Origin: Bacillus sp. F19
Lineage (GTDB): Bacteria > Bacillota > Bacilli > Bacillales > Bacillaceae
Assembly: GCA_023823795.1 (NCBI GenBank)
Contig: CP085710.1
Coordinates: 2,692,001-2,756,000 of the forward strand
DNA length: 64,000 bases
Direction: 5' to 3'
The notes beneath the pieces are model-generated. The model saw only the letters and a program-made list of their open reading frames with translations. It made no database searches and had not been told where the DNA came from. Shown one piece after another: positions 1 to 64,000 of this stretch. The translations under genes were made by a program, and so were the position numbers. The number at the start of each line of letters is the position of its first letter. Positions within the stretch are counted from its first letter, which is position 1.

Positions 1-160
1 ATGAAGATGAGTCAGGAGACCTGCCTGTATAAAGAACATAATGTGACCTACGGGAAATAGGGAGGTGTGTGCGAAGGGGATATTTATGTGTCTGTATGAA
101 GGCCAGACAATCGTCTTTTAAGCATTTAAACTCTAGTGGGTTTAAATGCTTTTTTATTTT
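1..160 (+). promoter_or_regulatory. Cobalamin riboswitch, 3' part, with expression platform
   Basis: The first bases contain the conserved B12 box (AGTCAGGAGACCTGCC, positions 10-25), the hallmark of AdoCbl riboswitches; the 5' half of the aptamer lies outside the window. It is followed by a strong terminator hairpin (121-155) and then cbiM. The arrangement fits transcription termination of the cobalt uptake operon when cobalamin is plentiful. The motif and hairpin are seen; ligand control is known for the family. Confidence 0.88.
121..156 (+). terminator. Riboswitch-linked intrinsic terminator
   Basis: Arms AGCATTTAAAC (121-131) and GTTTAAATGCT (140-150) pair perfectly and are followed by a T run. 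It lies between the B12 box and the cbiM start, so it is probably the regulated terminator of the riboswitch. Confidence 0.85.
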
Positions 161-191
161 GGCCACAACTAATTATAAGGGGGATGTTAGG

Positions 192-950
192 ATGACAACA
201 AAATCATGGCCGGTTTCACTTATCATGCTTCTGTGTTTATCAAGCTATTTTTGGCTGAATTCGTACGAAGAAGCTTATGCTATGCATATCATGGAAGGTT
301 TTTTGCCTTTTGGCTGGGCGATATTTTGGTGGGCTGCAACGCTTCCCTTCATACTTGTCGGCTTGCGTTCTATACGGAAGAAGCTTAAAGAAAACCCTGA
401 AATGAAAACAATGCTTGGCTTGTCTGGCGCTTTTGCGTTTGTATTATCTGCCTTAAAGATTCCCTCGGTAACAGGCAGCTGCTCTCACCCAACTGGAGCA
501 GGTTTAGGAGCCATATTGTTTGGACCTACAGCAATGAGTGTTTTGGGTACGATCGTTCTATTATTTCAATCATTGTTATTAGCGCACGGCGGTTTGACAA
601 CATTAGGTGCAAATGCTTTTTCAATGGCAGTCGCAGGTCCATTGTTAGCATATGCAATCTTTAAGATCAGCCGAAAAATGAAATTATCGTTTGCAGTTTC
701 TGTTTTTTTGGCAGCTATGCTAGGAGATTTAGGTACATACTTAGTTACTTCAGTTCAATTAGCGCTAGCATTTCCAGCTGAAGCCGGCGGATTTGCAGCA
801 TCTTTTTCAAAATTTGCAGCCATCTTTGCCTTTACTCAAATTCCGTTAGCAATTAGTGAAGGATTATTAACGGTTATTGTTATGAATTTACTTCAAAAAT
901 ATAATATGCCTGAATTAAATCAACTGCCTGCTGTTAAGGGGGTTAAGTAA
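192..950 (+). CDS. cbiM: Cobalt ECF transporter substrate-binding subunit CbiM
   Basis: CbiM is the integral membrane S component of the Co2+ ECF transporter that feeds B12 synthesis. The 252-residue product starts with a hydrophobic signal-like segment that ends just before MHIMEGFLP; in the family this exposed N-terminal Met-His binds cobalt. Several membrane helices and the [11 protein letters not shown] stretch follow. The ATG at 192 is chosen because AAGGGGGATGTTAGG precedes it; the longer frame from 69 would run through the riboswitch terminator. First gene of cbiMNQO. Confidence 0.93.
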
Positions 951-952
951 TT

Positions 953-1228
953 ATGAAAAATTTCATTTTGTTTTTATTCGTTATTGTGTTGGCAATTATC
1001 CCTTTATTTCTTCAAAAAGATGCTGAATTTGGCGGCGCTGACGGTCAAGCAGAAGAGGTTATTGAGGAAATTGCGCCCGCTTATGAGCCTTGGTTCAGTT
1101 CCATTTGGGAGCCGCCAAGCGGCGAAATCGAAAGTTTACTATTTTCATTACAGGCTGCGGCTGGAGCGATTGTCATTGGTTATGTAATCGGATTTGGTCG
1201 TGCCAGGAAAAAATATTCCTCTAAATAA
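953..1228 (+). CDS. cbiN: Cobalt ECF transporter accessory subunit CbiN
   Basis: CbiN is the small two-helix partner that CbiM needs for cobalt uptake. The 91-residue product has an N-terminal membrane helix, a polar external loop rich in Glu and Pro, and a second helix near residues 63-82 ending in a basic tail. It starts 2 bp after the cbiM stop, with its ribosome site inside the cbiM end, which suggests translational coupling. Confidence 0.9.
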   Translation: MKNFILFLFVIVLAIIPLFLQKDAEFGGADGQAEEVIEEIAPAYEPWFSSIWEPPSGEIESLLFSLQAAAGAIVIGYVIGFGRARKKYSSK

Positions 1229-1249
1229 TGAGCAGAAACAAGGGATCCT

Positions 1250-2038
1250 ATGTTGAAAATCGATGATTATACTTATACTAATGCATTAAAAGATGTTCAT
1301 CCAATTGAGAAGGTCGGGTTTGCTTTTTCTTATTTACTATTTACGATCATTACTAAGAATATATGTATTGCTTTTCTAACATTTATTTTGATGAGTGCAA
1401 GCATTGTTTTAGGTGCAAAAATACCATTTTATTCTTATGTAAAGCTTCTTCTGTTACCGTCTTTTTTTCTGCTTTCCAGCATAGTTGCCATTATCGTTTC
1501 AATTGCTCCTGCGAAAGGCGAAATCTTAAATGCAATGTGGAGTATTCAAATAGGATCATGGCAACTATATGTTACCCCATATAGTATAAATCAGGCCTAC
1601 CACCTCGCTGCAACTGTCTTAGCAAGCGTGAGCTGTTTGTACTTCCTGATTCTGACTACAACTCTACACCAGTTGATTTGGGTACTACAAAAAGGAAACC
1701 TTCCAACACTTATTATTGAATTAGTGGGATTGACTTATCGCTTTATCTTTGTACTTTTGGATAAGATGCATGAAATCTATCTTGCACAATCTAGTAGACT
1801 GGGTTATCAGAATTATAGAGTTTGGATATCTTCTATCGCACAACTTATCGTTGGTCTTTTTATTAAATCGATACATTCTGCCAGAGAATTGCAAATAGCA
1901 ATAGACAGTCGCGGCGGAGATGAGGGTTTGTATGAAGTGGAATTGAATTTGAAGTATAATCGCTTCCATTGCGCAGGAATTATTCTTTCCATGGCAGCAC
2001 TTTTTGCAATAGTCATTTTAACAAAGAAGATTGAATGA
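1250..2038 (+). CDS. cbiQ: Cobalt ECF transporter transmembrane subunit CbiQ
   Basis: CbiQ is the T (coupling) component that links CbiM to the ATPase. The 262-residue protein has several hydrophobic helices and, near residue 219, the motif SRGGD, a variant of the Ala-Arg-Gly coupling motif of ECF T proteins. It sits between cbiN and cbiO in the usual order, with AAGGGAT upstream of the ATG. Confidence 0.9.
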   Translation: MLKIDDYTYTNALKDVHPIEKVGFAFSYLLFTIITKNICIAFLTFILMSASIVLGAKIPFYSYVKLLLLPSFFLLSSIVAIIVSIAPAKGEILNAMWSIQIGSWQLYVTPYSINQAYHLAATVLASVSCLYFLILTTTLHQLIWVLQKGNLPTLIIELVGLTYRFIFVLLDKMHEIYLAQSSRLGYQNYRVWISSIAQLIVGLFIKSIHSARELQIAIDSRGGDEGLYEVELNLKYNRFHCAGIILSMAALFAIVILTKKIE

Positions 2039-2060
2039 AAATTTAAAAGGGGCATCAGCA

Positions 2061-2903
2061 GTGAGATCACCAATCCTTTCATTTGAAAATGTTACTTATA
2101 AATATGCAGATGGTACTATTGCGTTAAAAGATATTTCATTATCCATTGAGCATGGGAAGAAGATTGCCTTAATAGGCAATAATGGAGCTGGAAAATCAAC
2201 ATTGTTCTTACTTCTAAATGGTATTTTAAAACCAACGGACGGTAACATTAAATTCAAATGGAAAAAACTAACATATACACGTAATGAGATCCGGCAAATT
2301 CGCAAACAGGTAGGAATTGTCTTTCAAAATCCTGAGACTCAGCTTTTTTCATCAAGTGTTTATGAAGATATCAAATTTGGCCCTAAGAATTTAGGAATGT
2401 CTCCTGAAGAGCTAGAAAAAACAGTTCACGAGGCGATGATTTTAACAGAAACGGAATCTTTGAAAGATAAACCACCCCATTTTTTAAGTATCGGCCAAAA
2501 GAAAAGAGTTGCAATTGCAGGAATTATTGCAATGAATCCAGAGTTAATGATATTGGATGAGCCAACTGCAGGACTTGATCCCTATTATTCTATGAAAATT
2601 ATGGAGTTATTGAAAAACTTGAATAATGAAAACCGTACGATTTTACTATCTACCCATAATGTTGATCTTGCTTATGAATGGGCTGATGAAGTCATTATTT
2701 TAAATAACGGAAAGATTATTGCGCATGGTTCTCCTGCAGAAGTATTTCAAAATGCAGAAGCTATCCAACAAAGTCATTTAGAAAAGCCTTGGGTAATGGA
2801 GATTTTTGAAACCCTTGCTGAAACAAAAATTCTTTCACAAAAAAATTATCCTAAATCCAAAAAAGAGTTATTTGAAATAATGAGTACATTAAATAAATGC
2901 TAA
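2061..2903 (+). CDS. cbiO: Cobalt ECF transporter ATP-binding subunit CbiO
   Basis: ABC ATPase that drives the cobalt transporter. The sequence shows Walker A (GNNGAGKST), a Q-loop (QNPETQ), an LSIGQ signature, Walker B (LMILDEPTAGLD) and the switch His (STHN). The GTG at 2061 has AAAAGGGG 8 bp upstream; a TTG at 2031 inside cbiQ would add 10 residues but lacks a clear ribosome site. Last gene of the operon, followed by a strong terminator. Confidence 0.92.
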   Translation: MRSPILSFENVTYKYADGTIALKDISLSIEHGKKIALIGNNGAGKSTLFLLLNGILKPTDGNIKFKWKKLTYTRNEIRQIRKQVGIVFQNPETQLFSSSVYEDIKFGPKNLGMSPEELEKTVHEAMILTETESLKDKPPHFLSIGQKKRVAIAGIIAMNPELMILDEPTAGLDPYYSMKIMELLKNLNNENRTILLSTHNVDLAYEWADEVIILNNGKIIAHGSPAEVFQNAEAIQQSHLEKPWVMEIFETLAETKILSQKNYPKSKKELFEIMSTLNKC

Positions 2904-2952
2904 TTTGATAGGGTCCCGTTAAAAGGTGTGATTAACATTTAATTATTTCATT

Positions 2953-2992
2953 AAAAAGCATTCGATGTTCAGAGACATCGAATGCTTTTTTA
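2953..2992. terminator. Bidirectional intrinsic terminator
   Basis: Perfect arms AAAAAGCATTCGATGT (2953-2968) and ACATCGAATGCTTTTT (2975-2990) flank a 6-nt loop, with A and T tracts on either side. It serves cbiO on the plus strand and the DinB gene on the minus strand. Confidence 0.88.
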
Positions 2993-2993
2993 A

Positions 2994-3452
2994 TCAAATT
3001 TTCTTAACATACATCGGCAGTTCTGTATGTCCTAGTATACGAGCATAAACAAATAGATTTCCTTTATGATTTACTTCATGCTCAATTCCCATTTTAATTA
3101 GTGCGGACCCGGGAACTTTGAAACCGAATACACCTGTTAAATCAATGACTTGATTTAAATCTTCCTCTGTTAAAGATTCAAGGATCTGCACCGTTTTTTC
3201 CGTATAGAGCTCTGCAAGTTTCAGCAGGTTCGTTTCCGTTATTTCTGCTTCCTGCATGAGCGGCTGTGCATTTCCTGCTTTCACTACAGCTGTAAATTTG
3301 TACATCGAAGTCAGCATATGAGTAATCAGTTTTTCTGTCGTCATGGATGTTTCAGCAGGTTTAAATTCAGGGTTATCATGCTGCATTTTTGCTATTAATT
3401 CCAGTGTTACAGCTCGGTGTGATAGAAAATGGTTAATCAATTTTGAGTTCAT
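2994..3452 (-). CDS. DinB superfamily protein
   Basis: This 152-residue four-helix-bundle protein matches DinB/YfiT-type putative metal-dependent hydrolases. The C-terminal stretch IEHEVNHKGNLFVYAR carries the typical His pair, and a His near residue 45 (LITHML) would complete the usual three-His metal site. Its substrate is unknown; relatives include bacillithiol transferases and DNA-damage-induced proteins. It lies downstream of the MerR-like gene, 18 bp away, probably in one transcript. Confidence 0.75.
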   Translation of the reverse strand: MNSKLINHFLSHRAVTLELIAKMQHDNPEFKPAETSMTTEKLITHMLTSMYKFTAVVKAGNAQPLMQEAEITETNLLKLAELYTEKTVQILESLTEEDLNQVIDLTGVFGFKVPGSALIKMGIEHEVNHKGNLFVYARILGHTELPMYVKKI

Positions 3453-3470
3453 TAAATGGCCTCCGGTAAG

Positions 3471-4292
3471 TTATTTAGCAAATCCCATTAACTGCTTCAG
3501 CATAGAAAGGCCATATTTGCGTTCATCTCTCGATTTTTGATGCTGCTGAACAAACGCAAGAAACTTTTGCTCGCGAATTTCAATATGTTTTTTTGCGAGC
3601 TCCCGTTCGTATCTGATTTCTTCTTGATACATATCCCTTTCATTGCTTGACGTTTCATGGATCACATCAAGCTTATCATGAAGCGCGGAGAATTGTCCTT
3701 CAGAAGCACTCAGCTGAGCGTAAGATTGTTCATTTATCTTATTATGAAGGGCTGAGAATTGACCCTTTGCAGCACTCAGCTGAACTTTAGATTGTTCATT
3801 TATCTTATTATGAAGCGCCGAGAATTGACCTTTTGCTGCACTCAGCTGAGTTTTGGAATGCACATCAAGCTCCTGCTTGACCGTTCTCTTCATTTCATCA
3901 ATCAGCGTCAGCTCCAGCTGATCCATTTTCAGCTCCAAAATAGAAATATCCTGTTTCCCTTTTTCTTCGATTAAATTAAAGATTTCCTCAAGCGCAATCT
4001 TTATATTTTTCTTTGCTGAAAGTTCAATATCAGTATCCGCCTTTGCTGCAGCAGCCTCAGATTTCCCGTTCATGTTCAGCATTTGGATAATCGTTTCGTG
4101 GTCAAGCTGACTGTCTTTTAAGTGCTTAATTTTACGAAGCACTTCAATATTTTCCAGCGAATACACACGTGCATTCTTATGATCCCTCTCGATTTCCAGA
4201 TATGCTGAGAATTCCAGTTCCCACATTTTTAAAATATAAGAAGATTCCCCAAGCAATGAAGCAACCTTTGAAATATTTAATGTTTTCCCCAT
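3471..4292 (-). CDS. MerR-type HTH protein with internal tandem repeats
   Basis: Residues 1-70 form a MerR-like winged helix with a 'LNISKVASLLGESSYILKMW' start and the ARVYSLENIEVLRKI second half. The rest is charged and likely coiled coil. Residues about 145-212 hold three copies of a 22-residue repeat, core QLSAAKGQFSALHNKINEQ, the third copy diverged. The architecture recalls RacA-like chromosome-anchoring proteins or phage-type MerR proteins, but I cannot assign a function. The ATG follows AAAGGCGGGG. Confidence 0.7.
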   Translation of the reverse strand: MGKTLNISKVASLLGESSYILKMWELEFSAYLEIERDHKNARVYSLENIEVLRKIKHLKDSQLDHETIIQMLNMNGKSEAAAAKADTDIELSAKKNIKIALEEIFNLIEEKGKQDISILELKMDQLELTLIDEMKRTVKQELDVHSKTQLSAAKGQFSALHNKINEQSKVQLSAAKGQFSALHNKINEQSYAQLSASEGQFSALHDKLDVIHETSSNERDMYQEEIRYERELAKKHIEIREQKFLAFVQQHQKSRDERKYGLSMLKQLMGFAK

Positions 4293-4444
4293 TTAAAACC
4301 CCGCCTTTTCTAATTTTTTGTTGCTATATCATTCGAGGCGGGCATAAGAGGATTCCTGCAAGTCGACAAAGGTTCTAAAATAAAGTCATCATCCTATGTA
4401 TTCATGTGTTTTTCGGCATTTTCTGCTTACTATGATTTTAATAA

Positions 4445-4753
4445 TTACTCTTTTTCAAGGAAGTATGCTTTCTCGATTTTACAAATTTCCACTTTATATT
4501 CAGAGTACCATTTTTCTTTTCCAGCTTTCTGCGCTCTCAAATGCTGGGTGTGCTGCTTCCATTCTTTTATGGCATCAAGAGAATGCCAATAGGAAATGGT
4601 GATTCCGAATCCTTCGGGCCCTCTAACACTCTCCATGTGAAGAAAGCCAGGCTGTTTTTTAGCGGCTTCTTCCATTGCTGCAGCCATTTTTTCATAACCG
4701 GCATCATCCTTATCTGTTCGCTGTGAAGTGAAAATAACTGCATATGTATCCAA
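4445..4753 (-). CDS. Antibiotic biosynthesis monooxygenase (ABM) family protein
   Basis: The 102-residue product fits the ferredoxin-like ABM/dimeric alpha-beta barrel fold, related to B. subtilis YqjZ. Visible features are YAVIFTSQR at the start, QPGFLHMESVRG in the middle and ITISYWHSLDAIKEWKQHT, the family's conserved Trp-Lys-His segment. Such proteins are small monooxygenases or haem-handling enzymes. It begins 16 bp after the SDR gene and is probably cotranscribed with it. Confidence 0.78.
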   Translation of the reverse strand: MDTYAVIFTSQRTDKDDAGYEKMAAAMEEAAKKQPGFLHMESVRGPEGFGITISYWHSLDAIKEWKQHTQHLRAQKAGKEKWYSEYKVEICKIEKAYFLEKE

Positions 4754-4769
4754 TGTTTCTGCCTCCTTT

Positions 4770-5543
4770 CTAAAACCCTTGTATAGTCATGCCGCCATCA
4801 ACAAATAATGTTTGGCCAGTAATGTAGCTTGCAGCATCAGATCCCAAAAATACAGCTGGTCCGACAAGCTCTGGCAGCTGGCCAACTCTTTTTAACGGGG
4901 TGACAGCTAAAATGTCAGATACGTATTTTTCGTCGCTCAATATTTTTTCGGTAAGAGGTGTTTCAAAATACCAGGGACCAATAGAGTTAACGGCAATATT
5001 ATGCTGCCCCCATTCAAAGGCCAGTACTTTTGTCATTTGAATCATCGCCGCTTTTGTCTGGGCATAGACGACGCCTGTACGCAATGCGGTATGTCCTGCA
5101 ACGGAAGAAATATTAATGATTCTGCCGCCATTTCCCTGCTGTTTCATCAGCTCTCCCGCTTTCTGTGACATAAAAAAAGCAGATTTCAAGTTTGTATTCA
5201 TAATCGTTTCCCATTCTTCCTCTGTTACATCAAACGCTTTAGACCGGATATTCATTCCGGCATTATTGATTAAAATATCTATAGCTGGATTGATCTCTTT
5301 TATTTGCTCAAATGCCTGATTTATACTGTTTTTATCTGTAACATCGGTGACAATCGGAAAAGCTTTTTGCCCCATTGCTTTAATTTTGTCTGCAACCTCA
5401 AGAAGATCACCTTCTGTTCTGGAAAGCAGTACAACATCCGCTCCTGCTTCTGCATATCCAATGGCTAATGCTCTTCCAATTCCCCGTCCTGCTCCTGTAA
5501 TAACGGCTAGTTTGTTTTTCAGATGAAATGATGGTAAATACAT
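4770..5543 (-). CDS. SDR family oxidoreductase
   Basis: A 257-residue classical short-chain dehydrogenase. The nucleotide motif TGAGRGIG lies near residue 17, NNAG near 97, the catalytic Ser in ISSVAG and the YAQTK (YxxxK) pair near 160; it ends with the typical GQTLFVDGGMT. It resembles gluconate 5-dehydrogenase and 3-oxoacyl reductase types, but the substrate cannot be read from sequence. The ATG at 5543 is chosen because homology starts there and GCAGGGATT precedes it; upstream sequence overlaps a terminator. Confidence 0.85.
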   Translation of the reverse strand: MYLPSFHLKNKLAVITGAGRGIGRALAIGYAEAGADVVLLSRTEGDLLEVADKIKAMGQKAFPIVTDVTDKNSINQAFEQIKEINPAIDILINNAGMNIRSKAFDVTEEEWETIMNTNLKSAFFMSQKAGELMKQQGNGGRIINISSVAGHTALRTGVVYAQTKAAMIQMTKVLAFEWGQHNIAVNSIGPWYFETPLTEKILSDEKYVSDILAVTPLKRVGQLPELVGPAVFLGSDAASYITGQTLFVDGGMTIQGF

Positions 5544-5649
5544 GCTAATCCCTGCTTTCAATGAAATATCTCTTATTCTATCACAAATTTCCGATTTTTC
5601 TGTTTTATAAATCAAACTCTTTAAATGGCAGATTGCTGATTTTAAAAAA

Positions 5650-5681
5650 CACAAAAAAAGAGCAGACAGTTGTCCGCTCTT
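5650..5681 (-). terminator. Intrinsic terminator after the ytxH-like gene
   Basis: AAGAGCAGACA (5659-5669) pairs with TGTCCGCTCTT (5671-5681) with one mismatch; on the minus strand a T run follows. It ends the YtxH-like transcript before the SDR gene. Confidence 0.75.
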
Positions 5682-5688
5682 CCTGCTG

Positions 5689-6273
5689 TTAAAATTTTCC
5701 AACATCACTTCCTGGAATGGAAGTATGTGTTGTTGGTATTTCTGGTGCTTTTTTAGATGCAGAACGATTTGTTTCAGATCTTCCAGTTAACTCACTGCCA
5801 GCTTCTTTTACCTTTGAACCGATTGATGCCAGATCTTTTTGTGCGTCTTTAGCTGTAGAAAGTGTATCATTTGAAATTTGAACGGCGTCATTGACGTTAT
5901 CCATAACATCTTCATTTAAACGGTCATAGAGTTTTTTTGCCTCATTGATTGCATCTTTTAATGAATCTGCTGCACTTTTAAATTGTGATACCATTTGATT
6001 TTTGACTTCACCTGGATTTTCTTTTACTTGTGTAAAAACATCAAGAGATGAATCCTTCAAATTAACAGCTGAGTCTTTCACTTGATTTCGGGTTTTACGG
6101 TCAAATAGGGTGACTAGTCCCCCTACAACTGCACCTGCTAATATTCCCTTTACCAGCTTGCTGTTATTTTTATCTTTGCCTTTTTTTGCAATGCTTATCT
6201 CAGTCTTCGAAATTTCTGTTGGTGCTGGTTCTGATCCCAGTGTATTGTTTTGGTTTGTATTATAGATTGTCAT
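5689..6273 (-). CDS. YtxH domain-containing general stress protein
   Basis: The 194-residue protein has a polar N terminus, one Gly/Ala-rich membrane-type segment (GILAGAVVGGLVTLF, near residue 44) and a long amphipathic, charged helical tail, the pattern of YtxH/YtxG-like stress proteins. Its function in the family is unknown. A SigB promoter (6314-6340) lies upstream and GGAGGATT precedes the ATG, so it is probably induced by energy or environmental stress. Confidence 0.78.
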   Translation of the reverse strand: MTIYNTNQNNTLGSEPAPTEISKTEISIAKKGKDKNNSKLVKGILAGAVVGGLVTLFDRKTRNQVKDSAVNLKDSSLDVFTQVKENPGEVKNQMVSQFKSAADSLKDAINEAKKLYDRLNEDVMDNVNDAVQISNDTLSTAKDAQKDLASIGSKVKEAGSELTGRSETNRSASKKAPEIPTTHTSIPGSDVGKF

Positions 6274-6313
6274 TGTATTAATCCTCCTGTTTAGTTAATG
6301 TCATACTCCCTAC

Positions 6314-6340
6314 ATACCCACCTTCTTAATAAAATGAAAC
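6314..6340 (-). promoter_or_regulatory. SigB-type promoter of the ytxH-like gene
   Basis: On the minus strand GTTTCA (6335-6340) and GGGTAT (6314-6319) are separated by 15 bp, matching the SigB consensus GTTTAA-N12-15-GGGTAT. It lies about 40 bp upstream of the gene start. Confidence 0.75.
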
Positions 6341-6461
6341 CTATTAATTTAACACCTTATAAGATTTTTAATAATTTGGAATAATCTGTTCATATTTTCT
6401 TAGAAGATGTATAATTACTTGGGAACACGAAAGATCAATATTCGTTTGGAGGGAATGTCCA

Positions 6462-8276
6462 TTGGAAAAAACGATTGAAAAACGTTTATATCGCAGTGAA
6501 GTGCCAGCAGAACTGACATGGAATTTAGAAGATTTGTTTGAAACACATCAGGATTGGGAGTCAGAATTAACGACCATAGAACGGGACGCCGCACAAATCA
6601 GAAAATATAGAGGGAGGCTCGGTGACGGTGCAAACTCTCTATTGGAATGCCTTCAAGCTGAAGAGAAATTATTTAAAAAAATAGTGAGAGCCGGAACATA
6701 CATCAGCCTGCAGCAATCTGCAGACGGAACAAATCCCGAGCATCAAGGAAATTACTCACGGTTTGCCGCCGTTCATTCAAAAGCAAATGCAGATTTATCT
6801 TTTATAGAATCTGAACTATTGTCTCTTCCTGAGGGAACCATTGATGCATACATAAAGGAACAAAGCGGATTAGCGGCATTCAGCATAAAATTAAAAGAAT
6901 TGCTTCAGTCGAGAGTTCATCAGCTGTCAGAAGAAACAGAAGAAGTATTGGCAGCATTGGGAGATGTCCACGGTTCACCTTACCGAATCTATCAAACAAG
7001 TAAATCTGCTGATATGGATTTTGACCCAATTGAGGATGAAAATGGAAATGTTCTGCCGAATTCATTCGCTCTTTATGAAGACCGCTATGAATTTACACCG
7101 AATACATTTGTAAGAAGAAAAGCATTCGATTCTTTTGTAATAACACTGAAAAAATATAAAAACACTTTTGCAGCCACTTACGCTACTGAGGTGAAAAAAC
7201 AGATCACGGTTTCACGCTTTAGAAAGTATGATTCAGTAACAGACATGCTGCTGAAGCCCCAGCATGTGACAAAGGAGATGTATCATAATCAGCTTGATAT
7301 TATTCAAAAGGAACTAGCGCCCCATATGCGAAGGTTTGCCTCCTTGAAAAAAAGGGTCCTGCAGCTTGAAGAATTGCATTTTTGTGATTTAAAGGCACCG
7401 CTTGATACAGAGTTTAATCCTAAAACGACCTATACTGAAGCTTGCCGTGTGATCTTAGAAGCACTTGAAGTAATGGGCCCTGAATATACACAAATTATGA
7501 AAAAAGCATTAACGGACCGCTGGGTTGATCTGGCGGATAATGTAGGGAAATCAACAGGTGCATTCTGTTCAAGCCCTTACGGTGTGCATCCATATATTCT
7601 GATCACGTGGCAGGATACGATGAGAGGTGCTTTTGTACTTGCACATGAACTTGGCCATGCCGGACATTTCTATTTGGCAAACAAAAATCAGCGCATTATG
7701 AATACAAGACCTTCTACATATTTCGTAGAGGCCCCTTCAACATTAAACGAAATGCTGCTTGGCAGGCATTTACTTAAGAATACGCAGGATAAACAAATGA
7801 GACGCTGGGTCATTCTTCAGCTTCTCGGAACGTATTATCATAACTTTGTTACACATTTACTTGAAGGAGAATTCCAGCGCCGCGTCTATGAAGCAGCCGA
7901 AAAAGGCATCCCGATTACAGCTAAGATGCTTTGTGATCTTAAAGGGAATGTGCTCTCCTCTTTTTGGGGTGACGCGGTAACATTTGATGAGGGTGCCTCA
8001 TTAACTTGGATGAGACAGCCTCATTATTATATGGGTCTCTACCCTTACACGTACTCAGCTGGACTGACAGCTTCAACTTTGGTTTCACAATTGATAGATG
8101 AAGAAGGAAAACCTGCAGTAGACCGATGGATCGAGGTGTTAAAAGCTGGAGGAACCAAAAAACCAGTAGATCTATTAAAAGATGCAGGCGTGGATATGAC
8201 AAATCCTGAAGCCATCAGAAAAGCCGTCGCATATGTCGGCACGCTTGTTGATGAGCTGGAGAAAAGTTATGAATAA
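6462..8276 (+). CDS. pepF: Oligoendopeptidase F (M3B metallopeptidase)
   Basis: Cytoplasmic zinc peptidase that degrades 7-17 residue peptides. The 604-residue product has the usual length; HELGH (HExxH) lies near residue 394 and the downstream Glu ligand is in FVEAPSTLNEMLLG. The start is a TTG with GGAGGG 8 bp upstream; the nearby ATG at 6454 is out of frame. It is monocistronic, followed by a terminator and a repeat-rich spacer. Confidence 0.93.
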   Translation: MEKTIEKRLYRSEVPAELTWNLEDLFETHQDWESELTTIERDAAQIRKYRGRLGDGANSLLECLQAEEKLFKKIVRAGTYISLQQSADGTNPEHQGNYSRFAAVHSKANADLSFIESELLSLPEGTIDAYIKEQSGLAAFSIKLKELLQSRVHQLSEETEEVLAALGDVHGSPYRIYQTSKSADMDFDPIEDENGNVLPNSFALYEDRYEFTPNTFVRRKAFDSFVITLKKYKNTFAATYATEVKKQITVSRFRKYDSVTDMLLKPQHVTKEMYHNQLDIIQKELAPHMRRFASLKKRVLQLEELHFCDLKAPLDTEFNPKTTYTEACRVILEALEVMGPEYTQIMKKALTDRWVDLADNVGKSTGAFCSSPYGVHPYILITWQDTMRGAFVLAHELGHAGHFYLANKNQRIMNTRPSTYFVEAPSTLNEMLLGRHLLKNTQDKQMRRWVILQLLGTYYHNFVTHLLEGEFQRRVYEAAEKGIPITAKMLCDLKGNVLSSFWGDAVTFDEGASLTWMRQPHYYMGLYPYTYSAGLTASTLVSQLIDEEGKPAVDRWIEVLKAGGTKKPVDLLKDAGVDMTNPEAIRKAVAYVGTLVDELEKSYE

Positions 8277-8280
8277 CTAG

Positions 8281-8436
8281 AAAAGCGGAACCGACTGTTC
8301 AGACTCGGGCAGACAGATAAGAATTCACCCGAAAAGTCCGGGTTTGACTTTCCTGAGGGAATTTGTTCTGGCCGAGGGGCTAGGAGGTGGAGCTGGACAA
8401 TGAAAAGCGGAACCGCCCGGTTAGCGCAGGCAGACT
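8281..8436. repeat. Two copies of an AAAAGCGGAAC-type intergenic repeat
   Basis: AAAAGCGGAACCGACTGTTC (8281-8300) and AAAAGCGGAACCGCCCGGTT (8403-8422) share a core and are both followed by a GGCAGAC motif; a third copy lies at 22506-22540 after the aldehyde dehydrogenase gene. All three follow a plus-strand gene end. They look like a dispersed intergenic element of unknown role. Confidence 0.6.
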
Positions 8437-8489
8437 AAAAAGGATCCGGCAATTAAAGAGTTCGTAAAATAGTTTTGCCCTATAAATAT

Positions 8490-8517
8490 AGACCAGCTTG
8501 AATCAGCTGGTCTTCTT
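8490..8517. terminator. Terminator between pepF and recQ
   Basis: AGACCAGCT (8490-8498) and AGCTGGTCT (8505-8513) form a perfect stem with a T-rich 3' side on the plus strand. It lies between convergent genes. Confidence 0.75.
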
Positions 8518-8541
8518 ATTTATCTATACCGTTCTTCCCTG

Positions 8542-10662
8542 TTAGTGAACCAGTTCTCTTTTTACAATGGCCGCTTTAATCATAAAATAGGTCACCTCAT
8601 CAGGAAGGCATTCTTTCAGCGGCTTCAGCAGGCCATAGCCATGTGTCCGGATCGCCTCTTCGATTTGCCTTTCATACTTGGCTGGGATCCAGGCATCAAA
8701 ATCTATGTCAAGTCCTTCTTTGGCACAGCGCAGCAAGTGATTTTCAATTGTTATCACCGACAAATCTCTTTTTTCAGCAATTTCTTCTACACTCAGACCT
8801 TCTTTGTATAAGTGCAGGGAGTCCAGATAAGATGATTCTTTTCGCTCTTTTTTAACAGGAATCAACGTTTGAGCTGGCTGCTCTATATTAGGGTTCTCGT
8901 TTACATATGCGGTTATTTTCTCAATGAAGATTTCACCATACTTATGCTGTTTCGCTTCTCCAACCCCCTGAACTGCAAGAAATTCATCCAGCGACTTCGG
9001 CATTTTGGCACTCATATCCTTTAAAGATTTATCTGAGAAAATAACGAATGGCGGAACATTTTCCTCTGTTGCAAGCTGTTTTCTCAGCTCTTTAAGCTGC
9101 ATGAACAGCCCGTCGTTCGCTGCAGCTTCAACAATTCGCATTTTTTCCTTTCTGTGCACTTCTAAATTGCCCTTCAGAACCTCTAGTCCCTTCTCTTCGA
9201 CTACCAGAACGGGAAATTGCCCGCCAGTAATCGAAATATATTGTTCTGAAGTCAAATAATCAATAAATTCACTGACTTCTTTAACTGTACGATGCTTTAA
9301 AATGCCGTATGTTGAAAGCTCATTAAATTTAAAATCCAACACCTTTTTGTTGGATGAACCCGTCAGTACCTGACTGATCATGGTTTTACCGAATCTTTGC
9401 CCCATTCTGATCATGCAGGAAAGAACCATTTGCGCTTCTTTTGTTACATCCTCATGCGTGCGTTCGTCCCGGCAATTGCTGCATTTTCCGCACGGTTCAG
9501 CTTCACTGTCCCCAAAGTAATTCAAAATAAATGATTGGAGACACCCTTCCGTATGGCAATAATCGCGCATTTGATGCAGCTTAACAAGCTCTGCCTGCTG
9601 TCTTTCTTTATGAAATGTTGACTGTTCAATTAAATAACGCTGAATTTGAATATCCTGCGGGGAATACAGCAAAAAACATTCACTGTCTAATCCATCTCTT
9701 CCAGCTCTCCCCGCTTCCTGGTAATAGCTTTCCATATTTTTAGGAAGCTGATAGTGTATGACATACCTGACATTGGATTTATCGATTCCCATGCCGAATG
9801 CGTTGGTCGCTACCATTACAAGAATATCATCCCTTAAGAAAAGGTCCTGCTGCAGCCCGCGCTGAACATCACTCATTCCCCCGTGGTATCTGCCTGCTTG
9901 AATTCCTTTTTTAATAAGACGTTCATATATATGATCTGCTTCTTTCCTCGTAGCAGCGTAAATAATTCCTGATTCGGTGCCATTTTTTGCTATGTATCTT
10001 TCAATAAAGTCGTATCTGTTTTCACCTTTGCTTACATTGAATGATAAATTCCCCCTCTCAAATCCTGTTACTGTGGTATATTGCTCTTGTATTCCAAGAG
10101 AGGTGCATATATCTTCTTTAACAATTGGAGTCGCTGTAGCTGTCAATGCTAGAAAAACGGGATTTGATTTAAGCTCCGTTTTTAATTCTTTTATTCTTAA
10201 ATAGCTCGGCCGGAAATCATGACCCCATTGTGAAATACAGTGGGCTTCATCGACTGCAACCATAGAAACATTCATTCTTTGCAGCTGCTCTAAAAACAAA
10301 GATGATTCTAATCTTTCAGGCGCAACATATAAAATTCGATAATTTCCTGCTTCTAAATCTAATAGCCTGGCACTTGTTTCTGTATGGGAGAGTGTGCTAT
10401 TGAGGAAGGTTGCAGGGATTCCTGCCTGATCAAGAGAGTCCACCTGATCTTTCATGAGTGAAATAAGGGGAGAAATGACGAGGGTAATGCCAGAAAATAA
10501 GAGTGCGGGGATTTGATAACATATGGACTTTCCGCCTCCAGTCGGCATAATGCCTGCTGAATGATTTCCATTCAAAACGCTGCTGATAATTTCTTCCTGT
10601 CCCGGACGGAATGATGAATAACCAAAATAGTGCTGCAAATGCTGTTTCGCTTGTTCTAACAA
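8542..10662 (-). CDS. recQ: ATP-dependent DNA helicase RecQ
   Basis: A 3'-5' DNA helicase for recombination and fork repair. The 706-residue protein shows Walker A (PTGGGKSICYQ), DEAH (VDEAHCISQWGHDFRPSY), motif VI (QEAGRAGRDG), the four-Cys zinc site (CLQSFILNYFG..CGKCSNC), an HRDC domain near residues 515-590 and a C-terminal winged-helix-like tail. It is closer in layout to RecQ than to the shorter RecS of Bacillus. Confidence 0.93.
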   Translation of the reverse strand: MLEQAKQHLQHYFGYSSFRPGQEEIISSVLNGNHSAGIMPTGGGKSICYQIPALLFSGITLVISPLISLMKDQVDSLDQAGIPATFLNSTLSHTETSARLLDLEAGNYRILYVAPERLESSLFLEQLQRMNVSMVAVDEAHCISQWGHDFRPSYLRIKELKTELKSNPVFLALTATATPIVKEDICTSLGIQEQYTTVTGFERGNLSFNVSKGENRYDFIERYIAKNGTESGIIYAATRKEADHIYERLIKKGIQAGRYHGGMSDVQRGLQQDLFLRDDILVMVATNAFGMGIDKSNVRYVIHYQLPKNMESYYQEAGRAGRDGLDSECFLLYSPQDIQIQRYLIEQSTFHKERQQAELVKLHQMRDYCHTEGCLQSFILNYFGDSEAEPCGKCSNCRDERTHEDVTKEAQMVLSCMIRMGQRFGKTMISQVLTGSSNKKVLDFKFNELSTYGILKHRTVKEVSEFIDYLTSEQYISITGGQFPVLVVEEKGLEVLKGNLEVHRKEKMRIVEAAANDGLFMQLKELRKQLATEENVPPFVIFSDKSLKDMSAKMPKSLDEFLAVQGVGEAKQHKYGEIFIEKITAYVNENPNIEQPAQTLIPVKKERKESSYLDSLHLYKEGLSVEEIAEKRDLSVITIENHLLRCAKEGLDIDFDAWIPAKYERQIEEAIRTHGYGLLKPLKECLPDEVTYFMIKAAIVKRELVH

Positions 10663-10755
10663 AATAATATCCCTCCTGAAAAATAACTGTACTCCAATTT
10701 TACATGCGCGGACATAAATTAGCTATACCTCTAGCTGAAATCGAATTTTGTATAA

Positions 10756-10786
10756 ATAAAAAAAACTCTAAAATAGAGTTTTTTTA
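10756..10786 (-). terminator. Terminator of the first ydjO-like gene
   Basis: AAAAAACTCTA (10760-10770) and TAGAGTTTTTT (10774-10784) form a tight hairpin overlapping the stop codon, with a T-rich tract on the minus strand. Confidence 0.75.
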
Positions 10787-10981
10787 ATACTTTTTATGAT
10801 TATTTATAACCTCAAGCACTTTAGTACTTGCTTTCATTTCGCTTTTGCAGAGCGGACATACAGGTGTTTCGCTTTCACTGCTTTTAAAGTTATCGCGAAC
10901 CCATCCTTTGCAGTCCTCAGACGTGCAAATCCATACCTTCGTTTCCTCTGTTACGATATCTTCTGGTTTTTTTCTATACAT
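10784..10981 (-). CDS. YdjO-like cysteine-rich protein, copy 1
   Basis: The 65-residue protein has a zinc-ribbon-like layout, C-x(4)-C in VWICTSEDCKGWVRDNF and CPLC in the second half, as in the cold-inducible YdjO family of B. subtilis. The role is unknown. A paralogue lies 770 bp away (11552-11761) with the same EACxGWxRxxF pattern, so the pair probably arose by duplication. Confidence 0.75.
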   Translation of the reverse strand: MYRKKPEDIVTEETKVWICTSEDCKGWVRDNFKSSESETPVCPLCKSEMKASTKVLEVINNHKKY

Positions 10982-11234
10982 TCATGACTCTCCTCTCAGG
11001 TTCTGATTAATGAATAGCTTGAAACAGTTTTAGAAAAATCATAAACGTTAACTGGAAGAAAAAAATTCACCAATTATAAAAAGTACCCATTTCGTGATGA
11101 CTCTTTATAAGTAGTGAATTAAAAATGCAATACTGCTTGATTATTTTATATGTTTTTACTGCATTTGTCAATAGATATTCCTATTTGAGGATAACCGCCC
11201 CCATGAATTAAGCTCGTTTCAGGAGGTGCCAATC

Positions 11235-11499
11235 ATGGACTTAATTTTATATCTGATCTTTATACTCTTATACTTTATATTATTTGGTTTTGGATTCTTT
11301 TTAATAACGAGAAAGGCAACAGTCCCGGGAATTATTTTGGTTCTCATTACTCTCGGCATCAGGAGCTTTAATTGGAGCTCTAGTATTTTGGAGAAAAACG
11401 AAAAAACCGATTATGCTGATTGGCAGTGCCGTATCTTTACCAATACCAAGCTCCGCTGCTGCTAATGCGTTTGAACTTATCTTTATCCTTTCTCTATAG
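11235..11499 (+). pseudogene. Small membrane protein gene with a frameshift
   Basis: A well-placed CAGGAGGTGCC precedes the ATG. Frame 1 encodes hydrophobic MDLILYLIFILLYFILFGFG and reaches about 11355; the coding-like signal then moves to the next frame (ASGALIGALVFWRKTKKP and on to a stop at 11497-11499). Reading both gives a roughly 88-residue two- or three-helix membrane protein of unknown function. One extra base near 11340-11360, real or an assembly error, explains the break. Confidence 0.55.
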
Positions 11500-11515
11500 A
11501 TCACATCCAGAAAAA

Positions 11516-11551
11516 GACTCAAGGCTGCCGGCTAAATCGGCAGCCTTTGTT
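11516..11551 (-). terminator. Terminator of the second ydjO-like gene
   Basis: AAGGCTGCCG (11521-11530) and CGGCAGCCTT (11538-11547) pair perfectly; a T-rich stretch follows on the minus strand a few bases later. It could also end the plus-strand membrane gene. Confidence 0.7.
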
Positions 11552-11761
11552 CTATTTACTGAAAGGATTATAGTCCATTTTTATCTGCGGCAGCTCACGC
11601 ACTTCTTCTGTCATCTGACTTCCGCACATCGGGCAGGACAGATCTTCCGTTGAAAAATCTTTTCTCATCCAGCCATTACAAGCTTCCGATTCACAAGCGT
11701 ATACTGTTGTGTCTTCAATAATTGTAACGGGTTCTTCAGCACCCTTTTTCGCAAAGTACAT
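11552..11761 (-). CDS. YdjO-like cysteine-rich protein, copy 2
   Basis: The 69-residue form starts MYFAKKGAEEP and carries C-x(4)-C (YACESEACNGWMRKDF) plus CPMCGSQM, the same four-Cys pattern as copy 1 at 10784-10981. The ATG at 11761 is preferred over the upstream one at 11800 because AGGAGTTATGCTC precedes it and family members start MYF. Function unknown. Confidence 0.72.
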   Translation of the reverse strand: MYFAKKGAEEPVTIIEDTTVYACESEACNGWMRKDFSTEDLSCPMCGSQMTEEVRELPQIKMDYNPFSK

Positions 11762-12005
11762 GAGCATAACTCCTTTTTTTATATAGTATACGCTTTTCAA
11801 ACAAAAAATATTTATGTCATTTTTCTTTTTTCAATTGGAATCGAAACTTCATAAAATATGTCTTTGAAATCGTATTCTCATTCGTGTATCAAAGCAGTTT
11901 GATTCATTATCTACTATTCAATCGTTTGATGTTTTTCAGGATACTTATCATTTTCAGCTTCTTTTTTAGTAGTATTTATGCAATAATTAATACTAATTAA
12001 GTCGT

Positions 12006-12041
12006 ACAAAAAAGCCGGATGAATGATTCAATCCGGCTTTA
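12006..12041 (-). terminator. Terminator of the sensor kinase operon
   Basis: AAAGCCGGAT (12011-12020) and ATCCGGCTTT (12031-12040) pair perfectly and a T run follows on the minus strand. Confidence 0.85.
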
Positions 12042-12044
12042 GCA

Positions 12045-13157
12045 CTATATATGAATAGGCATTGAAATGCTGAAGGCTGACCCTAGACCTTCTTCACTTG
12101 CAACTTCAATTCTGCCATTATTCGACTTAACGATGTCAAAACAAACAGCAAGACCTATGCCTGTTCCTTGTTCCTTGGTTGTGAAGAATGGTTTAAAGAG
12201 AGAATCTACCGTCTCCTTTCCCATTCCTATTCCATTGTCTGTAATCTGAATAACAACATGGCGGTCTTCTATTCTGGTTGTAATTGCAATCATTCCATTA
12301 TCTTTTTGATGACTGATTTGAATGGCTTCCATAGCATTTTTAACAATATTCAGGAGCACTTGTTTCATTTGCTTGACATCAACCGTAACCATTAAGTCAG
12401 GGTCATTAACCGTGTAAGTCAGCTCACAATTTGATAGTATAGCTTCACTTTTACAAATCAGAATAATGTCATTTATCAGGTTTCGAAGCAAAATGGGCTG
12501 TCTGTCTTTGTTCTGCTCTTTGGAGTTATCTAAAAACTCATAGATGATATCGTTTGCACGATTTAATTCTTCTAATGCAACATCAGCATAATGGCCTTTT
12601 CCGATTTCGATTAAGTGAGGCTTTAGCAGCTGCAGAAAACCCTTTACGCTTGTAAGCGGATTACTGATTTCATGTGCAATGCTTGCGGCAAATTGTCCAA
12701 CCGTTGCCAGGCTGTCCTGCTTTATGGCAATCTCCTTCATCTGCTGGAGCGATTTCTCGAGCTGCTCCTGCTTTTCAAGCAAATTAAGGTTAGCATAAAG
12801 CAAATCATCTTCAAGCGTTTTAACAGCCTGGTAGATTTGATCAGCACTTTCTTCTTTATCAATGCAAAAGATATGAATAAAGTTTTTGCCCTCATATTGA
12901 ATATAGACATCAAATAATGTCATCGGATTTGATTTCGTTTTTAAATTCAGTTCAATTTTTGTAATGGACGGCGTGTCCAAAATGAACTTAGCTGCTTTTT
13001 TCTTGCTTCCAATTCCTACTATATCGAGGAAATGGCTTTCCTCATCAAAGATATTAAACGTGCATTTTGAAACTGATACGATCTTAAGCTTTCGATCGAC
13101 CAGAAAATAAGGAAATGGTATTTTGTCATATTTACTTGCGATTAATTGCATTTCCAT
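12045..13157 (-). CDS. Soluble sporulation-type sensor histidine kinase
   Basis: The 370-residue protein has no membrane segment. A PAS-like N-terminal region (IPFPYFLVDRKLKIVSVS) is followed by a coiled linker, the phosphoacceptor H-box AASIAHEISNPLTSVKGFLQLL and an ATPase domain with an N-box (VKNAMEAI), DNGIGM and GTGIGLAVC. The domain order is that of cytosolic Kin-type kinases that feed Spo0F; no response regulator gene is nearby. The ATG at 13157 follows CAAGGA and overlaps the upstream cobalamin-sensor gene by 26 bp, indicating coupled translation. Confidence 0.85.
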   Translation of the reverse strand: MEMQLIASKYDKIPFPYFLVDRKLKIVSVSKCTFNIFDEESHFLDIVGIGSKKKAAKFILDTPSITKIELNLKTKSNPMTLFDVYIQYEGKNFIHIFCIDKEESADQIYQAVKTLEDDLLYANLNLLEKQEQLEKSLQQMKEIAIKQDSLATVGQFAASIAHEISNPLTSVKGFLQLLKPHLIEIGKGHYADVALEELNRANDIIYEFLDNSKEQNKDRQPILLRNLINDIILICKSEAILSNCELTYTVNDPDLMVTVDVKQMKQVLLNIVKNAMEAIQISHQKDNGMIAITTRIEDRHVVIQITDNGIGMGKETVDSLFKPFFTTKEQGTGIGLAVCFDIVKSNNGRIEVASEEGLGSAFSISMPIHI

Positions 13158-13824
13158 GGCGATCATTCCTTGAGTTAGATTTTTCAATCCAGCTGCCGAG
13201 CTGATCAATATTTTGAATCACCACGGTGTTGGGCGGGCAGTAATAATCGAGATCAAAATCGTTTGTCAGTTTCCCTGCGAGCATAATCGTCGGAGAATAA
13301 TTCAGTTTTTGCAATTCATCCATATAGTAAAAAACAGTCGGGATGTTGCAGATGACACTAGTGGAGAAAGCAATCACATCCGGCTTCCATTTCTCTGCAT
13401 ACTGACAAATATGATCCATTGAAACATTTGACTCAATACAGCTTGCTTCCCAGCCATATTCTTTAAATAAGAAAGAAGTCATCATCATTCCTATCGTATG
13501 TTCTTCGTTTCTCATAGAAAGCAGCATAACACGCGGTTTCATTGTTGCTTGCGATTGTATATTAGGTTCTTTATGTAATTGTTCCACTTTTAAATAGTAA
13601 TAACTGGCGATCATAGATTTGCAGACAGCCGCTGCTACATGTTCATCCGCCACAGTCGCACGGTTCATTTCCCACAATTCTCCTACATTGTCCATGGTAT
13701 CTGATAGAAATCCATACACTTGAGTACTGGTGGTATCTTCTTCAATCATACTGTTTAAGTAGTTCCATGAAAGACTGTGTTCGCCATCGATAAACAATTG
13801 ACTCAACTCTTTAACGGGATTCAT
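13132..13824 (-). CDS. Cobalamin-binding (CarH/LitR-like) sensor domain protein
   Basis: The 230-residue protein has a B12-binding four-helix cap and a Rossmann-type cobalamin domain but no MerR DNA-binding head. The cap shows W-x9-EH (WEMNRATVADEH), the motif that closes over the upper ligand in CarH photoreceptors. The cobalamin domain has EEHTIG in place of the usual DxHxxG, keeping the lower-ligand His. It overlaps the kinase gene, so it probably controls that kinase by light or B12 status; this is inference. ATG at 13824 is preferred to a TTG four codons upstream. Confidence 0.75.
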   Translation of the reverse strand: MNPVKELSQLFIDGEHSLSWNYLNSMIEEDTTSTQVYGFLSDTMDNVGELWEMNRATVADEHVAAAVCKSMIASYYYLKVEQLHKEPNIQSQATMKPRVMLLSMRNEEHTIGMMMTSFLFKEYGWEASCIESNVSMDHICQYAEKWKPDVIAFSTSVICNIPTVFYYMDELQKLNYSPTIMLAGKLTNDFDLDYYCPPNTVVIQNIDQLGSWIEKSNSRNDRHGNAINRK

Positions 13825-14056
13825 AGAAATCACCAACCAATCGTTTTCATCTTCTCATCTGCCTAAAAACAGCTGTCAAGAGAGAATATACGGTAAATGG
13901 CATTATAGTTTAAGGGTAACACATAACTAGACAACTAGAAACAAATATTCGTTCGCAATAGTATATTTCATAAATCTTTACATACTGCCTCTCTCTTATG
14001 AGAAAAGACAGAGTTTGATACAATAAATAAGAGAAGATTTGGAAAGGATGCTTTAA

Positions 14057-15229
14057 ATGAATGAGAAATTATTTTATACCTCCCCTAAAACTTTTGAGTG
14101 GAAAACAGCGGTTACGGGCACAGAAGAACGCAACGGGTTAAAGCTGTTAAAATTAAAGGAAACCGCTTTTTATCCCGAAGGCGGCGGACAGCCTGCTGAT
14201 CATGGCTGGATTGAATCTATTTCAATTGAAGGCCTGCTAGAAGACGGAGAAGAAATCTATCATATCGTCTCTCGCTTTCCATCTGAAAAAGAAGTCACTT
14301 GTAAAGTAAACAGCAAACGGAGAATCGATCATATGCAGCATCATTCAGGTCAGCACCTCTTATCTGCTGTCTGCCTTGAATTATTTGATTATCAAACAGA
14401 AAGCTTCCACTTAGGAGCTGACACGGTAACAATTGATTTAAGGACGCCTCAATTAACCTCTGAGCAAATGAAGCTCATAGAGAGGAAAAGCAATCAATAT
14501 ATCTTTGAAAATAGAAAAATACATACGTTTTTCGCTGAAGAAAATAAATTGCGTGATTTACCGCTGAGAAAACTGCCTGATGTTAAAGAAAAGATCCGGA
14601 TTGTTCAAATAGAAGGAATTGATACGTCTGCCTGCTGCGGCACCCATGTTGAGCGCACGGGTGAAATCGGAATGCTTAAGCTTATTAAGACCGAAAAACA
14701 GAAAGGTATGATCCGTCTTCATTTTAAATGCGGTTTCCGTGCTCTATCGGATTATCAAAACATGCAAGAAACCGTTCAATTTGCAGGACAGTTTTTCCAA
14801 ACGTCCGCGAATGAAATTTCGGCAAGATTAAAGGCATTGGATCAGGAAACAAAGCTGATTCAAAAAGAAGCAGAGCAGCTGAGAGCAGAAAATGCAGCTT
14901 TTACTGCAGAAAAAATGGAACTTGAACAAAATGGTTTGTTGGGTCATGGGCTGTTTGAAAAGAAAACTACAAAAGAGCTGCAATTGATTGCCTCCCGTTT
15001 ACTAGAAAACGGAAAAAAATATGCTCTTCTGGCATCAATCAGCGAAAATTATGTTCTTTTCTCACAGAAAGGCACTGTTCATGCTGGCACCTTATTTAAA
15101 ACCAATCTTGCTGACTTCGATGGAAAAGGCGGAGGCAGCGAAAAGCAGGCCCAGGCGAAATTTTTTACTAACTCCGAAACAGAGCGCTTCTTTTTACAAA
15201 TAAAAGAAAAAATAGACCAGCTTATATAA
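14057..15229 (+). CDS. AlaX-type alanyl-tRNA editing protein with DHHA1 domain
   Basis: A freestanding editing enzyme that hydrolyses misacylated Ser- or Gly-tRNA(Ala). The 390-residue protein has the GGGQPAD segment, zinc ligands in HHSGQH (near residue 95) and CCGTH (near residue 194), then a coiled region and a C-terminal DHHA1 domain ending with GKGGGSEKQAQAKF. This long form (AlaX-L) corresponds to the editing half of AlaRS. GGAAAGGATG precedes the ATG. Confidence 0.9.
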   Translation: MNEKLFYTSPKTFEWKTAVTGTEERNGLKLLKLKETAFYPEGGGQPADHGWIESISIEGLLEDGEEIYHIVSRFPSEKEVTCKVNSKRRIDHMQHHSGQHLLSAVCLELFDYQTESFHLGADTVTIDLRTPQLTSEQMKLIERKSNQYIFENRKIHTFFAEENKLRDLPLRKLPDVKEKIRIVQIEGIDTSACCGTHVERTGEIGMLKLIKTEKQKGMIRLHFKCGFRALSDYQNMQETVQFAGQFFQTSANEISARLKALDQETKLIQKEAEQLRAENAAFTAEKMELEQNGLLGHGLFEKKTTKELQLIASRLLENGKKYALLASISENYVLFSQKGTVHAGTLFKTNLADFDGKGGGSEKQAQAKFFTNSETERFFLQIKEKIDQLI

Positions 15230-15245
15230 GCGGTCTATTTTTTAA
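15211..15245 (+). terminator. Terminator of the alaX gene
   Basis: AATAGACC (15211-15218) and GGTCTATT (15232-15239) pair and continue through an inner GCTTA/TAAGC stem; a T run follows. The stop codon lies inside the hairpin. Confidence 0.82.
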
Positions 15246-15410
15246 ATGCCAAATGTATTCCGCCCTTTACTGAAATAGATTGGCCTGTATGTAATCAGAA
15301 TCTTCAGAAGCAAGGTAAGCGACTGTCCTCGCAATGTCTTCAGCAGTCCCCATGTGCTGCAGCGGAATGCTTGATTGATAAGCTTTTTGCCTGCTTTTAA
15401 AGATTTTTTT
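15235..15410 (-). pseudogene. SDR oxidoreductase C-terminal remnant
   Basis: Reading leftward the frame gives IPLQHMGTAEDIARTVAYLA followed by SEDSDYI, the conserved C-terminal part of short-chain dehydrogenases. A one-base slip then moves the expected TGQSISVKGGIHLAF tail to another frame. The nucleotide-binding and catalytic regions are absent, so this is the tail of a deleted gene. Confidence 0.7.
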
Positions 15411-15538
15411 ATTGTTGCCATATGATGTTTCTAAACAGTTAAAGGATGATATTCTTCCCTAATATAATCACAATTGGTAAATGATACAAATTTAACCTCC
15501 ATATCTTTATTTCTTAACAAAGCGTTCTAATGAAGGCT

Positions 15539-15811
15539 TCACTTCTTCTTAACGAAAGTACAAAAATACCAGCCTCCTTCACGAATGATGGGTTTTAAGT
15601 CTTTCATTTTCATATTGGATTGGTCCGCTATCGAAGAAAGCTCCTGTTTTGTAGGTAAAGCATAAAGATTATCAAATGCAGTAAAGAAACTATTAAATAC
15701 ACTTGAAAACTGCTTACCGTGCTTATGTTTCCTTATCGGAGTATTGATGGATATCACCCCGCATCCCGATGAATCCCAAATTGAATGGCTGGCTTTCTCA
15801 TAACAAGGCAA
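15539..15811 (-). CDS. Uncharacterised ORF, possible gene fragment
   Basis: The 90-residue frame ends with MKDLKPIIREGGWYFCTFVKKK, which resembles the last strand of some class I methyltransferases, but no SAM-binding motif is present. The start sits directly after the terminator of the GNAT gene with no ribosome site. It is probably a 5'-truncated remnant, like the neighbouring pieces at 15235 and 16781. Function not assigned. Confidence 0.4.
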   Translation of the reverse strand: MPCYEKASHSIWDSSGCGVISINTPIRKHKHGKQFSSVFNSFFTAFDNLYALPTKQELSSIADQSNMKMKDLKPIIREGGWYFCTFVKKK

Positions 15812-15840
15812 ATAAAAAACGCTTTCCTAAAGAAAGCGCC
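15812..15840 (-). terminator. Terminator of the GNAT gene
   Basis: CGCTTTC (15820-15826) and GAAAGCG (15832-15838) form the stem, and the minus strand continues into a T-rich tract. Confidence 0.75.
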
Positions 15841-15844
15841 TGTT

Positions 15845-16693
15845 TTACGAAGAAAAACTAATCATGATCGAATCTTGAATCGGCTGATACCCTATTTTTT
15901 GATAAATGCTGTTTGATGTTGGATTAGAGAGGTCAGTATAGAGCGTGCAAAAGGAAAAATCTTTTAACAAGTGCTCGCTAAGCACAGCAACGCAGCTGCT
16001 TGCGTACCCATTACCCCTTAATTCATCTGGAGTATAGACGAGCGAAACGCAAATTCCATTTTTCGTGGTCCTTGATTTCTTTGCCATTGATACAGGTTTG
16101 CCTTCGGCCATCCAAAGGAAGACTGATTTCTCTGAAATAAACTGCTTCATTCTTCCTGCCGCCTGCAGTGCTGTAATTGGAGGCTCGTTTGTATAATTCA
16201 TAAAATCCACCATCCATTCTGTTAGGAGGGGAAGATGGGCTAGTTCTGCCAAAACAAATTTGCCGTCACTGCGTTTTTGCCTAGTCACTTCATGAAGACG
16301 ATAAATCTTTTGTTCCATTACAATTTCAGCTCTGTCCTCTGTTTCGATCGACCATATTTTCGCGAATGCCTCTGTCCATTTCCGTTCTCCTACCACACCA
16401 GGTATATGTAAACCTTTCTTAACTAGTGCGCGGACTGTTTCAAGTAGAATTGTCTCAGTCATTCCATCCTCATTAAAAGACAGGATCAGATTATGCGGAG
16501 GTGTCATCAGCATCGTTAGTGCTAGCTCTCCGTCTTTAACCACCGCAGCGGTATATACATCTGAAGCAGGAATCGTCCGTTTGAAAGCTCCTATAAGTCC
16601 TAGCATAAGGTTATTTTCTGCTTCTTTTTTCAATAGAAAAGGTTCCGCTAATTCAATAAATCGACTTCTATCTGTGTATTCTGTCAGTTTCAT
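15845..16693 (-). CDS. GNAT family N-acetyltransferase
   Basis: The 282-residue protein has a diverged N-terminal half and a C-terminal GNAT fold. The acetyl-CoA motif is TPDELRGNGYASSCVAVLSE (Q/RxxGxG/A pattern), followed by LYTDLSNPTSNSIYQKIGY, the typical motif B. The substrate is unknown. AGAGGTG precedes the ATG and a terminator follows, so it is monocistronic. Confidence 0.85.
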   Translation of the reverse strand: MKLTEYTDRSRFIELAEPFLLKKEAENNLMLGLIGAFKRTIPASDVYTAAVVKDGELALTMLMTPPHNLILSFNEDGMTETILLETVRALVKKGLHIPGVVGERKWTEAFAKIWSIETEDRAEIVMEQKIYRLHEVTRQKRSDGKFVLAELAHLPLLTEWMVDFMNYTNEPPITALQAAGRMKQFISEKSVFLWMAEGKPVSMAKKSRTTKNGICVSLVYTPDELRGNGYASSCVAVLSEHLLKDFSFCTLYTDLSNPTSNSIYQKIGYQPIQDSIMISFSS

Positions 16694-16753
16694 CTGATTT
16701 CACCTCTGCTATATAATTAGCTTTCAGCTTTAGAAATTCCTTTGCAAATAAAA

Positions 16754-16782
16754 TAAAAAACTCCGGCTTTTTTGCCGGAGTT
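16754..16782 (-). terminator. Intrinsic terminator
   Basis: AACTCCGGC (16759-16767) and GCCGGAGTT (16774-16782) pair perfectly and a long T-rich tract follows on the minus strand. It belonged to the now decayed PLD-type gene. Confidence 0.82.
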
Positions 16783-17106
16783 AAAAGGCTGGAAATCTGA
16801 AAAATTTCTGAACGGCATAGATCGCACGCTTAATAAATGGCATGTCATCTCTGTACTTTTCGAAATCCAAGGTGTAATCAGCACCGTCATTTTTCCATAG
16901 TTTGATAAAATAACCTTCTACTTCCTTCATGACTGGAGTTCTTCTTCGACCGGCCGATTTGGAAGACCGATTTTCTCCTGACCGAAAGCATTTTGATTCG
17001 GATCAAGAATCATTTTGATTTCTGCACCGCGATTAGACGCGGCAACGAGGGAATCAATGACTTTTCGATCTGCGAGGTAAAACATACCAATCCAGATTTC
17101 ATCGCC
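16781..17106 (-). pseudogene. Phospholipase D-like protein remnant
   Basis: Reading leftward, EIWIGMFYLADRKVIDSLVA followed by ASNRGAEIKMILDPNQNAFG is typical of the second half of a PLD/cardiolipin-synthase-like domain. A stop then interrupts it, and a second open stretch (MKEVEGYFIKLWKNDGADYT onward) supplies a C-terminal tail. The HKD catalytic motifs are missing, so both the N terminus and an internal segment have been lost. Confidence 0.6.
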
Positions 17107-17131
17107 TTACTCTGTATTTGTTTGCTTCTGA

Positions 17132-17620
17132 CTATTTCGCTTGAGGAAAAACACGCTTTATCATTTCGCTAAATTCATCTGCAAGTCCGGCAACCGGCTC
17201 TCCGCCGCGGATTTTATCTCCATAATCTTTCATACGGTCAAAAAAGTCCGGGTTTTCAGAGACGTATACATTGTTAAGATCCCTGTCCGTTGATCTGACT
17301 TGATCTGCTACCTTGTCCTTGACTTCATTTGAAAGCTTCCCTTTAGGATCTCCTTCCAGCACCACGGCTGCATACGCATTATTGTTTGTTACGATGACGT
17401 TTGCATATTTTATTTCCTCTAAATCAGCCACCTTTTTTGCGGCATCATCCGCTACATCCATTTGGTTTTGCTCATTTGTTTGTTCATCATACGTGACATT
17501 TTTCAGCTCATTGTTATTGATATTATCGTTTTCACGGGCATTGTTATCCATTCCGCATCCTGCACTTATCATGAGGGAAAGGACAATGCCCGCTCCAGTT
17601 AACAGCTTTCCTTTTTGCAT
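17132..17620 (-). CDS. YhcN/YlaJ family sporulation lipoprotein
   Basis: The 162-residue product begins with a lipoprotein signal peptide and lipobox (LMISAGC, Cys near 22), then an Asn-rich linker and the YhcN/YlaJ domain (ADLEEIKYANVIVTNNNAYA). Family members are forespore-made lipoproteins of the spore inner membrane that influence germination. GGAGGAATTAAGTT precedes the ATG. TGCATA with a weak SigG-like -10 lies about 35-60 bp upstream (17652-17681). Confidence 0.88.
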   Translation of the reverse strand: MQKGKLLTGAGIVLSLMISAGCGMDNNARENDNINNNELKNVTYDEQTNEQNQMDVADDAAKKVADLEEIKYANVIVTNNNAYAAVVLEGDPKGKLSNEVKDKVADQVRSTDRDLNNVYVSENPDFFDRMKDYGDKIRGGEPVAGLADEFSEMIKRVFPQAK

Positions 17621-17725
17621 AACTTAATTCCTCCATTCATTTCATTGCCATTATTTTTTGCTGAAATGAAGGATTTATGCAAAAAAAGAATGTTTTTCTT
17701 TCTTCAATCACATTTTCATATTCCG

Positions 17726-18090
17726 TCACGTCACGTCTCGCCATGTTAAAACAAACCCAGTATCCTCATTAAGATGATTCTTTAATCGATCAACGGCGAT
17801 TTGAGCAGTGAAGCGGTTAAATAGTTTGATCTGCGCACTATGCGGAAAAGGTTCGCTGGTGAGGATTTTCTGCTCTCGTTCATATATCCCATAAATCCTT
17901 CAGGACCTTCCATTCCAACGTACAGTCCAACCTTTTCTAATATCTGTCTTGCCTTATTATTAAACCAGATTATATGAAAATCATTATCACAAAATATGAG
18001 CCCTTCTCCAATGCTGTTCAGCAGCGCGTAAACGTTTATATTCTCTAAAATGGAGGTTTTATTATCAAGTTCAGTCTTCCCCCTAAGGCG
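17726..18090 (-). pseudogene. PAS-domain protein remnant
   Basis: One frame gives SIGEGLIFCDNDFHIIWFNN then KARQILEKVGLYVGMEG, a clear PAS core; near 17890 the reading moves to another frame (GIYEREQKILTSEPFPHSAQ) and ends at 17726. No start codon is available. Only the PAS-like part remains, so the original output domain, if any, is unknown. Confidence 0.6.
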
Positions 18091-18160
18091 TTCTTACATA
18101 TATAAATTATAAACATTTCTTACTTTTGGAAAGGATAAAATACCTGGAATGAAAAAAGCA

Positions 18161-18200
18161 CAGAAAACCCGCAGGTCCATTGCGGCTGCTGGTTTTCGCT
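18161..18200 (-). terminator. Probable terminator of gdh
   Basis: AAAACC (18164-18169) and GGTTTT (18191-18196) with partly paired GC-rich interior form an imperfect hairpin just after the gdh stop. Confidence 0.4.
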
Positions 18201-18201
18201 T

Positions 18202-19000
<799 letters not shown>

Positions 19001-19855
19001 CTATCGTTTTGTATAACCGAGTAAGACTCCGCCTGCGATAATCAATACACAGCCGATTATGACAAAAATAATTTGTTTTTTTGTTTTCTTTTCGCCAAGC
19101 AGAAAAATTCCGCCGAGTGTCGAAATGATGATTCCGGTCTGCGAAAGAGAGAAGCTTGTGGCAACTCCTATTTTCTGAAGAGAGAGAAGCAGTCCCAAAT
19201 TTCCCGCTGCCCACATTAACCCTGTTAAGATATTGCGAAGTGCAAATTTATCAAAAGGCTTATGTCTCGCAGTTAAAGCTGCAGCAGCTGCAACCATCCC
19301 GATTGCCTGTGGCAAAATAGCTGCCCAGCCGTTAATTTCAAAATATCTGATGATAATGACATATCCTATGTACCCTAATGAAGAAATAAATAAAATCAGT
19401 AATCCTTTTTTGAGGCTTTTGCCTGCATCTTTATCGTCTTTTTGCCCGATTGAAGTAAAAACAACACCGCCAATAATTAATAGAATGGCGATGATTCCAA
19501 GAATGACCGTCATTTTCGTATCCCATTCTTTAAATAGAAGAACACCGAATAGAGTTGTGCCCATCAGCTGCATACCTGTTGAAATAGGCACTGTTTTAGA
19601 GACGCCAATGTATTTGACGCTTGCGAGCTGATTTAATTGTCCAACGGTCCAGAAGATACCTGATACAATCCCGATTGACCAGACCAGAGGGGTTAAATCA
19701 GGGTTTGAAAAAAAGAACATGACAAGGGAGAATAAAAATGCTCCAATGGTAATGCCGAGTGTCTGACTGTAAGCATTTCCTCCAAGCTTTACACTGACAA
19801 GCACAAGGCTTCCCCAGGCAACAGCAGGAATTAATGCAAGAAGTATACCGATCAT
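19001..19855 (-). CDS. glcU: Glucose uptake protein GlcU
   Basis: A 284-residue GRP/DMT-type transporter with about ten membrane helices, beginning MIGILLALIPAVAWGSLVLV. Family members import glucose (or ribose) by proton symport, and in bacilli glcU is cotranscribed with gdh in the forespore. The ATG at 19855 follows GGAAAGGAAATC; a longer frame to 19963 runs through the promoter. A CATACTA SigG -10 lies just upstream (19878-19884). Confidence 0.9.
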   Translation of the reverse strand: MIGILLALIPAVAWGSLVLVSVKLGGNAYSQTLGITIGAFLFSLVMFFFSNPDLTPLVWSIGIVSGIFWTVGQLNQLASVKYIGVSKTVPISTGMQLMGTTLFGVLLFKEWDTKMTVILGIIAILLIIGGVVFTSIGQKDDKDAGKSLKKGLLILFISSLGYIGYVIIIRYFEINGWAAILPQAIGMVAAAAALTARHKPFDKFALRNILTGLMWAAGNLGLLLSLQKIGVATSFSLSQTGIIISTLGGIFLLGEKKTKKQIIFVIIGCVLIIAGGVLLGYTKR

Positions 19856-19877
19856 GATGATTTCCTTTCCATGTATG

Positions 19878-19904
19878 TAGTATGAGTATCCATTTACAGC
19901 ATGC
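19878..19904 (-). promoter_or_regulatory. Probable SigG promoter of glcU-gdh
   Basis: The minus strand has CATACTA (19878-19884), a perfect SigG -10 sequence, 22 bp upstream of the glcU start. A GCATG (19900-19904) fits the -35 consensus but at 15 bp instead of 17-18, so the -35 is uncertain. Confidence 0.55.
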
Positions 19905-20111
19905 ATCAAAAATAAGAGCAGGTGAATTAAGCAGGTCAGTGTTAAAAAAAGAGCCTGCTGCACTTCTTAAATTTATGGTTTCCTGCTAATTGAAAAATTA
20001 ACACGCTTCGTCATGAATCTCCTACACCTTTCCACTAAAACAAAAGCATAAACTTTAATGTTTAGAAAATGAGTATTTTCTTCATACTGATAGCTGGAAA
20101 GGATGATCATA

Positions 20112-20318
20112 ATGGAAGAAATTTTTAAGGAATCCGGAGCTGGAGATTTTTTTCAGAGGCATCGTTATCCGCTTGAGATGTCAGGAATACTGGATTCGAT
20201 CAGTGAGGGACAGCTGCAGAGCTTCTTAGAGAGGTTTGAATGTGATACATTTGAAAATTTTGTTTATTTTCTCACCCTGTTTCTGTCTATCCAAGAAAAA
20301 AACAGGCACCTTGTCTAA
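20112..20318 (+). CDS. Small hypothetical protein
   Basis: A 68-residue acidic protein starting MEEIFKESGAGDFFQRHRYP with no recognised domain or membrane segment. The ATG at 20112 has GGAAAGG 9 bp upstream, better than the ATG at 20103 that touches it. The good ribosome site and clean frame support translation. It converges on the remnant at 20320. Confidence 0.5.
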   Translation: MEEIFKESGAGDFFQRHRYPLEMSGILDSISEGQLQSFLERFECDTFENFVYFLTLFLSIQEKNRHLV

Positions 20319-20319
20319 T

Positions 20320-20801
20320 TCAGGGGATGCCTGACCCATTTATCGCTCTTTCCATAAACTCAGCAAACATGATCATATCCTGATTGGACGGTTTCAGCCA
20401 TGGATCTGTCTGCTTCTTAGTATACGATTTCAAATAAAAATTAACTGCGGCGCGATGCGGTTCAGGAAGATTCTCTTGACCCCATTCTCCTCCCACTTTT
20501 TTTGTATAATCCTTTGAAAAATAAAACTCATAAGGAGTTGGAGAGTCAAAATGATGAATGCTGTATTCTCTTATGACGCTGAACTCAAGTCCCTTTAGCC
20601 TGCAACTCGGATTTTAATGACTTGAGCCGATTTAATAGCATCCGTTTCTCCTCTATTTTCATTGAACTCTTCATTACAGTCAGAATATCCACTCGCTTGC
20701 CACTTTATTGAATCCATTCATCGCAAGATATCCATGAAGATAGATTCCAGATAAGTTCTTTTTGCAAATTTTTTTATAAGCTTAATAAGCTCGTTCAACA
20801 A
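20320..20801 (-). pseudogene. AadA-like aminoglycoside nucleotidyltransferase remnant
   Basis: Reading leftward, SGIYLHGYLAMNGFNKVASE followed one frame away by VDILTVMKSSMKIEEKRMLL matches the G-S-x-A-x-G..D-x-D-x-L core of AadA-type adenylyltransferases, though the first catalytic Asp pair is damaged. After a stop at 20614 the frame 20320-20613 gives LKGLEFSVIREYSIHHFDSP and PTPYEFYFS, a segment typical of the same family. At least two shifts and a stop are present, so it is non-functional. Confidence 0.55.
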
Positions 20802-20876
20802 TCATTTCATTTCTATCACTTCAGCAAGTCCCAATCTGCCATATTCATATTTTAAAAGATATCAAAGACTTATATA

Positions 20877-20925
20877 TTGTAAATTATGAATTTTTAGTAT
20901 ATTATTTTTAGTGTAATCGCTTACA
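20877..20925 (+). promoter_or_regulatory. SigA promoter with overlapping CcpA cre site
   Basis: TTGTAA (20877-20882) and TATTAT (20900-20905) are 17 bp apart. TGTAATCGCTTACA (20912-20925) matches the cre consensus TGWNANCGNTNWCA at every position and covers the expected start of transcription, a placement typical of CcpA repression. The aldehyde dehydrogenase gene starts about 90 bp downstream. Confidence 0.75.
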
Positions 20926-21014
20926 ATATAGTATCGTAATTGGCAGTCCGTCTGCCCGTCTTCAGCATGATTTCTACATATTTTTTCACCACTACCATTT
21001 AGGAGGCTGATTTT

Positions 21015-22502
21015 ATGAGTCAAGCTACGTTAAAAGTTGGAGAAAAGCTGGAGAAATTTCTGCAGGGAAAGAAAAAGCTGTTTATCAATGGTGAATTTGT
21101 AGAGAGTGTTTCTAAAAAGACGTTTAACACTCCAAACCCTGCCACAGGCGAAACACTTGCATCCGTTTATGAAGGCGATAAGGCTGATATCGATCTTGCT
21201 GTAAAGGCTGCAAGAAGAGCATTTGATGCAGGTCCATGGTCTAAAATGAGCGCTGCTGAACGAAGCAGACTGATGTACAAGCTTGCTGATTTAATGGAAG
21301 CGAATAAAGAAGAGCTTGCTCAGCTTGAAACGCTTGATAATGGCAAACCGATTAATGAAACAACAAATGCTGATGTACCATTGGCAATTGAACATATGAG
21401 ATATTATGCAGGCTGGTCAACCAAAATTGTCGGACAAACCATTCCGGTGAGCGGGCAATTTTTCAATTACACAAGACATGAAGCCCTTGGTGTAGTTGGA
21501 CAGATTATTCCTTGGAACTTCCCTCTTCTAATGGCGATGTGGAAATTGGGAGCTGCACTTGCGACTGGATGTACAGTCGTGCTAAAACCGGCTGAGCAAA
21601 CGCCTCTTTCCGCTTTATACTTAGCTGAGCTGATTGCAGAAGCAGGGTTCCCTGAAGGAGTCGTCAACATCGTTCCGGGCTTCGGCGAAACAGCCGGAGA
21701 TGCACTTGTTATGCATCCTGATGTGGACAAAATTGCATTCACAGGTTCTACACCTGTAGGGAAAATGATCATGGAGAAAGCATCAAAAACACTGAAGCGC
21801 GTAACACTTGAGCTTGGCGGCAAGTCGCCTAACATCATTCTTCCTGACGCAGATCTCTCTGCTGCAGTTCCGGGTGCTCTAACTGGAGTTATGTTTAACC
21901 AAGGTCAAGTATGCTGTGCAGGATCACGCGTTTTCATCCAAAAGAAGCATTATGATAACGTTGTGGCCGACATGGTTTCCCATGCAAAAAATATCCGCCA
22001 GGGTGCAGGTATTGAGCCGGAAACTCAAATTGGGCCTCTTGTATCGGATGAACAGCAAAACCGCGTTCTGAATTATATCCAAAAAGGTGTAGAAGAAGGC
22101 GCTGAAATCTTAACTGGCGGCGGATCTCCATCTGAAAACGGCTACTTCGTCTCACCTACCATTTTCTCGGCAGTTAAAGATGAAATGACCATTGCAAGAG
22201 AAGAAATTTTCGGCCCGGTTATTGCTGCCATGCCATATGATGACCTGGATGAAGTCATTAACCGTGCAAATCAAAGTGAATTTGGTCTTGCTGCAGGATT
22301 ATGGACACGGGATATTGCCAATGCCCATTATGTAGCAAGCAAATTAAAAGCTGGAACCGTCTGGGTCAACTGCTACAACGCATTTGATGCTGCTTCGCCG
22401 TTCGGCGGCTACAAGCAATCCGGACTTGGACGTGAAATGGGATCCTATGCATTGTCTAACTATACAGAAGTTAAGAGTGTTTGGATTAACCTTCAGCGTT
22501 AA
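21015..22502 (+). CDS. dhaS: NAD-dependent aldehyde dehydrogenase (DhaS-like)
   Basis: The 495-residue protein is of the ALDH superfamily and closest to Bacillus DhaS. It shows the cofactor motif FTGSTPVG, the catalytic Glu in LELGGKSPN and the catalytic Cys in GQVCCAGSR, plus EEIFGPV near residue 396. It oxidises aldehydes to acids; the natural substrate is not evident. AGGAGGCTG precedes the ATG. The cre site upstream suggests glucose repression. Confidence 0.9.
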   Translation: MSQATLKVGEKLEKFLQGKKKLFINGEFVESVSKKTFNTPNPATGETLASVYEGDKADIDLAVKAARRAFDAGPWSKMSAAERSRLMYKLADLMEANKEELAQLETLDNGKPINETTNADVPLAIEHMRYYAGWSTKIVGQTIPVSGQFFNYTRHEALGVVGQIIPWNFPLLMAMWKLGAALATGCTVVLKPAEQTPLSALYLAELIAEAGFPEGVVNIVPGFGETAGDALVMHPDVDKIAFTGSTPVGKMIMEKASKTLKRVTLELGGKSPNIILPDADLSAAVPGALTGVMFNQGQVCCAGSRVFIQKKHYDNVVADMVSHAKNIRQGAGIEPETQIGPLVSDEQQNRVLNYIQKGVEEGAEILTGGGSPSENGYFVSPTIFSAVKDEMTIAREEIFGPVIAAMPYDDLDEVINRANQSEFGLAAGLWTRDIANAHYVASKLKAGTVWVNCYNAFDAASPFGGYKQSGLGREMGSYALSNYTEVKSVWINLQR

Positions 22503-22505
22503 AAG

Positions 22506-22540
22506 AAAAGCGGAACTGCCTGGTTAACGCGTGCAGGCAA
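22506..22540 (+). repeat. Third copy of the AAAAGCGGAAC intergenic repeat
   Basis: AAAAGCGGAACTGCCTGGTT (22506-22525) followed by a GCAGGCA motif matches the copies at 8281 and 8403. TGCCTG and CAGGCA can pair as a small hairpin just before the terminator. Confidence 0.55.
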
Positions 22541-22575
22541 AAAGCCATCTGATCAAAATCAGATGGCTTTTTTAT
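22540..22575. terminator. Terminator after the aldehyde dehydrogenase gene
   Basis: AAAAGCCATCTGAT (22540-22553) and ATCAGATGGCTTTT (22558-22571) form a perfect 14-bp stem with a T run; it probably serves both convergent genes. Confidence 0.88.
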
Positions 22576-22578
22576 CGT

Positions 22579-22782
22579 TTACTTCTCTTCAAAATAATCC
22601 TTGTAGAACCCGCTCACTTTTCCATTGTTATCAATGACAAAATAAAACTCTTCTGTTTCGTTTTTCACTTCATATGTATTTCCGGCTGTTAAAACTCGGT
22701 TTACCATGTATTTTTCTGCATTTGTATGTTTGCATGTTACCACTTTAATTGTCTCTTTGTTCAGCCATTCTTGATGAATCAT
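22579..22782 (-). CDS. DUF6501 family protein
   Basis: The 67-residue protein starts MIHQEWLNKETIKVVTCKHT and contains EKYMVNRVLTAGNTYEVKNE, matching the small conserved Bacillaceae family DUF6501. It has no membrane segment and looks like a small beta-barrel; no function is known. Confidence 0.75.
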   Translation of the reverse strand: MIHQEWLNKETIKVVTCKHTNAEKYMVNRVLTAGNTYEVKNETEEFYFVIDNNGKVSGFYKDYFEEK

Positions 22783-22892
22783 TTCAGCATTCTCCTTTGT
22801 GCATTTTGACCTTATTATACTATATAAACCATGTGCGGAACACCGTTACTGTGATAACACCCCCTTTTCGTGAATAGATTGAAAAAGATGAG

Positions 22893-24371
22893 GTGAATTC
22901 AGTGATTTCAATGAACATTTTAAACGAACAAATCCAAAAGATGACAGATGAGCTCAGACAGCTGCAAAAAAGTGATGGTTCATGGCGCTTTTGCTTTGAA
23001 GGCGGGCCAATGATGGATGCATTTATGATTATTCTTCTTCGTTCTCTGAAATATAATGATGAAGATTTAATTAAAAATCTGTCAAATCGGCTGATAAATC
23101 TGCAGACAGATGAAGGCACATGGAAACTTTACGAAGATGAAAAAGAAGGCAATTTAACATCAACTGTTCAGGCTTATACAGCCCTGCTTTTCTCAGGATT
23201 ATATAAAAAATCAGACTCCGCGCTGATACGGGCAGAATCTTATATTATCTCTCAAGGCGGACTCGCTAATGTTCATTTCATGACAAAATGGTTCCTGGCA
23301 GTAAACGGAATTTATCCATGGCCTAAGTATTTTCGCTTTCCGCTTGCCTATTTGCTGCTGCCACCCGGTTCCCCGCTCAGCATGTATCAATTGAGTTCCT
23401 ACGCAAGAATCCATTTTATGCCGATGATTCTTGCGATGAATAAACGATATATTCACAGTACTCCCCATTCTATAAATCTATCGCATTTACATGTTTCAAA
23501 ACCAAGATCCATTGATTGGCTGTCGTTTTCAGACAGCCATCGCACAAAGACAGTTTTTTCATTGAAATTCTTCGGTCCTTTTTTTCTTTTCCATCTTATG
23601 TTCAAAGAGCCGGTGAGAACGCTGCTGAAAAATATATGCTCCAGAGGATCGAATCAGATGGAACACTTTTCAGCTATGCCAGCGCCACATTTTTTATGAT
23701 TTACGCCCCTTCTCGCGCTCGGGTATAAAGAAAACTCAGCTCAAATCATGCAGGCAGTTTCAGGATTGAAATCAATCATCTATCAGGATAACAAGATAAT
23801 CACACTGGAAAATTCCACTTCAACAGTTTGGGATACTGCCCTTCTAAGCTATAGCCTGCAAAAAGCTGGTGTACCTTATAAAGATTCACTAATTATGAAT
23901 GCTGCTTCCTATTTGCTATTACGGCAGCATACGAAAATGGCGGACTGGAGCATTCATAATTCAGCTTCATCTCCCGGTGGCTGGGGTTTTTCAAACATCA
24001 ATACCAATCATCCTGACAACGATGACACAGCTGCTGTTCTGCGTGCTATTACTCAGCCATCCGCTAGAGATTCCTTATATTTTGAAGCGTGGAATAAAGG
24101 GTCATCTTGGCTTTTGACAATGCAAAATCGTGACGGGGGTTTTGGTGCATTCGAGAAAAATGTCAATAATCCTATATTTGCTTCCATCCCTCTTGAAAAT
24201 GCCAAAGACGCAGTGATACAAAGAGGCATAAAGCGCCTAATGCAGCCTTTCGATGAAAAAAGCTCTGTATATCCTACAGGAATCGGGCTTCCGAAGCAAT
24301 TCTATATTCATTATCACAGCTACAATAAGATTTTCCCGCTGCTGGCTTTGAGTCATTATAGGAATCTGTGA
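22893..24371 (+). pseudogene. sqhC: Sporulenol synthase (squalene-hopene cyclase family), broken
   Basis: The opening LRQLQKSDGSWRFCFEGG and VHFMTKWFLAVNGIYPWP match B. subtilis SqhC, a cyclase making sporulenes in spores. The catalytic DxDD motif survives as DNDDTAAVL. Three frames must be joined: 22893 to about 23580, about 23570 to 23710, and about 23710 to 24371. After FASIPLENAKDAVIQ the text jumps to YPTGIGLPKQFYIHYHSY, so about 150 residues with several QW repeats are deleted. About 490 of the expected 630 residues remain. Two frameshifts plus the deletion mean a true pseudogene. Confidence 0.85.
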
Positions 24372-24385
24372 TAACTCTTTCCTTA

Positions 24386-25543
24386 TTAAAAGAAGTCATA
24401 AAAGAAAGCTTTTCTTGAGGGAATAAGCGTTTCTATTCCTTTTATTGCTTCTTCCCCGCCTTCAATATGACCGATTTCATATAAATCAGCAGGCCGTTTG
24501 TAACCAAACAGCATCACAGACAGAGTATTAATATCAAGCGACAGTCCCTCAGATTCTGATCCGATCACTTTAGTGACTTCTTTGTTCTTAATCTTATACG
24601 TTCCAGCATTCCAAGGAGCATGCTGATCTTTTAAATGAATGACAAGTTCAGAAACCTCTTCTGACCATTTGAAATCATAATTCTTTAATAAGCTTTCGGC
24701 ATCAACGATCCTCACCATAAAATAAGGAGTCACTTCCGCTTTAATTCTCGGTTCATTGAGCGAAAAAAATAACGGGTCGCTATCGTATGTAGCGATCTCA
24801 AGTTCTTTAATCATTGAGTCATGCTGGCAGATGAAATTCCATAGCCCATTTCTTGAGTCAGTTGTTAGCGGAACAAACTCCTCAACTGTCATTTTAGCTT
24901 TTTTCACTTCATAGAGCAAATAACCCTTAGCTTCTCCAGCTTCATTATAATAGACAGCTGCAGTAAGTTCATCATAAATGGACGCCTGCCACCAAGATGT
25001 TTCACGGACGAGCATGCCTGAGAATTGCTTGGCATATTGATTATATATTTCTTCGATTTGAGAAGAATGCTCGTCCTTTTGAAAGCGTCTGATTTTCCCT
25101 TGCACTTGCTTTTTCATGACAAGGTCTTCTGATTTTAATGAAGCTTTTAATTGGCTGCTGAACAGCTCCCAGCCGAATTTTCTGTAAAATGGCACGGAAA
25201 ATGGGTGCAGCATGGAAACACTGTAGCCTTCTTTTCTCATGTATTCTAGAAGAAAGGTGATCATTTCTTTCACATACCCGCTTCGGCGGTACTCCGGATA
25301 AGTGGCAACACCGGCAATACCGCCCATTTTCCATTTTGTTTCACCAAGGTATACCTCAAGAGGCAGCAAGTGAAGCTTAGCTGCCATCTCTTCCCCTTCC
25401 AGAATACCGAATAATTCGTGATGCTTCTCCATTGTCTTCAATCTTTTTTCAATGTTTTCCTCAGGAACTTTATATTGAAACGCATATTCGGATAGTTTCA
25501 ATGCTTCACGATATCGGTCTTTCGTTAGCTTGATTACTGTCAT
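24386..25543 (-). CDS. Eis-like GNAT N-acetyltransferase
   Basis: The 385-residue protein has the tripartite Eis layout: an N-terminal GNAT domain with GVATYPEYRRSGYVKEMITF as its acetyl-CoA motif, a second diverged GNAT domain, and a C-terminal SCP2-like domain ending in FYDFF, whose terminal carboxylate acts in catalysis in this family. Bacillus relatives acetylate amines including aminoglycosides. The ATG lies downstream of AAAAAGGAAGGG. Confidence 0.85.
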   Translation of the reverse strand: MTVIKLTKDRYREALKLSEYAFQYKVPEENIEKRLKTMEKHHELFGILEGEEMAAKLHLLPLEVYLGETKWKMGGIAGVATYPEYRRSGYVKEMITFLLEYMRKEGYSVSMLHPFSVPFYRKFGWELFSSQLKASLKSEDLVMKKQVQGKIRRFQKDEHSSQIEEIYNQYAKQFSGMLVRETSWWQASIYDELTAAVYYNEAGEAKGYLLYEVKKAKMTVEEFVPLTTDSRNGLWNFICQHDSMIKELEIATYDSDPLFFSLNEPRIKAEVTPYFMVRIVDAESLLKNYDFKWSEEVSELVIHLKDQHAPWNAGTYKIKNKEVTKVIGSESEGLSLDINTLSVMLFGYKRPADLYEIGHIEGGEEAIKGIETLIPSRKAFFYDFF

Positions 25544-25612
25544 ATGTATCCCTTCCTTTTTAACATTTACGCTTTATATGAAAATTTTTTCATTTCGGTA
25601 TTTTTTTTACAT

Positions 25613-26383
25613 TCAGGTCCTTAAAAATCCGCCCTCAGAGTGAATCGTCTGCCCTGTAATCCATTCACCGGCATCACTTGCAAGAAACGCAACAAGACGG
25701 GCAGCATCTTCAGGCTGCCCAATTCGATTCATTGGAAATTTCTCAATAAGCACGGTTTTTAAATCAGCTGACATCCACCCTGTATCTGTAGGACCGGGAT
25801 TCACTGCATTCACGGTAATGCCTTTGTTGCTCAACTTCAGCTGCAAGTGTTTTGGTCATATCCGGTATGCATGCTTTTGTCGCCGCATATGCCAGCTCGA
25901 GAGGCATGGGTCCTTGCGATTGTCCGGAAGTCATGTAAATGATTCTTCCGCCTTTTGCATATTGAAATCTTTTTGCAAATTCGGCACTTAACATAAAGGG
26001 CGCCCGCACATTTACAAAATAGTGATGATCGAGATTTTCAGCTGTTATCGTCTCAAAATTATTTTCAGTTGAGTATGCTGCATTATTAATAAGGATGGAT
26101 GGTTCTCCAAGCGTTTTCTCCACTTGGTCAAATAAGATGGGGATCGATTCTGTTTTTGATAAATCCAGTTCTATTTTTGCAGAACGCACTCCAGTTTCTC
26201 TAATGAGTAACTCAAGAATTTCAGTCTCTTGATTATCAGATTCATAAGGCTGCTCAGCATCATACGGCCGGTAGTAAGTAAAGAAGATATCCGTTCCCGC
26301 TTTAGCAAGCTCGGGCAGATTGCTGCCCCAATTCCTTTAAGCCTGCTCGCTCCTGTCACGATGGCAATTTTCCTGTTTTTCAA
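25613..26383 (-). pseudogene. SDR oxidoreductase gene with two frameshifts
   Basis: Three overlapping frames together give a complete SDR: KIAIVTGASRLKGIGAAIC, then ILINNAAYS, ELAYAATKAC (YxxxK) and finally [18 protein letters not shown] with GQTIHSEGG. Shifts lie near 26185-26300 and near 25840. The catalytic motifs survive, so recent damage or sequencing error are both possible. The TTG start at 26383 follows GAAGGTG, 15 bp after the S9 peptidase gene, so both were one operon. Confidence 0.8.
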
Positions 26384-26397
26384 CTGTTCACCTTCTT

Positions 26398-28185
26398 TTA
26401 TAAATACTGATTGAAAAAATCAGCGATTGCGCGATAAACGAGGATTTCATTCTCTTTTTTTGAAAAGCCGTGTCCCTCGTTTTCTAATACCATGTAGTCT
26501 ACTTTCCGGCCCTTTTGTCTTAGGGCTTCAACAATTTTATCAGATTCTGCTTTTACAACCCGTGGATCGTTGGCACCCTGAATCACGAGCATCGGTTTTG
26601 TCATTCCATCTATATGTGTAATGGGTGAAAATTCAATCAGTTTTTCGCGGTCGCGCACAGGATTACCAACCCACTGGTCCATAACAGGCTTCCAAAAATC
26701 CGGCACACTGTTGATAAACGAGAAAAGATCGCTCGGTCCAAAAATATCGACAACCGCTTTGAAGTATTCCGAATGGCGTCCATGAAGAAGAAGGGCCATA
26801 TAACCTCCAAAGCTTCCTCCCATTAAGAAAATCTTCTCTTTATCGGCAATTCCCTTTTCTATTAACCAGTCAATTCCAGCAACCATATCGTGGCGGGGTC
26901 CATTCCCCCATTCTCCCTCTACCATTTTCATGAAAGAAAGACCATAACGGGCTGATCCTCTGAAATTAGGAGTGAAAATACTGTAGCCGCTGTTCAGCAA
27001 ATATTGAAAAAGAGCCCTGAACGAGTTTGTTTCAGCAGCCTGCGGACCGCCGTGAGGCCAGATAATCATATGTCCGTTGCATGTTTCAGAATGAGATCTG
27101 TAAAGGGAAGCTTCTAACTCCAATCCGTCAAACGACGCATATGTAACGGTTTCCGGTTCAACTAAATCTTCAGGTCTCATACCTGTAACCCCATGATTCG
27201 TGATTTGCTTCCAGCTGTGTGAAGGCGTTCTGCTGAAAATATTTAATGGAATTGTCGCAGATTGTCCAAGAATAAACAGCTCTCCCTCATCTGTCACTTC
27301 GATTTTGTTTACCCGGTCAACAGGAATCTCGATGACTTCTGACGAATTGTCTGCTAAATCATAGGAAACCAATTCATCTTTAACCCCTTTTGCCGCTATC
27401 ACATAAATCTTCTGCAGAGTTTCATCAAATTTTAGAGTACTTGCATCTTTCCCTTTCAGTTCAAGTACTTTTGAAAACTCCCGCTTTTGCAAATCAAATT
27501 TTGCTAAATAGGAAAAATCAGATTCATAGTTTGTAATAAAATAGATTTCCTGCTCAGAAATGTAAACAGGATCGCTTTGAGTAAATTGCTGATCACTTTC
27601 AGGGGTAGCCAAGACATCTTCTCCGTCTATTTTCACTAGCAGCAAGGAGGAAGTATTGCCATAATCTTTTGAATACACAAAGCTTTTTTCTTCAGGGGAA
27701 ACAGCCATTAAATAGACAGCCGTATCCGTCCCCTCAATAAGCTTTTCTTCTGTTTCAGCTGAAAGGTCATACCGATATGCTGCAAGATAGGTATCGTGGC
27801 CATTTTTAGTAGATGTATAATACAAGGCATCTCCATTTTTCGAGAAAAATGGGAACATGTGACGCTCTCCTTTTTCATACCGCACCGGAACCTGAGAACC
27901 GCCTTTTGGAGAAAGCGCATAAAGCTGAGATTTTTCATCTCCGTCCTGATCAAAACCTGCCAGGATAAACTTCGATTTCTTGTTATAGAGAAGACTGCCG
28001 CATGCTTGATTAATGGTTGTTAACTGGTAAGGATACTGGTTTGGCAAATCCATTGCCCATAAGTTATAATGTCCGCCGATGTTTGTGCTGAACACCAATT
28101 GTTTTTTATCTGGAGAAACCGTAAAATCCTGAATCGTAAGCACCTTTAAAAACTGCTCGACATCCGGCTTTTGAAACGTAATCAT
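26398..28185 (-). CDS. S9 family (prolyl oligopeptidase-type) serine peptidase
   Basis: The 595-residue protein has a seven-blade WD40/TolB-like propeller over residues 1-340 and a C-terminal alpha/beta hydrolase. The nucleophile is in GGSFGGYMA, the Asp in GANDPRV and the His in NEGHGF. Relatives are acylaminoacyl peptidases that cut short or N-blocked peptides in the cytoplasm. The ATG at 28185 has AAAGGGGTG 6 bp upstream. Confidence 0.88.
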   Translation of the reverse strand: MITFQKPDVEQFLKVLTIQDFTVSPDKKQLVFSTNIGGHYNLWAMDLPNQYPYQLTTINQACGSLLYNKKSKFILAGFDQDGDEKSQLYALSPKGGSQVPVRYEKGERHMFPFFSKNGDALYYTSTKNGHDTYLAAYRYDLSAETEEKLIEGTDTAVYLMAVSPEEKSFVYSKDYGNTSSLLLVKIDGEDVLATPESDQQFTQSDPVYISEQEIYFITNYESDFSYLAKFDLQKREFSKVLELKGKDASTLKFDETLQKIYVIAAKGVKDELVSYDLADNSSEVIEIPVDRVNKIEVTDEGELFILGQSATIPLNIFSRTPSHSWKQITNHGVTGMRPEDLVEPETVTYASFDGLELEASLYRSHSETCNGHMIIWPHGGPQAAETNSFRALFQYLLNSGYSIFTPNFRGSARYGLSFMKMVEGEWGNGPRHDMVAGIDWLIEKGIADKEKIFLMGGSFGGYMALLLHGRHSEYFKAVVDIFGPSDLFSFINSVPDFWKPVMDQWVGNPVRDREKLIEFSPITHIDGMTKPMLVIQGANDPRVVKAESDKIVEALRQKGRKVDYMVLENEGHGFSKKENEILVYRAIADFFNQYL

Positions 28186-28351
28186 GTATAACACCCCTTT
28201 TTTACTGATTCTCTTATCCTATTCTACAGAAATAGGAAATTCCCTGTTCTTGCAGTTAAAAAAGATAGGTATCCCCCAATGATACAGCTAGTGTCTAAGA
28301 GTTTTTACCTAAATATAAGACATAATAATATTATGTTAACTTATTTCACAA

Positions 28352-28378
28352 AAAAAACAGCGTCATGAACGCTGTTCT
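28352..28378 (-). terminator. Terminator of the rsbR-like gene
   Basis: AACAGCGT (28357-28364) and ACGCTGTT (28369-28376) pair perfectly and an eight-base T run follows on the minus strand. Confidence 0.85.
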
Positions 28379-29151
28379 TTCTGATCCTTCATCGTTACAA
28401 ACTGAATACCTGTATGAAGATTAGAGAAGGTTTGAATATTATCTATCGATATGCCGAGGTTTATCAGGGTTTGTGCAATTTCCGGGCGAATGCCGACAAT
28501 GATGCAGCTGGCGCCTAGCAATTGGACGGCTTCCGCTGCCTGAATCAGATGGTTTGCAACGAATGTATCGACAACCGGGACGCCGGTAATATCTATAAAT
28601 ATATGATTGCATTTGTAGTGTTCGACGCCGATCAGGAGATTTTCCCTTATCACCTTTGCCCTGTCATCATTAATGTTGCCAATCAGAGGCAGGATACATA
28701 TGCTTGTCGAGATTGGAATCATTGGAGCCGTCAGTTCTTTTACAATATGCTGCTGTTTGCGGAATTCAGTATTCCAAGAACTTGAACAATCACTCACTAA
28801 ATCTGCAATAATGGGATCGAACCAACTGTCCACGCTCTCATATAAGTCATTCACCCGGATTGCTGAATTTTCATCTGAGAGAGCAATTTCAATGAGAGAC
28901 CTTCTGAATTCCTGAATGGATTTAACTAGATATGTTAATGAATCATCCTGTATAAAAAATCTCTCGTACCAATCTCTCAAATAATCGGCAGACTTTTCAT
29001 CCGATCTGCTGATGATGCTGAAAATCATATCAAATAATTTTTGCTTTTCAACTGAATCTATAAATTGCGGACTTTCGACTCTGTTCTCCCATCTCTCATA
29101 AAGAAGGCGTTCATTCTGGTTCATCATGTCTATTACTTGCTGCATATACAC
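28363..29151 (-). CDS. RsbR-type stressosome protein (STAS domain)
   Basis: The 262-residue protein has an N-terminal non-haem-globin-like helical sensor (residues 1-140) and a C-terminal STAS domain. DITGVPVVDT and GIRPEIAQTLINLGI carry both threonines that RsbT phosphorylates in RsbRA. It therefore probably joins the 1.8-MDa stressosome that triggers SigB. It stands alone, as the paralogues RsbRB-RD do in B. subtilis, and I cannot tell which one it matches. Confidence 0.85.
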   Translation of the reverse strand: MYMQQVIDMMNQNERLLYERWENRVESPQFIDSVEKQKLFDMIFSIISRSDEKSADYLRDWYERFFIQDDSLTYLVKSIQEFRRSLIEIALSDENSAIRVNDLYESVDSWFDPIIADLVSDCSSSWNTEFRKQQHIVKELTAPMIPISTSICILPLIGNINDDRAKVIRENLLIGVEHYKCNHIFIDITGVPVVDTFVANHLIQAAEAVQLLGASCIIVGIRPEIAQTLINLGISIDNIQTFSNLHTGIQFVTMKDQKEQRS

Positions 29152-29213
29152 TCCCCCAACTTTCTTTCCTCTCTACCCTCTACCCTATGGAGACCCGGAG
29201 TCAAACGTTTTCT

Positions 29214-30266
29214 TTAAAAAGGAAGTTCTATATTTGTTTCAAGAGTTCCTCGAATTTTTTTCAAATAGCTGTCTTTTCCTTTTAGCCATTCTTTAAATGA
29301 AAAGACAAGCGGCTGAGTGTCTCCTCCAACTCCGATCAGAACCTGAAGGGATTTTGGAATATACACAGCAGTATGAAGGGTTCCGGCCCAATTATGATAT
29401 TCTTTTTTGAAAATCACACTGCTTCTGCTGTTAAAAAAAGTAAAAGCTTCCGATGCTGTAAAATCTTTTCGGAAGGCTTCTGAAAGCTGTTCCTTCCTGG
29501 TATGTGTTTCCACTAAATGATGACGGTTTTCCACCAGTTTAGAAGGACTCTCAAAATGATTTGTGCAAGCCAATTGATGACTCGACGTGATAGATACTCC
29601 CTTGCTGGATGCTTCTGCTATGGCTGCATTTCCAGCTGCATCATAAATAGAATAATTAAATGCATGTCGATGTGGAATCTCTCTTAATTTCGCTACGGCT
29701 TCTTCTGTCGTTTTGCAAGTATCCAGGATAAATCTTGCAATGCTGCAGCAAATAAAACCGTCTCCGGCTTTTAGCCTGTTAACGAAATGATAGCCTATGA
29801 CAAGGCCTTTTTCATTCATGCCGTCAATCCGACCAATCATCCTTGCTGCAAACCCAATGCTCGCGTACCCATTTTCAGGCTGCCAAATCAAAAATCGTCC
29901 TTCGTATGTTTTAGGATGGTAGTCGTAGTTTCTTGCATAATAGCCGTTTTGCATAAGGGCACTGCACCCTGACTTTTTCCAATCTGCCTGATACCCGCTA
30001 TATTCATGAACAACATCCTCAAGCGGCCAGTTAAGTCCTGCAGACAAGCCCTCCAGCTCCTGCCATAGTCCTGGAGCGAATCGTTCATAAAGTCTATGAG
30101 CCGTTTTCAGGACTGATTGATAAGATTTGTTTGATTTTATTCTTCTTTTTCGATGATTTTGAAAGAGTTTAGTATCTTTATGTATTTTTCCCTGTTTTAC
30201 ACCAAGGTCATAGTAGCTGCCTCGTCCCTGTATGACTTCTGCTTCAATTTTCATCATCTCTTTCAC
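29214..30266 (-). CDS. C45 family autoproteolytic acyltransferase/hydrolase
   Basis: The 350-residue protein resembles acyl-CoA:6-aminopenicillanate acyltransferase and related Ntn hydrolases. GCSALMQNGYYARNYDYHP holds the nucleophile Cys (near residue 101), exposed by self-cleavage in this family, and the YARNYDY oxyanion segment. Substrate unknown; relatives act on choloyl or acyl amides. No partner gene. Confidence 0.82.
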   Translation of the reverse strand: MKEMMKIEAEVIQGRGSYYDLGVKQGKIHKDTKLFQNHRKRRIKSNKSYQSVLKTAHRLYERFAPGLWQELEGLSAGLNWPLEDVVHEYSGYQADWKKSGCSALMQNGYYARNYDYHPKTYEGRFLIWQPENGYASIGFAARMIGRIDGMNEKGLVIGYHFVNRLKAGDGFICCSIARFILDTCKTTEEAVAKLREIPHRHAFNYSIYDAAGNAAIAEASSKGVSITSSHQLACTNHFESPSKLVENRHHLVETHTRKEQLSEAFRKDFTASEAFTFFNSRSSVIFKKEYHNWAGTLHTAVYIPKSLQVLIGVGGDTQPLVFSFKEWLKGKDSYLKKIRGTLETNIELPF

Positions 30267-30391
30267 GCTCCATACCTTCTATGATGAATGATTTGCAGCG
30301 ATAAAACAAATTCTAATGAGCATATTTAATGAAACTTTGAAATCAAGAAAGTATTATGTAGATGAATACATGAATACGGAGGTCGAGAATT

Positions 30392-31471
30392 ATGAATTCA
30401 AAGTATCTGCCGATATTACAGCCATTTGATTTTAAAAACGGTATTCAATTAAAAAACCGGATTGTGATGGCTCCCCAATGACGAACTTTTCATCAAATGA
30501 AGACGGAACAGTAACAGAAGCAGAAACTGCTTATTATAGCCGCCGTTCAAGCGGAGTTGGAATGGTGATTACTGCATGTGCCTATGTTACGCCAAGCGGT
30601 AAAGGATTCCCTGGCGAATTTGGAAGTGATTCTGATGATATGATTCCATCATTGAGAAAGCTTGCATCATCTATTAAGGATAAAGGGGCAAAAGCCATTC
30701 TCCAGATTTTTCACGGAGGAATAATGGTTCCTGAAGAACTAGTGCCGGATGGAGATGTAGTCAGTGCAAGTGCACGAAGAAAAAAACAGCATTATTAATG
30801 ACTTTGGAGAATCAGCCCGCCGTGCCATTGAAGCTGGCTTTGACGGTGTTGAAATACATGGTGCTAATGGATATTTAATTCAGCAATTCGTCTCTCCTCA
30901 TTCAAATCGCCGTGAAGACGAGTTTGGAGGAAGCATTGAAAACAGGCTTGCTTTCCCTCTTGCAATCGTTGACGAAGTGAAAAAAACCGTTGCTCATTAT
31001 GGTACAGAAGAATTTCTAGTGGGCTACCGTTTCTCTCCTGAGGAGCCGGAAACACCTGGAATTACGATGGAAGATACATTAGCGCTTGTTGATGCGCTTA
31101 CTGAAAAAGACTTGGATTATCTGCATATCTCACTGATGGAATATTGGTCAGCTCCAAGACGGGGTATTGATGACACCCGCTCTCGCCTCGAAATTATTCA
31201 AGAACGTGTTGCCGGCAAGGTACCGCTGATTGGCGTTGGGTCTATTTATACACCAGATGATGCCATAAAAGCGATGAGTACTGGAGTGCCGCTGATTGCC
31301 CTCGGACGGGAATTAATCATCGATCCAGATTGGGTGAAGAAAATTTCCGAAGGCCGGGAACATGAAATTGAGACTGAACTTGATAAAACTGCCCAGTCCC
31401 GACTGGTCGTACCTGATCCTTTATGGCAGGCGATTATTCATGCACCTGGCTGGTTCCCTGTTAAAGTCTGA
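30392..31471 (+). pseudogene. Old yellow enzyme-family NADH:flavin oxidoreductase, broken
   Basis: The gene starts MNSKYLPILQPFDFKNGIQL with GGAGGTCGAG upstream, then stops at 30478 where CCCCAATG replaces the expected CCAATG. The next frame (TNFSSNEDGTVTEAETAYYS) runs to 30795, and a third frame (NDFGESARRAIEAGFDGVEI, HGANGYLIQQF) runs to 31471. A stretch of some 20-40 residues appears missing near 30775. It resembles YqiG-type OYE proteins. Two lesions plus a deletion support real decay. Confidence 0.82.
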
Positions 31472-31760
31472 AGATAAAAAGAAAATACATCGCTGATTAA
31501 TGGGTTCTGTTGAAAGGTGCTAAACGTTAAATAACACTCCCTATAACCTATTAATTAGCATAGGTGAATAGCAGGACTTTGTTGCTCAGCAAAGCCCTGC
31601 TATTCATTTTGTGCTGGATAAAAAGAAGGGAACTCTACTTGAAGTCCCCGCAGTTGTTCTATCAAAATCCTTATTCTGGAAAGATCCGGCACTTGTCAAT
31701 TGTGCCCGTTTTCCATAACTCGAGGTTCGCTGAAACGACTTTTGAGTGCTCAAACGATCA
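31472..31760. other. Spacer with one terminator
   Basis: Apart from the hairpin at 31566-31605 I see no convincing gene. A weak 62-codon minus frame (31604-31792) has no ribosome site and no similarity I recognise. Confidence 0.5.
31566..31611 (+). terminator. Intrinsic terminator
   Basis: GAATAGCAGG (31566-31575) pairs with CCTGCTATTC (31596-31605), extended by ACTTTG/CAAAG, with a T-rich 3' side. It follows the OYE pseudogene. Confidence 0.75.
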
Positions 31761-32258
31761 TTATCCTTTATAACTGATTTTTCCTGTCTCAACTAATTCC
31801 TTAAGGCCCATAAACATTAAATTCCAGCCATGTTCAGATCCATCATGATACTCTCCAAGAGCTTTTTCGATATCAGATTTTGTCCAATTTTCTTCGTGAG
31901 GAACGTTGATGTTTTGTGAAAATGTCATTTCACATCCTTGTTGCAGTTCTCTAAGCTCGACTGTTATCGTATCTTCTGATTCGCTAAACTGCGGCATTTT
32001 AAAAGTAAACACTAATTTTTTGGGTGGATCAATTTCAAGGTATTCCCCGATCGCCCGATAATCTTTTCCGCCTCGATGGTCAATAATTTCCCAAGTGCCT
32101 CCTACTTGAGGGTCATTTGTTGCCGCCTTATTTGTCCCTTCCAATGTAAAGAACCATTTTCTCATCATTTCAGGGTTCAGCCATGCATCAAAAACTCTTT
32201 CTGGTTCAACATCAAAATTTCTTGTCATTTTTAAAGTAGTTGTAGAATAGTTTTTCAT
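31761..32258 (-). CDS. SRPBCC (AHSA1-type) domain protein
   Basis: The 165-residue protein has the START/Bet v1-like fold: the N-terminal FDVEPERVFDAWLNPEMMRK and the C-terminal HDGSEHGWNLMFMGLKELVE are typical of Aha1-like SRPBCC proteins. These bind hydrophobic ligands; the role is unknown. It follows the ArsR-type gene by 21 bp, a frequent pairing in bacilli, and is probably controlled by it. Confidence 0.85.
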   Translation of the reverse strand: MKNYSTTTLKMTRNFDVEPERVFDAWLNPEMMRKWFFTLEGTNKAATNDPQVGGTWEIIDHRGGKDYRAIGEYLEIDPPKKLVFTFKMPQFSESEDTITVELRELQQGCEMTFSQNINVPHEENWTKSDIEKALGEYHDGSEHGWNLMFMGLKELVETGKISYKG

Positions 32259-32279
32259 CTTAATACTCCTTTATGTAAT

Positions 32280-32621
32280 TTAATGTTCTTTCTTTTTTGC
32301 TTTCAATAACTCATTCTCAAGAAGATCAAAGCGATTACTCCAAAATCCTTCATAAAAACGCAGCCATTCTGCAGCTTGAGATAATGATTCAGAATTTAAG
32401 CGGCATATGTGAGTTCTGCTCTTAACACTCCTATCTACTAAATTTGCCCGCTCCAACACCTTTATATGTTTTGAAACGGCAGCCAAAGACATATCAAACG
32501 GCTTTGCTAATTCTGAAACTGTCCTTTCTTTTAGAGCCATCATATGAACCATTTCTCTTCTTGTAGAATCAGCTAAAGCATGGAAAATTTCATTTAAATG
32601 ATCATTGTTATAGTTAACCAT
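32280..32621 (-). CDS. ArsR family winged-helix regulator
   Basis: The 113-residue product starts MVNYNNDHLNEIFHALADST and has the recognition helix MSLAAVSKHIKVLERANLVD. No metal-binding Cys pair is present, so it belongs to the SRPBCC-paired type, not the metalloregulators. The ATG at 32621 lies in the centre of a large inverted repeat (32595-32648), probably the operator. An ATG eight codons upstream is possible. No clear ribosome site is visible. Confidence 0.85.
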   Translation of the reverse strand: MVNYNNDHLNEIFHALADSTRREMVHMMALKERTVSELAKPFDMSLAAVSKHIKVLERANLVDRSVKSRTHICRLNSESLSQAAEWLRFYEGFWSNRFDLLENELLKAKKKEH

Positions 32622-32648
32622 GTAGTTAAATATAACAATGATCATTTA
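32595..32648. promoter_or_regulatory. Large inverted repeat over the arsR-type start (operator)
   Basis: TAAATGATCATTGTTATA (32595-32612) and TATAACAATGATCATTTA (32631-32648) are perfect 18-bp arms around an 18-bp centre containing the start codon. TAGTTAAATATA (32622-32633) also repeats at 32661-32672. Autoregulatory binding is inferred. Confidence 0.7.
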
Positions 32649-32910
32649 TATTCAACTGTTTAGTTAAATATATAGCATTCTACCTTATTTCTATTATTAG
32701 CCCCTTCTACTAAAATTCCGGCCCTGCATAATCCTGAACGTCAATAAAAGAATTCAACCCGAAGAGCGTTAACCCATCTTTGATTAACGCTTCCGAACCT
32801 TCCTAATCTCTTTTGCTGTTAGTTCATTTATTGAATCGGCTACACTAAGTTAGACAATTATTTTAAGGTCAAGTAGACTAACGGAAACAATGAAAAAAGG
32901 AGATTCTACT

Positions 32911-33195
32911 ATGACTAAACGAGAGCGCCGAACATTCACACAAGAATTTAAAGAACAAATCGTACAACTATACCTAACTGGAAAGCCACGTAAAGAAATT
33001 ATAAGAGAGTACGATTTGACGCCTTCCTCGCTGGATAAATGGATCAGTCAACAACGCAACTCAGGTTCGTTTAAAGAAAAAGATAATTTAACGCCTGATC
33101 AAGTGAAATTAGCTGAGGTAATGAAGAGAAATAAACAGCTAGAAATGGAGAATGATATTTTAAAGCAAGCCGCGCTGATCATGGGACGAAAGTAA
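32911..33195 (+). CDS. IS3-family transposase OrfA, copy 1
   Basis: The 94-residue protein has a helix-turn-helix (KEIIREYDLTPSSLDKWISQ) and a C-terminal leucine-zipper-like helix ending KQAALIMGRK. It recognises the element ends and forms the N-terminal part of the OrfAB transposase through a -1 frameshift near its stop. AAAAAAGGAG precedes the ATG. Confidence 0.9.
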   Translation: MTKRERRTFTQEFKEQIVQLYLTGKPRKEIIREYDLTPSSLDKWISQQRNSGSFKEKDNLTPDQVKLAEVMKRNKQLEMENDILKQAALIMGRK

Positions 33196-33197
33196 AT

Positions 33198-34031
33198 GTG
33201 ATTCGAAACAACACCCACAAATACTCGGTATCAGCAATGTGTAACGTCCTCGAGATTCCAAGAAGCACGTATTATTACGAAGAAAAAATTCACCCTCAAA
33301 CAGATGAGGTAACCCTCAAGGTGATTGAAATCTTTCATGCCAGCCGCCAAAACTATGGGACGCGGAAAATTAAAGTGGAACTCCAGAAATGTGGATACCA
33401 GGTTTCAAGAAGACGGATTGGCAGAGTGATGAAAGAGCAAGGTCTAGTGTCCACTTATACCATTGCCCAGTTCAAGCCCCATGCATCAACGTGTAACGAA
33501 TCGAAACAAAAGAATGAGCTTAACCGTGAGTTCAGACAAAAAGCAGCTTACAACGTGGTTGTCAGTGATTTAACGTATGTGAGAGTCGAGAAAAAATGGC
33601 ATTACATATGTGTATTTGTTGATCTTTACAATCGGGAAATTATCGGGTACAGTGCTGGTCCGCAGAAGGACGCACAGCTTGTGTACCGAGCCATTTCTTC
33701 AATTGAAATTGATCTAAGCAAGATCAAGCTATTTCACACGGATCGAGGAAGTGAATTCAAGAATAAATTGATTGACGAAGCCCTAGCAACATTTAAAATC
33801 AAGCGTTCTTTGAGTATGAAAGGCTGTCCATATGATAATGCGGTGGCGGAGGCAACATTTAAAATTATCAAGACAGAGTTTGTGAAAAAACGCCACTTCG
33901 AATCATTATCCGACTTAAATAGAAAACTATTTGATTATGTGAACTGGTTTAATGGAACAAGAATACATGGTACATTGGGTTATTTAAGTCCAAGAGAATA
34001 CAAAAATTTACACCTTAAAAAAACTGTCTAG
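33198..34031 (+). CDS. IS3-family transposase OrfB (DDE), copy 1
   Basis: The 277-residue catalytic part carries the DDE triad in VVSDLTYVRV, LFHTDRGSEF and PYDNAVAEATFKIIKTE, after an HTH_21-type region (RQNYGTRKIKVELQKCGYQV). The GTG start lies 2 bp after the OrfA stop; the frame is open further upstream, as needed for OrfAB fusion. Its protein is identical to copy 3. Confidence 0.92.
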   Translation: MIRNNTHKYSVSAMCNVLEIPRSTYYYEEKIHPQTDEVTLKVIEIFHASRQNYGTRKIKVELQKCGYQVSRRRIGRVMKEQGLVSTYTIAQFKPHASTCNESKQKNELNREFRQKAAYNVVVSDLTYVRVEKKWHYICVFVDLYNREIIGYSAGPQKDAQLVYRAISSIEIDLSKIKLFHTDRGSEFKNKLIDEALATFKIKRSLSMKGCPYDNAVAEATFKIIKTEFVKKRHFESLSDLNRKLFDYVNWFNGTRIHGTLGYLSPREYKNLHLKKTV

Positions 34032-34185
34032 TTTAGTGTTGACATACCATATTTTCTTATTCACTTACCATTCAACTAACAAAAAACTTAAGGTCTAGAT
34101 GAACAATCGCTATGTCCTGCACTCTTCACCTAATATGGAATATGAACAAGTAAAGGATCGCAGATAATTCTTGTATATATCACTA

Positions 34186-34395
34186 CTAATTTTCTATTAT
34201 TTTCTGTTCTTCCTTAAATTTGCTTAGACATTTTTTACATATACAATGTCTTCTTTTACTTTCGGCAGGAACTAATTCAAAGATTTCATTAGGAAACTTT
34301 TCCTCGTTGCACCAGCAGTTATCGTTTTCTCCAGAACCTGTATTACACTTGTTCTCTTCGCCACATATTGGACAAAATTTATTAATCAATGACAA
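34186..34395 (-). CDS. Cysteine-rich CWC family protein
   Basis: The 69-residue protein holds CPICGEENKC, the CWC triplet (NDNCWC) and a C-x2-C near the end (CICKKCL), matching the cysteine-rich CWC family. It probably binds zinc; function unknown. Confidence 0.78.
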   Translation of the reverse strand: MSLINKFCPICGEENKCNTGSGENDNCWCNEEKFPNEIFELVPAESKRRHCICKKCLSKFKEEQKIIEN

Positions 34396-34531
34396 CCCTT
34401 CCTCAGTCCTTCAAATTATATTTATTATCTATCTCCCTACATTGTAGTAGATCATGCAGCTGCAATTGAGCAGGAATGCAGAAAAGCCCTCTTTCATCCA
34501 ATGCTAACCAAGTTACTCTTTTCAGGCTCAA

Positions 34532-35358
34532 TCCGGAGATTTGGGTACTCATACAGCGCGTATGATACCCTAAATCAGACATACTCCGGCTTTTGAGTAC
34601 TCATACAGGCCGTTTGATACCCTAAAATAGACATTCTCCCCGGGTTTGATCCTCATACAGCGCGTTTGATACCCTAAAATAGACATTCTCCCCGGGTTTG
34701 GGTACTCATACAAGGCGTTTGATACCCTGAATCGCCGTATGATACCCTGAATCGCCGTATGATACCCTGAATCGCCGTATGATACCCTGAATCGCCGTAT
34801 GATACCCTGAAATAGACATACTCCCCGGGTTTGGGTACTCATACAGCGCGTTTGATACCCTGTATCAGGCATACTCCGGCTTTTGAGTACTCATACAGGC
34901 CGTTTGATACCCTAAAATAGACATACTCCCCGGGTTTGGGTATTCATACAGCGCGTTTGATACCCTGTATCAGGCATACTCCAGCTTTTGAGTACTCATA
35001 CAGGCCGTTTGATACCCTAAAATAGACATACTCCCCGGGTTTGGGTACTCATACAGCGCGTTTGATACCCTGAATCAGGTATACTCCGGCTTTTGAGTAC
35101 TCATACAGGCCGTTTGATACCCTAAAATAGACATACTCCCCGGGTTTGGGTACTCATACTGGCCGTATGATACCCTAAAGTAGACATACTCCCCGGGTTT
35201 GGGTACTCATACTGGCCGTATGATACCCTAAAGTAGACATACTCCCCGGGTTTGGGTACTCATACAGGCCGTATGATACCCTAAAGTAGACATACTCCCC
35301 GGGTTTGGGTACTCATACAGAACGTATGATACCCTGAAATAGACATACTCCACAGGTT
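34532..35358. repeat. Array of about 53-bp palindromic tandem repeats
   Basis: The repeating unit contains GGGTACTCATAC, a short centre and GTATGATACCC (or TTTGATACCC), which can pair as a hairpin with one bulged base, followed by a linker such as AAAATAGACATACTCCCC. GATACCC occurs 18 times. Two linker types alternate, giving a higher-order period near 105 bp, and a 20-bp subunit (GATACCCTGAATCGCCGTAT) repeats exactly four times at 34721-34800. The unit length is not a multiple of 3 and no gene spans it. Function unknown. Confidence 0.85.
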
Positions 35359-35409
35359 TGGCTACTTAAAGCGAGCTTTTGACACCCACAAAACAGTCTT
35401 ATTCCAACG

Positions 35410-35463
35410 ATAATAAAACAAAAAACGGATACAAATTGTTGTGCAATTTAGTATCCGTTTTCT
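35410..35463 (-). terminator. Terminator of odhAB
   Basis: AAAACGGATAC (35422-35432) and GTATCCGTTTT (35451-35461) pair, with an inner AAATTG/CAATTT stem, and a T-rich stretch follows on the minus strand. Confidence 0.82.
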
Positions 35464-35532
35464 TCAGTATTTTTGTTTTTTCTCCCTCAATCCATAACAA
35501 TTAGATTAATGTCATGAGGTTTTCAAGTTCTT

Positions 35533-36789
35533 TTATCCTTCAATCAGCAATGATTCTGGATCTTCTAGCAAATCTTTGACAGTTGCAAGGAAGCTTACTG
35601 CTTCTTTGCCGTCTACGATACGATGATCGTATGAAAGCGCGATGTACATCATTGGACGGTTTTCCATTGTATCTTTGTCAATCGCAACTGGACGAAGCTG
35701 AATTTTATGCATGCCCAGAATTCCTACTTGCGGTCCGTTTAAGATTGGTGTTGACATAAGAGAACCGAACACACCGCCATTTGTGATCGTAAATGTACCG
35801 CCAGATAGATCACCAATCGTTAATTTGTTGTTTTTCGCTTTTCCGGCAAGCTCGCCAATTGCTCCTTCGATTTGGGCAAATGATTTGCGGTCTGCATTAC
35901 GTACAACTGGTACAACTAATCCTTCTGGAGCTGAAACGGCAATGCCGATATCATAGAACTTTTTAATAACAAGCTCATCACCCTGAATTTCAGCATTCAA
36001 TAATGGGTATTTCTTAAGTGCAGCAATAACTGCTTTTGTAAAGAATGACATAAAGCCTAGGCGCACATCATGCTGCTCAAAGAATTTATCTTTTCTGCGT
36101 TTACGGACATCCATAACCGCCGTCATGTCAACTTCATTAAATGTCGTAAGCATCGCAGCTGTTTGCTGTACCTCAACCAGGCGTTTAGCAATCGTTTGTC
36201 TGCGGCGTGACATGCGCTCGCGCTCAACTGGTTTATCGAAAGAGTCAGAAGCTGATTTTGCAGGCTTAGCTTCAGGTGCTTTTTGAGGTGCAGCTGGCTT
36301 TGAAGCCGACGCGTTTGGAGAATAAGCTTCAACGTCATGCTTACGCAATCTTCCAAGCGGATCTCCTGAAGGAACTTGAGTCAAATCAATTCCTTTTTCT
36401 CTTGCAAGCTTTCGTGCTGCCGGAGAAGCAATTGGACGCTGTGATTTGCTTTCAGTCTTTTCATGCTTTTCCTCTTTAGGAGCAGAAGCTTTTGGCTGTT
36501 CTTCTTTAACCGGTTCTTCTTTAACTTCCTCTGCTGGAGCGGCTGCAGTCTCGCCGTTTTCATCAATCACAGCAATCACTTCGCCAACTTGAACCGTGTC
36601 ACCTGAATCTTTGACAACATCCTTCAGCACACCAGAATAATCAGCTGTCAGTTCAACGTTAACTTTATCTGTTTCAAGCTCAACCAGATATTCCCCTTTT
36701 TCAACATAGTCCCCTGGTTGTTTCAGCCATTGTGCGATAGTTCCTTCTGAGATGGATTCAGCTAATTCTGGTACGATTACTTGTGCCAT
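35533..36789 (-). CDS. odhB: Dihydrolipoamide succinyltransferase (2-oxoglutarate dehydrogenase E2)
   Basis: E2 core of the TCA-cycle 2-oxoglutarate dehydrogenase complex, moving succinyl from E1 to CoA. The 418-residue protein has one lipoyl domain (lipoyl Lys in [11 protein letters not shown] near 42), a Glu/Ala/Pro linker, an E3-binding domain ([16 protein letters not shown]) and the catalytic domain with SYDHRIVDG. The ATG at 36789 follows GGGAG and lies 2 bp after the odhA stop, so the two are translationally coupled. Confidence 0.95.
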
Positions 36790-36791
36790 GA

Positions 36792-39650
36792 TCAAATTCT
36801 CCCTTCGTTTTTCCACGTCAATGCTTCTGTTACGATACGCTCTTGATCTTTTTTATGAACGTTTGGATCTCCCTCTGCTGTCGAAGATCTTCTTTTTCTT
36901 CCAATATAATTCACTTTCACATGAGCCGGTGCTACTTCTCGGAGTTCTGGATCCATGAATGTCCATGCTCCCATATTCATTGGCTCTTCCTGTACCCAGA
37001 CGATTTCTTCCAGCGCCTCGTAGCGTCCAAGAATTGCTTTTATTTCCTTTTTAGGGAACGGATATAATTCTTCCACTCTTACAACGTGGATTTGATTTAC
37101 ATCTTCTTCTATTGATTTTAATTTATCTGTTAAATCAGTGGCAATTTTGCCGCTGCATAAGACAATGCGCTTTACATCTTCATGTTTCAGGCCAAGTCCA
37201 GGCTGTTCCACAACCGGAAGGAATTCCCCTTCGCTCAGTTGTTCTATCGAAGAAATGGTTTGCGCGTTTCGAAGCAGACTCTTAGGTGTCATAATAACAA
37301 GAGGACGTACTTCTTCACGTTTCAGAAGCGCAGCCTGTCTTCTTAAAATATGGAAATATTGTGCAGCACTTGTTAAGTTTGCGACTGTCCAGTTGTTTTC
37401 TGCTGCAAGCTGCAGATATCTCTCAAGTCTTGCACTTGAATGCTCAGGTCCTTGTCCTTCATAACCGTGAGGAAGAAGCATCACAAGCCCTGATTTTTGA
37501 CCCCATTTCGCGCGTCCTGCTGAGATGAATTGATCAAAGAATACTTGTGCAGCGTTTGCAAAGTCACCGTATTGAGCTTCCCACAGCACGAGTGTTTCAG
37601 GAGCAAATACGTTGTAGCCATATTCAAAGCCAAGTACTGATCCTTCTGATAATGGACTGTTATGAACGGCAAACGAAACATTTGATTTAGATAGTGTATG
37701 CAGCGGTGAGTAAACATTGCCTGTTTCACTATCGTGAAGCATTAAGTGTCTTTGAGAGAATGTGCCGCGTTCAGAATCCTGCCCCGACAGACGAATTGGC
37801 GTGCCGTCTTCAAGGATAGTCGCGAATGCAAGCGTTTCTGCTAATGCCCAGTCAGCTTTTCCATCCCCGACAAAGATATTTGCGCGTCTTTCTAGAATTC
37901 TCTTCAATTTATCAAAAACATTGAAGCCTTCAGGCCATTTCACAAGCTCATCATTAATTCTTAAGAGAGATTCTTTATCAATGGACGTTTTGATTTTCGG
38001 CAGTCCGTTGATAACGATTTCAGGAAGCTCTATGTCATGAACCTGCGTTACTTTTTTCGATGGCACTTTTTGATAAGCTGCATCAAATTTGTCCAATGTA
38101 TGCTGATCAATTTCAGCAATCTTTTCTTTGCTTAAATATCCTGCTTCTTCAAGCTGTGCAGCATAGAGTGCACGGACTGTCGGATGCTTGCGGATTTTTT
38201 CATATAGTTTCGGCTGTGTCGTTGATGGCTCATCCATCTCATTGTGGCCAAAGCGGCGGTAGCCGATTAAATCAATCAAGAAGTCACGGTTAAAGAGCTT
38301 ACGGTACTCAATCGCAATCATGACTGCTGCAAGACACGCCTCTGGGTCGTCTGCATTTACATGAACGATCGGGATTTCGTATCCTTTAGCAAGGTCACTT
38401 GCATATTTTGTTGAACGCGAGTCTCTGCTTTCAGTTGTAAAACCTATCATATTGTTGGCGATAATATGAATGGAACCGCCGGTCTGATAGCCTGTAAGAG
38501 AATTTAAGTTCAGTGTTTCTGCAACAATCCCCTCACCCGGGAATGCAGCATCACCATGAATAATAATCGCCATTGATTCTTTTTCGTCTTGTTTCGGATA
38601 GCCGGTTGTTTGGCGATTATCCTGAGCTGCACGCGTGTAGCCCATGACAATAGGGTCCACATATTCAAGGTGACTTGGGTTGTTTGCAAGTGTCAGCCTT
38701 GCACGTTTTGTGCTTTCATCTGTAATTTGACGATCTGCCCCGAGATGATATTTTACGTCTCCGCTCCAGCCATAGTTAATGCCGACAGACCCTTCAGAAG
38801 GAACAAGCTCCTTGTTTGGCGAATGCTGGAATTCCGAGAAAATAATTTCATAAGGCTTGCCGAGAACATGTGCCAGCACGTTTAAGCGTCCTCTGTGAGC
38901 CATACCAATGTTTACATTATTTGTTCCTGCGTGAACAGCGTTCGAAATCAGTTCATCAAGCATTGGAACAAGCATGTCCAGTCCCTCAATTGAGAAGCGT
39001 TTTTGCCCAACAAACGTGCGGTGCAAAAATTTCTCAAAGCCTTCAACTTCTGAGAGGCGGCGCAGAATAGCCGTGCGTTTTTCATTTGAATGACTTTTGA
39101 AAATTTCTCCGGATTCAACCATTTTCTTAAGCCAGTACTTTTCTTCAAAACGGTGTACGTGGGAGAATTCAAAAGCAATCGTTTTCGTATAAGCTGCTTT
39201 TAAATATTGAATGGCCTGTAATCCATTCGTTACTTCCTGAGGTGCATCCGCACATAAAATGGATGCCGGAATTTCTTCTAGGTCAGATTCTGTCAGCCCG
39301 TAATCCTTAAGCTGAAGAAACTCTTTTTGTTTGACACTTTCAAATGTATAAATTGAAGCGTTTAAATGACCATAAGTGCGGATATCATCTGCAAGCTTGA
39401 CTGCATAAGCAATCTTCTTCATTTTGTCCGCGCTTGTTACGTTTTGAACAGACGCTGCTGTGCCCGCTGATGTTTCATTGCTAACTTGTTCCTGCGGTAC
39501 TGTGTCCCATCCATCAAACATTTCTCTTAATTCTTCATCAACCGATTCTGGATCCTGCTGATATTGATCAAACAGCTCCAGTACATAGCCAAGGTTCGGT
39601 CCATGAAAATCCTCAAGTCGAATCTTGGGCTTTGTTGTAGTTCCTGACAT
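36792..39650 (-). CDS. odhA: 2-oxoglutarate dehydrogenase E1 component
   Basis: ThDP-dependent decarboxylase that opens the 2-oxoglutarate dehydrogenase reaction. The 952-residue product has the expected length, the ThDP motif starting GDAAFPGEG and ending with IIANN about 30 residues later, and the YHLGADR and [16 protein letters not shown] segments. The ATG at 39650 follows GGGGGTTATGTAAG; extension upstream lacks support. First gene of odhAB. Confidence 0.95.
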
Positions 39651-39908
39651 CTTACATAACCCCCAGCAATGGTAGTGAATCTGATTGAATTTTTTAATAA
39701 ACAGATTCAAATGGATATTATTGTAATATACTATCCTATCTTACTTAGAAAGATAGGTTTGGATTAAAACGCTTCCAATTCCATTTTAACACTCCTTGCC
39801 CGTATAATCAAAGGCGTATCACAAGAAAATTTAAAATAATACTGAAAAACAAAAATTAAAAGTGAATCTAAAGAACAAAAGATGCAAAATATTCATTTTT
39901 CAAGAGAA
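39651..39908 (-). promoter_or_regulatory. odhA upstream region
   Basis: No gene is visible. A CCTATCTT/AAGATAGG hairpin lies at 39732-39753 and TGGAAGCGTTTTAA (39766-39779 on the minus strand) resembles a cre site with mismatches at its ends. Either could regulate odhAB; neither is certain. Confidence 0.35.
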
Positions 39909-39935
39909 AAATCAGCCTCTTCAACTACTGAGGCC
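39909..39935 (-). terminator. Terminator of the VOC gene
   Basis: GCCTC and GAGGC arms separated by 9 nt are followed by a T-rich stretch on the minus strand, just after the VOC gene stop. Confidence 0.6.
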
Positions 39936-39964
39936 GACATATTTTCTTCTTTTCCTTCTAAATT

Positions 39965-40321
39965 CTATGTATTTTGATAAAAAATGATCCGGTTAGCAAA
40001 GGGATCTTGAACTGTTAATTCATATGTATTCCATGGAGTCTTTTCAATTCCTGGATTTGATAAAGGAAATACTTTAGATTTGAGTATACTATGATAATTT
40101 CTGAGATCTTCGCACTGAATTCTGACGGCTGCCCCCGGCGAGCAATCTCCGTGATGCTCGGAAAGATGAATCTGAACGGCTTCGTTTGAGATTTGAAAAT
40201 AAAGTGGATATTCCGGCTCAAACCGGTGCTCCCAGTCAAGCTTAAAGCCTAAGTAGTCCAAGTAAAACTCCTTTGCTTTCCGTTCATCAAACATACGCAA
40301 AATTGGAATAACGGATATCAT
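39965..40321 (-). CDS. VOC/glyoxalase superfamily protein
   Basis: The 118-residue single-domain protein shows the paired beta-alpha-beta-beta-beta modules of the VOC fold, starting VIPILRMFDERKAKEFYLDY and ending TVQDPFANRIIFYQ. It resembles bleomycin-binding-type proteins, with an EHHGDCSPGAAVRI segment. No substrate can be named. Confidence 0.8.
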   Translation of the reverse strand: MISVIPILRMFDERKAKEFYLDYLGFKLDWEHRFEPEYPLYFQISNEAVQIHLSEHHGDCSPGAAVRIQCEDLRNYHSILKSKVFPLSNPGIEKTPWNTYELTVQDPFANRIIFYQNT

Positions 40322-40421
40322 TTTTATCTCCCCCTATTTATATAGTAGCAAAAGGAAGAAATCGTTACAAAAAGAGTGCCTCTAATTGAAGTGACCCCTA
40401 AAAGTTAGACACAAGATTTCG

Positions 40422-41252
40422 TTAAGCTACTTGTTGGGCAAGAGTCCGGTATTGTACCGGGCTCTTGCCTTTTAATTTTGTCTTAATTCGTTTGTGGTTA
40501 TAGTAATGGATGTATTTCCTTAGTTCTTCTTTGAAATGTTCCACATTTTTGAAGTCTTGGTAATTAAGGAATTCTGATTTTAGAATGCCAAAGAAATTTT
40601 CAATGACCGCATTGTCATAACAGTTCCCTTTACGAGACATGCTTTGTATGATGTCCTTTTTCTTCAAAGCCAGACGGTATTTCTTCATTTGATAGTGCCA
40701 TCCCTGATCCGAGTGAATGAGTAACGTATCTTCTTTGCGCTTTTTTCTTAGGGCTTTATTTAACATACTCGATACAAGGGAATAGGTCGGTCTAGAGCCA
40801 ATCGTATAGGTGAGAATTTCGCCATTGTATAAATCTAGCATAGGTGAAAGATACAGTTTTTCTCCAAATAATTTGAATTCGGTAATATCGGTTACCCATT
40901 TCTCATTCGGCTTGGACGCCTTGAAGTTCCGATTTAGCACATTTTCGGCAACCTTGCCTGCTTCACCTTTGTACGACCGATATTTCTTTATGCGGACAAG
41001 GCACTTCAATCCTAGTTCTCTCATAAGTCGATAAACTTTCTTATGATTAACATGCAGTCCTCGGTTGGCTAGCTCAGCACGAATACGCCGGTACCCGTAT
41101 CGGCCTTTATGTTCATGAAAAATCTCTTTAATCACCGTTTTTAATTCAGCATCTTTATCTGGGCGGTCAAGCTGTTTCGTCAAATGGTAATAGGTACTGC
41201 GAGGGATACCCGTAAGCTTTAAGAGTGATTTCACCGGGAATTCCTGCCTCAA
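40422..41252 (-). CDS. IS150-like transposase OrfB (DDE)
   Basis: The 276-residue catalytic part carries DDE residues in KWVTDITEF, LIHSDQGWHYQ and YDNAVIENFFGILKSE, after the HEHKGRYGYRRIRAEL segment. It is normally made as an OrfAB fusion by a -1 frameshift; the frame is open upstream of the TTG start at 41252. Confidence 0.9.
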   Translation of the reverse strand: MRQEFPVKSLLKLTGIPRSTYYHLTKQLDRPDKDAELKTVIKEIFHEHKGRYGYRRIRAELANRGLHVNHKKVYRLMRELGLKCLVRIKKYRSYKGEAGKVAENVLNRNFKASKPNEKWVTDITEFKLFGEKLYLSPMLDLYNGEILTYTIGSRPTYSLVSSMLNKALRKKRKEDTLLIHSDQGWHYQMKKYRLALKKKDIIQSMSRKGNCYDNAVIENFFGILKSEFLNYQDFKNVEHFKEELRKYIHYYNHKRIKTKLKGKSPVQYRTLAQQVA

Positions 41253-41260
41253 TTCATAGA

Positions 41261-41782
41261 CTACTTTCGCTTTGTCTTGTTTGGTGATTTTTCTTTGTTC
41301 TGAACTAAGGCATTCAACTTTTTTATATAAGCAAGCTCCATACGTAATCGTTCATTTTCAGCCTGAAGAGCTTCAATAGATTCTGCCACTGGTTCTTTTA
41401 TCTCAGATACTTTTGGGATTTCTTTTTTCATCGATGACCGCCCCTTTTCTCTTGGAATAAGGCCGTCCACTCCTTGTGTGTCGAATAATCTCTTCCATTG
41501 AGTAATCGTAGAGGGAGATTGAATTTTAAAGATCGCAGCTGTCTCACTGAGGGACGTCCCGTGTTCGTTCATATAGGTAAGTACCTTTAGTTTATCGTCC
41601 AAAGAATAGGTTGTATATCGTTTTTTAAACGCCTTTTCTCCGTTATATTGATACTGCTGGATCCACCTATGAAAAACCCCGTGAGCTACTCCTATGGATA
41701 TTGCGATCGCTTTGTGCCCTTCTGTGCCATTAAGATATCGCTTAACGGCATTTACCTTTTCCTGCTCTGTAAATTTAGCCAT
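41261..41782 (-). CDS. IS150-like transposase OrfA
   Basis: The 173-residue protein has two helix-turn-helix units (HKAIAISIGVAHGVFHRWIQ and SLSETAAIFKIQSPSTITQW) and a C-terminal leucine-zipper helix (ESIEALQAENERLRMELAYI). This two-HTH layout is typical of the IS150 group. AGGTGCAG precedes the ATG. Confidence 0.9.
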   Translation of the reverse strand: MAKFTEQEKVNAVKRYLNGTEGHKAIAISIGVAHGVFHRWIQQYQYNGEKAFKKRYTTYSLDDKLKVLTYMNEHGTSLSETAAIFKIQSPSTITQWKRLFDTQGVDGLIPREKGRSSMKKEIPKVSEIKEPVAESIEALQAENERLRMELAYIKKLNALVQNKEKSPNKTKRK

Positions 41783-41850
41783 AAAAAAACTGCACCTCCA
41801 AATGTTAGATCGTGTCTAACATTTGGGGGGCAGTTCAAATAAAGGCACTC

Positions 41851-43773
41851 TTACGCATGGATGCTTTTCTGCAGCAGTTTTTTCAGGATTGGAAACAGCA
41901 CTTCAGGCAGCTTCTCAATGTCAGGAACAACGATGCTGAATTTTCCGTAAATGTTTTGTATCGTTTTTTGCTGTCCTTCGTCAATTTCTCCATTTGCGAG
42001 AAAAATATTAATCACTTCAATTCCCCGTTTTCTTGCTTCGAGCACGGCCTCGTGTGTGTCGATTATCCCATTTTGCTCGTAGCCTGTTGCCGCAGGCTCC
42101 CCATCTGAGAAGACCAGCATAAACTTCTGATTTTCACTGCGGTTTAAAAGCTGCTTTGTCATATGACGAATAGCATAGCCGTCGCGATTATCTTCTTCAG
42201 GTTCAAGCTGCAGAATTTCAGGACCTCGTTTTTTTTGCAGAGAGGACCCAAAATCAATGACCGTTTTAAAATGGTTTGGCTGTTTCGTTTCAGTGGCTTC
42301 ATTCGTGTCTTCCCAAAAACCGACAACCTGGTGGACAACGGAAACAGATTTCAACGCCTCGTGAAACAAGGTGATGCCAAGCTTCGTCTGCTCCATCTTA
42401 TCGAACATTGATGCTGAGCAATCGACAAGCAGGCAAAAAGCGGCATCAATTTTAGCAGACGGCTGATTTTTCTTATAAAATAAACGCGGATTCTCATCAG
42501 TAAGGAGCTTCAGCAGTTTTTTGCTTAAGCGTCCGGTATGAAGATCGCTTCTTGGTGAAATTTTTTTATGCTCAAGCGTTTTTTCAATCATTTGCTTCAG
42601 CTTTTTTTGAAACGGAACGATGATTTCTTTTTTTTCCACGTAAGCAACTTGCTCAGCTGCATTTGGCTTTTCGGGGGATATAAATACAGGATATGCATAT
42701 TTGTTTTCTTTTCCGAAAGCCTCGCTTTCCCCGCGCTCTTGTTTGTTTTCAGCGTTTTCCATAGCTTCAAGCTTAGAATAATCATTCCTTGCTGTTTTTT
42801 TGGAAGATCCCTGTACCATTCCAAGCGCCTGATCTCCATCATCGCCTTCTCTGACACCTTCGCCAAGCAAGTCTGTTTTGCTTCCCTGCTCCAGATCAAA
42901 TTGCAGAAAACTCTTTGTCGCTTCACTGGTTTCCCTGTGCCAGGTCGGAAGTTTATCCTCATGAATGTCCTCATCCTCTTCCTTTTCCTGTTCAAGAATA
43001 TCGTCATTTTTAAGCTTTGATTTTCGTTTAAGATCATCAAAGGTTAAGCCTGATTCTGCTTCTGAGTAGTTTAATAAAGGAAGATGAAAATACATATTCA
43101 GCATGTCTTTTTCAAGAATGTCGTCAAGTACATCGGCTATGTTTAGAACAATCTTACCTATGTCAGCAGTATTGCGGGCTTCATAGAGCTTCAGCAGTTC
43201 GCCCTGGATAAAGGGCACGGCCAGATCAATCGAATTTGTCAGCGACGGAAACTCCTCAAGCGGAGATTCTGATGTTGCTTTTAAATAGAATGCATTAAAG
43301 AGCGCATCTGTATAAATGCTTCTCTCTTGGTTTATCGTTAATTGGCTTTTAAAAAAACGTCTGTACATAGATCTTCTTGCAGCAAACACGTTTGTTGTGC
43401 CTGGACGTTCATGCTTGCAGTGTTCCTCTAGCCGCAAGTCCTCAAGCATCACAAACAGCTGTTTGGCAAAGCTTGAAACGGCAAGTTTCTGAACTTGTGA
43501 TAAAAAGAAATTAACTGCATGAAAATCTGTGTATTTATAGCTGCCGATGCTTCTTAAAAATACATCGCTTTTTAAACCATTTACCATATCAAGGCGCGGC
43601 CGGTTATCCCAGAAGTGGCTGATGTACACTTTCTGTATGAACGGATCGTAGTAAGACTGAACAGCAAATTCAACTTCTGTCTCATCTTTTTTTGTAAGAG
43701 TTTTTGCCAAGTCGGAGAGCTCCATAAATAAAAAGGAGTCGACACGCTTGTCATTAAATTTAATATATTTCAT
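41851..43773 (-). CDS. yojO: VWA-domain protein (YojO-like)
   Basis: The 640-residue protein has an acidic, variable middle and a C-terminal von Willebrand A domain with the MIDAS motif DCSASM and the later SDGEP. It resembles B. subtilis YojO and the NorD/CoxE class that works with a MoxR ATPase to insert metals or remodel partners. The MoxR-type gene lies 11 bp upstream, and odhAB is adjacent as in B. subtilis. Its terminator is now split by the IS150-like element. Confidence 0.85.
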   Translation of the reverse strand: MKYIKFNDKRVDSFLFMELSDLAKTLTKKDETEVEFAVQSYYDPFIQKVYISHFWDNRPRLDMVNGLKSDVFLRSIGSYKYTDFHAVNFFLSQVQKLAVSSFAKQLFVMLEDLRLEEHCKHERPGTTNVFAARRSMYRRFFKSQLTINQERSIYTDALFNAFYLKATSESPLEEFPSLTNSIDLAVPFIQGELLKLYEARNTADIGKIVLNIADVLDDILEKDMLNMYFHLPLLNYSEAESGLTFDDLKRKSKLKNDDILEQEKEEDEDIHEDKLPTWHRETSEATKSFLQFDLEQGSKTDLLGEGVREGDDGDQALGMVQGSSKKTARNDYSKLEAMENAENKQERGESEAFGKENKYAYPVFISPEKPNAAEQVAYVEKKEIIVPFQKKLKQMIEKTLEHKKISPRSDLHTGRLSKKLLKLLTDENPRLFYKKNQPSAKIDAAFCLLVDCSASMFDKMEQTKLGITLFHEALKSVSVVHQVVGFWEDTNEATETKQPNHFKTVIDFGSSLQKKRGPEILQLEPEEDNRDGYAIRHMTKQLLNRSENQKFMLVFSDGEPAATGYEQNGIIDTHEAVLEARKRGIEVINIFLANGEIDEGQQKTIQNIYGKFSIVVPDIEKLPEVLFPILKKLLQKSIHA

Positions 43774-43784
43774 GACGGGCCCCT

Positions 43785-44675
43785 TTACACAAAAAGAGTT
43801 TCTGCAATATTTTGAATCGCTGCCTTTTCCCTGTCGTCTTCAAGTTTTTCAGTAATGCCGCGTGAAATAGCACGAAGCGGCGGCATATAAACGGCTAGAT
43901 CACACGTGTCAATAAGTGCTCTTACAGATGCTGCCTCTTCTGAAATTTGTCCATTTTGCACCTGAGTGATCAGATCAGAAGAAAGTGTGACAAACTGACT
44001 GATCAGCTTTTCATTTTTCAGCATAGATTGAGAGCGCAGTACGGCTTTTAGCTGTTCACCTTGAATATATGGCACTTCAATTACAACGAAACGATTTTTT
44101 AAGGCTTCGTTCAAAGGAACGGTCCCAACATAACCTTCGTTAATAGCTGCAATCACGCCAAAGTCTTTGCTCGCTCTGATCACTTCTCCTGTAAATGGAT
44201 TCGTAATCATTTTACGGTAATCAAGGACTCCATTTAGGATTGGAAGCGTCTCAGGCTTTGCCATATTAATTTCATCAATATATAAGATATGGCCTTTTTT
44301 CATCGCATGAATAACAGGCCCTTCAATAAACTCTATGCTCGTTTTTGAACCATTCTGCGAAATGGTTTTATAGCCAAGCAGTGCTTCAGCATCAAGATCC
44401 ACGCTGCAGTTGATACTGTGCATTGGCTGTCCGAAAAGATTTGAAAGCGTTTCGGCCAGCTTTGTTTTACCTGAGCCTGTAGGTCCTTTTAATAGAACAT
44501 TTTTACCTAATGATAAAGCAATCATGGCATCATATAAAATTGCATCCTCTGATGGCATATATCCGCCTTTGCCGATCTGCATGGCATCATCGCTGTTTTT
44601 GAATATTTCCGATCTATTTTTTATATCAGACAGTATATGATCCGGAAGGTTTAAAGCTTCTAATTGTGTTGTCAT
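43785..44675 (-). CDS. yojN: MoxR-type AAA+ ATPase (YojN-like)
   Basis: The 296-residue ATPase has Walker A ([12 protein letters not shown]), Walker B ([13 protein letters not shown]), sensor 1 ([13 protein letters not shown]) and the PPLRAISRG segment. It matches B. subtilis YojN and NorQ-like proteins that act as metal-insertion or folding chaperones together with VWA partners such as the downstream yojO product. The ATG at 44675 is taken because AGGAAAGGG lies upstream. Confidence 0.88.
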
Positions 44676-44869
44676 AGTTTGATTTTTCCCTTTCCTGGTA
44701 CAATTTCTCTGACCAAGTATACTAGAAATCCTCTGCTTACTCAAAGGGATTGATTACTGAAAACGCCTTCAATATGTTAAAGCATATTGGAAGCAGTATA
44801 TCCTCTGAAACCAGAGCTACATTTCGATACGAATAAGCTTCCTGGCTGGCCACTCATCAGTGGATCATT

Positions 44870-45085
44870 TTGGCTTCGGGTTTGCCCTGGCTTTATTTAA
44901 AAAAAAGAAAAAGAAAAAGAAGAATTACTGAAAAAACTGCAGGATATAAAGCGGATCCCCTCGAAATAGGAAAACGCTCCGCCTGTGAGAAAGAATGGCT
45001 GCGGGAATGGGAAAATATAAAAGTCAAAGTAAGCTATCAACTTGAAACTGAACCTCTAACGATCACGAAAAATAAAAAAGAGTGA
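44870..45085 (+). CDS. Hypothetical ORF, possibly frameshifted
   Basis: A lysine-rich 71-codon frame starting at TTG. In another frame just upstream the sequence reads ISFLAGHSSVDHFGFGFALA and meets this frame at an A-rich run (44899-44920), so one longer protein with a slip there is possible. No similarity is recognised and there is no good ribosome site. Confidence 0.25.
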   Translation: MASGLPWLYLKKRKRKRRITEKTAGYKADPLEIGKRSACEKEWLREWENIKVKVSYQLETEPLTITKNKKE

Positions 45086-45108
45086 AACCATTCAAGTTTC
45101 ACTCTCAG
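45079..45108. terminator. Hairpin, probable terminator
   Basis: GAGTGAAAC and GTTTCACTC pair across 7 nt just after the hypothetical ORF; the T tract is poor. Confidence 0.5.
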
Positions 45109-45115
45109 ATTGTAG

Positions 45116-45158
45116 ACAAAAGGCATTCGGATGAACTCTATCCGAATGCTTTTTGTCA
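45116..45158. terminator. Strong hairpin at the IS1182 fragment end
   Basis: GACAAAAGGCATTCGGAT (45116-45133) pairs with ATCCGAATGCTTTTTGTC (45141-45158) almost perfectly. It lies downstream of the IS1182-type fragment and was probably its terminator or end. Confidence 0.7.
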
Positions 45159-45204
45159 TTTCTGGGGCTAATTTGATGTTTGTAGGCCTATTCGTTGACT
45201 ATTT

Positions 45205-45720
45205 TTATACCGCTTTCGCTGGCTTCCATGTCCAGGATGCCAACTTTTTCAAGTTCATGGCAGCAAAAGTAAGCATCGCCTGCATGGACAATTTTTTGAG
45301 TCCTCTCAACGTTGTCCAACGCATACCATGCTTTTCTTTTGCATCTGCAAAGACACGCTCTATCGTTTCTTTACGTTTTGCATAAATTGTTTTGTTCTCT
45401 TCTGTATGACGAAGGTGTTCAGCTTCATCTAAGTATTCTTGCCAGAGATGCCTTTCAATCAATTTCTGATGATTTTGGCTCTCCGTACATTGGCTTAGGA
45501 ATGGGCAATTTTCACAAACCTTCGGATCGGAAGAGTATTGTCTGTATCCTTTTTTCGTAGTAGTTCTGTAAGGAAGCACTTGATCGTGCGGGCATATGTA
45601 ACAATCAAAATGTTCGTCATACACATAATCACTTTTCTTGAAAAATCCATCTTTTGTTTTTGATTTTTGGTTTTGTTTTCTATAGTGGCCCCTTAAATCC
45701 AGAATTGTTTCTGGTCTCAT
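45205..45720 (-). pseudogene. IS1182-family transposase, C-terminal fragment
   Basis: About 171 residues remain: the zinc-like CPHDQVLPYR, CENCPFLSQC and the C-terminal KRKETIERVFADAKEKHGMR, which holds the last acidic residue of the catalytic core. The N-terminal two thirds, with the first two Asp residues, are absent. The fragment ends near 45720 next to the direct repeats of the recombinase gene, so the junction probably marks an insertion or deletion. Confidence 0.82.
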
Positions 45721-45740
45721 TATGATATAATCCTCTTATA

Positions 45741-45794
45741 AAACTAAACATAATTTATTTTAAGCCTGCCAAATAAAAACTAAACATAATTTAT
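45741..45794 (+). repeat. Direct repeats, candidate recombination site
   Basis: AAACTAAACATAATTTAT occurs exactly at 45741-45758 and 45777-45794, 36 bp apart, directly upstream of the tyrosine recombinase gene. A TTTATTT/AAATAAA inverted pair lies between them. The layout recalls TnpI resolution sites of Tn4430-type transposons; function is inferred. Confidence 0.55.
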
Positions 45795-45808
45795 GGGGTT
45801 GTAAGATT

Positions 45809-46681
45809 ATGAGTTTGATTGAGAATTTTGTTAAATATCTTCGTTTGGAAGATAAATCCGAAAATACCATTTGTAATTACCGATTGGCTGTGAAAGAATA
45901 TTTTTCTTGGTTTGAGGACACCTTTGATAAACAACCAAGAGCTCTTTACATACAAAATGTAAAGGACTACCTCCAATATCTTCAGGTGATAAAAAAACGA
46001 AGTGCCAAAACGATTAACGCTAAACTTTCGGCTCTTCAAAAATATAATGAATTTCTGATATCAGTAGGCGTTCAAGAAGACATGGTCATTACAAAGAAAA
46101 TGAAGAAAAAAATTCAACAAACCTATGCCTCGCCAGCACAATTTACCGAAAAAGAGGTTCATAAGTTCAATCAAGCTGTAGTTGAAAAGCAAAATGTTCG
46201 AGACTATGCCCTGGTTATTTTGCTTACTTTTACAGGCTGCCGGATTAGTGAAGCTTTAAGTATTGAGATTAGTCGAGATTTACACCTATTATCATCAGAG
46301 TTAGTCATTCGTTCTGGTAAGGGAGACAAACAACGTACTGTCCTTTTAAATCAAAAAGTCATTCAAGCTTTAAAAGATTACTTGGAATTACGAAAAAAAC
46401 ATAAGTATACAGACAGTCCTTATTTATTTTTATCTAACAAAGGACCAAAGTTAAGCCGTATGACGGCTAACAATATGTTTCGAAAGTATAGTCACCTAGC
46501 TGGATTGGAACAAGTGTTAAGCCCTCATGATTTAAGACACTATTTTTGTTCTCATGCTCTTGAGAATGGATTTGATGTACATGAAGTGGCTCATATTGCA
46601 GGTCATTCAAATATTCATACCACGTTGATTTATACTAATCCGTCTAGGCAAAAAATGATGGATAAATTGAATCAGTTGTAG
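45809..46681 (+). CDS. TnpI/XerC-like tyrosine recombinase
   Basis: The 290-residue protein has an N-terminal SAM-like core-binding domain (residues 1-90) and a catalytic domain with all residues: Arg in TGCRISEAL, Lys in SGKGDKQR, HDLRHYF (HxxR), AGHSN His and the nucleophile Tyr in HTTLIYTNPS. Its size and upstream repeats suggest a transposon resolvase/integrase of the TnpI type. No Tn3-type transposase is in the window. Confidence 0.85.
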   Translation: MSLIENFVKYLRLEDKSENTICNYRLAVKEYFSWFEDTFDKQPRALYIQNVKDYLQYLQVIKKRSAKTINAKLSALQKYNEFLISVGVQEDMVITKKMKKKIQQTYASPAQFTEKEVHKFNQAVVEKQNVRDYALVILLTFTGCRISEALSIEISRDLHLLSSELVIRSGKGDKQRTVLLNQKVIQALKDYLELRKKHKYTDSPYLFLSNKGPKLSRMTANNMFRKYSHLAGLEQVLSPHDLRHYFCSHALENGFDVHEVAHIAGHSNIHTTLIYTNPSRQKMMDKLNQL

Positions 46682-46732
46682 GATAAACAATGATAGACTT
46701 TACGGATATTTCTTTATTCCCAATAAAAATAA

Positions 46733-46771
46733 ACAACCCTCGGTTAAATTAAATAGTAACCGAGGGTTTCA
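46733..46771. terminator. Terminator after the recombinase gene
   Basis: AACCCTCGGTTA (46735-46746) and TAACCGAGGGTT (46757-46768) form a perfect 12-bp stem. Confidence 0.75.
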
Positions 46772-46799
46772 TTTGTAAAATAATGTCTTATGACATAAA

Positions 46800-47040
46800 A
46801 AGGAAGGAATCGTTGTCGTACCCCTTGTACATGAAACTGTCCGAACATCATAGCTATGTCTTCTCGAATTGATTGCCCCATAATCGTACTACACGATACT
46901 AATCCTTGTGCGATGTTCATTGAAATAGCAGCTGCTATTTCTGGATCCTGAAAACGTGAATGGCTTCCTCCAGTAATTTTTGTAGGTCTTTATCACCTGC
47001 ATGGTTTAGGTGAGTTTGATAACCTGCAATTAACCCTAGT
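46800..47040 (-). pseudogene. DUF3231 protein remnant
   Basis: Reading leftward gives LIAGYQTHLNHAGDKDLQKL with LLEEAIHVF, then after a shift and a gap SRFQDPEIAAAISMNIAQGL and CSTIMGQSIREDIAMMFGQF. Both halves fit the short DUF3231 (ferritin-like) proteins of bacilli; roughly 35 residues between them are missing. A full-length relative lies at 47349-48371. Confidence 0.6.
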
Positions 47041-47044
47041 GGGA

Positions 47045-47311
47045 AACAAGAAATCAAAAGCCATCCCATATAGCAAACATATAAAGACAGGGATAAAACA
47101 TAAGCCATTGATAGTTAACATGGTCAATAGCTGCTTAAATTTCACCTTGAAAGCTATACATAATCACTTTATTGAAATTTGATTGAACGTTAACTATAAA
47201 TTCTGATAGTATCAAAAGTAGTCCTTTGAGAAACTTACCATTTAAAATTTGTCCAAAGCCAGGTAATGCAATACTCCAAAGGACTTTCTCCATTCGTCCT
47301 TCCTTTGACAT
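47045..47311 (-). pseudogene. Small membrane protein remnant
   Basis: The frame starts MSKEGRMEKVLWSIALPGFG and GQILNGKFLKGLLLILSEF, a two-helix membrane protein known in bacilli but of unknown function. A TAA at 47135-47137 interrupts it, after which the same frame continues as AAIDHVNYQWLMFYPCLYMF. It lies just downstream of the DUF3231 gene on the same strand. Confidence 0.55.
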
Positions 47312-47348
47312 TTAACCACTTCCTACTGGTTAACCAATCCAAGGAATT

Positions 47349-48371
47349 TTAACTATTTTGGTTCTTTTTTCTTGCAAGTTTCTCTTTATCCATCGTTCCG
47401 GGTGGTTGTTCGATCCATTCATTACTAATCATGATGTCGAGACCATCCTTCGCATATTGAGCGATTTCAAGTGATAGACGTTCGTAATTTATGGCTAAAT
47501 CATTTCGCTGACTTGCGGCTGCTGCCGTTGCATAATTACCTGTTCCAATGGCACTTAACAATGACATAAAAAACATTGTTAATTTATCTGAAAACGGCGG
47601 TGTTGTTGAATCAGTAATAGCAACTTCTGACGAAAGAGGTGGTTGTATATCGTTATCTATAAGCATCTTTGTAAAGACTTGAACATGTTTTTTTGTAATA
47701 TCTCTTCCTCTTAACATCCATTTTTGAATATTTTCACTCGAGGATGTTTGAGCAAAACTAAGTGCCAAGCTTCCTCCTATAACGTTGGTTTGGGTATTCA
47801 TATGTAAGTAAGATATCTCTATTGCATTTAGTGGTCTTTTGTTGGTAAATGGATTTAACCCACTAAAATAATTTTTGCTGTCTATAAAGTCTGTTTTAGT
47901 TGGATAAGCAATATAAGGTGCTCTAACAAATAATCCTTTTGAAAGAGATACATCCGCACCAGTGTTGTATAAGTTAGATACTTCTGTAAGCCCCTCCATA
48001 AAATAGGCTCTTATGTCTTTTCTAGCACTCATTGCAACGTAGCCACCATATGCAAGTAAACCAGCTCTCGATATGTGGCCAATATATTCAAGCATAAACG
48101 TATCAGTATATAAGCGAGGAGCATTCATATTCACATCTTCACTTGAAAATGCTGTAGGTAATGGGAGTTGTTCTTCTTGAAACAAATAAGTAAGTTTTTC
48201 GATGTGGGTAGATGAAAGGTCATAGGCTTGTTGGATAATAGAACGAATTTCTTGATCCTCTACATCTTTAAGAAAATAACCTAACATGCACTTGGACATA
48301 CTATCATTCATGTAAGCAGTCCAAATTGCGCCTATTTCGGCTGAGGTTAGTTTTGTACGGTTTTCGGTCAT
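47349..48371 (-). CDS. DUF3231 family protein (two ferritin-like bundles)
   Basis: The 340-residue protein is made of two repeats of about 165 residues; each has four long helices, beginning LTSAEIGAIWTAYMNDSMSK and LNAIEISYLHMNTQTNVIGG. This is the usual DUF3231 layout, common in spore-formers, where some members occur in spores. No metal ligand set is obvious. TTGGAGGTAAC precedes the ATG. Confidence 0.82.
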   Translation of the reverse strand: MTENRTKLTSAEIGAIWTAYMNDSMSKCMLGYFLKDVEDQEIRSIIQQAYDLSSTHIEKLTYLFQEEQLPLPTAFSSEDVNMNAPRLYTDTFMLEYIGHISRAGLLAYGGYVAMSARKDIRAYFMEGLTEVSNLYNTGADVSLSKGLFVRAPYIAYPTKTDFIDSKNYFSGLNPFTNKRPLNAIEISYLHMNTQTNVIGGSLALSFAQTSSSENIQKWMLRGRDITKKHVQVFTKMLIDNDIQPPLSSEVAITDSTTPPFSDKLTMFFMSLLSAIGTGNYATAAAASQRNDLAINYERLSLEIAQYAKDGLDIMISNEWIEQPPGTMDKEKLARKKNQNS

Positions 48372-48479
48372 AATTAGTTACCTCCAAAGAATATTTTTTC
48401 TGACATAGATATATCCTTTGTAAATAATCGTATATTATGACAAAAGCTACCTAAAGCTAATCTTTAGTCAATAAGCAGT

Positions 48480-48513
48480 AGAAAAGGATCTTCGTTTGAA
48501 GATCCTTTTTTAA
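48480..48513 (+). terminator. Orphan terminator
   Basis: AAAAGGATCTTC (48482-48493) and GAAGATCCTTTT (48498-48509) pair perfectly with a T run on the plus strand. No intact plus-strand gene ends here. Confidence 0.7.
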
Positions 48514-48718
48514 TACCGATAATATCTGATTATGTTAACTAGATTTGTATACAGCATTCATATTTTCCTTAGAAACCTTGTTCAATTAAAGGGCCAGATT
48601 CTGAAGTAAGAAAGGAAATTAGATAGTTCATCTTGAATTTGTAAGTTATTCCATTAAAGGGCAGGATTGTTTAATAAGGCATAAGAAATATATGTAATAT
48701 AAAATAAGAGTGTAAGGG

Positions 48719-48941
48719 GTGCATATTATCAAAAAGGATTTCTATAAGGGCAAAGATTTTTGGAAAAAGAATAACAAAGATAAACGGATTGAATATCCGA
48801 TAAACGATGAAATCATAAAAAAAGCAGAGAGTATTTTAGGCATAAACTTCCCTCAATCATTTACAAAGTTAATGAAGATACAAAATGGCGGGGAATTAAA
48901 TTATCCTTACTTTATGTTACCTGAAGGTGATACTGAAAGTA
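48719..48941 (+). pseudogene. SMI1/KNR4 (SUKH) immunity-type gene, truncated by IS copy 2
   Basis: About 74 residues remain, including AESILGINFPQSFTKLMKIQ and NGGELNYPYFMLP, the conserved start of SUKH-fold proteins, which often act as toxin immunity factors. The frame is cut at the IS end and the rest of the gene is not found on the other side of the element. No toxin gene is adjacent. Confidence 0.75.
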
Positions 48942-48959
48942 TGGTATGTCAACACTAAA

Positions 48960-49793
48960 CTAGACAGTTTTCTTAAGGTGTAAATTTTTGTATTCTCGTG
49001 GGCTTAAATAACCCAATGTTCCATGAATTCTTGTTCCATTAAACCAGTTCACATAATCAAATAGTTCCCTCTTTAAGTCGGATAGTGATTCGAAGTGGCG
49101 TTTTTTCACAAACTCTGTCTTGATAATTTTAAATGTTGCCTCCGCAACCGCATTATCATATGGGCAGCCTTTCATACTCATAGAACGCTTGATTTCAAAC
49201 GTTTCTAAGGCTTCGTCAATCAATTTATTCTTGAATTCACTTCCACGATCCGTGTGAAATAACTTGATCTTGTTTAGATCAATTTTTATCGAAGAAATCG
49301 CTTGATACACAAGCTTTGCGTCCTTCTGTGGACCAGCACTGTATCCGATAATTTCCCGATTATAAAGATCAACAAATACACATATGTAATGCCATTTTTT
49401 CTCGACTCTCACATACGTTAAATCACTGACAACCACGTTGTAAGCTGCTTCTTGTCTGAACTCACGGTTTAGCTCATTCTTTTGCTTCGATTCATTACAC
49501 GTTGAGACATGGGGCTTGAACTGGGCAATGGTATAAGTGGACACTAGGCCTTGCTCTTTCATCACTCGACCAATCCGTCTTCTTGAAACCTGGTATCCAC
49601 ATTTCTGGAGTTCCACTTTAATTTTGCGCGTGCCATAGTTTTGGCGGCTGGCATGGAAGATTTCTATCACTTTAAGGGTTACCTCATCTGTTTGAGGTAG
49701 AATTTTTTCTTCGTAATAATATGTGCTTCTTGAAATCTTGAGGACGTTACACATTGCTGATACCGAGTATTTGTGGGCGTTATTTCGAATCAC
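48960..49793 (-). CDS. IS3-family transposase OrfB (DDE), copy 2
   Basis: The 277-residue protein has the same DDE motifs as the other copies (VVSDLTYVRV, LFHTDRGSEF, PYDNAVAEATFK). It differs at about a dozen positions, for example KISRSTYY in place of EIPRSTYY and ETFEIKRSMSM in place of ATFKIKRSLSM. Confidence 0.9.
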   Translation of the reverse strand: MIRNNAHKYSVSAMCNVLKISRSTYYYEEKILPQTDEVTLKVIEIFHASRQNYGTRKIKVELQKCGYQVSRRRIGRVMKEQGLVSTYTIAQFKPHVSTCNESKQKNELNREFRQEAAYNVVVSDLTYVRVEKKWHYICVFVDLYNREIIGYSAGPQKDAKLVYQAISSIKIDLNKIKLFHTDRGSEFKNKLIDEALETFEIKRSMSMKGCPYDNAVAEATFKIIKTEFVKKRHFESLSDLKRELFDYVNWFNGTRIHGTLGYLSPREYKNLHLKKTV

Positions 49794-49795
49794 AT

Positions 49796-50080
49796 TTACT
49801 TTCGTCCCATGATCAGCGCGGCTTGCTTTAAAATATCATTCTCCATTTCTAGCTGTTTATTTCTCTTCATTACCTCAGCCAATTTCACTTGATCAGGCGT
49901 TAAATGATCTTTTTCTTTAAACGAACCTGAGTTGCGTTGTTGACTGATCCATTTATCTAGTGAGGAGGGAGTCAGGTCATACTCCCTTATAATTTCTTTG
50001 CGTGGCTTTCCATTTAGATACAGTTGTACGATTTGTTCTTTAAATTCTTGCGTAAATGTTCGGCGCTCTCGTTTAGTCAC
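49796..50080 (-). CDS. IS3-family transposase OrfA, copy 2
   Basis: The 94-residue protein is nearly identical to copies 1 and 3 (LNGKPRKEI in place of LTGKPRKEI, KDHLTPD in place of KDNLTPD). It carries the HTH and zipper helix and AAAAGGAG precedes the ATG. Confidence 0.9.
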   Translation of the reverse strand: MTKRERRTFTQEFKEQIVQLYLNGKPRKEIIREYDLTPSSLDKWISQQRNSGSFKEKDHLTPDQVKLAEVMKRNKQLEMENDILKQAALIMGRK

Positions 50081-50159
50081 AGTAGAATCTCCTTTTATCG
50101 TTGTTTTCGTTAGTCTACTTGACCTTAAAATAATTGTCTAACTTAGTGTAGCCGATTCA

Positions 50160-50719
50160 AAGTAAGAGACCCAGTGGCTTGGGCAACTAGCATCCAAAAG
50201 GCCATTGATTTATGGGGAAGAAAATTAGCGTCAGTATTTGGAGTGCACAACTGGCCTCGTTTTGGAAACCAAACAGCAATTGAATATTTGGAAAAACAAA
50301 GAGACTTATATCAATATATAAATGACCAAACATTAAGGTTGATTAATAAAGGGTATACAATTGAAGAGGTTGGAAGAATGGTGAAGCTTCCAGAAAGTTT
50401 GACGGGTGAATGGTATAATAGTGAACTTTATGGAACTGTCAATCATAATGCAAAAGCAGTGTATCAGAAGTATATCGGCTGGTATAGTGGAAACCCGGTT
50501 GATCTAAATAAATTATTACCTGAAGAATCAGCAAAAAAATATGTGGAATATATGGGTGGAGAGGAACGTGTTATAGAGAAAGCTAAGCAGGACTTCAGGA
50601 AAGGAGAATATCAATGGGTTGCAGAGGTTACAAAACAGGTTATTTATGCAAATCCAAGTAACAGAGAAGCCAAACAGACCTATTACCTGAATGAACATAT
50701 TGATTCCTATAAGGATTAA
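50160..50719 (+). pseudogene. Alkyl sulfatase (SdsA1/YjcS-like) fragment
   Basis: The frame opens at the IS edge with VRDPVAWATSIQKAIDLWGR, and includes FGVHNWPRFGN (a metal-ligand His region), YLEKQRDLYQYINDQTLRLI and LPEESAKKYVEYMGG, typical of the MBL-plus-dimerisation part of alkyl sulfatases. The N-terminal metallo-beta-lactamase half is missing. After ANPSNREAKQ the family similarity stops and the last 14 residues come from unrelated sequence. Truncated at both ends. Confidence 0.82.
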
Positions 50720-50747
50720 TGTATGGATGGGTATAGTTGTTCAACAT
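50640..50747 (-). pseudogene. 5' fragment of an unknown gene
   Basis: GGAGGTCAT precedes an ATG at 50747 opening MLNNYTHPYINPYRNQYVHS, a Tyr/Asn/Pro-rich start seen in spore coat-type proteins. The frame soon runs into antisense alkyl sulfatase sequence and stops. It appears to be the surviving start of a gene cut at the same junction (near 50670) that removed the sulfatase end. Confidence 0.4.
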
Positions 50748-51100
50748 ATGACCTCCTAAAATTTATTTTGATTTAATGTAGTATATGAAGGGCATGACAT
50801 CAAGGAACCTAGTAATATCGTTTGTTCCTTGTGTCCATAACACATATAAAAACTCCTCTTGAATAATTTATAGTTAGTTTCTCTAACTATTTTCTTCTGT
50901 ATCGTTAGATAAGGAACTCCTTAATTGTAAGTAAAATGGGTCCTTTGGTGCGCAAATCGAAACAAATGAAATAAGGGAACAGGTTCATCGTCCCTGTCCC
51001 ATTAAATACTCATTTCTCCATGGGCCAGATTCAGCAATATTTGAAATAGGCACAAAACTTACAAATTTGTCATACCATTATTATCAGGGCTTTCACAGAT
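50748..51100. other. Spacer without a recognised gene
   Basis: A small TAGTTAG/CTAACTA hairpin (about 50871-50890) and an imperfect GGGAACAGG/CCTGTCCC hairpin (about 50975-51000) are the only structures I see. Confidence 0.5.
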
Positions 51101-51114
51101 TTAAGGAGATGAAA

Positions 51115-51936
51115 ATGATGTATCGAAACCCAATGTTGAATGAATTTACTGATGATAATGGTAATGTTAATAAGTTTGTCTCAACATTAGAAGAGAGAGG
51201 TTTTATTGTACAGGAAGGGGAATTAAGGTATATAGACATACTAAAGCTTGTCAGTGAAGGTGTTGTGGATAATGCTATGGGGAATCAAGCTGGTGCTCCC
51301 TATTCACCCGTCTTACTGCCGCCAGCTCCTAATCAACATCCATCCGAAGGACAGGAACCTCCAATTGGATATGACCCGGATGCGCCTACTAATTATCCTT
51401 CTAATATAAATTATATAGTACCTGGATTTACTTATAAACTCAGGCCTGATGAGGCTGTTGTATTAATCGGACAGACACCTCCACCAGCTGTTTACTTCGG
51501 TTTTCGGAGCTACCTTGGGTTTGTTGAAAATAAACCTGGAAAGGATTACAGTGGGACTGTAACGGCAGGAGATGCCGAAAAAGGTTTTTATCACGGTATT
51601 TTTGCAAGCCTCGGTGATCAATTAAATAATTTCAATATCTGGACTGAAAATACTCAAGGAGGAACAGCCGGCAATCCTTTTAACAGTTCTACAATTATTA
51701 TCAGCACGGCTGACCAGAGTGTAAATAAACAAATGCGCGATGCGTTGGCGGGAGCAGGCTTTGATCCGGATATCATGAATGATGACAATATTCCTATGGG
51801 TTTGGTTAACATGGGGCTTGAAAAGGGGAAGGATACCTTTTCCTTTATCATGAGAGCTGCGATATGGGCAGAAAAATTTATTGGTGATCAATATCTTAAT
51901 AATTCATGCTCAAAGCCAGGCTCATCTTGCAAATAA
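51115..51936 (+). CDS. Uncharacterised protein
   Basis: I do not recognise this 273-residue protein. It is soluble, with a Pro-rich stretch (SPVLLPPAPNQHPSEGQEPP) near residue 75-95, then a beta-rich region with VPGFTYKLRPDEAVVLIGQT and VYFGFRSYLGFV. The end (NNSCSKPGSSCK) looks abrupt and may be altered by a rearrangement. The ATG at 51115 has AAGGAG 6 bp upstream; 51118 is also possible. Confidence 0.6.
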   Translation: MMYRNPMLNEFTDDNGNVNKFVSTLEERGFIVQEGELRYIDILKLVSEGVVDNAMGNQAGAPYSPVLLPPAPNQHPSEGQEPPIGYDPDAPTNYPSNINYIVPGFTYKLRPDEAVVLIGQTPPPAVYFGFRSYLGFVENKPGKDYSGTVTAGDAEKGFYHGIFASLGDQLNNFNIWTENTQGGTAGNPFNSSTIIISTADQSVNKQMRDALAGAGFDPDIMNDDNIPMGLVNMGLEKGKDTFSFIMRAAIWAEKFIGDQYLNNSCSKPGSSCK

Positions 51937-52270
51937 TAAAAAGCAACCAGAAGACCGATTGAGTTTGCACTGGGGGGATTGTCCAATCCCATATCGTCCC
52001 CATTTTCGACTCTTCTAATGTTCTCCAATCAGGAATGAGGACTTCAGGTAAATTGTTATACACAACTTCCAGTAACTTGATAATATTGTTTTGACGTTGA
52101 AACAGTTCGTCCTGACGTTGAAATAGTTTGTCAAGAGTTTTCGTTATACTTTGAATGGCATTACCTGTGCCATAAAGTTTATTCTGGAGCTCTACAAGCC
52201 CTTGCTGTATCTTTTCAATTTTATTGTCAATTACATCGGCGTATGCGAGCCATAGCGTAAATTCGTACAT
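51896..52270 (-). CDS. Hypothetical coiled-coil protein
   Basis: A 124-residue frame with a helical coiled middle (KIEKIQQGLVELQNKLYGTG, LFQRQDELFQRQNNIIKLLE) and a hydrophobic segment near the end (SVFWLLFIICKMSLAL). The start lacks a clear ribosome site, and the 3' end overlaps the plus-strand gene by 41 bp. The heptad pattern supports coding; the ends may be altered. Confidence 0.4.
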   Translation of the reverse strand: MYEFTLWLAYADVIDNKIEKIQQGLVELQNKLYGTGNAIQSITKTLDKLFQRQDELFQRQNNIIKLLEVVYNNLPEVLIPDWRTLEESKMGTIWDWTIPPVQTQSVFWLLFIICKMSLALSMNY

Positions 52271-52481
52271 AAAAGGATTAGATTAGTCATGCCTAGGTCC
52301 ATTTTAAAAAATTGGCTATTGCTAGGTCTAGTTTCGTATTGCCAAAAATGTGCTATTGCCGTTTATTATTTTCAGGATAGTATTTAACAAAAAGAGTCAA
52401 ATTGAACAGTTGTTTTTCAGTCTTTTTTCATATCGAGAAACATATACTCAATAAGAATGACTTTAGAATAGGAGGATCTAA

Positions 52482-52691
52482 ATGACAAACAACGACCTGT
52501 TAAGCTTTTATGATCCCTATGTTTATCAGACATTAACAACCATTGTTGGCAAAATGGTTACTGTTCAAACCATAAGAGGTAGCGTTCGTGGCTCCTTGAA
52601 AAATGTATTGCCAGATCACATTGTTGTCGAATCTAACGGAACTCCCTTTTTTATTCGTACCCAGCAAATTATTTGGGTTTTTCCTGGTTAA
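52482..52691 (+). CDS. DUF2642 (YuzF-like) small protein
   Basis: The 69-residue Sm-like protein contains VGKMVTVQTIRGSVRGSLKN and DHIVVESNGTPFFIRTQQII, the DUF2642 core found in many spore-associated bacillus proteins. TAGGAGGATC precedes the ATG. It lies 24 bp ahead of the Mn catalase gene, probably in one operon. Confidence 0.82.
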   Translation: MTNNDLLSFYDPYVYQTLTTIVGKMVTVQTIRGSVRGSLKNVLPDHIVVESNGTPFFIRTQQIIWVFPG

Positions 52692-52715
52692 CAAAAAGGA
52701 AGTGGAGGGGAAATA

Positions 52716-53606
52716 ATGTTTAAAAGAATAAATAAATTGGTAATTGAACTTCCTATACCCGCACACGGCGATATGAATGCTGCAGCAGCAGTACAAGAGC
52801 TCTTGGGTGGCAAGTTTGGGGAGATGTCTACCTTAAATAACTATATGTTTCAGTCTTTTAACTTCAGAAATAAAAAAAAGCTAAAACCATTCTATGAGTT
52901 AGTGGCAAGCATTACAGCAGAAGAATTTGGTCATGTAGAACTTGTTTCTAATACGATTAATTTGTTATCGGTAGGTAATACTTTTCCAGGGAATCCGGAT
53001 ATCACTCCACTTCAAAATGGGAAGGATGCGAGAAACACCCACCATTTTATTTCTACAGCTCAAACGGCTATACCAGGTGATTCAATGGGAAGACCTTGGA
53101 CTGGTGATAATGTTTTTAATAGTGGAAATCTGGTTTTAGATTTAACACATAACTTTTTTCTAGAGATTGGTGCACGTACACATAAAATGAGAGTTTATGA
53201 GATGACTGATAACCCAGTTGCTAGAACCATGATTGGGTATTTACTTGTTCGTGGAGGAACACATATCCTCGCCTATGCGAAAGCAATCGAAATTGCTACA
53301 GGGGTAGACTTGACGAAAATGCTTCCAGTTCCAAATCTTGATAACTCAAAATTTGATTATGCCAGACCGTTCATAGAAAAAGGCTTAAGCAATGTGCTAT
53401 TCACATGGAGCGAAACAGAATACAGGGATATCGGAATGATTTGGAAAGGAACAAATCCGGAAAATGGGCAACCGCTTGAAGTGAAAATTGGTACTCCTGA
53501 AGGCGGACCAATTCCAGACTTAGAGGAATTACCTGAAGAATTTGCTCCTGGTATTACTAGGGACGATTATGAATTAATCAAAAAACGTCTAATGGAAAAT
53601 TTATAA
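52716..53606 (+). CDS. Manganese catalase
   Basis: A dimanganese catalase of 296 residues that breaks down H2O2. The four-helix bundle carries metal ligands in the AAAAVQELLGGKFGEMSTL region, SITAEEFGHVELV, and HNFFLEIGARTHK with RGGTHILAYAKA. It is like YdbD and CotJC-type enzymes; together with the DUF2642 gene this suggests spore or late-growth expression. AGTGGAGGGG precedes the ATG. Confidence 0.92.
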   Translation: MFKRINKLVIELPIPAHGDMNAAAAVQELLGGKFGEMSTLNNYMFQSFNFRNKKKLKPFYELVASITAEEFGHVELVSNTINLLSVGNTFPGNPDITPLQNGKDARNTHHFISTAQTAIPGDSMGRPWTGDNVFNSGNLVLDLTHNFFLEIGARTHKMRVYEMTDNPVARTMIGYLLVRGGTHILAYAKAIEIATGVDLTKMLPVPNLDNSKFDYARPFIEKGLSNVLFTWSETEYRDIGMIWKGTNPENGQPLEVKIGTPEGGPIPDLEELPEEFAPGITRDDYELIKKRLMENL

Positions 53607-54015
53607 TGGATTTTTTGTAGGAAAAATATTAATAAAATTTGGATTTGTTTAGCGAACGGCAACAGCCACTTTTCGCTATTTTCATTCATACTTCAACAAT
53701 CCAAGTTGACACTTAAATAGAATCAGTTTGAAGTCGTCTTATGAAAATTTTCCTTGTTTTTTTTATTGTTCTTGGAGAAACTTAAGGAATTTCTCTTGTA
53801 CATGTGGATGATTAATTAACCTCTTAACAACTTAAACTCCTAATTTGTGTTTGTTAATTAATGATTACACTCTTATTTTAACTTTTGCTGAAACTCCCTC
53901 GTGATTTAAGTCACTAAAATATCGAGAGTTGGTGAACATTTTTGTGAAATAGTGAGCAAATGAATTCAGCACATGAAGCACAGGTGAAGCACGTGCTTCT
54001 CATGGCCCTATCTCA

Positions 54016-54067
54016 ACAAAAACAGAAAAAAGCAAGAGAACCGTTATCTTGCCTCTTTCTGTTTTTA
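54016..54067 (+). terminator. Orphan terminator-like hairpin
   Basis: AAAACAGAAA pairs with TTTCTGTTTT around an inner CAAGA/TCTTG stem; a T run follows on the plus strand. Confidence 0.6.
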
Positions 54068-54610
54068 TGGTAGACACTCATGCCGCGTTGCGGCATTGGA
54101 GAAGATCGCTTTTCCGGTTTGTTGCAGCTGATCATACTCTGGCTTCCCTAAGTTTTTTATTATTCGTAATCTCAAATCTTATATACCCCTTAAAACCTAG
54201 ATATAAAGCCATTTTAGGACACACTAGAAAACTATAGAAAATTTTACTTTCCACGCTGGCAGCGAAGAGGTCAGTTATATTAGTCTCCGTAGTTCATGAC
54301 AATAAATAAGAGCCTCCCCACTCAGGAAAGGCCCCCTACTCACTGTTACATCTTTATTTATCTTTACTTACAAGTAGTGAACAGCACTCCACATGCGTAG
54401 TATTAGGTATTTATGAAACCCTAGTTATTACACTTTATTTAATTGATTTAAGTGCGTAAATCCAAGTTCCTTCATACTTTACGGTTAAATGAATTTACTT
54501 TAGAAACTTAAGTGTGTGGTCATCGTGTGATCATGTGGTCAATTTGTTATCACTTTAAAATAAATATTTATACACATTATTGACTATTATTTAATATGGT
54601 AGAACGATGA

Positions 54611-54645
54611 ATAAGGGAGGTTTAATTCACCCTCCCTTTTTTTAT
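54611..54645 (+). terminator. Orphan terminator
   Basis: AAGGGAGG (54613-54620) and CCTCCCTT (54631-54638) pair, followed by seven or more T residues on the plus strand. Confidence 0.65.
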
Positions 54646-54758
54646 TCAGCTATCACAACTTTTATCGTGCTTAATTCTCATCTGTTCTTCACTTACACAC
54701 ATATAATTTCTTTTTGTTTTTTGCATCAATTTTGTTGTCTTCCAATAGGTATGTAACA

Positions 54759-55256
54759 TTATGAAATATTGTTTCTTCTTTCTAAAAAGACAACGTCTCT
54801 CCATACACCATTCATTTTACCGATACGTTCTCTGATCCCTACTTCTCGAAATCCTTCTTTTTTATGTATTTTTAAACTAGGAATGTTTGCCGGAAAAATT
54901 CCTGCTTGAAGTGTCCAAAAACCTTCTTTCTCACTTAAATCTATAATTGAACGAAGTAAGGCACTTCCAATTCCAAGACCTTTATTTGTATGGTTTATAT
55001 AAATGCTCACATCTGCTACTCCTGCGTATATGCATCTTCCTGAGACAGGACTTAATGCTGCCCAGCCAAGAACATTCTTTTCAACTTTAGCAACTAGTCG
55101 ACAAGTTTTGGAATGACCTTCATCCCAGCTTTCCCAAGAAGGGGCATCCGTTTCGAATGTAGCATTTCCGGTCGCAATGCCTTCAAGATAAATGGATCTG
55201 ACTTGTTCCCAATCATTGTCCAACATTTTTTCGATCTGATATTGCAAAATAAACAC
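54759..55256 (-). CDS. ArsN1-like GNAT acetyltransferase
   Basis: The 165-residue GNAT resembles phosphinothricin acetyltransferases and especially arsinothricin N-acetyltransferase ArsN1: EGIATGNATFETDAPSWESW, GWAALSPVSGRCIYAGVADV, NKGLGIGSALLRSII and LQAGIFPANIPSLKIHKKEG. ArsN1 inactivates the antibiotic arsinothricin by acetylation. Its place at the distal end of the arsenic operon supports that reading; phosphinothricin is the alternative substrate. Separated from the operon by a terminator, so it may have its own promoter. Confidence 0.78.
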   Translation of the reverse strand: MFILQYQIEKMLDNDWEQVRSIYLEGIATGNATFETDAPSWESWDEGHSKTCRLVAKVEKNVLGWAALSPVSGRCIYAGVADVSIYINHTNKGLGIGSALLRSIIDLSEKEGFWTLQAGIFPANIPSLKIHKKEGFREVGIRERIGKMNGVWRDVVFLERRNNIS

Positions 55257-55330
55257 CTCTCATGATTATTAAATTAATCTTTTCATACCTTTACAACTTA
55301 TCATAAAATTCAGTTTACTTATTACTGAAA

Positions 55331-55373
55331 GAAAAAAAGTCTCAGAATTCTAATTAGATTTCTGAAACTTTTA
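55331..55373 (-). terminator. Terminator of the arsenic operon
   Basis: AAAAGTCTCAGAA (55335-55347) pairs with TTCTGAAACTTTT (55360-55372) with one G-T pair; on the minus strand a T run follows. It lies just after the hesB-like stop. Confidence 0.75.
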
Positions 55374-55515
55374 TAGTTAACAGCACTCGCTGCCGCCTAT
55401 TAATACAAATCCTGCTCCATCAGCAGTGTTCTCTTTGTCTAAGGTTACTTCTTCTACAGAAGAGGAGATTTGAGGATCTAATGCAACCTTGATGCCATGG
55501 TATGTCAACACTAAA

Positions 55516-56349
55516 CTAGACAGTTTTTTTAAGGTGTAAATTTTTGTATTCTCTTGGACTTAAATAACCCAATGTACCATGTATTCTTGTTCCATTAAAC
55601 CAGTTCACATAATCAAATAGTTTTCTATTTAAGTCGGATAATGATTCGAAGTGGCGTTTTTTCACAAACTCTGTCTTGATAATTTTAAATGTTGCCTCCG
55701 CCACCGCATTATCATATGGACAGCCTTTCATACTCAAAGAACGCTTGATTTTAAATGTTGCTAGGGCTTCGTCAATCAATTTATTCTTGAATTCACTTCC
55801 TCGATCCGTGTGAAATAGCTTGATCTTGCTTAGATCAATTTCAATTGAAGAAATGGCTCGGTACACAAGCTGTGCGTCCTTCTGCGGACCAGCACTGTAC
55901 CCGATAATTTCCCGATTGTAAAGATCAACAAATACACATATGTAATGCCATTTTTTCTCGACTCTCACATACGTTAAATCACTGACAACCACGTTGTAAG
56001 CTGCTTTTTGTCTGAACTCACGGTTAAGCTCATTCTTTTGTTTCGATTCGTTACACGTTGATGCATGGGGCTTGAACTGGGCAATGGTATAAGTGGACAC
56101 TAGACCTTGCTCTTTCATCACTCTGCCAATCCGTCTTCTTGAAACCTGGTATCCACATTTCTGGAGTTCCACTTTAATTTTCCGCGTCCCATAGTTTTGG
56201 CGGCTGGCATGAAAGATTTCAATCACCTTGAGGGTTACCTCATCTGTTTGAGGGTGAATTTTTTCTTCGTAATAATACGTGCTTCTTGGAATCTCGAGGA
56301 CGTTACACATTGCTGATACCGAATATTTGTGGGTGTTGTTTCGAATCAC
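55516..56349 (-). CDS. IS3-family transposase OrfB (DDE), copy 3
   Basis: The 277-residue protein is identical to the copy at 33198-34031, with the DDE residues in VVSDLTYVRV, LFHTDRGSEF and PYDNAVAEATFK. It starts at a GTG 2 bp after the OrfA stop. Confidence 0.92.
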   Translation of the reverse strand: MIRNNTHKYSVSAMCNVLEIPRSTYYYEEKIHPQTDEVTLKVIEIFHASRQNYGTRKIKVELQKCGYQVSRRRIGRVMKEQGLVSTYTIAQFKPHASTCNESKQKNELNREFRQKAAYNVVVSDLTYVRVEKKWHYICVFVDLYNREIIGYSAGPQKDAQLVYRAISSIEIDLSKIKLFHTDRGSEFKNKLIDEALATFKIKRSLSMKGCPYDNAVAEATFKIIKTEFVKKRHFESLSDLNRKLFDYVNWFNGTRIHGTLGYLSPREYKNLHLKKTV

Positions 56350-56351
56350 AT

Positions 56352-56636
56352 TTACTTTCGTCCCATGATCAGCGCGGCTTGCTTTAAAATATCATTCTCC
56401 ATTTCTAGCTGTTTATTTCTCTTCATTACCTCAGCTAATTTCACTTGATCAGGCGTTAAATTATCTTTTTCTTTAAACGAACCTGAGTTGCGTTGTTGAC
56501 TGATCCATTTATCCAGCGAGGAAGGCGTCAAATCGTACTCTCTTATAATTTCTTTACGTGGCTTTCCAGTTAGGTATAGTTGTACGATTTGTTCTTTAAA
56601 TTCTTGTGTGAATGTTCGGCGCTCTCGTTTAGTCAT
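56352..56636 (-). CDS. IS3-family transposase OrfA, copy 3
   Basis: Identical 94-residue protein to copy 1, with the HTH in KEIIREYDLTPSSLDKWISQ. AAAAAAGGAG precedes the ATG. Confidence 0.9.
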   Translation of the reverse strand: MTKRERRTFTQEFKEQIVQLYLTGKPRKEIIREYDLTPSSLDKWISQQRNSGSFKEKDNLTPDQVKLAEVMKRNKQLEMENDILKQAALIMGRK

Positions 56637-56903
56637 AGTAGAATCTCCTTTTTTCATTGTTTCCGTTAGTCTACTTGACCTTAAAATAATTGTCTAACTT
56701 AGTGTAGCCGATTCACCATTTACTTCTTGAATGATGTCCGTTTCTAGAGGTGCATCTAAAGATAAGCCGATTTGTGGACCGCAGCACCCCGAACCCAATG
56801 AATAGACTCTAATACCTTCAGCATTACGTTCTTTAAAAATGCTTTCTAATAATTGTTTTGCATTCTCTGTAATTTTCAATTTCTCCATCTCCCTCATTGT
56901 AAG

Positions 56904-57332
56904 TTAAGCGTTTGGGTATAATCTTTTTAACGTTTCTTGCATTTCAGGCTTTACATTGATTTTTGGGCGAGCTGTTTTAGCAATGTTCTCTGCTTCTTCG
57001 ATCGTTTTTGCTTGTTCAAGTTCTAATAATGTTCCGATTGCTACTGTACCGGTACGGTTACTCCCACCCTGACAATGGAAATATATTTTTTTTCCTTCCT
57101 TATACGCACTCACCACTTGCTCAATGGCTTCTTTTACTGATTCATCTTGTTCACCTGCATCGTCAACGATTGGGCTATGAATACGATTATATTCAGGATT
57201 ATGGTTTTTTGCTTCTGCTCTTAAATCGAATACGATGTCAGCTTTTTCATTATTCATCATATCTTGTGCATCATCTGCACCGCCAATATAAATGCGATTC
57301 TTGATTAATTCGTGATAGTTTTTCGTTGTCAT
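56904..57332 (-). CDS. Dual-specificity-type protein phosphatase in the ars operon
   Basis: The 142-residue protein has the Cys-x5-Arg phosphatase loop HCQGGSNRTGT near residue 91, preceded by an Asp-rich loop (HSPIVDDAGEQDE) that may supply the general acid. The fold resembles DSP-type phosphatases. Similar genes accompany arsA/arsD/trxB in bacillus arsenic islands; the role is unknown, possibly arsenate-linked chemistry. The ATG at 57332 follows AAAGGTGG. Confidence 0.8.
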   Translation of the reverse strand: MTTKNYHELIKNRIYIGGADDAQDMMNNEKADIVFDLRAEAKNHNPEYNRIHSPIVDDAGEQDESVKEAIEQVVSAYKEGKKIYFHCQGGSNRTGTVAIGTLLELEQAKTIEEAENIAKTARPKINVKPEMQETLKRLYPNA

Positions 57333-57346
57333 GTTGTATTCCACCT

Positions 57347-58297
57347 TTAGTATAATGTTTGACTCCAGTCATGTGTTGCTTGACCTTCTAAGTATCTTTC
57401 CGCATCTAGTGCTGCCATACAGCCTGTTCCAGCTGCAGTAATGGCTTGACGGTATTTCTTATCTTGTACATCTCCACATGCAAAAACCCCTGAAATATTG
57501 GTTTCTGTTGTACCTGGAATGACATTAATATATCCTGTTTCATCTGTATCAATTTGTCCATTTAAGAACGCTGTATTCGGAAGGTGACCAATGGCTACAA
57601 AGATCCCATCTGTTTCAATCACTTCTTCTTTACCTGATTGATTATCCTTTACCTTTAACCCAGTTACTCCCTTTTCGCCTGACAGGACTTCTACCGGTGT
57701 TTTGTTCAACTTCCAAGAGATTTTTTCATTGTCTCTCGCACGATCCTGCATGATCTTCGATGCACGGAGTTCATTTCTACGGTTCACAATGACAACTTCA
57801 CTGGCGAATTTGGTTAGAAAGTTTGCCTCTTCCATCGCAGAATCTCCACCGCCGATGATAATGACTTTCTTACCGCGGTAGAAGAAGCCATCGCATGTCG
57901 CACATGTGCTGACTCCGCGACCGATGTTTTCTTTTTCACCTGGAATATTGAGAAGCTTCGCAGATGCACCTGTTGAAATGATCAAAGCTTCCGTTACAAT
58001 TTCACCTAAACCATTTACCTGTAAACGAAAGGGCTTTTTAGACATGTTTACTTCTGTCACCCAGCCACGCTTAAATTCTGCTCCAAAACGTTCTGCCTGT
58101 TTTCTCATGTTATCCATAAGCTCAGGACCCATGACACCATCAACAAAGCCAGGAAAGTTCTCGACTTCTGTAGTAAGTGTTAATTGACCTCCTGGTTCAG
58201 TTCCTTCTATAACAATCGGGTTCATATTTGCACGTGCTAAATAGATAGCTGCTGTTAAACCTGCAGGACCTGTTCCTAAAATGACCACTCTATTCAT
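57347..58297 (-). CDS. trxB: Thioredoxin-disulfide reductase
   Basis: The 316-residue flavoprotein has the FAD motif GTGPAGLTAA, the redox pair CATC (Cys132, Cys135), the NADPH motif GGGDSAMEEA and the C-terminal GVFACGDVQD. It reduces thioredoxin with NADPH. In this operon it would recycle the thioredoxin that ArsC uses, so it is likely an accessory copy and not the chromosomal housekeeping one. Confidence 0.93.
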   Translation of the reverse strand: MNRVVILGTGPAGLTAAIYLARANMNPIVIEGTEPGGQLTLTTEVENFPGFVDGVMGPELMDNMRKQAERFGAEFKRGWVTEVNMSKKPFRLQVNGLGEIVTEALIISTGASAKLLNIPGEKENIGRGVSTCATCDGFFYRGKKVIIIGGGDSAMEEANFLTKFASEVVIVNRRNELRASKIMQDRARDNEKISWKLNKTPVEVLSGEKGVTGLKVKDNQSGKEEVIETDGIFVAIGHLPNTAFLNGQIDTDETGYINVIPGTTETNISGVFACGDVQDKKYRQAITAAGTGCMAALDAERYLEGQATHDWSQTLY

Positions 58298-58338
58298 GAT
58301 GATGATCCCTCCATTTTTGTCTTGTTAAAGCACACTTA

Positions 58339-58467
58339 TTAAGGAAACAAATTTAAGTCAAAGTATATGGTTAAAAATCTAAACAGACTATAGAAAAACA
58401 TACCTAATAACATCGAAACCGAAAATGTGATCAGAGGGTTAACCGGCTTTTTAGGATTATTTTTCAT
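58339..58467 (-). CDS. Small single-helix membrane protein between arsA and trxB
   Basis: A 42-residue frame starting MKNNPKKPVNPLITFSVSML with one hydrophobic segment (ITFSVSMLLGMFFYSLF) after a basic, Pro-rich start. The ATG lies 8 bp after the arsA stop, consistent with coupled translation, and the frame fills most of the arsA-trxB gap. I do not recognise the family; it may be an unannotated member of the arsenic operon, for example an ArsB-associated peptide (inference). Confidence 0.6.
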   Translation of the reverse strand: MKNNPKKPVNPLITFSVSMLLGMFFYSLFRFLTIYFDLNLFP

Positions 58468-58474
58468 TGTCTTC

Positions 58475-60253
58475 TCACATGGTAGATAAATAATCCATTA
58501 ATTTTTCATAACCAAGCTTTTCTTCCCTCATCCATGGAATAATGGCTGTATGTGAAGAAAAATCTGATTTCACTTTTTGAATCCAATCCTTTTCTGACAT
58601 CGCCCTTCCACTTAAAACCGGGTCTTTTGTATCCGTCGCATATAAACTCTGGTTAATGACCCACCATTTTGGTTCAATCTGTGCACGTTTCAAGTCTTCC
58701 TGCAGTCTGCCGGCTTCAAGAACGGGTGTTGCTTCTGCAAGTGTGACAATGACAACCCCAGTTTCTTTTGAATCTCTGAGCCGAGGAAGCAGCTTTTTCA
58801 CACTCTCTGGAACTTCACCTGTGGCCCTGGTCATTTCTTTATGATAAGCCTCCGCAGAATCAAGTAATAACAAGGTGTGACCTGTTGGAGCTGTGTCAAT
58901 CACCACAATTTCTTGTTCTGATCGGTCTACAACATCCGCAAATGCCCTGAATACAGCAATTTCTTCTGTACAAGGTGAATTTAAATCTTCCTGCAGGTAC
59001 GCAAGACCTTCTTCATCCAGTTCATTTCCAGCATTCAATAGAATTTCACGTTTGTATTTTTCGACTTCTTCAACGGGATTGATACGGCTGATAGACAGAT
59101 TGTCCGTACCAATGCCTTGCTCAAACATATACTCTATATGTGCTGCCGGATCAGTTGTTGTTAAATGAACCTTATGACCCTTTTCTGCCAAACCAACAGC
59201 TATCGCAGACGCCACAGTAGTTTTGCCAACTCCCCCTTTACCCATTGTAAAAATAACTCGTGTCCCGTCATGTAAAAAGCTATCAACAACTTGGTGTAAA
59301 CCAGGTATTGATATAGAGCCTTCTGTATGATCCTTAATCTTTGAAACAGGCAAAGTGTATTGTTTAAATAAATAACGAAGATTTTGAATGCCTGTCAGAG
59401 AATACGAAACAAAAGGCAGGGAATAGGTGACTACTTGTTTTAACGCAGCAGGCATTTCTAGTAAGGCATGACGCTGACGGTGATAAAATGCAGCTGAAAC
59501 CTCATCTTCAGACACGTGCGTTTGCAACAGCCCATTAATTAGAAGCAGCTGATTGTTAATCCCAATTTCTTTTAACTCAAGTGACGCTCGATTGGCTTCA
59601 TACAAAGAGGACGCATCAGGTCGAGAAACTAAAACTAATGTTGTTTGGCTGGGATCTGATAATGCTTCAACTGTTTTCGAGTACAAATCTTTTTTATTTC
59701 CTAGTCCGGATAAAGGCCCCAAACATGATGCTCCATGAGTGCTTTCCTCTAAAAAGCCACTCCAAGCGGTTGGAAGCTGCAATAATCGTAATGTATGCCC
59801 TGTTGGAGCCGTATCAAAAATGATGTGATCATAAGAATCTACAATGGCAGAATCACCGAGTAATCGTGTAAACTCATCAAAAGCAGCAATTTCAACAGTG
59901 CATGCCCCTGATAATTGTTCTTCCATGGTCGCTACAACAGTGTCCGGAAGCTTCCCGCGATAAGGACCAACAACTTGTTCCCGATAAGCAGAAGCCGCCT
60001 CTTCTGGATCAAGGTTACATGCATATAAATGTTCGACAGAAGGGACTGGGACGATTCGATTGGTCAACTCCAGTTCAAGCACATCCTGCAGGTTGGAGGC
60101 AGGATCTGTACTGACTAATAAAACTTTTATTCCCTGATCTGCCAGGGCAACTGCTGTGGCACAAGCTGTTGATGTCTTACCAACACCGCCTTTCCCAGTG
60201 AAAAATAAGAAAGGAGTGCCGATTCCATTTTTCGGATTATAAGGCTGGTACAT
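58475..60253 (-). CDS. arsA: Arsenical pump-driving ATPase ArsA
   Basis: The 592-residue protein has two homologous ATPase halves with P-loops TGKGGVGKTSTA (residues 19-30) and MGKGGVGKTTVA (near 338), and two DTAPTGHTL signal motifs. Cysteines in SGACTVEIAAF, SCLGPLSG and SPCTEEIAVF correspond to the known As(III)-sensing set. ArsA couples ATP hydrolysis to ArsB. AGGTGATCTGAA precedes the ATG; ArsD is just upstream. Confidence 0.95.
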   Translation of the reverse strand: MYQPYNPKNGIGTPFLFFTGKGGVGKTSTACATAVALADQGIKVLLVSTDPASNLQDVLELELTNRIVPVPSVEHLYACNLDPEEAASAYREQVVGPYRGKLPDTVVATMEEQLSGACTVEIAAFDEFTRLLGDSAIVDSYDHIIFDTAPTGHTLRLLQLPTAWSGFLEESTHGASCLGPLSGLGNKKDLYSKTVEALSDPSQTTLVLVSRPDASSLYEANRASLELKEIGINNQLLLINGLLQTHVSEDEVSAAFYHRQRHALLEMPAALKQVVTYSLPFVSYSLTGIQNLRYLFKQYTLPVSKIKDHTEGSISIPGLHQVVDSFLHDGTRVIFTMGKGGVGKTTVASAIAVGLAEKGHKVHLTTTDPAAHIEYMFEQGIGTDNLSISRINPVEEVEKYKREILLNAGNELDEEGLAYLQEDLNSPCTEEIAVFRAFADVVDRSEQEIVVIDTAPTGHTLLLLDSAEAYHKEMTRATGEVPESVKKLLPRLRDSKETGVVIVTLAEATPVLEAGRLQEDLKRAQIEPKWWVINQSLYATDTKDPVLSGRAMSEKDWIQKVKSDFSSHTAIIPWMREEKLGYEKLMDYLSTM

Positions 60254-60274
60254 TTCAGATCACCTAACTTCCTA

Positions 60275-60637
60275 TTACAATTGATTGAGATTGATGGACA
60301 GTCTTGCTTTTGGTTTTTGAGTTAATTCATCCTGTTTTACATTAAACCATGTTGCAAGTTCTTCATTTGTTGGATATGTTCCCTCTTTTACAATTTCACC
60401 ATCCAAAAGGGTAAGAGGTAATACGTCTGGTCCTTTTTCGTGAAGCAATTGATTAATTGCTTGATTGTCAGTGAATGCCCCTGGATCGTTTGCCAGATTG
60501 TATCTCGTTACGCTATATCCTTTTTGGCTTAATGAATAAACCGCAGATGCCACCCGTGTTAATTCAGGATCGACACTCGGACCGCAAACTCCTGTTGAAC
60601 AGCACATTGCCGGATCAAAAATTTCTACTTTTTTCAT
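60275..60637 (-). CDS. arsD: Arsenite metallochaperone ArsD
   Basis: ArsD delivers As(III) to ArsA and weakly represses some operons. The start MKKVEIFDPAMCCSTGVCG places the key cysteines at 12, 13 and 18, the family numbering, which selects the ATG at 60637 over two slightly upstream ones. The distal vicinal Cys pairs of the plasmid R773 protein are absent, as in other Gram-positive ArsD. 120 residues. Confidence 0.93.
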   Translation of the reverse strand: MKKVEIFDPAMCCSTGVCGPSVDPELTRVASAVYSLSQKGYSVTRYNLANDPGAFTDNQAINQLLHEKGPDVLPLTLLDGEIVKEGTYPTNEELATWFNVKQDELTQKPKARLSINLNQL

Positions 60638-60687
60638 CATTGTAAGCTCCTTCATTAAAATATAATGATTTACTTATACGTCTGATA

Positions 60688-60724
60688 GAAGGAAAGCCGG
60701 GAGATTATCTCACGGCTTTTCTGT
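60688..60724 (-). terminator. Weak hairpin between arsC and arsD
   Basis: AAAGCCG and CGGCTTT with an inner GAGA/TCTC stem pair (60692-60719), but the following T tract is poor. It could lower read-through into arsD-arsA or protect the upstream message. Confidence 0.45.
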
Positions 60725-60728
60725 TTAA

Positions 60729-61148
60729 TTATTCGCCAGTCTTGGCAAAACGCTCAATTCTTTCACCAATCTCATCACGCACACGCTGGAAGAACGCCCA
60801 TTTTTCTTCTTCCGTTCCTTCTGCTTTCGCAGGATCATCAAATCCCCAATGCACGCGTTTGATATGCGGAGGTGTAACAGGGCAATTGTCAGCTGCATGT
60901 CCGCAAAGTGTAACAATCAAATCAGCATTGTTTAAGATTTCAGGATCAATCACATCTGATGTTTGGTTTGAAATATCAATACCTGTTTCTTTCATTGCCT
61001 TAACAGCGTTAGGATTTAAACCATGTGCTTCAAGTCCGGCACTTTTCACATCCCATTCTTCGCCAAGATGTTTTTTCGCCCAGCCTTCAGCCATTTGGCT
61101 TCTGCAAGAGTTTCCAGTACATAAGAAGTAGATTGTTTTTTTAGACAT
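60729..61148 (-). CDS. arsC: Thioredoxin-coupled arsenate reductase ArsC
   Basis: Reduces arsenate to arsenite by a triple-Cys cascade. The 139-residue protein has the P-loop CTGNSCRS (Cys10, Cys15) and the second pair Cys82/Cys89 in [10 protein letters not shown], identical numbering to B. subtilis and S. aureus pI258 ArsC. AAAAGGAGAC precedes the ATG; it follows arsB by 34 bp. Confidence 0.96.
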
Positions 61149-61182
61149 AGTTGTTGTCTCCTTTTAAGTTGAGTTTGTTGGT

Positions 61183-62478
61183 TTAAATAATGAGCAGCCA
61201 CAGATAGAGTCCAACAAGAGTAATAAACAAGGTTGGAATCGTTAAGATGATACCTGTTTTAAAGTACGTGCCCCAAGAGATTTTGACGCCTTTCAAGCTC
61301 AAAACATGGAGCCATAAAAGCGTGGCAAGAGATCCGATTGGCGTAATTTTAGGTCCTAAATCTGAACCAATCACATTTGCATAAATCAATGCTTCTCTAA
61401 GCGTGCCCGTCGTATCTGTATCGGCAATGGCTAAAGCATCAATCAAGACTGTGGGCATGTTGTTCATTAAAGAAGAAAGGATTGCAGCTATGAATCCCAT
61501 AGAGATGGTTGCAACAAACAACCCTTGATCGGCTGCCATTTGAATCACATCAGCTAAAACAGATGTTAATCCAGCATTTCTGAGTCCGTACACGACGACA
61601 TACATCCCGATTGAGAAAAAGACAATTGCCCATGGTGCCCCTTTTAACACTTTTTTGGTATGAACAGCTGGGCTTCGTCTAGCCATAGCTAAGAAGAAGA
61701 TGGCTACAACACCGGCGACAATCGATACTGGAATGTTCAAGAACTCACTGATAAAATATCCGATTAGCAAAATCCCAAGTACACCCCAAGATAAGCGGAA
61801 CATTTTCTCGTCTTTGATGGCTTCTTTAGGAGTTTTTAAATCTTTAAGATCATAATTCCTCGGTATGCTTTTACGGAAGAACATATAAAGAACCAAGATA
61901 CTGGCACCTAACGCAAAGAAGTTAGGAACAATCATCCTTGAAGCATATTCGATAAATCCAATGTCAAAGTAATCAGCAGAAACGATATTAACCAAGTTGC
62001 TGACGACTAAAGGCAAAGACGTTGTATCGGCGATAAACCCACTTGCGATGATAAATGGAAACACCATTTTCTCTTCAAAGTTCAGGTTTCGAACCATTGC
62101 AAGAACAATGGGAGTTAAAATGAGAGCTGCACCGTCATTCGCAAAGAACGCAGCTACCAGTGCTCCTAAAATCGATACATAAACAAACATTCTAACGCCG
62201 TTTCCTCTTGCTGCTCTCGCCATATGTAGAGCAGACCATTCAAAGAAACCAATCTCATCTAAGATCAGAGAGATGATAATAATTGCAATAAATGCAAGGG
62301 TTGCATTCCATACAATCGACGTAACATCAATGACGTCACCAAAATCAACTACTCCAACTAATAAAGCAACGATAGCTCCCCCACAGGCTGACCACCCTAT
62401 GGAGAGGTTTTTTGGCTGCCAAATCACCAAGATGAGAGTTAAAAGAAAAATGATGGAAGCTAAAAGTACTGAAGTCAA
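61183..62478 (-). CDS. arsB: Arsenite efflux pump ArsB
   Basis: The 431-residue membrane protein of the ArsB/NhaD superfamily has about 12 helices, beginning [19 protein letters not shown], with the [18 protein letters not shown] and [12 protein letters not shown] conserved elements. It extrudes As(III)/Sb(III) alone or with ArsA. The TTG start lies after GAGAGGGGAAG, 15 bp from the arsR stop. Confidence 0.94.
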
Positions 62479-62493
62479 TCTTTCTTCCCCTCT

Positions 62494-62841
62494 CTATTCA
62501 CATGTAATACGTAAACCTTGTGCTTCTAAATCTGTTAGTAAGTTATCTTGTGCAGGTAAATAATCTAATAATCCTTTTATGAATGGATAGTATTCACTTT
62601 CTTTATTCATTGAATAAAAAATCCACTGACCTTTGCGTTTTTCTTTCACCAATCCTGCATCACGAAGTTTACGCAAATGCTGACTGATCGCAGGCTGACT
62701 TGTTTTAAAAATCGCTGTAAATTCACAGACACAGCATTCGTTTGTCTCAAGCATCTTCACCATGGTGAGCCTTGTCTTATCCCCAAGCAATTTAAGGATT
62801 TGGGATACTTTTTGAATATCGAGCGTTGAAGTCACTTCCAT
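62494..62841 (-). CDS. arsR: Arsenic-responsive repressor ArsR
   Basis: The 115-residue SmtB/ArsR repressor has its As(III) site NECCVCEF (Cys36, Cys37, Cys39) at the start of the first recognition region and the HTH KTSQPAISQHLRKLRDAGLV. It leads the operon. ATGGAGGTG precedes the ATG. The promoter 25-50 bp upstream contains a block shared with the adjacent XRE promoter. Confidence 0.95.
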   Translation of the reverse strand: MEVTSTLDIQKVSQILKLLGDKTRLTMVKMLETNECCVCEFTAIFKTSQPAISQHLRKLRDAGLVKEKRKGQWIFYSMNKESEYYPFIKGLLDYLPAQDNLLTDLEAQGLRITCE

Positions 62842-62864
62842 ACCAACACCTCCATGTCGAAATC

Positions 62865-62893
62865 ATTATATAATAATTCACTTATGTATGCAA
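62865..62893 (-). promoter_or_regulatory. SigA promoter of the ars operon with ArsR operator
   Basis: On the minus strand TTGCAT (62888-62893) and TATAAT (62865-62870) are exactly 17 bp apart. The region 62866-62889 matches 63238-63261 at 22 of 24 positions, so a repressor binding in the spacer is likely. ArsR binding is inferred. Confidence 0.8.
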
Positions 62894-62954
62894 AAGATAA
62901 ATATCAAAACTTTCGTCTTAATTCATGAGATATCGGCTTTTTGGAAGTATAACC

Positions 62955-63203
62955 TTATTCAGGACAAGGAAAGGATGGAGGGTTACACCAAATCTTTAAT
63001 TTCAGGTCATCGAAGGGGATGCTAAGTACGTTAGAAATCTCAGCAATTAACGAATCCGTTGGATGTACCTCTCCTCGTTCCAGTCGTCTAATAAATGAAA
63101 CAGATGTTTTTAATAGCAATGCAAATTTCTCTTCTGAGATGTAACTCCTTTCTCTCGTATGATTAATAAACTCACCAAATTCCTCACAAGGTTTCTGCAG
63201 CAT
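62955..63203 (-). CDS. Small XRE-family HTH protein with C-terminal cysteines
   Basis: The 82-residue protein is essentially one XRE helix-turn-helix (EEKFALLLKTSVSFIRRLER, GEVHPTDSLIAEISNVL) followed by KIWCNPPSFPCPE with two Cys. Start at 63203 has AAGGAGG 6 bp upstream. Its promoter shares a nearly identical block with that of arsR, so it is probably under ArsR control; the Cys pair could sense metalloid (inference). Confidence 0.75.
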   Translation of the reverse strand: MLQKPCEEFGEFINHTRERSYISEEKFALLLKTSVSFIRRLERGEVHPTDSLIAEISNVLSIPFDDLKLKIWCNPPSFPCPE

Positions 63204-63237
63204 AAACATCCTCCTTAATCACCATATAACATTACAC

Positions 63238-63261
63238 TTATATAATAAGACACTTATGTAT
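63238..63261 (-). promoter_or_regulatory. Shared operator-like block upstream of the XRE gene
   Basis: TTATATAATAA-GA-CACTTATGTAT on the plus strand matches the block at the arsR promoter at 22 of 24 positions. CACTTAT also occurs directly 3 bp further left, giving two direct repeats at this site. Confidence 0.65.
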
Positions 63262-63436
63262 AGGGATTATGTAGAGAATGTAAATTTAGTGTAAACCTTT
63301 TTACCATTCAAACTTAAAAGGTTTTTAGCATTTATCATAAGAATCACCTAAGGTTAATTCTAAAACTTGGTATTAAGACAGTAACTAGAATTGGGCTTTT
63401 TTGTTATATAATAAAAAGAAAAAAGGGGGGAAACTA

Positions 63437-63760
63437 ATGGCTCCAAAAGATGAACATTTAGCTCTTAGTTCTGGAATTGGCTTAGCAGGATTTGCTGTTT
63501 CAAATTTCTGGGACTATAGTTCAGAAGTATTTGAGATTTATAAAGATGAAATTATTGATTGTATTGTCAAACCAGATAAAATGACAGCTGTTCATTGGTA
63601 TATGCATTTCTTTCAAGATATTAAAGAAGAGTTGCATAAACTTTGGAACAATGTTGAAGTGGAATGGGTTTATAGTTATATAGAGAGAACGCTTGATGAA
63701 GTTAACTTACATCCAGACCTTCCAAAACCTGACTTTGACAGTTGTATAGATGAGTATTGA
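63437..63760 (+). CDS. Uncharacterised protein, followed by an in-frame continuation
   Basis: The 107-residue acidic protein starts MAPKDEHLALSSGIGLAGFA after a strong AAAAAGGGGGG site. It is unrecognised. After its TGA at 63758-63760 the same frame stays open to the window end (HHNCGCSEIIHEWMDYIKEN and on) with the same amino-acid style, so TGA may be a nonsense change, for example from TGG Trp, in a longer gene. Confidence 0.55.
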   Translation: MAPKDEHLALSSGIGLAGFAVSNFWDYSSEVFEIYKDEIIDCIVKPDKMTAVHWYMHFFQDIKEELHKLWNNVEVEWVYSYIERTLDEVNLHPDLPKPDFDSCIDEY

Positions 63761-64000
63761 CATCATAATTGTGGTTGTAGTGAGATAATCCATGAATGGA
63801 TGGATTATATTAAAGAGAATCAAGATAAAATAGATGAGTTAATTGTACATTCAGCATTTCAATTTATCTTTCAGGATAGAAAATTCTTACACGATTTTCA
63901 TTTAGAGTTAGCGGAATTTCTTATAAAATATATGGATGATATCGAGAGTAAATATCCTCAATTTGTAACAAATAAAAAACGAATAGCACGTAGATATTTT
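63761..64000 (+). pseudogene. Possible 3' continuation of the preceding gene
   Basis: An 80-codon stop-free stretch in the frame of the gene at 63437 runs off the window: HHNCGCSEIIHEWMDYIKEN, then helical, charged sequence ending KKRIARRYF. It has no ribosome site or start of its own near the beginning, which favours one interrupted gene. The rest is outside the window. Confidence 0.45.

Follow-up and report, generated by a model that had tools for sequence, protein, structure and literature searches.

The conserved unit identified in this analysis is a B12-binding sensor plus a PAS-like adaptor, because the same pair drives STAS or diguanylate cyclase outputs in relatives, and the output behind the adaptor is exchangeable (histidine kinase, RsbR/YtvA-like STAS protein, or diguanylate cyclase with a divergent adaptor). 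The window, i.e., the whole 64,000-nucleotide stretch of Bacillus sp. F19 DNA that was analysed, holds the kinase version, in which a stand-alone sensor gene overlaps the gene of a soluble histidine kinase. The recurrence of a sensor-plus-partner pair with a swapped output suggests, at the level of sequence, a reusable sensing module. For the window, we consider it fairly probable that the two genes make up one transcription unit for a two-protein sensor, in which the B12 protein would contact the PAS-like domain and the following helix of the kinase and alter its autophosphorylation. The STAS and cyclase partners, as well as the photoglobin-like and ABM-family genes described below, lie outside the window and therefore escaped the initial annotation of this stretch.

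The sensor and kinase genes of the window

13132-13824, minus strand: stand-alone B12-binding sensor CDS (P0001), ATG start, 230 aa
13606..13812, minus strand: four-helix cap domain (B12-binding_2), residues 5-73, Pfam 4e-8
13267..13533, minus strand: Rossmann B12-binding domain, residues 98-186, Pfam 7e-12
13639..13674, minus strand: upper pocket motif W51-x9-E61-H62 (sequence; H62 is Tyr in 7/7 sister species)
13489..13506, minus strand: E107-x-H109-x-x-G112, presumed lower axial ligand loop (predicted from sequence)
13420..13434, minus strand: degenerate GxxxP position, E131...S135, lost in 8/8 genus members
13132..13157, minus strand: overlap of the sensor and kinase reading frames, 26 bp
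13167..13171, minus strand: AAGGA, likely kinase ribosome-binding site within the sensor gene, nine bases before the kinase ATG (sequence)
12045-13157, minus strand: soluble sensor histidine kinase CDS (P0002), ATG start, 370 aa
12846..13124, minus strand: PAS-like adaptor domain, about residues 12-104, common to STAS and DHp-stub partners elsewhere (alignment, model)
12720..12848, minus strand: long helix or coiled coil, residues 104-146, probable docking and signal helix (AlphaFold model, pLDDT about 46-60)
12513..12698, minus strand: HisKA (DHp) domain with phospho-acceptor H162 (Pfam, alignment)
12054..12380, minus strand: HATPase_c domain, intact N and G boxes (Pfam, alignment)
12011..12040, minus strand: terminator-like hairpin with a short U-run, directly 3' of the kinase stop (z = -4.97)

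The coding regions come from a simple ORF script, and the 26-bp overlap of a stand-alone B12-binding gene with a soluble kinase gene, as described earlier for this stretch, was confirmed. A longer kinase ORF is possible from a TTG at 13208; the ATG start (M-E-M, once M-E-T) is common to the aligned class A relatives, with M-E-L in L063_8. The next larger ORFs flanking the pair are YdjO-like (11555-11800) and alanyl-tRNA-synthetase-related (14057-15226). A consensus scan returned no terminator at 12011-12040, and a promoter scan gave three weak matches, fewer than in shuffles and none near or before the sensor start. A by-eye reading of the ORF list from 6000 to 20000 gave no response regulator next to the pair; the kinase therefore probably signals to a regulator encoded elsewhere, for which a sporulation-type phosphorelay would be plausible. 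Elsewhere in the window, the frame of a short-chain dehydrogenase (18380-18988, minus strand; adh_short 2e-61) ends at 203 aa; this end looks early and the tail odd, and the gene may be frameshifted.

Both B12-binding domains of the sensor pass the Pfam cut-offs, and each of the two pocket motifs occurs once in the sequence. The AlphaFold model (mean pLDDT 92.8) consists of a four-helix cap and a Rossmann domain only, and neither the model nor Pfam gave any DNA-binding domain, including the MerR-type domain of CarH/LitR, in agreement with the initial description of W-x9-EH and E-x-H-x-x-G motifs in a protein that lacks one. At 230 aa and without a globin, the sensor is not a photocobilin-type fusion. 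The photocobilin 8j2w was the top structural match of the model (E 1.5e-10), with entries for methionine synthase and CarH ranking next. Similarly, a sensor profile built from 57 sequences and compared to structures matched photocobilin (2e-22), CtMerR (8jbs; 8e-20), methionine synthase (~4e-11), CarH (~3e-10) and AerR (2.6e-6). Cobalamin would be bound between the helical cap and the Rossmann domain; H109 is retained in 21/21 kinase-linked and 61/61 STAS-linked sensors, and the source genome has a cobalamin adenosyltransferase match (3.7e-61). The dN/dS values over the genus pairs compared were 0.08-0.23 for the sensor and 0.02-0.18 for the kinase (where dS was finite), and both genes appear to be under purifying selection in the genus. 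A separate MerR-type, CarH/LitR-like B12-binding gene is also present in the source genome (L189, C1:3392855-3393853).

The kinase matched HisKA (2e-12) and HATPase_c (5e-22) and carries H162 and the boxes NIVKNAMEA, DNGIGM and GTGIGLA. It has no transmembrane-like stretch, with a maximum 19-residue hydropathy of 1.23 vs 2.61 in one membrane kinase used as a control. Its AlphaFold model was modest (mean pLDDT 70.0, pTM 0.43), with a PAS-type strand-helix-strand order over residues ~1-100 and then a long helix, and several of the top full-length Foldseek matches were PAS/LOV-kinase structures, e.g., 4gcz, at low TM-scores (about 0.39). Pfam called no PAS domain in the window kinase's adaptor, PAS_9 was weakly matched by 3 of 13 adaptor members (best 0.02), and an adaptor profile compared to the PDB returned three weak matches, none of them to a PAS protein. 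We call the adaptor PAS-like on the basis of the model and the full-length matches to PAS/LOV kinases, and weakly of Pfam. The kinase core resembles ZraS and KinB, ZraS outscoring KinB. Its soluble core of HisKA and HATPase domains is shared with the sporulation kinases KinB and KinD (the structural match to KinB has 34-35% identity), whereas the kinase reaches 164.7 of the 775 bits of the KinD cut-off and has a PAS-like input tied to a B12 sensor.

Linkage of sensor and adaptor across genomes

The gene-neighbourhood survey proposed for the pair showed that the linkage is conserved, and wider than first supposed. The pair was found in 8/8 genus genomes (the window's and seven others) and in other genera. 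Among 81 family genomes (sensor matches <1e-20), the stand-alone sensor was present in 28, one of them (G080) with an eroded copy, and a partner of the kinase, STAS or stub type adjoined it at 34 of the 40 places with a fetched neighbourhood, L054 holding two pairs. The six places without a partner were L066, L072, L073 and L075 and the fragments L083 and L084.

The order survey covered 219 genomes, evenly drawn from a larger group, with the sensor (E <=1e-25) and adaptor (E <=1e-6) profiles run separately. The sensor was matched in 95 genomes and the adaptor in 94, with both in 89, the sensor only in 6, the adaptor only in 5 and neither in 119 (Fisher odds ratio 353, kinship ignored). Overall, 102 of the 111 adaptor matches lay immediately behind a sensor in the same orientation, or 99 of 108 by genes, with three genes that were matched in two pieces each counted once, and the linkage was seen in 37 of the 100 genera surveyed. 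The proposal that a B12-sensor-like domain acts on a kinase instead of on DNA is the best reading of the pair and was strengthened by its linkage in the genus, in other genera and across the order. In the sensor frames compared, all but the two of greatest length (601 and 387 aa), match places and frame lengths gave no sign of a sensor fused to an adaptor. A chance neighbourhood of sensor and kinase was ruled out by the order-wide linkage. A plasmid-borne origin was also rejected; tblastn against plasmids returned six distant records (<60% identity) from Streptomyces and Skermanella.

The nine adaptor matches that were not directly downstream of a sensor comprised kinases without a sensor (L175, L178, L179), adaptor-only proteins (L180-L182), a case with the sensor split over two reading frames (L176), a decayed adaptor-STAS gene (L177) and a genome whose sensor and partner lie on separate contigs (L183 and L184). 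Adaptor-kinases without a sensor match were found in three genomes, one of which is 83% complete. The adaptor-only proteins are ~140 aa long, have no adjoining sensor and occur in two genomes that also hold complete pairs; they are possible competitors for the sensor. No adaptor match was found behind 14 of the 113 sensor matches, namely three of the ABM-globin-sensor type of the window's genus, one remnant in the window's genome, one piece of a split gene (G132), three in G082, G186 and G291, and six in sensor-only genomes. Four of these last six neighbourhoods were examined (all but G181 and G256); a GGDEF protein adjoins the sensor in three of the six genomes (L185, L186, L188), of which one has a just discernible adaptor (1.3e-4) and the other two gave no adaptor match, and L187 is a truncated sensor adjoining ABM and globin genes.

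Sensor and adaptor distances were correlated (0.83, or 0.66 as a partial correlation given ABM), with 0 of 1000 permutations as high (45 loci, kinship ignored). Shared descent can explain part of this co-divergence, as expected if the linkage were real and the proteins never touched, being co-transcribed only since they serve the same stress response. We regard this as quite improbable, because the co-divergence goes beyond that explained by ABM and what the three partner types (kinase, STAS and stub) have in common is the PAS-like adaptor rather than the output. Sensor and partner also decayed together in G080: H62 and H109 are gone from its sensor, and its partner is truncated after the coil. 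Hardly credible is the alternative in which the sensor carries a corrinoid for a methyltransferase, in the manner of the MtgC/MttC type, and has the kinase as its accidental neighbour: the fold is in common and there are weak NCBIfam matches to corrinoid proteins, all far under the cut-off, but CarH scores about equal in NCBIfam, the EH cap motif is present, no methyltransferase was seen among the named neighbours (a minority of all neighbours), and the adaptor linkage extends over many genera.

Exchangeable outputs of the pair

At the best 80 of 294 loci, the partners of 81 sensors were STAS proteins (58), kinases (13) and others of the stub type (6), with none in four cases; ten rows added for the tree are excluded from these counts. 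These 80 loci are the named ones, and the query pattern held VADEH, so that the retention of EH among them is a selection effect. One STAS partner was compared to the PDB and matched best 2mwg, a 'blue-light photoreceptor' (3.4e-8) that we take to be YtvA, followed by RsbR-type entries (5.9e-5 and weaker). YtvA is a LOV-STAS protein. Similar to YtvA and the RsbR stressosome proteins, the STAS partner has a PAS-helix-STAS layout and matches the linker and STAS of 2mwg, whereas in the present module the chromophore would sit on a separate protein, and the partner in the window is a kinase. A trans-acting sensor that works on the PAS domain or coil of its partner is the most likely reading, because the adaptor is linked to the sensor while the output behind the adaptor is swapped.

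Through the GGDEF neighbours (L185, L186, L188) the module may reach c-di-GMP too. Six stub-type partners (L094, L095, L106, L142, L149, L155) adjoin a kinase of ~1200 aa, which by eye is a CheB-CheR-PAS-kinase fusion (sequences L095, L142) and possibly a fourth wiring of the sensor.

In the sensor tree (91 rows), the partner labels were strongly grouped, with 8 changes compared to a shuffled mean of 28.2. The window groups with the kinase branch of Metabacillus lacus, a set of 12 rows of which 10 carry the kinase label (support 99/92); another kinase branch, of 7 rows, stands apart from it. The stem branch of the genus is long (0.86) and meets the long row L063_7, a kind of join that may be false according to a warning of the tree tool.

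The sensor-linked kinases form a set of 24 distinct proteins (8 from the genus, 13 from the named loci and 3 from one sister genus). The phospho-acceptor His is kept in 11 and missing in 13 of them, so phosphoryl output is not a general rule; three kinases without a sensor retain it. This loss would fit a partner that is mainly a binding or scaffold protein, e.g., an ATP-dependent sink or inhibitor of other kinases, with phosphoryl transfer secondary or lost, as the N and G boxes, and the helix that follows the H box, can still be recognised in most of the 13 kinases without His, and DHp-only stubs exist. However, the window kinase and those of 7/7 sisters retain H162 and the ATP boxes, and we consider a mere scaffold rather improbable.

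The chromophore pocket and its possible mode of action

The SignatureFinder signature of light-responsive cobalamin proteins consists of GxxW, EH, GxxH and GxxxP. The window sensor has GxxW and EH (G48, W51, E61, H62), H109 of GxxH with Asn instead of Gly three residues before it, and no GxxxP (E131, S135). Among the eight genus sensors, that of the window species alone has the His of EH, which reads EY in 7/7 sister species and differs by a single base (CAT vs TAT). The G and P of GxxxP are missing in 8/8, the first G of GxxW is missing in 4/8, and Glu is found at the CarH His132 position in 8/8. This Glu alone is no objection to photosensing, because Gln replaces the upper-ligand His in SasPcob (PMC11796333). 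Judged by these residues, the light-response signature is eroded in the window's genus, which counts against a simple CarH-like photosensor. The label 'CarH-type' given to the protein therefore holds in part: the window sensor shares with CarH/LitR the cap and Rossmann B12 module, W-x9-EH and the lower His, whereas CarH/LitR have a MerR domain, the window sensor lacks GxxxP and has Glu at the position of the cobalt ligand H132, its sisters have Tyr in place of His62, and the nearest structure is a photocobilin.

An alternative explanation is that the sensor of this genus is blind to light and reports the cobalamin or redox/ligand state to the kinase, an AdoCbl photoswitch having turned into a B12 gauge. 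The lower His and the W are retained in the genus while EH and GxxxP are eroded, the long stem branch indicates much change, and purifying selection persists; moreover, in CtMerR the AdoCbl pocket receives hydrophobic contacts from the Pro of GxxxP of the adjacent monomer (PMC11796333). The EH of the window species, taken as a reversion to the canonical motif, speaks against this explanation, which we judge unlikely, though it deserves serious consideration.

In the mechanism that we favour for the window, the sensor and kinase genes would be co-transcribed as one unit and the small protein would hold cobalamin between its cap and Rossmann domain. A change at the cobalt would then move the W/E/H cap helix; in the wider family that change would be the light-induced loss of the adenosyl group, and in this genus possibly an event that involves another form of cobalamin or a ligand. 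The sensor would dock on the PAS-like domain and the following long helix of the kinase, and this docking would alter kinase autophosphorylation. A comparable contact has been proposed in Rhodobacter: the SCHIC domain of AppA, which resembles AerR in structure, touches PpsR at the helix that follows a PAS domain, and AerR was modelled on the PAS/Q-linker helix of CrtJ in the same manner (PMC9144470). AerR/PpaA with CrtJ/PpsR likewise pairs a stand-alone B12-binding protein without a DNA-binding domain with a PAS-containing regulator on which it acts in trans, as is proposed here, where the PAS call comes from the model, the full-length Foldseek matches and, weakly, Pfam. The two systems differ in that CrtJ binds DNA, whereas the partner here is a kinase (in the window, hence not a CrtJ/PpsR repressor), a STAS protein or a diguanylate cyclase; they also belong to different phyla, and the sensor profile gave AerR the weak match listed above.

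The outputs of B12 domains named in PMC11796333 are HTH, DGC, a biliverdin domain, GAF and MEDS, and the words kinase and STAS are absent from its main text. For SasPcob, a link to STAS and SpoIIE is predicted (PMC10979010), and bilin-binding globins are associated with B12-binding proteins, including in Myxococcales (PMC10151467). Among the matches listed from the open-licence literature (titles and abstract starts), no description was found of a Bacillales B12 sensor that has a PAS-STAS or PAS-kinase protein as its partner. The photoglobin and gene neighbourhoods with B12 domains were reportedly described by Schneider in 2022, and that work may already show some of the present neighbourhoods.

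Globin and ABM-family genes accompany many of the relatives. The best 80 of 294 loci, each taken up to about 6 kb to either side, held ABM, globin and adaptor in 46 cases, the adaptor only in 21, globin and adaptor in 6, ABM and adaptor in 3, none of them in 3, and ABM and globin without an adaptor in 1. The globin profile weakly matched phycocyanin (6e-4) and the photocobilin globin (0.13), and the Pfam Phycobilisome scores of the globin (0.0014 and 0.021) were below the cut-off. Within the family, the globin was found in 24 of 81 genomes and in none without the sensor; G045, G048, G050 and G080 have the sensor without it. The ABM-family, haem-monooxygenase-like enzyme could supply the bilin. 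In the relatives with ABM and photoglobin-like genes, the arrangement resembles a photocobilin whose parts have become individual proteins. Photocobilins (SasPcob, AbDPcob) and photoglobins offer the nearest solved structure and sequence to the B12 domain, with the upper-ligand His replaced as in SasPcob, whereas their globin and B12 domain are fused and here each of globin, B12 domain and output has a gene of its own, frequently accompanied by one of the ABM family. We tentatively propose, with slightly more doubt than belief, a plug-and-play two-protein photoreceptor in Bacillales, in which the B12 sensor (often with a separate photoglobin and an ABM enzyme that could make its bilin) docks on a PAS adaptor with swapped outputs (kinase, His-less kinase, YtvA-like STAS protein, diguanylate cyclase), and the window's genus shed the globin from the kinase operon and rewired the chromophore pocket.

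B12 photosensing has so far mostly been described from proteins fused to their output, and a trans-acting sensor with its own adaptor would be a departure from this. If true, it would provide a natural set of matched sensor-output pairs across many Bacillales and would place stress (STAS) and kinase signalling of bacilli under a possible green-light or B12 input. Should the plug-and-play reading hold, two light colours could reach stress, sporulation and c-di-GMP networks via one interface. The chromophore motifs, the globin and the kinase His are lost one by one along the series, so the role of each part could be separated.

The pair in the window has no adjoining globin gene, and the source genome's copy is broken: L084 (C1:3471666-3472673) consists of remnants of a globin and a second sensor with stop codons, beside proC (named by eye). 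Intact ABM-globin-sensor versions in a neighbourhood similar to that of L084 were found in four sister species (L066, L072, L073, L075).
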